A stretch of DNA of 33,124 nucleotides. Origin: Massilia sp. UBA2604. Lineage in GTDB: Bacteria > Pseudomonadota > Gammaproteobacteria > Burkholderiales > Burkholderiaceae_D. Below the pieces are notes generated by a model that was not told the DNA's origin, did not search any database, and saw nothing but the letters and a program-made list of their open reading frames with translations. The stretch covers positions 1 to 33,124 of the forward strand of contig DDKG01000169.1 in NCBI GenBank assembly GCA_002339265.1, in the 5' to 3' direction. Position numbers and translations under genes: made by a program. Below, piece after piece: positions 1 to 33,124 of the stretch. Within the stretch, counting starts at the first letter, position 1; every line of letters starts with the position of its first letter.

Positions 1-948
1 GACCAGGCTGTGGCGGTCGGTGACGACGTTGCGGAAGGCGTCGAAGCGCTCGTCCCCGGCGCGCCAGCGCAGCAGGCCGTCGTCGTGGGTGCCGACCCAG
101 ATCGTGTTGTCGGGATCCTGGTACAGCGTGGTGATCCACGAGTCGCCGACGCCGTCGGCAGGCCCGAAGCGGCGCAGATTCCCGGCATCAAGCCCGCGCA
201 GCTCGCGCCGTTCCAGCCCGCCGTAGCGGCCGATCCAGAGGCGCTGACCGGCGTCGACCAGCAGCGCGTGCACCGGTCGCGCACGCACGTCGAGTTCCGA
301 AGGATGGTGTTCGACCGTCCGGCGGTCCGGCGCCAGGCTGTCCAGGCCCGCCGCGGTGCCGATCCACAGCCGCCCGTCACCATCGAGCGCCAGCGCCTGG
401 ATGCCGTCGTCGCGCAGCGTGCGCTCGTCGTTCGTCACATGGTGCCAGACCGTGAACTTGCCGGTCTCGAAATCGAAGTGCTGCAGGCCGTCGGCGGTGC
501 CAATCCACAGCCCGTCCTTGCCGTCGCCGATCATGGCCTTGATCTGGCGGTTGCCGGTGCCGCGCCGGGTCGGCTCGTGCGGCGCGTACAGGGTGAAGCT
601 GCGGGTGGCCGGATCGTAGCGATTCAGGCCGCCGTCGGTGCCCAGCCACATGCGGCCGTGGCGGTCCAGGTGCAGCACCCGCACCCAGTTGCTGGACAGG
701 CTGCGCGGGTTGCCGACCTCGCTGCGGTAGTGCACGAAGCGGTAGCCGTCGTAGCGCGACAGGCCGGACTGGGTGCCGAACCACATGAAGCCGTCGCGGT
801 CCTGGACGATCGACAGGATCGATTCCTGGGCCAGGCCCTGCTGCACCGACAGGTGCTCGAAGCGCAGGGTCGGCTCGGGCGCCGCCGCGCGCAGCGGGAG
901 CGCCAGCAACAAGGCAACGAGGAACAGGAAGAAGCGCACCATGCTCAT
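1..948 (-). CDS. Two-component regulator propeller (Reg_prop) sensor protein, N-terminal part (runs off the left edge)
   Basis: The visible 316 codons begin with a signal peptide (hydrophobic run FFLFLVALLLALPL followed by RAAAPEP). Six propeller blades follow, each with the signature W-[FILV]-G-T-x-x-GL: WFGTQSGL, WLGTDGGL, WIGTADGL, WIGTAAGL, WIGRYGGL and WVGTHDDGL. This is the periplasmic ligand-sensing beta-propeller found at the N terminus of hybrid histidine kinases and some diguanylate cyclases; the output domain lies outside the window. The ATG at 948 overlaps the TGA of the patatin gene as ATGA, so the two are probably translationally coupled. An in-frame ATG at 942 is an alternative. 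The fold is clear; the output type (kinase or GGDEF) cannot be told here. Confidence 0.85.
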   Translation of the reverse strand, partial: MSMVRFFLFLVALLLALPLRAAAPEPTLRFEHLSVQQGLAQESILSIVQDRDGFMWFGTQSGLSRYDGYRFVHYRSEVGNPRSLSSNWVRVLHLDRHGRMWLGTDGGLNRYDPATRSFTLYAPHEPTRRGTGNRQIKAMIGDGKDGLWIGTADGLQHFDFETGKFTVWHHVTNDERTLRDDGIQALALDGDGRLWIGTAAGLDSLAPDRRTVEHHPSELDVRARPVHALLVDAGQRLWIGRYGGLERRELRGLDAGNLRRFGPADGVGDSWITTLYQDPDNTIWVGTHDDGLLRWRAGDERFDAFRNVVTDRHSLV

Positions 949-2114
949 GCGGCGAAGAAGTCCAGCACGTCGGCGCGCCGCGCCAGGGTGTCGTGCTCGC
1001 CCAGGCGGATCAGTTCACGCGTGTAGCTGGCCTCGAATAGCAGGTAGGACGCCAGCGCCGCGCCGCGCGTCTCCAGCGCGCCGAGGGCGCCCAGCAAGGT
1101 GCGCACCGGCGCCGGCAGGCTGACCGTGTGGCGCGCCGCGATGTCGTCCAGCTGTTCGGACGGCGCGATGGTCAGCAACTCTACCTGGCGCAGCGGCATC
1201 GCCGTGCGCGCCTCCTCGGGGATGCGCGCCAGCGTGTGGTTGATCCGCTGCAGGCGCTCGACGTCGGCCGCCAGGCTGTCGAGGAAGATCGAGGACATCG
1301 CATGGCCGGCCACCTGCGCCAGGCTCGGATAGCTGGCCTGGCCCGGGTCGAGCGCGGCCGGCTCGCTCAGGCGGCCGGCGCCGACCACCAGCACCCGGGT
1401 GGCGCCGAGGTGGATGGCGGGCGCGATCGGCGCCGACTGGCGCATCGAGCCGTCGCCGCAAAACTCGCGGTGGCCGGCCAGGTACAGGGGCACCGCCGGG
1501 AACACGAAGGGGATCGCGCTCGAGGCCAGCAGGTGCTCGACCCCGATCTGGGTCGCCAGCGCCATGCGCTGGTGGCGCACCCAGGGCTCGACCCGGGCCG
1601 CGGTCTGGTAGAAAGTCAGGTGGTGGCCGCTGCTGTACGACGAGGCGGTGACGGCCAGCGCATGCAGGCGGCCGGACTCCAGGTTGGCGTCCAGCCGCGG
1701 CAGGTCGAGCGCGCGGTGCAGCAGGCCGGCCAGCGGAGTGTTGTCAAGCAGGAAGCGCGGCGGCGCGGCGCGCCACTTGCGCAGCAGCCAGCCGAAGGAC
1801 AGCAGCGACAGCCAGCGCGCGCCGGAGCGCAGCACGGCCAGCGAACCGGCGCGGTAGACGGTGTGGGTGACGATGTTTTCCCACACCGCCAGCAGGCCGC
1901 GCACGCCGCTGGCGAAGTTGTCGGCGCGGCAGGCCAGCGCGGTGGCGTTGAGGGCGCCGGCCGAGGTGCCGCAGATGATGTCGAATGGAGAATAGGCGGC
2001 CGGACGCCCGGCGTCCTGCAGGATGCGCGAGATCGCATGCAGGACCCCGGCCTGGTAGGCGGCGCGCGCTCCTCCCCCTGTCAGGATCAATCCGGTTTTC
2101 TGTTTGCTATCCAC
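945..2114 (-). CDS. Patatin-like phospholipase (RssA/YchK-type serine hydrolase)
   Basis: A 389-aa protein with the complete patatin signature. It has an N-terminal oxyanion loop (LILTGGGARAAYQAGVL, residues about 9-25), the nucleophile elbow G-T-S-A-G near residue 50, and a catalytic Asp in a D-G-S motif (CGDGSMRQSAP). Family members hydrolyse acyl esters of phospholipids. No signal peptide is visible, so it is probably cytoplasmic or membrane-associated. The start codon is GTG at 2114 with only a weak ribosome binding site; no better start keeps the oxyanion loop. Its stop overlaps the start of the Reg_prop sensor gene, which suggests a functional link between lipid hydrolysis and that sensor, by context only. 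Confidence 0.88.
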   Translation of the reverse strand: MDSKQKTGLILTGGGARAAYQAGVLHAISRILQDAGRPAAYSPFDIICGTSAGALNATALACRADNFASGVRGLLAVWENIVTHTVYRAGSLAVLRSGARWLSLLSFGWLLRKWRAAPPRFLLDNTPLAGLLHRALDLPRLDANLESGRLHALAVTASSYSSGHHLTFYQTAARVEPWVRHQRMALATQIGVEHLLASSAIPFVFPAVPLYLAGHREFCGDGSMRQSAPIAPAIHLGATRVLVVGAGRLSEPAALDPGQASYPSLAQVAGHAMSSIFLDSLAADVERLQRINHTLARIPEEARTAMPLRQVELLTIAPSEQLDDIAARHTVSLPAPVRTLLGALGALETRGAALASYLLFEASYTRELIRLGEHDTLARRADVLDFFAA

Positions 2115-2167
2115 GGCGACAGGTTAGCAAACTCTGCTTGTCTTGAGGCAAATATGGGGCGGGAAAC

Positions 2168-2192
2168 GCGACAAATTGTCTTGATTTGTCGC
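2168..2192 (-). terminator. Hairpin between gamma-glutamyltransferase and patatin genes
   Basis: An 8-bp perfect stem (GCGACAAA / TTTGTCGC) with a 9-nt loop, extended imperfectly by GGGAA and TTCCC outside. It lies 16 bp past the ggt stop. No clean U-run follows, so it may be a Rho-dependent 3' end or an mRNA-stabilising hairpin. Confidence 0.4.
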
Positions 2193-2207
2193 TTCCCCAC
2201 CCCACTT

Positions 2208-3983
2208 TCAATCACCTTTGGCAATGCCTTCGCGGCGCGGGTCGGCGCCGCCGAACCACATCGGCACGCCGTGCACCCGGATCCGCTCGATGCCGTGCAG
2301 GCCCGAGGTCTGGTCGCTTACCCGGATCGCATGACCGCGCGCGCGCAGCAGGTCTTGCGTGGCTTGCGGGAAGCGCCCGCGTTCCAGTTCGGTCGGGCCG
2401 TTACGGCTGCCGAAATTGGGCAGCGCGATCGCCTGCTGCACGTTCAGGCCCCAGTCCAGGGTCCCGACCAGCACCTTGGCCACGTAGTTGATGATGGCCG
2501 GGCCGCCCGGCGAGCCGACGGTGAGCACCAATTTTCCGCTGTCCTTCTCGAACACGATGGTCGGCGACATGGCGCTGCGCGGCCGCTTGTTGGCCTCGAC
2601 CCGGTTCGCCACCGGGCCGTCAGCATCGCGGGCGCTGAACGAGAAATCGGTCAGCTGGTTGTTGAGCATGAAGCCATCGACCATCTGGCGCGAACCGAAG
2701 GCGTCCTCGATCGTGGTCGTCATCGCCAGGCCGCGGCCCTCGGCATCGACCACCGACAGGTGCGAGGTCGACGGGGTTTCGATCGCATTGTCCGTGCCCC
2801 AGGCGACGTCCATGCCCGGCGGCGTGCCGGCCTTCGCCTCGCCCATCGAACGGGCGCCGACCAGGCTGGCGCGCTGTTTCAGATAACCCTTGTCGATCAG
2901 GCTCGGGATGCCGCGGCCTGGCAAGGGCACGAAGTCGGCGTCGGCCGCATAGCGGTTGCGGTCGGCGTAGGCCAGGCGCCCCACTTCCGAGAACACGTGG
3001 ACGGCTTCGGCGCCGGGCACGCCGTCCCTTGGCGCCAGCGCCTTCATGTCGAAGGTCTCGAACATGCCCAGCATCTGGGCCACGGCGATCCCGCCCGACG
3101 ACGGCGGCGGCATGCCGCACACGGTGTACTGGCGGTAGTCGCTGCACACGGGCGTGCGCACCTTGGGCCGGTAGTCGGCGATGTCCTTCGCCGTCAACAG
3201 GCCGGGATTGGTCGGGTGACTGGCCACCTTGGCCGCAATATCGCGCGCGATGCGGCCGGTATAGAACACGCCGGCGCCGCCTTCGGCGATCTCGCGCAGC
3301 GTCTTGGCCAGCGCCGGGTTTTTCAACAGATGACCGACAGGCCATGGCTCACCGTTCCTGTCATAGAAATAGGCAACCGCCACCGGGTCCTTGCGCAGGT
3401 GGGTCTCGCCGGCCAGCATCTTGTGCATGCGCGGGCTGACCGCGAAGCCCCCCTCCGACAGCCGGATTGCCGGCTCGAACAAGGTCTTCCAGGGCAGCTT
3501 GCCGTGCTGGCGATGCGCCAGTTCGAGCATGCGCAGCACGCCCGGCGCGCCGACCGAGCGGCCGCCGACCACGCCCTCGGTGCGCGACAGCGGCGTGCCG
3601 TCCGGGCGTTCGAACAGGTGCTCGTCGGCCCTGGCGGGCGCGGTCTCGCGGCCGTCGAAGGCCTGGGTATGCTTGCCGTCGTAGTGCACCATGAAGGCGC
3701 CGCCGCCGATGCCCGACGATTGCGGCTCGACCAGGGTCAGCACCAGCTGGGTAGCGATCGCCGCGTCGATCGCGCTGCCGCCGCGGCGCAGGATCTGGTA
3801 GCCGGCATCCACCGCCAGCGGATTGGCCGCGGCCACCATGTATTTCTGGGCCGGCCAGCCGGCCTTTTCCTGGAAGCCGCTGGCCGCTTCCGGCGCGGCC
3901 TGCAGCGAATCCTGCGCGCCGGCAGGCAGATGGACGACGCCGGCGAGCGCCAGGGCGAGTGCGATAGTGCTGAACTGTTTCAA
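2208..3983 (-). CDS. ggt: Gamma-glutamyltransferase (glutathione hydrolase), secreted
   Basis: Cleaves the gamma-glutamyl bond of glutathione and transfers or hydrolyses the glutamyl group in the periplasm. The protein is a 591-aa precursor: signal peptide MKQFSTIALALALAGVVHLPAGA, large-subunit motifs (GGSAIDAAIA, SSGIGGGAFMV), then the autoprocessing and catalytic Thr at about residue 406 in S-T-S-H-L-S-V-V-D, and the small-subunit GSPGGPAIINYV loop. The reading frame is open upstream to 4052. I chose TTG at 3983 because GGGAGA precedes it at proper spacing and the signal peptide starts directly there; the longer version would put charged and Cys residues ahead of the signal sequence. The gene stands apart from both neighbours, with a terminator just upstream. 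Confidence 0.92.
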   Translation of the reverse strand: MKQFSTIALALALAGVVHLPAGAQDSLQAAPEAASGFQEKAGWPAQKYMVAAANPLAVDAGYQILRRGGSAIDAAIATQLVLTLVEPQSSGIGGGAFMVHYDGKHTQAFDGRETAPARADEHLFERPDGTPLSRTEGVVGGRSVGAPGVLRMLELAHRQHGKLPWKTLFEPAIRLSEGGFAVSPRMHKMLAGETHLRKDPVAVAYFYDRNGEPWPVGHLLKNPALAKTLREIAEGGAGVFYTGRIARDIAAKVASHPTNPGLLTAKDIADYRPKVRTPVCSDYRQYTVCGMPPPSSGGIAVAQMLGMFETFDMKALAPRDGVPGAEAVHVFSEVGRLAYADRNRYAADADFVPLPGRGIPSLIDKGYLKQRASLVGARSMGEAKAGTPPGMDVAWGTDNAIETPSTSHLSVVDAEGRGLAMTTTIEDAFGSRQMVDGFMLNNQLTDFSFSARDADGPVANRVEANKRPRSAMSPTIVFEKDSGKLVLTVGSPGGPAIINYVAKVLVGTLDWGLNVQQAIALPNFGSRNGPTELERGRFPQATQDLLRARGHAIRVSDQTSGLHGIERIRVHGVPMWFGGADPRREGIAKGD

Positions 3984-3990
3984 ATGATTC

Positions 3991-4039
3991 TCCCAAAAGC
4001 AAACGGGCGCGCCACCGCACGACAGCGGCAACGCGCCCG
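3991..4039 (-). terminator. Rho-independent terminator of the SDR gene, inside the ggt leader
   Basis: On the minus strand an 8-bp GC stem (CGGGCGCG / CGCGCCCG, at 4032-4039 and 4004-4011) encloses a second 4-bp stem (CCGC/GCGG). It is followed by the T-rich tract TTTGCTTTT. It lies between the SDR stop (4107) and the ggt start (3983), with the T-tract 8 bases from the ggt start codon and ahead of the ggt Shine-Dalgarno, so it could also act as an attenuator of ggt. Confidence 0.65.
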
Positions 4040-4106
4040 AGACCGCAGACATGCTACCTCATGTCGCGCGAGCTTGCTTTCAGGACAATGCCTGAGCTTT
4101 TAGAGA

Positions 4107-4865
4107 TTACTTCGGCTGCATGCGGATCGCGCCGTCGAGGCGGATCGTTTCGCCGTTGAGCATCACGTTCTCGATGATGGCCTTGGCCAGGTGGGCATAC
4201 TCTTTCGGCAGGCCGAGGCGCGGCGGGAACGGCACCATCTTGCCCAGCGAATCGCGCACTTCCTGCGGCATGTTCATCAGCATCGGGGTCTCGAAGATGC
4301 CGGGAGCGATGGTCATTACGCGGATGCCGTTGCGCGCCAGGTCGCGCGCCATCGGCAGGGTCATGCCGGCCACGGCCGCCTTGGATGAGCCATAGGCGGT
4401 TTGCCCCATCTGGCCGTCATAGGCGGCGACCGACGCGGTGTTGATGATGATGCCGCGTTCGCCGTGGTCGGACTCGGGCGTCTGGCTCATCGCCTCGGCC
4501 GCCAGGCGCGCCATATTAAAGGTGCCGACCAGGTTGATATTGACCGCGCGCTGGAACACGTCGAGCGGATGCGGACCGTCCTTGCCGACGGTCTTCACCG
4601 CCGGAGCGACGCCGGCGCAGTTGACCAGGCCGCGCAGCGTGCCCAGCGCCACGGCCGCCGCGACCACCGCCTGGCCGTCCGCTTCCTGGGTGACGTCGCA
4701 CTTGACGAACTGGCCGCCGAGTTCCTGCGCCAGCGCCTTGCCCGCCTCTTCCTGGACGTCGGCGATCACGACTTTCGCACCGCCCTCATGCAGCATGCGC
4801 GCGGTGGCAGCCCCGAGGCCCGAGGCGCCGCCGGTGACGATGAAGACATTGTTCTGGATTTGCAT
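4107..4865 (-). CDS. Short-chain dehydrogenase, 3-hydroxyacyl-CoA dehydrogenase (HSD10-like)
   Basis: A 252-aa classical SDR. The NAD-binding motif TGGASGLG is at residues 11-18, NCAG near residue 82, and the catalytic triad Ser145, Tyr158, Lys162 (A-Y-G-S-S-K). The overall pattern, including the P-G-I-F-E-T-P-M segment after beta-6 and the C terminus GETIRLDGAIRMQPK, matches bacterial 3-hydroxyacyl-CoA/2-methyl-3-hydroxybutyryl-CoA dehydrogenases rather than 3-oxoacyl-ACP reductases. It would oxidise an L-3-hydroxyacyl-CoA with NAD+ in fatty-acid or isoleucine breakdown. It is a single gene with its own promoter/operator upstream and terminator downstream. The exact acyl substrate cannot be read from sequence. 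Confidence 0.85.
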   Translation of the reverse strand: MQIQNNVFIVTGGASGLGAATARMLHEGGAKVVIADVQEEAGKALAQELGGQFVKCDVTQEADGQAVVAAAVALGTLRGLVNCAGVAPAVKTVGKDGPHPLDVFQRAVNINLVGTFNMARLAAEAMSQTPESDHGERGIIINTASVAAYDGQMGQTAYGSSKAAVAGMTLPMARDLARNGIRVMTIAPGIFETPMLMNMPQEVRDSLGKMVPFPPRLGLPKEYAHLAKAIIENVMLNGETIRLDGAIRMQPK

Positions 4866-4899
4866 GGTGTGTCCCTTATAAAAGTTCTTGGTGCCGCAT

Positions 4900-4931
4900 G
4901 TTTAACGTTTACGTTAACGTCAAACATTGTA
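4900..4931 (-). promoter_or_regulatory. 26-bp palindromic operator and -10 box of the SDR gene
   Basis: Positions 4900-4925 form a near-perfect palindrome built on ACGTTAACGT-type repeats (half GTTTAACGTTTAC on the plus strand). A -10-like TACAAT (4931-4926 on the minus strand) sits directly beside it, which puts the predicted start point inside the palindrome. That is a repressor-type layout. From memory the motif resembles operators of LiuR (MerR family) or TetR regulators of acyl-CoA catabolism; this is unverified. No matching regulator is in the window. Confidence 0.6.
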
Positions 4932-4964
4932 GCGAACTTTTATCCGGAACTGCACTGCATCAGG

Positions 4965-5495
4965 TCAGAAGCATTGCATCGTGTTGCCGGTGCGGTTGCA
5001 CAGGCGGCCTTCGCTGTTGACGCTCGCATTGCCGACCTGGCCGGCCGTGGTGGCGCCGCTGGTGTCGGTGCAGGTGGCGCCGACACAACCGGCGACCGGA
5101 CGCGAGGTTGGACCGACGGGGGCCGTGGCCGGCGCAGGCGGTGGTGCAATACGCGTCGTCGGCTGCACCGCCGTCCCATCCTGCTGGGAACGCGGCGCTG
5201 GGCTTATCTGCGGGCCTGGCTGCGGACGCACGTTCTGCGGCTGTGGATGGGTGGCGGGATCGATGTCCTTCAGGCGCGACGGTTCCTGGCGCCCGGTGGC
5301 CTTCTCTTCCTGGGTCATGGGACGCATGTCGATCGTCGGGGCCGGAGTCGACGTCGTAGCCTGCTGACCATCGAGCGTCGGACGGTAGGTCGCACCGGTG
5401 GCAGGCTGGCCCTGGGTCACGCCAGTAGTCTGGGCGCTGGCGCCGATGGCCGTGGCTGCAAGCAGGACGGCAAGGATGGTGTTCGACGTTTTCAT
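4965..5495 (-). CDS. Small secreted protein of unknown function, Thr/Pro-rich with Cys-containing tail
   Basis: A 176-aa protein starting with a clear signal peptide (MKTSNTILAVLLAATAIGASA, cleavage after ASA). The body is low-complexity and rich in Thr, Pro, Ala and Gln. The C-terminal 40 residues contain four Cys (C-V-G-A-T-C, R-L-C-N, M-Q-C-F), which could form two disulfides in the periplasm. I chose ATG at 5495 over the upstream ATG at 5573 because a strong Shine-Dalgarno (GGAGAGAGG) precedes it and the signal peptide begins there. I recognise no domain. It lies downstream of the adk hairpin repeat and appears monocistronic. Confidence 0.75.
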   Translation of the reverse strand: MKTSNTILAVLLAATAIGASAQTTGVTQGQPATGATYRPTLDGQQATTSTPAPTIDMRPMTQEEKATGRQEPSRLKDIDPATHPQPQNVRPQPGPQISPAPRSQQDGTAVQPTTRIAPPPAPATAPVGPTSRPVAGCVGATCTDTSGATTAGQVGNASVNSEGRLCNRTGNTMQCF

Positions 5496-5611
5496 GATGG
5501 ACCTCTCTCCGTATTGACTTGATCGATGACCTATTATCGTCTTGATAACGTGCGCACGGCGCGCGAGAAACAATTTCTCACATAATCATCATAACCCGAG
5601 GCCGTAAACGA

Positions 5612-5694
5612 GTCGTTCCCGCGCAGGCGGGAACCTAAGTTTTCAGCGTTATCGACACGCATATAACTTAGGTTCCCGCCTGCGCGGGAACGAC
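5612..5694. repeat. REP-like nested hairpin, copy A
   Basis: Two perfect 30-bp inverted arms (5612-5641 and 5665-5694) flank a 23-nt loop. Each arm is itself a hairpin, GTTCCCGC-gcag-GCGGGAAC. It lies between the stop of adk and the start of the secreted-protein gene. Two sequence variants with the same architecture occur at 20869-20972 and 25383-25472. The class is typical of dispersed extragenic palindromes in this bacterial group. Confidence 0.85.
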
Positions 5695-5738
5695 GGTGCT
5701 GCTGATTTGATCGGCAGGTGATGCCGATGCGCTGGCGC

Positions 5739-6410
<672 letters not shown>

Positions 6411-6436
6411 CTAGAAAATAATGAAAATTTGTGTGG

Positions 6437-6465
6437 ATTGTATAAATTATGTTTGATGCTGCCAA
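6437..6465 (-). promoter_or_regulatory. Sigma-70 promoter of adk
   Basis: On the minus strand TTGGCA (6465-6460), an exact 17-bp spacer, and TACAAT (6442-6437), 42 bp upstream of the adk start codon. The surrounding DNA is AT-rich compared with the rest of the window. Confidence 0.65.
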
Positions 6466-6490
6466 GACTTCTTTGACACGGAAGTTACCA

Positions 6491-6517
6491 CAAAAGTTGG
6501 CTTTCAAGCCAGTTTTG
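6491..6517. terminator. Hairpin terminator after kdsB
   Basis: The stem TGGCT-TTCA-AGCCA is flanked by CAAAA and TTTTG, so it folds on both strands and is followed by a short T-run in either direction (AACTTTTG on the minus strand). It sits 63 bp past the kdsB stop and separates it from the adk promoter. Confidence 0.5.
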
Positions 6518-6579
6518 GGGCCCAGCGATCAGGATTATTGATCCAGCGCAGATGGCCCCAACGCTTACTCTTGGCTACA

Positions 6580-7332
6580 TCAATACGTGTAATGCAGGCG
6601 TACTCGCTCCAGGTCGTCCAGCGTGTCCACGCCGCCCGGTGGCGCATCCTGTGTGACATGCACCGCGATCGGGTAGCCGTGCCACAGCACGCGCAGCTGT
6701 TCGAGCGCTTCGATGCCTTCGAGCGGCGACACGTCCAGCTTCGGATAGGCTTGCAGGAAGGCGTTGCTGTAGGCGTAGAGGCCGATGTGGCGCAGCGGCG
6801 CGTAGCCAAGCGGCAGCGAGTCCTGGGTGGCGGCGAAGGCGTCGCGGTGCCACGGGATGGTGGCGCGCGAGAAGTACAGCGCGCGGCCGAGCTTGTCGAG
6901 CACCACCTTGACGATATTGGGGTTGAAGACTTCGGCCGCGTCCAGGATCGGATGCGCGGCGGTAGCCATCGGCGTGTGGGCGTCGATGCGGGCGGCGCAG
7001 GCCGCGAGCAGCGCCGGATCGATCAGCGGCTCGTCGCCCTGCAGGTTGACCACGACTTCGTCCGGGCCCAGGCCCAGCACCTGCGCCACTTCGGCGATGC
7101 GGTCGGTGCCGGACGGATGATCGGGGCGGGTGAGCACCGCGCTCACGCCATGCGCGGCGCAGGCGGTGGCGATGTCTTCATGGTCGGTGGCGACGATGAT
7201 GCGCGCCGCGCCCGATTCGCGCGCGCGCTCGGCCACGCGCACCACCATGGGCTTGCCTCCCAGGTCGGCCAGCGGCTTGTTCGGCAGGCGGGTCGACGCC
7301 AGGCGCGCCGGGATGATGACGGTAAAACTCAT
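6580..7332 (-). CDS. kdsB: 3-deoxy-manno-octulosonate cytidylyltransferase (CMP-Kdo synthetase)
   Basis: Activates Kdo with CTP to CMP-Kdo for lipopolysaccharide inner-core synthesis. The 250-aa protein opens with the nucleotidyltransferase motif [19 protein letters not shown] and contains [31 protein letters not shown] and VNLQGDEPL, all hallmarks of KdsB. The start was set at ATG 7332 because it forms an ATGA overlap with the stop of the Trm112 gene; the 11-residue extension to 7365 lies inside that gene and would add nothing homologous. It is the last gene of the exbB-exbD-lpxK-Trm112-kdsB operon. Confidence 0.97.
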
Positions 7333-7499
7333 GCTGGCTCGATCTTGCGGGCCTGGTCGGCCCACATGATCGGAATGCCGTCGCGGATCGGATAGGCCAG
7401 GCGGTCGGCGCGGCAGGTCAGTTCCTGCGCCTTTTTGTCGAGTTCAAGCGGTCCCTTGCACAACGGGCAGACCAGGATATCAAGCAAGCGAGCGTCCAC
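7329..7499 (-). CDS. Trm112 family protein (YcaR/UPF0434 type)
   Basis: A 56-aa protein, [14 protein letters not shown] followed by KGPLELD, ending [11 protein letters not shown]. It has the C-P-L-C knuckle (residues 11-14), a further Cys at 29 in the [10 protein letters not shown] segment, and the family-diagnostic R-D-G-I-P-I-M. It starts with GTG at 7499, inside the end of lpxK (20-nt overlap), and stops in an ATGA overlap with kdsB. Such tight packing between lpxK and kdsB is the standard place for this family in proteobacteria. Its molecular role in bacteria is poorly defined; eukaryotic Trm112 is a methyltransferase activator. Confidence 0.93.
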
Positions 7500-8505
7500 G
7501 ACATTTCTCCACGATTTGTTCGGCCAGGCGCAAGTCGAGCTGCGCCGTGACCGGCACGACCCACAGGCGTGGATCGTCTTTTAGATGATCAATTTGCCGA
7601 CATTTTACTGCATCCTTCTCGGTGATCAGGATGACATCGGCATCGACCCCGTCAAATGGAGCATCCAGGAAGTCGTGGTGGTCGGGCAGAGGCAGCTCGC
7701 CGACCGTCAATCCGGCCGCGCGCAGCATGGTGAAGAAGCGGCCCGGATTGCCGATGCCGGCGGCAGCCACGATGCGTTTGCCCGCTAATTGCGCCAGCGG
7801 CGTCGGCTGGCCGCCCTGCAGCGGCTCGGCGTAATCTCCGGCCAGGCGCATGCGCCATGGCTGGCCGCCGACCGCCTGCGCGAGGCCGGGCGTGATTTCG
7901 GGCGCGTTCACCACCGTGAAATCGCGCCGGCGCGACGGCGGCTCGCGCAAGGGGCCGGCCGGCAGCAGCCAGCCGTTGCCGACGCCGCGACCGTCGAACA
8001 GGATGATCTCGACATCGCGCGCCAGCGCGTAGTGCTGCAGGCCGTCGTCGGCGATCAGCACATCGACGTCGGGATGGGCCTGCAGCAATGCCCTGCCCGC
8101 CTCCACGCGGCGGCGGCCGACCACCACCGGGCACCTGGCGCGGGCCGCGATCAGCAGCGGTTCGTCGCCCACTTCACGCGGGTCGGACAGCGGGGTGACC
8201 TCGATTGCCGCGCCTTCCTCGCCGCCATGGCCGCGCGAGATCACGCCGGGGCGCAGGCCGGCCGCGCGCAGGCTCTCGGCCAGCCAGATCGTCAGCGGCG
8301 TCTTGCCGGTGCCGCCAATGAAGATATTGCCGACCACGATCACCGGCACCGGCAGGCGTTCGGCGCGTTTCAGGCCGGTGCGAAACAGCAGCCGGCGCAG
8401 ACCGGCCAGCAGGCGGAACAGCAGCGCCAGCGGCAGCAACGCCCAAGCCAGCGGCCCGCGCCGGAGCCAGGCACGGGTCAAAGTCGATTCGAGTCGGGAA
8501 GTCAT
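7480..8505 (-). CDS. lpxK: Tetraacyldisaccharide 4'-kinase
   Basis: Phosphorylates the 4' position of the lipid A disaccharide at the inner membrane. The 341-aa protein has an N-terminal hydrophobic anchor ([18 protein letters not shown], residues 19-36) and the atypical P-loop [11 protein letters not shown] (residues 59-69). S-R-G-H-G-G, D-D-G-L-Q-H and E-K-D-A-V-K motifs follow, characteristic of LpxK. ATG 8505 gives the expected N terminus. The gene is 37 bp from exbD upstream and overlaps the Trm112 gene downstream, so it is part of one operon. Confidence 0.97.
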
Positions 8506-8542
8506 ACGAGAAAGAAGGCGCGCGGGGTGCGCGCCCAGGGGA

Positions 8543-8983
8543 TTATTTGGCGGCGCCGGTCTGGGCCGCGAAGGTCAGCTTGTCGTAGCCGGCCACGCGC
8601 GCCGCTTCCAGCACATTGATCACCATCTGGTGCATCGCGAACTGGTCGGCGTTGACGATGATCACCGGGCTGGCCACGACTTGCCCGTCAGGCGTGCGCG
8701 CGGCGTTCTTCATGTCCTGGGCCAGGCCGGCCACGCTGTGGAAGGCTACCTGCGTGTTATTGACCGTATAGTTGCCCTTGGCATCGACCGTCACGTTGAT
8801 CTCGAACGGCTTCTCCGCCTGCTTCTCGGCCTCGGCGGTCGGCAAGGTGATCTGCAGCTCGGTGAACTTGCTGTAGGTGGTCGTGACCATCACAAAGATC
8901 AGGATCACCAGCAGCACGTCGATGAACGGGATCAGGTTGATCTCCGGTTCCTCGCGCTTGCGGCCGCGGCGAAAGTCCATCAT
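8543..8983 (-). CDS. exbD: ExbD/TolR family biopolymer transport protein
   Basis: A 146-aa stator subunit of a proton-driven ExbB-ExbD complex. It has a short cytoplasmic basic N terminus, one transmembrane helix (FIDVLLVILIFVMVTTTY, residues 20-37) carrying the essential proton-path Asp22, and a periplasmic domain of about 100 residues. ATG 8983 overlaps the exbB stop (ATGA); the second Met (8980) is also possible. Its position ahead of lpxK is conserved in many betaproteobacteria. The assignment to ExbD rather than TolR rests on the absence of tolA, tolB and pal nearby. Confidence 0.93.
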   Translation of the reverse strand: MMDFRRGRKREEPEINLIPFIDVLLVILIFVMVTTTYSKFTELQITLPTAEAEKQAEKPFEINVTVDAKGNYTVNNTQVAFHSVAGLAQDMKNAARTPDGQVVASPVIIVNADQFAMHQMVINVLEAARVAGYDKLTFAAQTGAAK

Positions 8984-9588
8984 TTGCGGGCACCGTGGAC
9001 GACGTCGACCAGCTTCACCGCCTGCAGTTCCATGTCGACCACATAGGTGTCGACCAGGTTGCGGAAGTGGCGGTAGAACACCAGGGCCGGCATGGCGATC
9101 GCGATGCCGAAGCCGGTGTTGTACAGCGCGACCGAGATGCCGTGCGCCAGCTGGGCCGGATTATTGCCGCCGGTCGGCGTCGCGGCGCCGAAAATCTCGA
9201 TCATGCCGACGATCGTGCCGAACAGGCCCATCAGCGGCGCCAGGGAGGCGATGGTGCCGAGCGTGGTGAGGAAACGTTCCAGGTTCTGGGCGACGCCACG
9301 GCCGGCTTCTTCGATCGACTCCTTCATCACGTCACGCGGGGCGTCGACGTTGCGCAGCGCCGCAGCCAGCACGGCGCCGAGGGGCGAGTTCTGTTCCAGC
9401 TTGTCCACCACGTCCGGGGTCACCTTGCCGCTGCGGTAGACGCGGATGACTTCATCGAGCAGGTTGCGGGGCAGGATCTTCTCGCGGCGCAGGGTGATCA
9501 GGCGTTCGACGATGAGGGCGACGGCAACGATCGACGCGACCAGCAGGAACCAGATGGGCCAACCTGCGGCTTGAAAAATGGCGAGCAA
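8980..9588 (-). CDS. exbB: MotA/TolQ/ExbB proton channel family protein
   Basis: A 202-aa inner-membrane proton-channel subunit that partners the adjacent ExbD. It has an N-terminal helix (AGWPIWFLLVASIVAVALIVERLITL), a central helix (LGTIASLAPLMGLFGTIVGMIEIF, with the family G-L-F-G-T-V/I-G-M motif) and a third (GISVALYNTGFGIAIAMPALVFYRHF). The start is TTG at 9588, supported by AGGAG seven bases upstream and by the N terminus expected for the family. It is the first gene of the envelope operon, and its promoter must lie at or beyond 9589, next to the first unit of the repeat array. Confidence 0.95.
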   Translation of the reverse strand: MLAIFQAAGWPIWFLLVASIVAVALIVERLITLRREKILPRNLLDEVIRVYRSGKVTPDVVDKLEQNSPLGAVLAAALRNVDAPRDVMKESIEEAGRGVAQNLERFLTTLGTIASLAPLMGLFGTIVGMIEIFGAATPTGGNNPAQLAHGISVALYNTGFGIAIAMPALVFYRHFRNLVDTYVVDMELQAVKLVDVVHGARK

Positions 9589-10641
9589 GAGATACTCCTG
9601 AGAGGAAAAAGATCAATTCGGCAATGTAGCAAGTTGGCAGCGAAGCGGCAAGTAGAGTTCTTCACAACTTCTGTGGATAAAATTGTGCGCAATGGCCGCG
9701 AGGTGGAACAAGTACCTTGATTTGTAAGGGCTTTCTGCGCCTGCGCAAGAAAATGGCAGTCTCATGACTTGGCTCAATCGAGCTCGGGCTTAGTAAGTTG
9801 CTCACACTCATGCTGTAGTTGCGAACAAATTCTGTGGACAAAATTGTGCGCAAGGGTAGCCGGACTCGACTAAGTGACTGATTCCATGGACTTAAATTGT
9901 CGAGCCTAAATTGCGGGCAGCAAAACTCGGCTGTAGTTCGCGTGCGATTGCGCCGGGTTCCGCACACTTTTTGTGGACAAAAGTGTGAGCAATGAGCACT
10001 TTATGACAGTAAGCCTTTGATTTACCTCAATAAAACATCACTGCCCAAAATATCAGCACACGGCACTTTTTGCCAACAAAAGGCGCCTTGAAGGCCGCTT
10101 CTGCCCCGCTTGTTTGGCTTATAAGGCAGCTGTGCATACATTATTCGCCATGTGCACAATTTTTGTGGATAAGAATGTGAGGAAGGTCGAACTTTACTTC
10201 TTAAGTTCTTGATTTCATTGATTTTAGATGAGTCTGCCTCAAAAAAGGGCAGCGGCGGATGCGACGTTTTCGGCTCGGCACAAGGCAGTTTGGCTGTGCG
10301 AGCGGCCGACCGGTGACGCAAAAGGTTTGCACAGATTCTGTGGACAACTTTGTGATCAAGCTCCCTGCTAGGGACTTAAGTCATTGATTCGTAACATTTC
10401 TACGTATCCTGCCCAATCGGTACGCACCCCTATCCAAACCGGATGAGTTCCCCACAGTTTTTGTGGATAAACCGCTCTTAAACGACATTACCCTATTCGT
10501 AACCCGTTGATTATCAAGGATTTTCAATAGATTGCATTGAAAAGTAGCAACATTGCCGTCGATCCCGACATCCGGCCCTGATACCGCTTGCGGCTTGCCG
10601 ATAGTGGATAATGCTCGCTTTCGCCATTTCGCCAGCCCACC
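9589..10641. other. 1-kb gene-free interval between divergent exbB and xseA
   Basis: No reading frame here looks coding. Open frames on the minus strand only translate the repeated motif (recurring peptide pieces such as YPQKL). The base composition is clearly more AT-rich than the flanking genes. The content is the six-unit repeat array at 9663-10512; the last 130 bp before xseA contain no obvious strong promoter. Confidence 0.8.
9663..10512 (+). repeat. Six-copy array of a 60-bp unit containing DnaA-box-like 9-mers
   Basis: The units are 9663-9722, 9824-9883, 9963-10022, 10155-10214, 10330-10389 and 10453-10512, all in the same orientation, with spacers of 101, 79, 132, 115 and 63 bp. Each unit has a left arm of consensus CACAANTTY, then TGTGGAYAA (reverse complement TTRTCCACA, the DnaA-box consensus), then usually a right arm like AANTTGTG. 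It ends in TTGATT (CTGATT in unit 2), which begins exactly 45 bp after the first base of the 9-mer in all six copies. TAA stands five bases before the hexamer's TTGATT start in five copies. Outside these anchors the sequence has diverged. The regularity is seen directly; a DnaA role is inference. Confidence 0.93.
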
Positions 10642-12003
10642 ATGCAAGCACCGAACGACGCCGATCCGGCCTTCACCGCCCCCGCCGTCCTGAGCGTTAC
10701 CGCCCTGAACCAGCAGGTGGCGCGCCTGCTGGAGCGCTCGTTCCCGCTGGTGTGGATCGGCGGCGAGATCTCCAACTTCACGCGCGCCGCCTCCGGCCAC
10801 TGGTACTTCACGCTGAAGGACGATGCGGCCCAGGTGCGCGCCGTGATGTTCCGCAGCCGCGCGCAGATGGCCGGCTTTACCCCGCGCGAAGGCGACAAGG
10901 TCGAGGTGCGCGCGCTGGTAACCCTGTACGGCGCGCGCGGCGACTACCAGATCAACGTCGAGGCGATCCGCCGCGCCGGCGTGGGCCAGCTCTACGAGGC
11001 CTTCCTGCGTCTGAAAGAAAAGCTGGCCGCGCAGGGCTTGTTCGACGCCGACCGCAAGCGTCCGCTGCCGCTGTTCGCGCGCAGCATCGGCATTGTCACC
11101 AGCCCGCAGGCCGCCGCACTGCGCGACGTGCTGACGGCCCTGCGCCGGCGCGCGCCGCACGTACGGATCGTGCTCTACCCTGCCCCGGTCCAGGGCCAGT
11201 TCGCGGCCGACAAGATCGCTGAAGCGATCATGACCGCTTCGCGCCGCGCCGAGGTCGACGTGCTGCTGGTCTGCCGCGGCGGCGGCTCGATCGAGGATTT
11301 ATGGAGCTTCAACGAGGAATGCGTGGCGCGCGCGATCGACGCCTGCGCGATTCCCGTGATCTCGGGCGTCGGCCACGAAACCGACGTCACCATCGCCGAC
11401 TTCGCCGCCGACGTGCGCGCCGCCACCCCGACGGCGGCCGCCGAACTGGCCGCCACGCCGCGCGCCGACTGGCTGGCCTCGCTCGAAGGCGACGCCATGG
11501 ACCTGAAGCGCGCCATGGAGCGCCGCCTGCACGACGCCGGCCAGGGCCTCGACAACCTGAGTCGCCGCTTGTTAAGCCCGTCGGCCCAGATCGGCCACCA
11601 GCGCCTGAAGCTGCTGTCGCTGGCGACGGCCATGACCCACGCGGTGAAACTGCCAGTGAATCGCCACGGCCTGGCGCTGGCCCAGCTGCAGCAGCGCTGG
11701 TCGCGCCACCGTCCCGACATGCGCGCCCTGCGCGCCCGCCTGGCGTCGGACAGCCGCCACCTGAACGCAAGCCTGTGCAGCCAAGTGAAGGCGCGGCGCG
11801 AAGCCCTGAACGCCCTCGCCGCCCAGCTCGAGCTGCTCAACCCGCAGCGGACGCTGGAGCGCGGCTATGCCATCGTCCGTGACGGCAAGGGCCAGATCGT
11901 GCGCGATCCAGCCCAGATCCACGCGCGCGACACGCTGACGGTGCGATTGGCCAACGGAAGCGCCGAGGTCGGCGTGGCCCAGGTGCAGAGCGTCCTGGAG
12001 TGA
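10642..12003 (+). CDS. xseA: Exodeoxyribonuclease VII large subunit
   Basis: The catalytic subunit of the ssDNA-specific exonuclease VII, which acts with XseB in DNA repair. The 453-aa protein starts with an OB-fold ([30 protein letters not shown] onward, residues about 16-115). The ExoVII large-subunit domain follows, with [51 protein letters not shown] and the [10 protein letters not shown] motif. The C terminus contains helical coiled-coil segments and ends with the conserved L-x-R-G-Y-A-I-V-R region. ATG 10642 gives a normal N terminus. No xseB is in the window. The gene is immediately downstream of the repeat array. Confidence 0.97.
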
Positions 12004-12107
12004 TTGGGAAGCGGATAGCGATACTTGCCTGCAATCATGCAGCAGACCGGCTAGAATAACGGCGCTATCAGAACAGCAACCTTTCCCAACCACTAAGGAA
12101 CGCACAC

Positions 12108-12686
12108 ATGGAACACACCCTGCCGCCGCTGCCGTATGCCAAGGACGCCCTGCAACCGCACATCTCGGCCGAGACCCTGGAATACCACCACGGCAAGCAC
12201 CACCAGACCTATGTGACCAACCTGAACAACATGATCAAGGGCACCGAGTTCGAGAACCTGTCCCTGGAAGAGATCATCAAGAAGTCGACCGGCGGCGTGT
12301 TCAACAACTCGGCCCAGGTCTGGAACCACACCTTCTTCTGGAACTGCATGAGCCCGAACGGCGGCGGCACGCCGACGGGCAAGGCGCTGGACGCGATCAA
12401 CGCCAAATGGGGTTCGTTCGACAAGTTCAAGGAAGAGTTCAACAAGTCGGCCCTGGGCAACTTCGGTTCGGGCTGGACCTGGCTGGTGCAGAAGGCCGAC
12501 GGCAGCGTCGACATCGTCAACACCACCGGCGCCGGCACCCCGCTGACCACCACCGACGTGCCGCTGCTGACCGCCGACGTCTGGGAACACGCCTACTACA
12601 TCGACTACCGCAACGCGCGCGCCAAGTTCCTGGAAGCGTTCTGGAATGTCGCCAACTGGGAATTCGTGAACAAGAATTTCGTCTGA
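12108..12686 (+). CDS. sodB: Superoxide dismutase [Fe]
   Basis: Disproportionates superoxide in the cytoplasm. The 192-aa protein begins [31 protein letters not shown] and has the four metal ligands His27, His74 (VWNHTFFW), Asp157 and His161 (D-V-W-E-H-A-Y-Y). Gln70 in N-N-S-A-Q is the outer-sphere glutamine placement typical of Fe rather than Mn enzymes. ATG 12108 is preceded by AAGGA. It is separated by 104 bp from xseA. A TAGAAT -10 element at 12052-12057 lies in that gap, without a convincing -35, so it is probably transcribed alone. Confidence 0.97.
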
Positions 12687-12698
12687 ATGCGCTGACGG

Positions 12699-12718
12699 TC
12701 ACGCCGGCGACGGCGTGA
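12699..12718 (+). terminator. Hairpin after sodB
   Basis: A 7-bp perfect stem (TCACGCC / GGCGTGA) with a 6-nt loop, 12 bp past the sodB stop. There is no immediate U-run; a T-rich CCCTTTTCTTTTC follows about 35 bp later. Confidence 0.4.
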
Positions 12719-12773
12719 TGCGTCGATGACCAGGGTCTGCTCGCGCGGGCCCTTTTCTTTTCTGCGCCCGCGA

Positions 12774-13514
12774 CTAATCGCCACCGCCTCCGCACCCGCC
12801 ACAACTGCTTCCGCCGCCATCGGCGCAACCGTCGCTGCCAGCAGAATCTGCGAAGGCAATGCCGCCATCGGTGGTAGACGCACCCGGATCGGGTTTCTTC
12901 ATCAGCGCCAGGTAAGTCATTTCGCTGACCAGCCCCGCACCGAACAGCGCCGGCAGCGCGAGATCGGGATGGATGTTTGCCGGCCCGGTCCTGCGGCCTG
13001 CCGCATCGAGGCGCCGGTACACGATGTCGCCGCGCTCGATCCAGTAGCCGTGGCCGTTCGGCATGTGCAGCCTAGCGTCGAGCGCAAACAGCGGTGGCAG
13101 GCCGGGGCCGTGGGAAGGCCGCCCATCCAGCGCGCGGCAGCCGACCAGCGTCTGCGCCAGGGCCGTGCGGCCAAGGTCCGACTGCGGCAGATGCGCGATC
13201 GGGGTACCGAAATGGCGCCGGCAAAAGCGCGCGAGATCGTCGGCGTCCCAGCGCATCCACGCATGCCAGACCGAGTCCGCAGCCAGCGACGGCAGCGCGC
13301 ATGGCCGATTGCGCCGTGTGGAGGCATCGAAAAACGCCATCAGCCCGGTAGCGGCCCGATGGAAGAACAGGCGCCCGTCCGGCGTGCCCGGAAATTCTTG
13401 CGGTCCGGCCCGCCGCCAGTGGTCGTACAGGGCCGGCGCAAGCTGGGCCAGCTGCTCCTGGTAGCGTGAGCGCCGCAGCTCGCGGCGTACGCGCAAGTCA
13501 TCGATCCAGTCCAT
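12774..13514 (-). CDS. Uncharacterised protein with GRDP-like (DUF1399-type) core and Gly/Cys-rich tail
   Basis: A 246-aa soluble protein without a signal peptide. The segment ADSVWHAWMRWDADDLARFC followed by RRHFGTPIAH (residues about 80-108) resembles the D-x-x-W-H-x-H-M ... Y/F-x-x-C-x-x-x-F-G motif of glycine-rich domain-containing proteins (GRDP/DUF1399), although the second motif His is replaced by Trp. The C terminus is a low-complexity tail, G-G-G-S-S-C-G-G-C-G-G-G-G-D. The function is unknown. It converges on sodB and stands alone. The family link is pattern recognition, not a search result. Confidence 0.7.
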   Translation of the reverse strand: MDWIDDLRVRRELRRSRYQEQLAQLAPALYDHWRRAGPQEFPGTPDGRLFFHRAATGLMAFFDASTRRNRPCALPSLAADSVWHAWMRWDADDLARFCRRHFGTPIAHLPQSDLGRTALAQTLVGCRALDGRPSHGPGLPPLFALDARLHMPNGHGYWIERGDIVYRRLDAAGRRTGPANIHPDLALPALFGAGLVSEMTYLALMKKPDPGASTTDGGIAFADSAGSDGCADGGGSSCGGCGGGGD

Positions 13515-13571
13515 ATGCCGCCATGATCTTGGTTGACATGGACGGCATCATACCGCGCGCGGCGCCATTGG

Positions 13572-14642
13572 CTATTGCTTGAAGAGGAAGTGCAGGTCGA
13601 GCCGCTTGCCGCTCAGGGCGCCATCATAGCCGGGCAGCGCCGACAGCACTTCCCGGAAGGCGCCGCCCGCCATCGCCGCCTGTGCCGACGTCAGGAGCGG
13701 CGTGTCCAGCGCGCTCGCCTGGCAGGCCAGGAAGTACCGTTCGCGAATGATCGGGATGAAGTCGAGATCGAAGCGGCGCGCCGCCGTCTCGACGCCGAAG
13801 CCCACGTCGGCCATGCCGCTGGCGACGTAGGCCGCCACCGCCGCGTGCGTGAATTCGGCGGTGCCGGAGCGGTTGATCACCGCAGGGTCGACGCCCAGGT
13901 CGGCCAGCAGCAGTTCCAGCAGCACCCGCGTGCCCGAGCCCTTCTGGCGGTTGACGAAGCGTAGATCCGGGCGCGCCAGGTCGGCCAGGCCGGTGACGCC
14001 CTTCGGATTGCCCTTGGCGACGAACAGCCCCTGCATGCGATACGCCAGGTGCAGCAGCGCATGGCGCTCGGGATCGAGCCAGGGGCGGTACTTGGCGGCG
14101 GCCGCCCCTTCCAGTTCGCCCACCGGCAAGTGGAAGCCCGCCAGGTCGCACTCGCCGCGCGCCAGCGCCGCCACCGCGTCGCTGCTGCCGCGATAATTGA
14201 TGTCGACCGTGACGCCATGCTCGTTCAGCTGCGTCACCAGCGCGGCTACCGCAAAGCCGTGCGAAGCGGTCAGGCGCAGCACCTGTGCGTCGCCGACCAG
14301 TACCCGCGCCAGTTCCTGCTGCAGTTCGGACGCCAGACTATCGAGCGTGGGAGTCAGGCGGGCGTGGATGCGGCGGTCGGCCCACATCAGCTTTTCGGCG
14401 AGCGGCGACAGCACCGTGCCCTGTCCCCGCACCTTGTGCACCAGTTCGACACCGAACTGCTCGGAGAACTGCTGCAGCAGGCCCCAGGCATGGCGATAGG
14501 ACATGCCGCGCGCCGTCGCGGCCTTGCTGATCGAGCCCAGCTCGCTCACCGCCAGCAGCAAGCCAAGCAGCGCCGGCAGCGCAGTCGGCTCGCCGGAGGC
14601 ATCGCGGACGATCCAGTCCGGCCGTATCTCTACCCTGATCAT
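13572..14642 (-). CDS. ModE-like HTH regulator fused to a periplasmic-binding-like sensor domain, probable fds regulator
   Basis: A 356-aa one-component regulator. Residues about 18-80 form a winged helix of the ModE/LysR N-terminal type (SELGSISKAATARGMSYRHAW, then LLVHKVRGQGTVLSPLAE-like wing). Residues about 95-330 form a PBP-like ligand-binding domain (TASHGFAVAAL; GECDLAGFHLPVG; FVNRQKGSGTRVLLE; ASGMADVGFGVETAA), the layout found in regulators of molybdate or oxyanion enzymes. It is divergent from fdsGBACD, so it probably controls formate dehydrogenase; formate, molybdate or a molybdenum-cofactor signal are candidate ligands. I chose ATG 14642, with AAGGA eight bases upstream, over TTG at 14648. 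Some relatives at fds loci are called fdsR. Confidence 0.85.
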   Translation of the reverse strand: MIRVEIRPDWIVRDASGEPTALPALLGLLLAVSELGSISKAATARGMSYRHAWGLLQQFSEQFGVELVHKVRGQGTVLSPLAEKLMWADRRIHARLTPTLDSLASELQQELARVLVGDAQVLRLTASHGFAVAALVTQLNEHGVTVDINYRGSSDAVAALARGECDLAGFHLPVGELEGAAAAKYRPWLDPERHALLHLAYRMQGLFVAKGNPKGVTGLADLARPDLRFVNRQKGSGTRVLLELLLADLGVDPAVINRSGTAEFTHAAVAAYVASGMADVGFGVETAARRFDLDFIPIIRERYFLACQASALDTPLLTSAQAAMAGGAFREVLSALPGYDGALSGKRLDLHFLFKQ

Positions 14643-14659
14643 ATGCAAAATCCTTCATA

Positions 14660-14688
14660 TTGAACACACGTGAAACGGGTGCTACTCT
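14660..14688 (+). promoter_or_regulatory. Candidate fds promoter
   Basis: TTGAAC (14660-14665), a 17-bp spacer and TGC-TACTCT (extended -10, 14683-14688). This would start the transcript near 14695, about 65 bp before fdsG and just upstream of the palindrome at 14712-14738. The -10 is imperfect. Confidence 0.4.
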
Positions 14689-14711
14689 GGACCAAGCAGT
14701 TACATAAAAGC

Positions 14712-14738
14712 CGTTATATATGTTCCCACAAACATATG
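14712..14738. promoter_or_regulatory. Candidate operator for the ModE-like regulator
   Basis: CGTTATAT (14712-14719) matches the half-site of the E. coli ModE box as I recall it. It merges into an inverted repeat ATATGTT-N6-AACATAT (14718-14737). The 9-mer CATATGCAA at 14733-14741 recurs at 14640-14648, over the regulator's start codon, which suggests sites for both autoregulation and fds control. Confidence 0.5.
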
Positions 14739-14760
14739 CAAGGCAGAGATGGAGACAACC

Positions 14761-15267
14761 ATGAATGCACCAGACACCAATGTCGCGCAGCGCGTCATCG
14801 GCGACATCCTTGCACTGCATGCACACGATGGCCTGCTCGGCCAGGACGCGCTGTTGCCGGTGCTGCACGCGATCCAGGACCGGCTCGGCTTCATTCCGCC
14901 CGACTCGGTCGAGGGAATCGCGCAAAGCTTCAACCTCTCGCGCGCCGAGGTCCACGGCGTGATCACCTTCTATCACTATTACAAGACCACGCCGCCGGCG
15001 CGCTGCACGGTGCAGGTGTGCCGCGCAGAAGCGTGCCAGAGCATGGGCGGCGACGCCCTGCTGTCGCACGTCCAGCGAACGCTGGGCTGCGAGCTGCACG
15101 CACATACTGCCGACGGCGGCTTCGCCGTGGAGCCGGTGTACTGTCTCGGCCAGTGCGCTACCGCGCCGGCCATCATGATCAACGACGCCGTCCACGCCCG
15201 CGTGACGCCAGCGCGCTTCGACAAACTTGTCGCGAAGCTGACCCCAGCCACCGAGGAGACAGTATGA
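14761..15267 (+). CDS. fdsG: NAD-dependent formate dehydrogenase, gamma subunit (NuoE-like)
   Basis: The small electron-transfer subunit of the soluble molybdenum formate dehydrogenase. The 168-aa protein has an N-terminal four-helix part (HDGLLGQDALLPVLHAIQDRLG). A thioredoxin-like domain follows, with the [2Fe-2S] ligands V-C-R-A-E-A-C (C-x4-C) and Y-C-L-G-Q-C (C-x3-C). I chose the ATG at 14761 because GGAGA lies six bases upstream; an in-frame ATG at 14749 has no such site. It is the first gene of the fds operon; its stop overlaps fdsB (ATGA). Confidence 0.95.
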   Translation: MNAPDTNVAQRVIGDILALHAHDGLLGQDALLPVLHAIQDRLGFIPPDSVEGIAQSFNLSRAEVHGVITFYHYYKTTPPARCTVQVCRAEACQSMGGDALLSHVQRTLGCELHAHTADGGFAVEPVYCLGQCATAPAIMINDAVHARVTPARFDKLVAKLTPATEETV

Positions 15268-16823
15268 GCGTGCGCATCTATGTCCCGGCCGATTCGGCCG
15301 CGCTGGCCCTGGGAGCCGACGACGTCGCCGCCGCGATTGCCCGCGAAGCGGAGCGGCGCGGCCTTGCCATCGACCTGGTGCGCAACGGCACCCGTGGCCT
15401 GCTGTATCTCGAACCGCTGGTCGAAGTCGATACCCCCGAAGGCCGCATCGGCTTCGGCACCGTCGACGAGTCCGACGTCGCCGCGCTGTTCGACGCCGGC
15501 TTCCACCAGGGCGCATCCACGCACCGGCTAGCGCTCGGCCTCGTCGAACAGATTCCGTATCTCGCCCGGCAAACCCGCCTGACCTTCGCCCGCTGCGGTG
15601 TCACCGATCCACTGTCGCTGCGCGAGTACGAGGCGCACGGCGGCTATCGCGGCTTGCGCCAGGCCGTGAACATGAGCGGCGCCGACATCGTCGCTGCAGT
15701 GACGGCATCGGGCTTGCGCGGCCGCGGCGGCGCCGCCTTCCCCACCGGGATCAAGTGGAACACGGTGCTGCGCGCGCCCGCCGACCAAAAATACATCGTC
15801 TGCAATGCCGACGAAGGCGATTCCGGCACCTTCGCCGACCGCATCATCATGGAGAGCGATCCCTTCGTCCTGATCGAGGGCATGACGATCGCCGGCCTGG
15901 CGGTCGGGGCCACCCGCGGCTACATCTATGTGCGCAGCGAGTATCCGCATGCGATCGCGGCGCTCAACCACGCTATCCAGACCGCCACGCGCGCCGGTTT
16001 GCTGGGACAGAACGTCGCCGGCAGGGGCCGCGCCTTCGAACTGGAGGTGCGCAAGGGCGCCGGCGCCTATATCTGCGGCGAAGAAACCGCCTTATTGGAA
16101 AGCATCGAGGGCAAGCGCGGCGTGGTGCGCGCCAAGCCGCCCCTGCCTGCGCTGGCCGGCCTGTTCGGCCAGCCGACCGTCATCAACAACGTGCTATCGC
16201 TGGCCTCGGTGCCGGTCATCCTCGACAAGGGCGCCCAGTTCTACCAGGACTTCGGCATGGGGCGTTCGCGCGGCACCTTGCCCGTGCAGCTGGCGGGGAA
16301 TATCAAGAACGGCGGCCTGATCGAACTGGCATTCGGCGTCACCTTGCGCGAGATCCTGTATGAATATGGCGGCGGCAGCGCCAGCGGCCGGCCGATCAAG
16401 GCGGTGCAGGTGGGCGGCCCGCTGGGCGCCTATCTGCCGGAATCGCAGTGGGACACCCCGCTCGACTACGAAGCCTTTGCCTCGCTGTGGGCGGTGCTCG
16501 GCCACGGCGGCATCGTGGTCCACGACGACAGCGCCGACATGGCCCACCTCGCCCGCTATGCGATGGAATTCTGCGCCGTCGAATCGTGCGGCAAATGCAC
16601 GCCGTGCCGCATCGGCTCGACCCGCGGCGTGGAGGTGATCGACAAGATCCGCGCCGGCACCGAGCGCCCGCAACAGGTCATCCTGTTGCGCAGCCTGTGC
16701 GACACCATGCTCAATGGTTCGCTGTGCGCGATGGGCGGCATGACGCCCTACCCGGTGCTGTCGGCGCTCAATCACTTCCCGCAAGACTTCGGCCAGGTGG
16801 CCGGCGATGAACTGGCCGCCTGA
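15264..16823 (+). CDS. fdsB: NAD-dependent formate dehydrogenase, beta subunit (NuoF-like)
   Basis: The diaphorase subunit, which carries FMN, the NAD+ site and a [4Fe-4S] cluster and passes electrons from formate to NAD+. The 519-aa protein has a thioredoxin-like N-terminal domain of about 100 residues. The NADH/FMN motifs follow (GLRGRGGAAFPTGIKW; CNADEGDSGTFADR; GAGAYICGEETALLESIEG), and C-terminal cluster ligands are in S-C-G-K-C-T-P-C-R-I-G. The start at ATG 15264 overlaps the fdsG stop; the frame stays open further upstream, but that extension is antisense-free noise inside fdsG. Confidence 0.97.
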   Translation: MSVRIYVPADSAALALGADDVAAAIAREAERRGLAIDLVRNGTRGLLYLEPLVEVDTPEGRIGFGTVDESDVAALFDAGFHQGASTHRLALGLVEQIPYLARQTRLTFARCGVTDPLSLREYEAHGGYRGLRQAVNMSGADIVAAVTASGLRGRGGAAFPTGIKWNTVLRAPADQKYIVCNADEGDSGTFADRIIMESDPFVLIEGMTIAGLAVGATRGYIYVRSEYPHAIAALNHAIQTATRAGLLGQNVAGRGRAFELEVRKGAGAYICGEETALLESIEGKRGVVRAKPPLPALAGLFGQPTVINNVLSLASVPVILDKGAQFYQDFGMGRSRGTLPVQLAGNIKNGGLIELAFGVTLREILYEYGGGSASGRPIKAVQVGGPLGAYLPESQWDTPLDYEAFASLWAVLGHGGIVVHDDSADMAHLARYAMEFCAVESCGKCTPCRIGSTRGVEVIDKIRAGTERPQQVILLRSLCDTMLNGSLCAMGGMTPYPVLSALNHFPQDFGQVAGDELAA

Positions 16824-16841
16824 GTGGCTTTGGAGAACACG

Positions 16842-19691
16842 ATGATCGAAACCATCCTCACCCGCGATTTCGGCACGCCGGCGAAAGAGATCGACCTCGC
16901 CACCGAGATGATCACCTTGACCATCGACGGCGTCCAGGTGACCGTCCCGGCCGGCACCTCGCTGATGCGCGCGGCGGCCGAGAACAGCATCAACATCCCC
17001 AAGCTGTGCGCCACCGACAGCCTGGAGCCGTTCGGCTCCTGCCGCCTGTGCCTGGTGGAGATCGAAGGCCGCCGCGGTTATCCGGCGTCCTGCACCACAC
17101 CGGCCGAAGCGGGCATGGTCGTGCGCACCCAGAGCCCCAAGCTGCAGGAAGTGCGCAAGGGCGTAATGGAGCTGTACGTCTCCGACCACCCGCTCGACTG
17201 CCTCACCTGCCCCGCCAACGGCAACTGCGAGCTGCAGGACATGGCCGGTGTCACCGGCCTGCGCGAGGTCCGCTACGGCTACGAGGGCGCCAATCACCTG
17301 AAGCTCAAGAAGGACGAGAGCAATCCCTACTTCACCTTCGATTCGTCGAAATGCATCGTCTGCAACCGCTGCGTGCGCGCCTGCGAGGAGACGCAAGGCA
17401 CCTTCGCGCTGACCATCTCGGGCCGCGGCTTTGATGCGCGCGTGTCGGCCGGCCAGAGCGAAGCGTTCATGGACTCCGAGTGCGTCTCGTGCGGCGCCTG
17501 CGTCGAAGCCTGCCCCACTGCCACCCTGACCGAGAAATCCGTCATCTGGCTCGGCCAGGCCGAGCACAGCATCACCACCACTTGCGCCTATTGCGGCGTC
17601 GGTTGCTCGCTCAAGGCCGAGATGAAGGGCAACCAGGTGGTGCGCATGGTCCCGGCCAAGGACGGCAAGGCCAACGAGGGCCATGCCTGCGTCAAGGGCC
17701 GCTTCGCCTGGGGCTACGCCACCCACAAGGACCGCATCCTCAAGCCCATGATCCGCGCCAAGATCACCGACCCGTGGAAGGAGGTGTCGTGGGACGAGGC
17801 GCTCGATTATGCGGCCTCGGAGTTCAAGCGCATCCAGGCCAAGCACGGCCGGGACTCCATCGGCGGCATCGTCTCGTCGCGTTGCACCAACGAAGAAGGT
17901 TATCTGGTGCAAAAGCTGGTGCGCGCCGCCTTCGGCAACAACAACGTGGATACTTGTGCGCGCGTGTGCCACTCCCCCACCGGCTATGGCCTCAAGACGA
18001 CCCTCGGCGAATCGGCCGGCACCCAGACCTTCAAGTCGGTCGAGAAAGCCGACGTGATCCTGGTGATCGGCGCCAATCCGACCGACGGCCACCCGGTGTT
18101 CGCCTCGCGCATGAAGAAGCGCCTGCGCCAGGGCGCGCGGCTGATCGTCATCGATCCGCGCCGCATCGACCTGGTCAAGTCGCCGCACATCCGCGCCCAG
18201 CACCACCTGCAGCTGCGGCCCGGCACCAACGTCGCGATGATCAGCGCGCTGGCCCACGTCATCGTCACCGAAGACCTGATGGCCAACGATTTCATCGCCG
18301 AGCGTTGCGACCTGCGCGCCTTCGAACAGTGGCGCACCTTCGTCGCCCAGCCCGAGAACTCGCCGGAAGCGACCGAGGCGATCACCGGCGTGCCGGCGCA
18401 GCAGGTGCGCGAAGCCGCGCGCCTGTTCGCCACCGGCGGCAATGGCGCGATCTTCTACGGCCTGGGCGTGACCGAACACGCGCAGGGTTCGACCTCCGTC
18501 ATGGGCATCGCCAACCTGGCCATGGTCACCGGTAACGTCGGCCGTCCGGGTGTGGGCGTCAATCCGCTGCGCGGCCAGAACAATGTTCAGGGCTCCTGCG
18601 ACATCGGCTCCTTCCCCCACGAGCTGCCTGGCTACCGCCACGTCTCGGACACCACCGTGCGCACCCTGTTCGAACAGGCCTGGGGCGTGCCGCTGCAGGC
18701 CGAACCGGGCCTGCGCATCCCGAACATGTTCGAAGCGGCCCTCGACGGCAGTTTCATGGGCCTGTATTGCCAGGGCGAGGACATCGTCCAGTCCGACCCG
18801 AATACCCAGCACGTCACCTCGGCGCTGGAAGCGATGGAGTGCATCGTGGTGCAGGACATCTTCCTGAACGAGACGGCCAAGTATGCCCACGTGCTGCTGC
18901 CGGGTTCCTCGTTCCTGGAAAAGGACGGCACCTTCACCAATGCCGAGCGCCGCATCTCGCGCGTGCGCAAGGTGATGCCGCCACGGGCCGGCTACGCCGA
19001 CTGGGAAGTCACGGTCGCGCTGTCGAACCGCCTGGGCTATCCGATGAACTACCGCCACCCGTCCGAGATCATGGACGAGATCGCGCGCCTGACGCCGACC
19101 TTCAGCGGCGTCAGCTACCGCCGCCTCGATGAACTGGGCAGCATCCAGTGGCCATGCAACGACGAGGCGCCGGAAGGCACGCCGACCATGCACGTCGACA
19201 GCTTCGTGCGCGGCAAGGGCCGCTTCATCATCACCCAGTACGTCGCCACCGACGAGAAGGTGACGCGCAAGTATCCGCTGATCCTGACCACCGGCCGCAT
19301 CCTGTCGCAGTACAACGTCGGGGCGCAGACGCGCCGCACCGAGAACGTGCGCTGGCACGCCGAAGACCGCCTCGAGATCCACCCGCACGATGCGCAGGAG
19401 CGCGGCATCGAGGATGGCCAGTGGGTCGGCGTGCAGAGCCGCGCCGGCGAGACCGTGCTGCGGGCGATGATCACCGAGCGCATGCAGCCGGGCGTGGTCT
19501 ACACCACCTTCCACTTCCCCGAGTCGGGCGCCAACGTCATCACGACCGAGAATTCCGACTGGGCGACCAACTGCCCCGAATACAAGGTCACGGCGGTGCA
19601 GGTGATGCACGTCCAGCAGCAGTCGGACTGGCAGCTCGAGTATGCCCGCTTCAACCAGATGCAACTGGGCCTGGCGGAGCCGGTCGCATGA
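16842..19691 (+). CDS. fdsA: NAD-dependent formate dehydrogenase, alpha catalytic subunit (Mo-bis-MGD)
   Basis: Oxidises formate to CO2 at a molybdenum bis-MGD centre. The 949-aa protein starts with a NuoG-like part: a [2Fe-2S] ferredoxin domain (C-A-T-D-S-L-E-P-F-G-S-C-R-L-C), a His-Cys cluster motif (DHPLDCLTCPANGNCELQ) and two [4Fe-4S] motifs (CIVCNRCVRACEE, CVSCGACVEACP). It continues as an FdhF-type molybdopterin oxidoreductase with its own cluster (C-A-Y-C-G-V-G-C). The Mo-ligand Cys at residue 376 (R-V-C-H-S-P-T) is followed by the C-terminal MGD domain. ATG 16842 is preceded by GGAG at seven bases; GTG 16824, directly after the fdsB stop, is less likely. Confidence 0.97.
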   Translation: MIETILTRDFGTPAKEIDLATEMITLTIDGVQVTVPAGTSLMRAAAENSINIPKLCATDSLEPFGSCRLCLVEIEGRRGYPASCTTPAEAGMVVRTQSPKLQEVRKGVMELYVSDHPLDCLTCPANGNCELQDMAGVTGLREVRYGYEGANHLKLKKDESNPYFTFDSSKCIVCNRCVRACEETQGTFALTISGRGFDARVSAGQSEAFMDSECVSCGACVEACPTATLTEKSVIWLGQAEHSITTTCAYCGVGCSLKAEMKGNQVVRMVPAKDGKANEGHACVKGRFAWGYATHKDRILKPMIRAKITDPWKEVSWDEALDYAASEFKRIQAKHGRDSIGGIVSSRCTNEEGYLVQKLVRAAFGNNNVDTCARVCHSPTGYGLKTTLGESAGTQTFKSVEKADVILVIGANPTDGHPVFASRMKKRLRQGARLIVIDPRRIDLVKSPHIRAQHHLQLRPGTNVAMISALAHVIVTEDLMANDFIAERCDLRAFEQWRTFVAQPENSPEATEAITGVPAQQVREAARLFATGGNGAIFYGLGVTEHAQGSTSVMGIANLAMVTGNVGRPGVGVNPLRGQNNVQGSCDIGSFPHELPGYRHVSDTTVRTLFEQAWGVPLQAEPGLRIPNMFEAALDGSFMGLYCQGEDIVQSDPNTQHVTSALEAMECIVVQDIFLNETAKYAHVLLPGSSFLEKDGTFTNAERRISRVRKVMPPRAGYADWEVTVALSNRLGYPMNYRHPSEIMDEIARLTPTFSGVSYRRLDELGSIQWPCNDEAPEGTPTMHVDSFVRGKGRFIITQYVATDEKVTRKYPLILTTGRILSQYNVGAQTRRTENVRWHAEDRLEIHPHDAQERGIEDGQWVGVQSRAGETVLRAMITERMQPGVVYTTFHFPESGANVITTENSDWATNCPEYKVTAVQVMHVQQQSDWQLEYARFNQMQLGLAEPVA

Positions 19692-20545
19692 TGGACGCCC
19701 TCGACATGGATGCGCACGCCAAGGTGCAAGCGCCCGTCCAGCACTTTCCGAGCGCCTGCATGACGGTGGCGCGCATGCGTGGCGGCGCGTTGCGCAGCGC
19801 CCAGGACGAGCTGGCCGAGGAAGTGCCGGTGGCGCTCGAGTACAACGGCGTCTCGCACGCGGTCATGCTGGCGACGCCCGCCGACCTGGAGGAGTTCGCG
19901 CTCGGCTTTTCGCTGAGCGAAGGCATCATCGCCTCGCCCGCAGAGTTCTATGGCGTCGAGATCGAACACGCCGCGGCCGGCATCACCGCCCACATCGACC
20001 TCGCCGCCGGCGCCTTCATGCGCCTCAAGGAGCGGCGGCGCAGCCTGGCGGGCCGCACCGGCTGCGGCCTGTGCGGGGTCGACAGCCTGGCCCAGGTGGT
20101 GCGTCCCCTGCCCTGGCTGGCGCCGACGCGGGCGCTGTCCGCCGGGGCGATCCGACGCGCCCTGCTTGATGCCAGGGCCCAGCAGCCGCTCAACCGCATC
20201 ACCGGCGCCACCCATGCGGCGATATGGTGCGGCCGCGACGGCATGCCGCGCGCGGCGTTCGAGGACGTCGGCCGCCACAATGCGCTCGACAAGCTGATCG
20301 GCGGGCTGCACCTCGGAGGCGCCGATCTGGCCGACGGCTTTTGCCTGCTCACCAGCCGCGCCAGCGTCGAGATGGTGCAGAAAGCCGCCACCGTCGGCAT
20401 TGGCGCCCTGGTGGCCATCTCCGCCCCCACCGCCCTCGCCGTGCGCACCGCGCTCGGTTGCGGCCTGACCCTGGTCGCCTTTGCCCGCGGCGACGACTTC
20501 GTCGCCTACGCACACGGCGCCAACATCGCTATGGAGACCCCATGA
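19688..20545 (+). CDS. fdsC: Formate dehydrogenase accessory sulfurtransferase (FdhD family)
   Basis: Needed to mature the molybdenum cofactor of FdsA. The 285-aa protein has the FdhD sulfurtransferase motif R-T-G-C-G-L-C-G (C-x2-C, residues about 120-127) and the conserved LATPADLEEFALGFSLSEGII, FEDVGRHNALDKLIG and LTSRASVEMVQKAA blocks. The start at 19688 overlaps the fdsA stop as ATGA, and the next ATG (19691) is an alternative; its own stop overlaps fdsD. The equivalent E. coli protein is called FdhD. Confidence 0.96.
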   Translation: MMDALDMDAHAKVQAPVQHFPSACMTVARMRGGALRSAQDELAEEVPVALEYNGVSHAVMLATPADLEEFALGFSLSEGIIASPAEFYGVEIEHAAAGITAHIDLAAGAFMRLKERRRSLAGRTGCGLCGVDSLAQVVRPLPWLAPTRALSAGAIRRALLDARAQQPLNRITGATHAAIWCGRDGMPRAAFEDVGRHNALDKLIGGLHLGGADLADGFCLLTSRASVEMVQKAATVGIGALVAISAPTALAVRTALGCGLTLVAFARGDDFVAYAHGANIAMETP

Positions 20546-20796
20546 ATATCGAGAACCTGGTCACCATGGCCAACCAGATCGGCACCTTCTTCGAGTCCTA
20601 CCCGAACCCGCGGGAAGGCCGCACCGAGATCGCCAACCACCTGCAGCGCTTCTGGGCGCCGCGCATGCGCAGCCAGCTGTTTTCGCATCTTGACGAACAC
20701 CAGGGCGAGGGACTCAGGCCGATCGTGATCGAGGCCTTGCTGGAGCATCGGCGCGATCATATGCCGCCACCGCCGCCGGGTGGCGACGCGGGCTGA
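20542..20796 (+). CDS. fdsD: Formate dehydrogenase delta subunit
   Basis: An 84-aa protein, last gene of the operon, starting in an ATGA overlap with fdsC. It contains the family block MANQIGTFFESYPNPREG, then HLQRFWAPRMR, the pattern of FdsD proteins. FdsD has no redox centre; in Cupriavidus- and Rhodobacter-type complexes it helps assemble or stabilise the enzyme. The C terminus is a Pro/Gly-rich tail. Confidence 0.93.
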   Translation: MNIENLVTMANQIGTFFESYPNPREGRTEIANHLQRFWAPRMRSQLFSHLDEHQGEGLRPIVIEALLEHRRDHMPPPPPGGDAG

Positions 20797-20821
20797 TTTC
20801 CACGCCAGTCCGTTAGCCCCA

Positions 20822-20881
20822 GCACGTCAGTCCCGCAGCTTCCGCACGTCAGTCCCGCAGCTCCCGCACGTCATTCCCGCG
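20822..20881. repeat. 22-bp tandem repeat abutting REP-like copy B
   Basis: Two near-identical 22-bp copies (20822-20843 and 20844-20865, core GCACGTCAGTCCCGCAGCT) are followed by a third partial copy at 20866-20881 that is itself the start of the left hairpin arm. The layout suggests local slippage amplification of the arm end. Confidence 0.75.
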
Positions 20882-20972
20882 TAGGCGGGAATCCAAGTTT
20901 TACGCATTGCCACTACGATTTAACGGAGTGGCGGCATAACTGACTTGGATTCCCGCCTGCGCGGGAATGACG
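20869..20972. repeat. REP-like nested hairpin, copy B
   Basis: Inverted 30-bp arms (20869-20898 and 20943-20972) differ at one position, with a 44-nt loop between them. The inner hairpin of each arm is ATTCCCGC-gyag-GCGGGAAT. It lies between the convergent fdsD and PAS genes, where it could act as a bidirectional 3'-end structure. Confidence 0.85.
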
Positions 20973-21017
20973 TATTGAGGCCGCGGGCCAATGCGCCGTG
21001 CGCTTCCAGGCGCCCGA

Positions 21018-21446
21018 TCACGCCTGCGCCGTCTCGAGCTGCGCCAGCCGCGCGCGCAGCTTGCGCTCCTCGCTCCAGCGCTCGGTCTCGTCCCGCACCA
21101 GGGCGACAATCGAAGACCCCTCCCCGTCAGCCCCATGCAATAGCGCCACCGTGAACGCAATCGACAAGGGCTTGTCTTCCTTATGCACCGCCGGCACGCG
21201 CAGCACGTCGGCGCCGTAGCGCGTCTCTCCGGTGGCCATGGTCTTGTGATAGCCGTCCCAGTGCCGCTGGCGCTGCCGTTGCGGGATGATCAGGTCCAGC
21301 GACTGTCCGAGCGCCTCGCTTTCGGTAAAGCCGAAGATGCGCGTGGCGGCCGCATTCCAGAACGTGATGTCGCCCTTCGCGTCGCAGACGATGACGCCGT
21401 CGCCCAGCGCCTGCAGCAGTTGTTGAAAATCGATATTGGCTTGCAT
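21018..21446 (-). CDS. Stand-alone PAS-domain protein
   Basis: A 142-aa protein that is essentially one PAS domain with a C-terminal helix: LLQALGDGVIVCDAKGDITFWNAAATRIFG, then ALGQSLDLIIP, the Y-H-K-T-M-A-T-G-E motif and the final VALVRDETERWSEERKLRARLAQLE coiled segment. No output domain is present, so it presumably signals by binding a partner. ATG 21446 is preceded by a GGGGGTGGG purine-rich site; an upstream start at 21497 is poorer. It is on the same strand 83 bp after frc, so it may be the last gene of an oxc-frc-PAS unit. The ligand is unknown. Confidence 0.85.
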   Translation of the reverse strand: MQANIDFQQLLQALGDGVIVCDAKGDITFWNAAATRIFGFTESEALGQSLDLIIPQRQRQRHWDGYHKTMATGETRYGADVLRVPAVHKEDKPLSIAFTVALLHGADGEGSSIVALVRDETERWSEERKLRARLAQLETAQA

Positions 21447-21529
21447 TGTCCCACCCCCGTAAAAGATAAGTGCGCGCCGCAAACCGCCGACGCGCACCGG
21501 ACTTTCGTTTTATCGAGCCAATCCCGCGA

Positions 21530-22780
21530 TCACACCACCTGCTTCTCGTGCAGCGCCGCGATGTCCTTCGAGCTGTAGCCCAGGCTCTCCAGCACTTCGT
21601 CGGTGTGCTCGCCCAGCAGCGGCGAACCCTTGATGTCGACCTTCATGTCCGAGAACTTGATCGGGCTGCCCACGGTCAGGTAGGTGCCCCGTTCCTTGTG
21701 CTGGACCTCGGCGATCGTGCCGCTGGCGCGCAGCGACGGGTCGGCGGCGATTTCCTTCATCGACAGCACCGGCGAGCAGGGAATGTCGAACTTGCGCAGG
21801 ATGTCGACCGCCTCGAACTTGGTCTTGTCCTTCAGCCAGGCCTCGATCGTGCCGAAGATGTCGAAGATCTTGTCCTGGCGCGCGCCGGCCGTCATGTAGG
21901 CGGGGTCGTCGATCCACTCTTCCTTGCCGATCGCCTTGCAGATCGGCGCCCAGGCATGGCCCTGGATGGTGAAGTAGATGTAGGCGTTGGGGTCAGTTTC
22001 CCAGCCTTTGCACTTGAGCACCCAGCCTGGCTGGCCGCCGCCGCCGGCATTGCCTCCGCGTGGGACGACGTCGGAGAATTTACCGTGCGGGTATTGCGGA
22101 TACTCTTCCAGGTAGCCGACCCGGTCCAGGCGCTGCTGGTCGCGCAGCTTGACGCGGCACAGATTGAGCACGCTGTCCTGCATCGACACCGCCACCTTCT
22201 GGCCCTTGCCCGTGACGTCGCGCGCACGCAGGGCGGTCAGGATGCCGATCGCCAGGTGCATGCCGGTATTGCTGTCGCCCAGGGCGGCCGCGCTGACGGT
22301 CGGTGGGCCGTCGTCGAAGCCGGTGGTCGAGGCCGCGCCGCCGGCGCACTGCGCCACGTTCTCGTAGACCTTCAGGTCTTCGTAGTGGTGGCCGTCGCTG
22401 AAGCCCTTCACCGAGGCCACGATCATGCCCGGGTTCAGTTCCTTGATGTGCTCCCAGGTAAAGCCCATGCGGTCGAGTGCGCCCGGACCGAAGTTCTCGA
22501 CCAGCACGTCCGATTCCTTGATCAGCTTGGTCAGGATTTCCTTCCCTTCCGGCTTCTTGGTATCGAGCGTCAGCGAACGCTTGTTACTGTTGAGCATGGT
22601 GAAATACAGGGCGTCGACGCCGGGGATGTCGCGCAACTGCGAACGCGTGACGTCGCCGGCGCCGGGGCGCTCGACCTTGATCACGTCGGCGCCGAACCAG
22701 GCCAGCAGCTGGGTGCAGGCGGGGCCGGCCTGGACGTGGGTGAAGTCGATGATCTTGATGCCTTCGAGTGGTTTGCTCAT
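21530..22780 (-). CDS. frc: Formyl-CoA:oxalate CoA-transferase
   Basis: Transfers CoA from formyl-CoA to oxalate, giving oxalyl-CoA and formate: the activating step of oxalate breakdown. The 416-aa class III CoA-transferase carries the catalytic Asp at residue 169 (A-L-G-D-S-N-T-G), the same number as in Oxalobacter formigenes FRC. It also has the glycine loop [10 protein letters not shown] that guards the active site, which separates true Frc from other CaiB-type enzymes. ATG 22780 has AGGAG nine bases upstream. It follows oxc on the same strand (89-bp gap with no other feature seen). Confidence 0.96.
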
Positions 22781-22869
22781 GATGTCAGTCTCCTTTGTTC
22801 AGTCGATATTGCGGGCTCCACCGGCGGCCTCGTGGGCGCCGGCGGTCGTGCGTGTCGCTGTACTGCCTG

Positions 22870-24576
22870 TCATTTTTTGGCGTTACTCTGCGGATTCAGA
22901 TTCGTCAGGCGGCCGCTCTCGGTGCCGGCGGTCTCGTCGATCACGGCATTGATCAGGGCCGGCTTGCCGGCGGCGATCGCCTCGGCCAGGGCGCGGGTCA
23001 TCTCTTCCGGCGTGGTGACGTGATAGCCGATGCCGCCGAAGGCCTCGATCATCTTGTCGTAGCGGGCGTTCTTGACGAACACCGTCGGGGCGACGTCCTT
23101 GCCGCCGGTCGGGTTGACGTCGGTGCCGCGGTACACGCCGTTGTTGTTGAAGATGATGGTCGTCACCGGCAGCTCGTAGCGGCAGATCGTCTCGAGTTCC
23201 ATGCCGCTGAATCCGAAGGCGCTGTCGCCTTCGATCGCGACCACCGGCTTGCCGCTGACGACGGCGGCGCCGATCGCATAACCCATGCCGATGCCCATGA
23301 TCCCCCAGGTGCCGGAGTCGAAACGCTTGCGCGGCTGGTACTGGTCGACGATGCTGCGCGCATAGTCCAGGGTGTTGGCGCCCTCGTTCACCAGGTTGAT
23401 GTCCGGATGCTCCTTGAGCACGTCGCGGATGGCCCGCAGGGCGGTGTGGAAGTTCATCGGCGCCGCTTCGCGGTTGAGCAGGGCCGCCATCTTGGCCGTG
23501 TTCTGCTCCTTGCGCTCGGCGATCGGGCCGAGCCACTCGGCGTCCGGCTTGGCGATGCCGGCGCCGTCGAGGCCACCCAGCAGGGCCGCCACACAGGAGC
23601 CGATATCGCCGATCAGCGGCGCGGCGATCGCCACGTTGCTGTCGATTTCGGTCGGCGAGATATCGATCTGGATGAACTGCTTCGGCTTGCCCCAGGTCTT
23701 GCCCTTGCCGTGCGCCAGCAGCCAGTTGAGGCGCGCGCCGATCAGCACGACCACGTCGGCCTCGGCCAGCACGTAGGAGCGGGCCGCCGAGGCCGACTGG
23801 GCATGGGTATCCGGCAGCAGGCCCTTGGCCATCGACATCGGCAGGTAGGGAATGCCGGTGCGTTCGACCAGCGCGCGGATGTCGTCGTCGGCCTGGGCAT
23901 AGGCGGCGCCCTTGCCGAGCAGGATCAGGGGCCGCTTGGCGGTCTTGAGCAGCTCCAGCGCGCGCTGCACCGAATCCGGGGCCGGAATCTGGCGCGGCAC
24001 CGGGTCGACCACCTTGACCAGGGAACGCTTGGCGTGGCCCGCCTCGATCGTCTGCGCCAGCAACTGGGCCGGCAGGTCGAGGTAGACGCCGCCCGGGCGG
24101 CCCGACACGGCGGCACGGATCGCGCGGGCGACACCGATGCCGATGTCCTCGGCCTTGTTGATGCGGTAGGATGCCTTGGCGTAGGGCTTGGCCGCGTTCA
24201 GCTGGTCCATTTCTTCGTAGTCGCCCTGTTGCAGGTCGACGATTTCGCGTTCGCTCGAGCCCGAGATCAGGATCATCGGGAAGCAGTTGGTGGTGGCGTT
24301 GGCCAGCGCCGTCAAGCCGTTGAGGAAGCCCGGCGCCGAGACCGTCAGGCAGATGCCCGGCTTTTGCGTCATGTAACCGGCGATCGCCGCGGCATTGCCG
24401 GCGTTCTGTTCATGGCGAAAGCCGATGAAGCGCATTCCTTCGGCCTGCGCCAGGCGCGCCAGGTCGGTAATCGGAATGCCGACCAGGCCGAAGATCGTAT
24501 CGATGTCGTTGTGTTTCAGGGCATCGATTACCAGGTGGAAGCCGTCGGTCACGTCTACCGATACGTGGTTAGTCAT
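22870..24576 (-). CDS. oxc: Oxalyl-CoA decarboxylase (thiamine diphosphate enzyme)
   Basis: Decarboxylates oxalyl-CoA to formyl-CoA and CO2; formyl-CoA then primes Frc again. The 568-aa protein is exactly the length of the Oxalobacter formigenes enzyme. Glu56, which activates ThDP, is in R-H-E-Q-N-A-G; Tyr120 is conserved. The ThDP/Mg motif runs from G-D-S (450-452) to N-N-N-G (477-480), and the C-terminal E-S-G-R segment around 553-556 fits the substrate lid. ATG 24576 is preceded by TGGAGA. A predicted promoter with an Fnr-type box lies upstream, shared with the divergent Crp/Fnr gene. Confidence 0.97.
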
Positions 24577-24633
24577 TGCTGTCTCCAGTTATTGTCGATC
24601 CGGGCAGAACGCGGTGTGTATCGCCCGCAAACC

Positions 24634-24677
24634 ATCATAGCCAGCGCGCCTGATTTGTCTCATTGACCATGGTCAAT
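24634..24677 (-). promoter_or_regulatory. oxc promoter with Fnr-type box near -41.5
   Basis: ATTGACCATGGTCAAT (24662-24677) is a perfect 16-bp palindrome of the form TTGAC-N4-GTCAA. On the minus strand a TATGAT -10 element lies at 24639-24634. With a start about seven bases after it (near 24627), the box centre falls at about -42, the class II activator position for Crp/Fnr proteins. In the other direction TTGACC (24664-24669), 16 bp and CATGAT (24686-24691) could serve the regulator gene, with the box over its -35, which fits autorepression. Confidence 0.7.
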
Positions 24678-24718
24678 TTTGGCCGCATGATGCGAGAATC
24701 CTGCTAAACGGCCGCGTT

Positions 24719-25327
24719 ATGACGACTATTGCAAATCACTCCGAACGAAACATCATTCGTCTTCAGCTGAAGCAGAATGTGGTACTCAAGGAACTACGCG
24801 ATAGCGAGATGGCGGCGCTCGAGCCGTATCTGACGATCGAAAATCATCAAAAGGGCGACTTGCTGATGAACCAGGGCGTGCACGAGATGTCCCAGTACTT
24901 CATCCTGGACGGCATTCTCAAGCGCCAGGTCTCCAACCAGGAGGCCAAGGAAATGATCCTGCGCTTTTCGGCGGAGCGGGACATCGAAACCAGCTATGCC
25001 GCCTGGTGCCTCAAGATGCCGACGCCATTCAGCATCGCCTGCGTCACCAAGGTACGGGTGGCGCGCATGCCGCTGCCGCAATGGGTCGATTACATGCGCA
25101 GTCACAGCACCGTGAAACAGGCGTTCGAGTACGAGGTCATGAACGTGATGAGCGCCATCATGGCGCACACGATCACGCTGCACCTGCTCGATGCGCCGGG
25201 ACGGGTCCACCGCTTCATGCGCAAGCATCCGGACCTGTTCGAACGGCTGCCGAAGAAGGAATTGGCGGCGTATCTGAACCTGTCGCCGGAGACGTTGAGC
25301 CGGTTGAAGAATCGCGGAAAGATCTGA
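24719..25327 (+). CDS. Crp/Fnr family transcriptional regulator
   Basis: A 202-aa regulator with an N-terminal cyclic-nucleotide-binding-like barrel (residues about 20-130, KGDLLMNQGVHEMSQYFILDG) and a long dimer helix. The C-terminal helix-turn-helix ends in E191-T-L-S194-R195, the E-x-x-S-R recognition pattern of FNR, which reads TTGAY half-sites. It lacks the N-terminal cysteine cluster of FNR (only two Cys, both in the barrel), so it should not sense oxygen through an Fe-S cluster. ATG 24719 was chosen as the first in-frame Met. It is divergent from oxc and probably controls it; the effector is unknown. Confidence 0.9.
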   Translation: MTTIANHSERNIIRLQLKQNVVLKELRDSEMAALEPYLTIENHQKGDLLMNQGVHEMSQYFILDGILKRQVSNQEAKEMILRFSAERDIETSYAAWCLKMPTPFSIACVTKVRVARMPLPQWVDYMRSHSTVKQAFEYEVMNVMSAIMAHTITLHLLDAPGRVHRFMRKHPDLFERLPKKELAAYLNLSPETLSRLKNRGKI

Positions 25328-25382
25328 GGGTCCCAACGGAGTTGTTATCTTCGTTGGCGCAAAATCTTCGTTAGCTTAAGAA

Positions 25383-25472
25383 CCGTCGCCCCCGCGAAGG
25401 CGGGGGCCCAAGTTTGCAAGCGTCTCGGTAGCGCAAGCAGCACTTGGGCCCCCGCCTTCGCGGGGGCGACGG
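25383..25472. repeat. REP-like nested hairpin, copy C
   Basis: Perfect 31-bp inverted arms (25383-25413 and 25442-25472) around a 28-nt loop. The inner hairpin is GCCCCCGC-gaag-GCGGGGGC, a GC-richer variant of copies A and B with paired substitutions. It lies between the convergent Crp/Fnr and PanE-family genes. Confidence 0.85.
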
Positions 25473-25520
25473 GCTGAGTGCAACGCTTAGGCGAAGCGGG
25501 TCTGGTCTTTCGACAACCGC

Positions 25521-26537
25521 TCAGGCCGCAACTGGCCGCTGCAGTTTCACCCCACCACCCTCCTCGGTCATGGTCTGCTCCAGCAGCTTCACCAGCGCAT
25601 ACGCCGAATCGATATGCGGTGTCGGCGTGCCGGTCATGCGCGCCAGTTCGATCACCGAGCCGACCAGTGCATCGATCTCTGGCCCCCTGCCCGCCTCCAC
25701 GTCCTGCAGCATCGAGGTCTTGTGCTTGCCGATCTGCGCGGCGCCCTCGATGCGCCGGTCCAGGGTCACGCGGAAGGTGATGCCCAGCTTGGTCGCGACC
25801 GCTTCTGCCTCGCGCATCATCTCCGCCGCCAGCTCGCGCGTGAGCGGGTATTCGCAGATGTCGACCAGGGTCGAATGCGCCAGCGCGCTGATCGGGTTGA
25901 AGCTGACGTTGCCCCACAGCTTGAGCCAGATCTCGGCGCGGATATTGTCCAGTACCGGCGACTTGAAACCGGCGTTCTGGAAGACGGCCGACACCGCAGC
26001 CACCCGTTCGCTCGCCGTCCCGTCCAGTTCCCCCAGCGGAAAGCGTGAGCCTTCGATGTGCCGGATCACGCCCGGCGCCACCAGCTCGGCGGCCGGATAG
26101 ACCACGCAGCCGAGCACCCGTTCCGGCGGAATCCGGCGCGCCAGTTCGCCGCCGGCATCGACGCTGTGCACGGTGCGCCCGTCGAACTCCCCGCCATGGC
26201 GGTGGAAATACCAGAACGGTATGCCGTTCTGCATCGTCACCACCACGGTGCGCGGCCCGAACAGCTTGCCGATCTGGGCCGACACGCCGTCGACCTGGTG
26301 CGCCTTCAGCGCCAGGATCACCAGGTCCTGCTCGCCGGCCGCGTCATAGTCGTCCGTGGCGCGCACTTGCGAGGCGATCTTCTCCTCTCCGTCCATCTCG
26401 ATGAGCTTGATCCCGTTCGTGCTGATCGCCGCCAGATTGGCGCCCCGCACTATGAATGTCACCTCTTCGCCCGCCAGCGCCAGCCTGGCGCCGACCAGGC
26501 CGCCGATGGCCCCCGCTCCAATTACTGCGATCTTCAT
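25521..26537 (-). CDS. PanE-family 2-ketoacid reductase (2-dehydropantoate 2-reductase family)
   Basis: A 338-aa NADP-dependent reductase of the KPR fold. The N-terminal Rossmann motif is MKIAVIGAGAIGGLVGARLA, followed by ALKAHQ (Lys of the family) and MQNGIP. The C-terminal helical domain has KLWGNVSFNPISAL (catalytic Lys/Asn region) and T-S-M-L-Q-D-V-E-A-G-R. The frame extends upstream to 26861 but only through the FAH gene; ATG 26537 with GGGGTGGG is the start. It lies 20 bp after the FAH-family gene, so the two are co-transcribed. In this setting it may reduce a 2-ketoacid other than ketopantoate; that is inference. Confidence 0.88.
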   Translation of the reverse strand: MKIAVIGAGAIGGLVGARLALAGEEVTFIVRGANLAAISTNGIKLIEMDGEEKIASQVRATDDYDAAGEQDLVILALKAHQVDGVSAQIGKLFGPRTVVVTMQNGIPFWYFHRHGGEFDGRTVHSVDAGGELARRIPPERVLGCVVYPAAELVAPGVIRHIEGSRFPLGELDGTASERVAAVSAVFQNAGFKSPVLDNIRAEIWLKLWGNVSFNPISALAHSTLVDICEYPLTRELAAEMMREAEAVATKLGITFRVTLDRRIEGAAQIGKHKTSMLQDVEAGRGPEIDALVGSVIELARMTGTPTPHIDSAYALVKLLEQTMTEEGGGVKLQRPVAA

Positions 26538-26557
26538 GACCCACCCCTTGTCGTCGT

Positions 26558-27325
26558 TTACTCGAACCGATTGATGAGCTTTCCGATGCCGTCGATCTCT
26601 ACCTCGATCGTGCTGCCCGGGCGCATCGAGCCGACGCCGACCGAAGTCCCGCACAGCAGGAGGTCGCCCGGCTCCAGTGTCATGTCTTGCGATATCTTGC
26701 TGACCAGCTCGGCCACCGAAAACACCATGTCGTTGACCGGATAATCCTGGCGCACCTCGCCATTCAGGGTGGTGCGCACGACCAGCATCGCTGGGTTGAG
26801 CCCGGTGGCGATCACCGGGCCGAACGGGCAGAAGGTATCGAAACCCTTGGCGCGCACCCATTGCGGAAAGGTCGGGTCGCGGCCGATGATCTCGCCCACG
26901 GTGACGTCGTTGGCGCAGGTGTAGCCGAACACGTAGTCAGCCGCTTCTTCCACCGGGACGGCGCTGCAGCGGCGGCCGATCACGATCGCCAGCTCGCCCT
27001 CGAACGCCACCTTGCCCTCGCACAGCGGCTTGCGGATCGTGCCGCCCGGCGCCAGGTAGGTCGTCGACGGCTTCATCAGGTACAGCGGCTCGGCTGGGGG
27101 CGCCAGGCCCAGCTTCTGGCCGAGCGCATGGAAGTTGTTCCACATCGCCAGGACCTTGCCCGGCACGCACGGGGTGAGCACCTCGACCTCGGCCAGGTTG
27201 ATCGCCAGGTCGGTGCGTCGCGGACTGTCGAACATATCGCCCTTGAAGATCCGGATCTTGTCGCCCTCGATCGTGCCAAAACGGACGGTATCGAGGTGTT
27301 GGAAGCGTATCCAGTGTCGGATCAT
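26558..27325 (-). CDS. Fumarylacetoacetate hydrolase family protein
   Basis: A 255-aa FAH-fold protein. The metal-binding residues sit in F-E-G-E-L-A-I-V-I-G (two Glu) and Y-T-C-A-N-D-V-T (Asp). The lid motif K-G-F-D-T-F-C-P-F-G-P and the terminal GTSVGVGSMRPGSTIEVEIDGIG are typical. Members hydrolyse or decarboxylate beta-dicarbonyl or 2-ketoacid compounds, including oxaloacetate-decarboxylase-like enzymes; the substrate here cannot be told. It forms a pair with the PanE-family gene 20 bp downstream. A degenerate Fnr-type box lies 65-80 bp upstream of its start. Confidence 0.9.
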   Translation of the reverse strand: MIRHWIRFQHLDTVRFGTIEGDKIRIFKGDMFDSPRRTDLAINLAEVEVLTPCVPGKVLAMWNNFHALGQKLGLAPPAEPLYLMKPSTTYLAPGGTIRKPLCEGKVAFEGELAIVIGRRCSAVPVEEAADYVFGYTCANDVTVGEIIGRDPTFPQWVRAKGFDTFCPFGPVIATGLNPAMLVVRTTLNGEVRQDYPVNDMVFSVAELVSKISQDMTLEPGDLLLCGTSVGVGSMRPGSTIEVEIDGIGKLINRFE

Positions 27326-27389
27326 GGGAGGTCTCTCGTGCGTCGGGTCGGTGGATGGGCTGATTGTGGAAGAACGATTTCCGTATATC

Positions 27390-27405
27390 CTTGACCACGG
27401 TTAAG
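27390..27405. promoter_or_regulatory. Second Fnr-type box, upstream of the FAH-PanE pair
   Basis: CTTGACCACGGTTAAG keeps the frame TTGAC-N4-GTTAA with two of its half-site pairs unmatched. It shares TTGACCA and its spacing with the perfect box at 24662-24677. It lies in the 110-bp gap between the 105-aa gene and the FAH gene. Confidence 0.5.
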
Positions 27406-27435
27406 ATTCGAAAATCTCCGCTCAGCAGGCGGAAA

Positions 27436-27753
27436 CTAGACCCCGATCTGCCGCTGCTGGAGCGCGGACCAGTCGATGAAGGCCGCGGGATTGCAGCCGG
27501 CGGCGCTCAGCTGCGACTGGCAGCGCGCCTTGGCGGCCAGGATCGCGTCGACCAGAAAATCGGCGTCGTGCGCGATCAACAGGTGGGGCTGATGCCGCGC
27601 CAGGTAGTTGCGCAGGCCGGTGCGGTCATCGGCGTCGCCGACCGCGCTCGCATACAGTCCGGTATCCCAGACCCAGCTCAGTCCCAGTTCATGAAAGGCC
27701 GCGTTATAGGCGTTGCATTCGGCATCGTCACTGCTGCTGCGGATCGTCGTCAT
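27436..27753 (-). CDS. Hypothetical protein, 105 aa
   Basis: Starts MTTIRSSSDDAECNAYN at ATG 27753, preceded by GGAGAG; an upstream ATG at 27810 has no such site. The sequence is soluble and mixed alpha-helical, with a central AFHELGLSWVWDTGLYAS, then LRNYLARHQPHLLIAHDADF and a C-terminal CNPAAFIDW. There is no signal peptide or membrane segment. I do not recognise a family. It lies upstream of the FAH-PanE pair on the same strand but with its own probable promoter, back-to-back with the LysR gene. Codon use resembles its neighbours. Confidence 0.75.
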   Translation of the reverse strand: MTTIRSSSDDAECNAYNAAFHELGLSWVWDTGLYASAVGDADDRTGLRNYLARHQPHLLIAHDADFLVDAILAAKARCQSQLSAAGCNPAAFIDWSALQQRQIGV

Positions 27754-27880
27754 GGCACTCTCCAGTGGTGGTTGTGGTCGAGCTGTCTGAAATCCATCGT
27801 AGTCCAACAAAATGATGAGTAATAGTGAAAGTTTTTAGGGATAATCATTCACGACTACTTATACGTGGGCGGGGGAAGCG

Positions 27881-28813
27881 ATGAAGAACGCGACACTGCG
27901 TCAACTGAAGGTCTTCGAGACGGTCGCGCGCCGCCTCAGCTTTTCGCGCGCCGCCGAGGAGCTGCACCTCACCCAGCCGGCCGTGTCGACCCAGGTCCGC
28001 ACGCTCGAGGGCCATGTGGGGATGCCCTTGTTCGAGCAGCTGGGAAAGAAGATTTACCTGACCCAGGCGGGCGACGAGCTGCTGCACTTCTGTCGCGCCA
28101 TCATCCAGCAGTTCGATGAAGCGGAAGATGCGATGGCGCAGCTCAAAGGGATTGCCGGCGGTAAGTTGAATGTGGCAGTCATCAGTGCCGGCGACTATTT
28201 CTTTCCGCAACTGATGGTCGCCTTCGCGCGCCAGCATCCGGGTGTGCAGCTGAACCTGACCGTGCACAACCGCGAGGAGCTGCTGGACAAGCTGGCGGCG
28301 AACCGCACCGACCTGGCCGTGATGGTGCGTCCGCCGGCCGAACTCGACACGCAGAACGATGCCTTCGCGCCCCATCCCTATGTGATCGTGGGCGCGCCCG
28401 ACCATCCGCTGGCCGGACGCGGACCTGTTTCGATGGCGGAGCTGATCCGTCACCCGTTCGTGATCCGCGAACCGGGTTCCGATACCTGGTTCTCGATGCA
28501 GGATGCTTTCGGCCCCCACCTGGCCGAACTGACTGTCGCGATGGAGATCAAAAGTACCGAGACGATCAAGCAGGCGGTGATCGCCGGGATCGGACTGGGC
28601 TTCCTGTCGGCGCATACGATCGGCCGCGAGCTTGCCGCGCGCAGCCTGGTGGTGCTGGAGGTCGAGGGTTTTCCCTTGATGCTCAACTGGTATGTCGTGC
28701 ATCGGCGCGAGAAGCGACTGCCGCCGGTGGCGCGGGCGTTCCGCCAGTTTCTGCTGGAAGAAGGCAAGACCCGCATCGCGGACCTGATTCCGGCAGCCCC
28801 AGTGGACGTCTGA
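27881..28813 (+). CDS. LysR-type transcriptional regulator
   Basis: A 310-aa LTTR. The winged helix-turn-helix (residues 1-60) has TLRQLKVFETVARRLSFSRAAEELHLTQPAVS and the L-F-E-Q-L-G-K-K wing. A co-inducer-binding domain follows from about residue 92 (KLNVAVISAGDYFFPQL; AVIAGIGLGFLSAHTIGREL). It resembles the CbbR/CysB-like branch that responds to carbon or energy metabolites, a loose judgement. A GGGGGA site precedes ATG 27881. It is divergent from the 105-aa gene; GTGAA ... TTCAC half-sites in the 127-bp intergenic gap could be its own operator. Whether it controls gcl, whose promoter is outside the window, is open. Confidence 0.93.
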   Translation: MKNATLRQLKVFETVARRLSFSRAAEELHLTQPAVSTQVRTLEGHVGMPLFEQLGKKIYLTQAGDELLHFCRAIIQQFDEAEDAMAQLKGIAGGKLNVAVISAGDYFFPQLMVAFARQHPGVQLNLTVHNREELLDKLAANRTDLAVMVRPPAELDTQNDAFAPHPYVIVGAPDHPLAGRGPVSMAELIRHPFVIREPGSDTWFSMQDAFGPHLAELTVAMEIKSTETIKQAVIAGIGLGFLSAHTIGRELAARSLVVLEVEGFPLMLNWYVVHRREKRLPPVARAFRQFLLEEGKTRIADLIPAAPVDV

Positions 28814-28830
28814 CGCCAGGCAACACCCGG

Positions 28831-28850
28831 CCCTCCCTCATCTTGGAGGG
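28831..28850 (+). terminator. Hairpin after the LysR gene
   Basis: The stem CCCTCC / GGAGGG with an 8-nt loop is flanked by CAAC and GTTG, which pair further out. It is 17 bp past the LysR stop. The T-rich stretch CTTCTTTTTCTCTC follows about 20 bases later, so termination efficiency is uncertain. Confidence 0.45.
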
Positions 28851-28985
28851 ACCGTTGTGGCGCAGCAACTTCTTTTTCTCTCACAAAAATGGGTGAACCG
28901 CGTTGCCCAGAGTGAGCTTACGTCCGCACAGCAGTTATAAAGTGCCGACATTCACACTTCACATAACTGGTATCAGAACTCGAAA

Positions 28986-29015
28986 TTGGAAGCGCCAGTA
29001 AGTAGTCCCTATATT
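28986..29015 (+). promoter_or_regulatory. Promoter of the 51-aa small protein
   Basis: TTGGAA (28986-28991), an 18-bp spacer and TATATT (29010-29015) put the start near 29022, leaving a leader of about 30 nt with the AGGAG site at 29041-29045. The rest of the 238-bp gap after the LysR gene shows only its hairpin. Confidence 0.55.
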
Positions 29016-29051
29016 TACAGCATCGCACAAACCAACTTCCAGGAGTTCAAC

Positions 29052-29207
29052 ATGATCAACGCACCAGCCGAAACCAATTTCGCAGCTCCGTCGCACTCGC
29101 TGCTGTCGCTCGTCGTCGCTTTCTTCACGCTGAGCCTGCGCGAAAAGCTCGAGCCAGGCTACACCGGCCAGGATTCGGACCCAGCCTACTACGGTTGCGG
29201 CCTGTAA
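29052..29207 (+). CDS. Small protein of unknown function, 51 aa
   Basis: Starts MINAPAETNFAAPSHSLL at ATG 29052 with a near-ideal AGGAG seven bases upstream. The middle (LLSLVVAFFTLSLREKLEPG) is a hydrophobic/amphipathic helix with a basic end, long enough to lie on or span the membrane. The C terminus is polar and aromatic and ends D-P-A-Y-Y-G-C-G-L with a single Cys. A promoter lies upstream and a strong hairpin directly downstream, so it looks like an independent, well-expressed mini-gene. I recognise no family; a membrane microprotein or a peptide precursor are both possible, and no modification or export genes adjoin it. Confidence 0.75.
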   Translation: MINAPAETNFAAPSHSLLSLVVAFFTLSLREKLEPGYTGQDSDPAYYGCGL

Positions 29208-29219
29208 TTCCGCGCTCCG

Positions 29220-29243
29220 GCGCCGCACCACATGGTGCGGCGC
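29220..29243. terminator. Strong hairpin after the small-protein gene
   Basis: GCGCCGCACCA-CA-TGGTGCGGCGC, an 11-bp perfect inverted repeat 13 bp past the stop, between convergent genes. It has no T-run on either side, so it may act as an mRNA-stabilising end or bidirectional block rather than a classical intrinsic terminator. Confidence 0.6.
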
Positions 29244-29265
29244 GACACAACGGCGGCGGGGGCCA

Positions 29266-30198
29266 TCAGCGCCCCATGAGCGCACGCACGTGCGCCGCAC
29301 TGCCGCCAGCCAGTCCCTCGGCGCTGTAGCCGCCTTCGAGGATCGAGACGATCCGGCCCTCGCACATCTCTCCCGCTACCATCATCACCTCGCGTGTAAT
29401 CCAGGCGAAATCCTCGTCTTCCAGCGCCATATTGGCCAGGGGGTCGCCATGGTGCGCGTCGAACCCGGCCGACATGACGATCAGCTGTGGCGCGAAGCGC
29501 CGCAATGCCGGCAGCAACTCGCCCGCGATCTGCGCGCGAAACAGCTTCGAGCCGCAGCCCGGCGGCAGCGGCAGGTTGACGATATTGCCGCTGGCGCCCG
29601 TCTCGCTGGCGGCGCCGGTCCCCGGATACAGCGGCGACTGGTGGCTCGACCCGAGGAATAGCTGCGGGCGGTGGAAGAACGCCGCTTGCGTTCCATTGCC
29701 ATGATGGACGTCGAAATCGACGACGGCGACGCGCTGCAGGCCGTGCGCGTCGAGGGCATAGGCCGCGGCGATCGCGGCCTGGTTGAAGATGCAGAAGCCC
29801 ATCGCCCGCTCCGGCTCGGCGTGGTGGCCGCATGGCCGGGTGGCGCAGAAGACGTTGGCGGCCTCGCCCGCCATCACCGCATCGACGCCGGCGCAGGCGG
29901 CGCCGACGCACCGCATCACCGCCTCCCAGCTGCCGGGCGACATCAGGGTGTCGCCGCCATCCAGCGCCACCAGGCCGCTGTTTGGGGCCGCGGCGGCGAT
30001 CGCGTCGACATACTCGGCGCCGTGCACCAGCAACACCTGTTCGCGCGTGCCGAGCGGCGCCTCGCGCCAGGCCAGCTGCGAAAATTCCGGCTGGCGCAAC
30101 GCCTTCATCACCACATGGATGCGCTGCGGCGATTCGGGATGGCCCGGCCCGGGCTCGTGCCCCAGGCAGGCCGGATGATGAAACACCCAGGTTTCCAT
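29266..30198 (-). CDS. Histone deacetylase-family (class II HDAC / acetoin-utilisation-like) deacetylase
   Basis: A zinc-dependent amidohydrolase of the arginase-deacetylase fold, 310 aa. It has the catalytic His pair (R-P-C-G-H-H-A-E-P), the zinc ligands in D-F-D-V-H-H-G-N-G-T-Q and S-A-G-F-D-A-H-H-G-D-P, and the active-site Tyr in L-E-G-G-Y. Bacterial members deacetylate lysines or small acetylamides such as polyamines. ATG 30198 has AGGGGA upstream. It lies 28 bp after glxR on the same strand, making it the apparent last gene of the gcl-hyi-glxR operon, so a link to control of this pathway by deacetylation is possible but unproven. Confidence 0.9.
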   Translation of the reverse strand: METWVFHHPACLGHEPGPGHPESPQRIHVVMKALRQPEFSQLAWREAPLGTREQVLLVHGAEYVDAIAAAAPNSGLVALDGGDTLMSPGSWEAVMRCVGAACAGVDAVMAGEAANVFCATRPCGHHAEPERAMGFCIFNQAAIAAAYALDAHGLQRVAVVDFDVHHGNGTQAAFFHRPQLFLGSSHQSPLYPGTGAASETGASGNIVNLPLPPGCGSKLFRAQIAGELLPALRRFAPQLIVMSAGFDAHHGDPLANMALEDEDFAWITREVMMVAGEMCEGRIVSILEGGYSAEGLAGGSAAHVRALMGR

Positions 30199-30226
30199 GT
30201 GATTCCCCTGCTGGTGGGTCCCCGCC

Positions 30227-31114
30227 TCAGGCGGCGGCGATGGCGTGGTTCGACATCCGCTCGATCGCCTGGCACAGCGCCGAATGATCGAGCTGGGCCA
30301 TGCCGTGGGCGGCGCAGGAATTCATCAGCTCCTGGGCGGTGGCGGTGCTGGGCAGCGAGAGACCGAGGCTTTTCGCGCCCTGCAGCGCCAGGTTCAGGTC
30401 CTTCTGGTGCAGCTCGATGCGGAAGCCCGGCGCGAAGGTGCGCTTGACCATCCGTTCGCCATGCACTTCCAGGATGCGCGAGGCGGCAAAGCCGCCCATC
30501 AGCGCCTGCCTGACCCGGGCCGGATCGGCGCCGGCCTTCGAGGCGAACAGCAGCGCCTCTGCTACCGCCTGGATGTTCAGCGCGACGATGATCTGGTTCG
30601 CCACCTTGGTGGTCTGGCCATCGCCATTGCCGCCCACCAGCGTGATGTTCTTGCCCATCAGCTCGAACAGCGGCCGGGCGCGGTCGAAGGCCTCCTGCCC
30701 GCCACCCACCATGATGGTGAGCGTCGCCGCGCGCGCCCCCACCTCGCCGCCCGACACCGGCGCGTCGAGGTAGTCGCACTGGCGCTTGTTGATCTTCTTC
30801 GCGAATTCCTTGGTGGCCATCGGCGAGATCGAGCTCATGTCGATCACGATCTTGCCCGGCGTGAGGCCCGCCGCCACGCCGTCTTCGCCGAACAGCACCT
30901 GTTCGACGTGCGGGGTGTCGGGCACCATCACGATGATGATGTCGGCGCGCTTGGCCACCTCGGTGGCGTTGGTGCACACGGTGGCGCCGCCCTCGATCAG
31001 GGCCAGCGGCGGATTTTTCAGGTCGTGCAGGTACAGCTTGCAGCCGCCCTCCTGCAGCTTGGTGGCCATGGGGCCGCCCATGATGCCCAGGCCGATGAAT
31101 CCTACTTTCGTCAT
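30227..31114 (-). CDS. glxR: 2-hydroxy-3-oxopropionate (tartronate semialdehyde) reductase
   Basis: Reduces tartronate semialdehyde to D-glycerate with NAD(P)H. The 295-aa beta-hydroxyacid dehydrogenase has the Rossmann motif G-F-I-G-L-G-I-M-G-G-P-M-A at the N terminus, the substrate loop DAPVSGGEVGARAATLTIMVGG and the catalytic Lys in G-Q-T-T-K-V-A-N-Q. KDLNLAL in the C-terminal domain is family typical. I chose ATG 31114 because GGAGGAG lies ahead of it; ATG 31141, which overlaps the hyi stop as ATGA, is an alternative adding nine residues. It could also be named garR. Confidence 0.95.
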   Translation of the reverse strand: MTKVGFIGLGIMGGPMATKLQEGGCKLYLHDLKNPPLALIEGGATVCTNATEVAKRADIIIVMVPDTPHVEQVLFGEDGVAAGLTPGKIVIDMSSISPMATKEFAKKINKRQCDYLDAPVSGGEVGARAATLTIMVGGGQEAFDRARPLFELMGKNITLVGGNGDGQTTKVANQIIVALNIQAVAEALLFASKAGADPARVRQALMGGFAASRILEVHGERMVKRTFAPGFRIELHQKDLNLALQGAKSLGLSLPSTATAQELMNSCAAHGMAQLDHSALCQAIERMSNHAIAAA

Positions 31115-31137
31115 GATGGTCTCCTCCATTTGTGGTG

Positions 31138-31944
31138 TCATGCGACGCGGGCCACGGGCGGCGCCTGCAGGCCGTGATCGGCCATCCAGTGCAGGCCCTG
31201 GGCGGTGCTGGCCCGGGGCTTGTATTCGCAGCCGACCCAGCCCTCATAGCCGATCTCGTCGAGCATGCCGAGCAGGTAGCGGTAGTTGATCTCGCCCGTG
31301 CCCGGTTCGAAGCGTCCCGGGTTGTCGGCCAGCTGGATGTGGGCAATCTGGCCAAGGTTGGCCTTGATCGTCGCCGCCAGCTCGCCCTCCATGCGCTGCA
31401 TGTGATAGATGTCGTACTGCAGGAACAGGTTGTCGGCGCCGGTCGCGCGGATGAGCTCCAGCGCCTGGCGCGTGCCGTGCAGGAAGAAGCCGGGGATATC
31501 GAAGGTGTTGATCGGTTCGATCAAGAGGCGAATCCCCTCTTCCTTGAGCTTGCCGGCGGCGAACTGGAGGTTGGCCAGCAGCGTGACGTAGGCTTCCTCC
31601 AGCATGACGCCGGGCGGGACGATGCCGGCGAGACAGTTGATCTGCCTGACGCCGAGCGCCTTCGCATACTCGATCGCCGCGCCGACGCCGTCCTCGAATT
31701 CCTTTTCGCGTCCCGGATGGCAGGCGATGCCGCGCTCGCCGCCCGCCCAGTCGCCGGCCGGCAGGTTGTGCAGCACCAGCTCGAGGCGCAATGCATCGAG
31801 ACGGGCGGCGATGTCGTCCGCCCGGTACGCATACGGGAACAGGAATTCCACGCCGCGGAAGCCCGCCTTGGCGGCGTGCTCGAAGCGGTCGAGGAAATCG
31901 ACTTCGTTGAACAGCATGGTCAGGTTGGCGGCAAGTCGGGTCAT
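31138..31944 (-). CDS. hyi: Hydroxypyruvate isomerase
   Basis: Interconverts hydroxypyruvate and tartronate semialdehyde in the glycerate pathway. The 268-aa TIM-barrel protein of the xylose-isomerase-like family begins RLAANLTMLFNEVDFLDRF. The metal-binding and catalytic Glu residues are in L-I-E-P-I-N-T-F-D-I-P-G-F and G-C-E-Y-K-P, with Q-Y-D-I-Y-H-M-Q and Q-L-A-D-N-P-G-R between them; this set separates Hyi from generic sugar isomerases. ATG 31944 is preceded by AGGAG. It lies 20 bp after gcl and just ahead of glxR. Confidence 0.95.
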   Translation of the reverse strand: MTRLAANLTMLFNEVDFLDRFEHAAKAGFRGVEFLFPYAYRADDIAARLDALRLELVLHNLPAGDWAGGERGIACHPGREKEFEDGVGAAIEYAKALGVRQINCLAGIVPPGVMLEEAYVTLLANLQFAAGKLKEEGIRLLIEPINTFDIPGFFLHGTRQALELIRATGADNLFLQYDIYHMQRMEGELAATIKANLGQIAHIQLADNPGRFEPGTGEINYRYLLGMLDEIGYEGWVGCEYKPRASTAQGLHWMADHGLQAPPVARVA

Positions 31945-31964
31945 CTCGGTCTCCTGTGCTCGTG

Positions 31965-33124
31965 TTATTTCACATCCAGTACTTCGTTGAACTCGTTGAG
32001 CGCATCGATCTCGGTGCCCATCGCGATATTGGTGACGCGCTCGAGGATGATCTCGACCACCACCGGCACGCTGTACTGCTGCATCAGCGCACGCGCACGC
32101 TCGAAGGCGGGAATGATGTCATCCGGCCGGAATACGCGAAGCGCCTTGCAGCCCAGGCCTTCGACCACGGCGACGTGGTCGACGCCATACCCTTCCAGTT
32201 CCGGCGCATTGACATTCTCGAACGCCAGCTGGACGCAGTAGTCCATCTCGAAGCCGCGCTGCGCCTGGCGGATCAGGCCCAGGTAGGCGTTGTTGACCAG
32301 TACGTGGATGTACGGCAGCTTGAACTGCGCCGCCACCGCCAGCTCCTCGATCAGGAACTGGAAATCGTAGTCGCCCGAGATGGCGACGATGTCGGCGTCG
32401 GGATCGGCCACGCGCACGCCGAGCGCCGCCGGGATGGTCCAGCCCAGCGGGCCGGCCTGGCCGCAGTTGATCCAGTGGCGCGGGTGGTGCACGTGCAGGA
32501 ACTGCGCGGCGGCGATCTGCGACAGACCGATGCTGGCCACATAGCGCACGTCGCGTCCGAAGTACTCGTTCATCTCGTGGTAGACGCGCAAGGGATTGAC
32601 CGGCACCGTGTCGAAATCGCTCTTGCGCAGCATGGTGCGCTTGCGCTCCTGGCATGCTTCCAGCCATTCGCTGCGGTCTTGCAGGCGGCCGCTGGCGCGC
32701 CACTCGCGCGCCACCTCCACCAGCAGTTCGAGCGCCGCCTTCGCATCGGACACGATGCCAAAATCGGGGCCGAACACGCGGCCGATCTGGGTCGGTTCGA
32801 TATCGATGTGCACGAAGGTGCGGTCCTTGGTGAACACCTCGAGGCCGCCGGTGTGGCGGTTGGCCCAGCGGTTGCCGATGCCCATCACGAAGTCGGACGC
32901 CAGCATCGTCGCATTGCCGTAGCGGTGGCTGGTCTGCAGGCCGGCCATGCCCGCCATCTGCGGATGGTCATCGGGGATGGCGCCCCATCCCATCAGGGTC
33001 GGGATGACGGGCACGCCGGTGATTTCCGCGAACTCCACCAGCAGCGCCGCCGCATCGGCATTGATGATACCGCCGCCGGCGGTGATCAGGGGGCGCCTGG
33101 CCCCGTTCAGCATGTCGAGCGCTT
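31965..33124 (-). CDS. gcl: Glyoxylate carboligase, C-terminal two thirds (runs off the right edge)
   Basis: Joins two glyoxylates to tartronate semialdehyde and CO2 using thiamine diphosphate and FAD. About 386 codons are visible of a family length near 590. They hold the central FAD/ROK-like domain ([27 protein letters not shown]) and the C-terminal ThDP domain with G-D-Y-D-F ... L-V-N-N-A-Y-L-G. The C terminus ([21 protein letters not shown]) is diagnostic for Gcl over other acetolactate-synthase relatives. The N terminus, with the Val that replaces the usual catalytic Glu, and the promoter lie beyond the window. It is the upstream gene of hyi and glxR. Confidence 0.96.

What the first reader, a model, noticed from the sequence alone, without database searches (positions are those of the whole stretch)
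9663..10512. Six-unit 60-bp repeat array with DnaA-box-like 9-mers and an invariant 45-bp phase to TTGATT
In a 1-kb gene-free gap between exbB and xseA, TGTGGAYAA starts at 9672, 9833, 9972, 10164, 10339 and 10462. In every case YTGATT begins exactly 45 bp later (9717, 9878, 10017, 10209, 10384, 10507), although the sequence between has largely diverged and the spacers vary from 63 to 132 bp. Fixed spacing without sequence conservation argues for a constrained architecture, such as a protein bound at two sites or a folded RNA/DNA unit. All 9-mers match TTRTCCACA in one orientation. No dnaA, dnaN, rep or parB lies nearby, so this is not an ordinary chromosomal or plasmid origin. A DnaA-titration or reactivation locus (datA/DARS-like), a replication-linked control of exbB/xseA, or a family of repeated elements are the candidate roles.
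Basis: partly seen in the sequence, partly recalled or inferred. Interest (0 to 1): 0.85.

Follow-up and report, generated by a model that had tools for sequence, protein, structure and literature searches.

The report
Tandem DnaA-recharging sites in Massilia
Between exbB and xseA this bacterial chromosome (likely a Massilia) carries six copies of a roughly 100-base module laid out like E. coli's DnaA-reactivating site DARS2, with DnaA-box sequences followed by predicted IHF and Fis sites (the last copy lacks one box), so the array likely recharges the replication initiator DnaA with ATP.

Summary
In detail: six exact TGTGGAYAA-N36-YTGATT hits at the stated coordinates, 0.01 expected by chance. 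Each unit of about 100 bp has box I (+), 5-bp gap, box II (-), 3-bp gap, box III (-): the box order, orientation and spacing of the E. coli DARS1 and DARS2 cores. Core, IHF, Fis is the module order of DARS2. A matrix from same-genus units, run over 200 kb of E. coli K-12, ranks the DARS2 core first and the DARS1 core second, above the oriC and datA regions. All units lie between exbB and xseA in 56 of 56 named loci that hold both genes. The array sits at 0.52-0.62 of the oriC-ter arm in 12 of 13 relatives. The unit model matches in 32 of 40 genera of the family, near full length in 30. Best reading: a multiplied DARS2-type DnaA-reactivation locus in a group where my searches found none reported. 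DnaA, IHF and Fis binding, and ADP release, are predicted, not tested. New variant of a known kind.

The parts
8983..9588 (-). left flank: MotA/TolQ/ExbB family gene (exbB)
   Evidence: Pfam PF01618 E 1.6e-29
9658..9692 (+). unit 1 DARS-type core: box I 9658-9666 (+), box II 9672-9680 (-), box III 9684-9692 (-)
   Evidence: consensus match 7/8, 8/8, 6/8
9710..9722 (+). unit 1 predicted IHF site (7/9; reads CAA-N5-TTGATT, one base longer than the consensus)
9743..9757 (.). unit 1 Fis-like 15-mer
   Evidence: G-N13-C, 4/6 consensus positions
9819..9853 (+). unit 2 core: boxes start 9819, 9833, 9845
   Evidence: 5/8, 7/8, 6/8
9871..9883 (+). unit 2 predicted IHF site (8/9)
9904..9918 (.). unit 2 Fis-like 15-mer
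   Evidence: 5/6
9958..9992 (+). unit 3 core: boxes start 9958, 9972, 9984
   Evidence: 6/8, 7/8, 6/8
10010..10022 (+). unit 3 predicted IHF site (9/9)
10043..10057 (.). unit 3 Fis-like 15-mer
   Evidence: 5/6
10150..10184 (+). unit 4 core: boxes start 10150, 10164, 10176
   Evidence: 6/8, 8/8, 6/8
10202..10214 (+). unit 4 predicted IHF site (9/9)
10236..10250 (.). unit 4 Fis-like 15-mer
   Evidence: 4/6
10325..10359 (+). unit 5 core: boxes start 10325, 10339, 10351
   Evidence: 7/8, 7/8, 6/8
10377..10389 (+). unit 5 predicted IHF site (9/9)
10411..10425 (.). unit 5 Fis-like 15-mer
   Evidence: 6/6
10448..10470 (+). unit 6 core, boxes I and II only; the box III place (10474-10482) matches 4/8 and is counted as absent
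   Evidence: box I 6/8, box II 8/8
10500..10512 (+). unit 6 predicted IHF site (9/9)
10534..10548 (.). unit 6 Fis-like 15-mer (weak)
   Evidence: 3/6
10642..12003 (+). right flank: xseA, exonuclease VII large subunit
   Evidence: Pfam PF02601 E 1e-105

Best explanation
The gap between exbB and xseA holds a tandem array of six DARS2-type units (three DnaA-box sequences in five of them, two in the sixth, the first box facing the others, then a predicted IHF site and a predicted Fis site) that likely exchange ADP for ATP on DnaA and so would help time chromosome replication. Shown by sequence: the box geometry, the IHF consensus 38 bp and the Fis-like 15-mer 71/72 bp after the start of box II, their conservation, the exbB-xseA location, and the mid-arm position in relatives. 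Inferred: ADP-DnaA would pair head to head on boxes I and II, IHF would bend the DNA between core and Fis site, ADP would leave, and DnaA would reload with ATP; several units would multiply the output.
For: (1) E. coli DARS2 and DARS1 cores, read from NC_000913.3, have box starts at 0/14/26 with box I opposite to II and III; the window units have the same layout. A review gives equal spacing and opposite box I as the common feature of DARS1 and DARS2 (PMC5742627, passages). (2) A matrix from 48 same-genus cores over 200 kb of E. coli ranks the DARS2 core first (25.1 bits) and the DARS1 core second (11.5); next is another DARS2 site (5.8), oriC region best 0.2, datA region best -9.8. The full-unit model also finds the DARS2 core, weakly (E 0.0064). 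(3) IHF consensus TAAnnnnTTGATW and Fis consensus GnnYAnnnnnTRnnC are as printed in PMC4245941 (passages). IHF match: 9/9 in 4 of 6 units, 8/9 in one, 7/9 in one. In 48 aligned units the Fis-like G and C, 14 apart, are invariant. (4) In 29 class-wide core loci found with the core model alone, 12 of 16 exact Fis-consensus hits over offsets 22-280 fall at +70 to +73, the offset seen here. (5) A Fis homologue (37-42% identity) is in 12 of 12 family genomes tested. (6) Sites are 83-96% identical to five relatives, spacers 52-79%. (7) Mid-arm position 0.52-0.62 in 12 of 13 genomes; units oppose the fork in 13 of 13, as does E. coli DARS2. (8) Unit-model matches: 32 of 40 genera of the family, 4 of 24 other families of the order, 3 of 120 across the phylum, one of them the nearest genome itself.
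Against: No binding or activity data. The Infernal core model reported neither E. coli DARS core; its best E. coli hit is another box pair in DARS2 with a 10-base insert; the full-unit model reports no DARS1 hit at E 0.01. In the spacing control box III carries little weight: best sums 18.9 at the true spacing against 18.4 and 18.2 with box III moved by -2 or +2. Core-to-IHF distance is 38 bp here and 79 bp in E. coli. Neighbours differ from E. coli DARS1 (uvrB) and DARS2 (mutH). The Fis match in the window is partial (3 to 6 of 6 positions, exact in one unit). IHF at +38 is in only 1 of the 29 class-wide loci. One genome (G062) has the array at 0.29 of the arm, and in G315 it lies only about 0.77 Mb from dnaA (contig length not known). 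37 of 145 TGTGGAYAA in 31 loci lack YTGATT at +20 to +74. Sequence cannot tell activation from titration.
Confidence: 0.76

Rival explanations
1. A DnaA titration or datA-like inactivation locus: the array soaks up DnaA, or with IHF promotes ATP hydrolysis, and delays initiation.
For: Many DnaA-box sequences plus IHF consensus sites; datA also combines boxes and one IHF site (PMC5742627, passages). A section heading of PMC12371093 says DARS1, DARS2 and datA account for a large fraction of titration in E. coli (outline; that section not read).
Against: Box geometry fits DARS cores and not datA (25.1 and 11.5 bits against -9.8 at best in the datA region); a Fis-like site at a fixed place fits DARS2; the mid-arm position is unlike datA, which lies near oriC (recalled; one search shows its place at 4.39 Mb).
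Confidence: 0.14
2. A transcription control region for exbB or xseA, in which DnaA and IHF couple these genes to the cell cycle.
For: The array fills a divergent promoter gap; all units lie between the two genes in 56 of 56 named loci holding both.
Against: Unit number runs from 1 to 8 by exact pattern with the same two genes, and in other genera matches also lie elsewhere (8 of 30 fetched loci had neither gene within about 3 kb). Not tested by expression data.
Confidence: 0.06
3. A selfish or structural repeat family with no regulatory role, or a cryptic origin.
For: Tandem copies that diverge between units.
Against: In 34 of 37 same-genus genomes all exact hits form one cluster; conserved columns are binding-site-like while spacers drift; dnaA is 0.9-2.2 Mb away in 13 relatives.
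Confidence: 0.04

Closest known systems
E. coli DARS2 (DnaA-reactivating sequence 2)
   Same: Core of three DnaA boxes with identical order, orientation and spacing; IHF site then Fis site on the same side; intergenic; away from both oriC and ter; units oppose the fork.
   Different: Here 6 tandem compact units of about 100 bp against one 455-bp site; IHF site starts 38 bp after box II against 79 bp; Fis-like site at +71/72; flanked by exbB and xseA, not rppH and mutH; betaproteobacterial host.
E. coli DARS1
   Same: Same three-box core geometry; second-best E. coli site for the matrix.
   Different: No IHF consensus within one mismatch in the 700 bases scanned; one copy; beside uvrB; points with the fork.
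E. coli datA
   Same: DnaA boxes plus an IHF site in a noncoding locus (PMC5742627, passages).
   Different: Does not match the core matrix; near oriC (recalled).

Membership tests
DARS | three DnaA boxes, box I opposite to II and III, same spacing as DARS1 and DARS2 | tested here: met
   met in 5 of 6 window units, unit 6 lacks box III; boxes I and III are degenerate (5 to 7 of 8 consensus positions)
DARS2 | IHF site TAAnnnnTTGATW beside the core | tested here: met
   9/9 in 4, 8/9 in 1, 7/9 in 1 of 6 units; binding untested
DARS2 | Fis site beyond the IHF site | tested here: met
   G-N13-C with AT-rich centre at +71 in 74 and at +72 in 22 of 100 units; exact consensus in few (12 hits in 100 units, 11 of them at +71); binding untested
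DARS2 | core-to-IHF distance of E. coli | tested here: not met
   38 bp here, 79 bp in E. coli; this distance is not part of the feature shared by DARS1 and DARS2
DARS2 | mid-arm chromosomal position | tested here: met
   12 of 13 relatives at 0.52-0.62, one at 0.29; the window's own genome is not held
DARS2 | same genomic neighbours as E. coli (rppH, mutH) | tested here: not met
   flanks are exbB and xseA; this is locus orthology, not a defining trait of DARS
DARS | stimulates ADP release from DnaA | not testable with these tools
   needs biochemistry
datA | datA box arrangement | tested here: not met
   core matrix scores -9.8 at best in the 50 kb around datA; a search in the reverse direction was not made
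oriC | adjacent dnaA | tested here: not met
   dnaA lies 0.9-2.2 Mb away in 13 relatives

The most novel reading that the evidence does not exclude
DnaA reactivation by a compact DARS module (three-box core with a Fis site one fixed 71-bp step away) is an ancestral device of the whole gamma/beta lineage, and the Massilia-Janthinobacterium group turned it into a countable rheostat by placing an IHF gate at +38 and multiplying the unit up to eight-fold or more between exbB and xseA, setting ATP-DnaA output by unit number.
Probability: 0.4. Interest if true: 0.87.

Novelty: new variant of a known kind. Interest (0 to 1): 0.74.

Why it matters
The DARS2 core has been described as conserved specifically among gamma-proteobacteria related to E. 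coli (PMC4245941, passages), with DARS-like sequences also noted in Vibrio (PMC6090056, passage). This would place an IHF- and Fis-gated DnaA recharging site in Burkholderiales, suggest what its minimal unit is (about 100 bp, three modules at fixed phase), and offer natural strains with 1 to 8 or more units in which the dose of DnaA reactivation can be related to replication timing. It makes two open questions directly testable: how far the DnaA nucleotide cycle is conserved, and why the positions of IHF and Fis matter.

Tried and rejected
Rfam scan of the window gave no match, so no known RNA family reached its cut-off. An oriC or plasmid origin was rejected: dnaA is far away in relatives. 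A simple genome-wide repeat was rejected for the genus. The E. coli genome could not be searched whole (L045 was not held), so a 200-kb comparison was used; it includes both DARS loci by choice, so it is a ranking test and not a genome-wide one. Class-wide core loci (135 of 274 genomes) are not at the E. coli DARS neighbours: within about 3 kb, 0 of the 29 loci examined show mutH, rppH, ptsP, ygdQ, bioC, bioD, mnmG, mioC, exbB, exbD or xseA, and one shows a weak uvrB match; those 29 are the loci handed back, from the best-scoring matches. For the models, 2 of 50 non-redundant units (the single units L007 and L019, outside the array) were left out by choice. For one search, two genomes of low completeness (G068, G081) were left out of G062-G103. 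Of the 32 genomes with a match there, G083 and G095 have partial matches only. Exact patterns undercount: G062 gives 1 unit by the strict pattern and 8 by the full model. Searches over more than 40 genomes used stricter filters. Position fractions were computed for 13 of the 30 genomes with dnaA located, those whose contig length I had. The binding-site columns compared with spacers were chosen after seeing the profile.

Full report
What is there. The pattern TGTGGAYAA-N36-YTGATT occurs six times in the window, all on + and all between exbB and xseA, with 0.01 expected in shuffles. The nearest held genome (G001, 25% of sampled 31-letter words) and named relatives such as Massilia sp. HP4 (L115, xseA 95% identical) make the source likely a Massilia; its own assembly is not held.

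The unit. One hundred units from 31 loci (the window and 30 same-genus loci) give a clear profile. Counting from the first base of TGTGGAYAA (box II): box I TTCYGCACA at -14, on the other strand; box II at 0; box III TGTGCGCAA at +12; an IHF-type site YAARYCNTTGATT at +38 to +50 with AT-rich DNA after it; and a 15-mer of the kind GCnCAAAAAnnnGGC at +71 or +72. In an alignment of 48 units the first G and last C of that 15-mer, 14 bases apart, are invariant, as are the TGATT and the ACA of box I. In the window the IHF match is 9/9 in four units, 8/9 in one and 7/9 in one; the Fis match is 3 to 6 of 6; unit 6 lacks box III. A model of the whole unit finds these six places in the window and no other (the six are among the sequences it was built from).

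The comparison that decides. E. coli DARS2 and DARS1, read from K-12, have cores with box starts 0/14/26 and box I reversed, the layout seen here. The review of the DnaA cycle gives this as the shared feature (PMC5742627, passages), and head-to-head pairing of DnaA on boxes I and II as the way ADP is released is in PMC8682772 (passages). The 2014 DARS2 paper prints the IHF and Fis consensus used here, shows that both sites are needed, that moving them by 5 bp harms activity, and states that the DARS2 core is conserved specifically among gamma-proteobacteria related to E. coli (PMC4245941, passages). A matrix from 48 same-genus cores, run over 200 kb of E. coli holding oriC, datA, DARS1 and DARS2, ranks the DARS2 core first (25.1 bits) and the DARS1 core second (11.5); the oriC region best is 0.2 and the datA region best -9.8. 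The full-unit model reports the DARS2 core weakly (E 0.0064) and not DARS1. Against this, Infernal with the core model reported neither core, and the spacing control shows that box III adds little.

Independent support for the Fis element. The core model alone was run on 274 genomes of the class; 135 had a match at E 0.001. In the 29 loci handed back, exact Fis-consensus 15-mers cluster at +70 to +73 (12 of 16 hits over offsets 22 to 280), the offset found in the Massilia units, while an IHF consensus at +38 is in 1 of 29. A Fis homologue is present in 12 of 12 family genomes tested; in one of them (G114) the matched stretch holds a stop codon, beside an open frame of 82 residues.

Distribution and place. 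By exact pattern: 37 of 37 same-genus genomes and 0 of 24 genomes of other families; 260 of 392 family genomes with a stricter pattern, reversed-pattern control 0 in the rows. By the full model: 32 of 40 genera of the family, 30 of them with a near full-length match, 4 of 24 other families of the order, 3 of 120 across the phylum, one being the nearest genome itself (stricter filters). Among 119 named loci (list cut at its limit), 56 hold both exbB and xseA and in all 56 every exact unit lies between them; 12 hold one of the two; 51 hold neither. Units per locus among the 56: one in 22, two in 8, three in 10, four in 7, five in 8, eight in 1. Of 30 loci, 22 have exbB or xseA within about 3 kb. 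In 13 genomes the array lies at 0.52-0.62 of the arm in 12 and 0.29 in one, and its units oppose the fork in all 13; E. coli DARS2 is at about 0.41 and also opposes it, DARS1 does not (a dif-like site was used for 6 of the 13, half the contig for the others; the E. coli dif place is recalled). Binding-site columns are 83-96% identical to five relatives where spacers are 52-79%.

Mechanism. By analogy with E. coli, ADP-DnaA would pair head to head on boxes I and II, IHF bending would bring the Fis-bound DNA to the core, ADP would leave and DnaA would reload with ATP. The geometry is shown; the binding and the exchange are inferred. Several units would raise output or buffer it. I put 0.76 on a DARS2-type role, 0.14 on titration or datA-like inactivation.

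Print. Searches of the held library (listings and starts of abstracts) for DARS and DnaA terms with Burkholderia, Betaproteobacteria, Burkholderiales, Oxalobacteraceae genera and others showed no paper on DARS in this group. Two papers holding both DARS and Burkholderia were checked by passages: in both, Burkholderia occurs only in the reference list (PMC6090056; PMC3937223). Subscription papers are mostly not held, so absence in print is not shown.

Noticed in passing
L060-L088 (class-wide loci): A DARS-type three-box core with an exact Fis consensus about 71 bp after box II occurs in a good part of the 29 loci examined from many families of the class, not beside the E. coli DARS genes.
   Followed up: partly
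L007, L019, L025: Three same-genus genomes carry a second, single unit elsewhere; in L007 and L025 it lies near a gene with a DUF6396 domain.
   Followed up: partly
L213-L216 (G108 near 107 and 349 kb, G088 near 5.09 Mb, G062 near 5.75 Mb): Further weaker matches in clusters lie roughly 90-390 kb from dnaA in three genera, a possible counterpart of datA.
   Followed up: no
window 10448-10560 and last units of L002, L003, L005, L006: The unit next to xseA often lacks box III and is followed by a shared stretch like CAATAGAnTGCATTGAAAA, perhaps part of the xseA promoter.
   Followed up: no
L147 6053 and 7850 (G037:C3): Two units with identical matched sequence 1.8 kb apart in Massilia rhizosphaerae suggest a recent duplication or insertion inside the array.
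   Followed up: no
G065, G076, G084: In some genera unit-model matches are dispersed over several contigs or places rather than in one tandem array.
   Followed up: no
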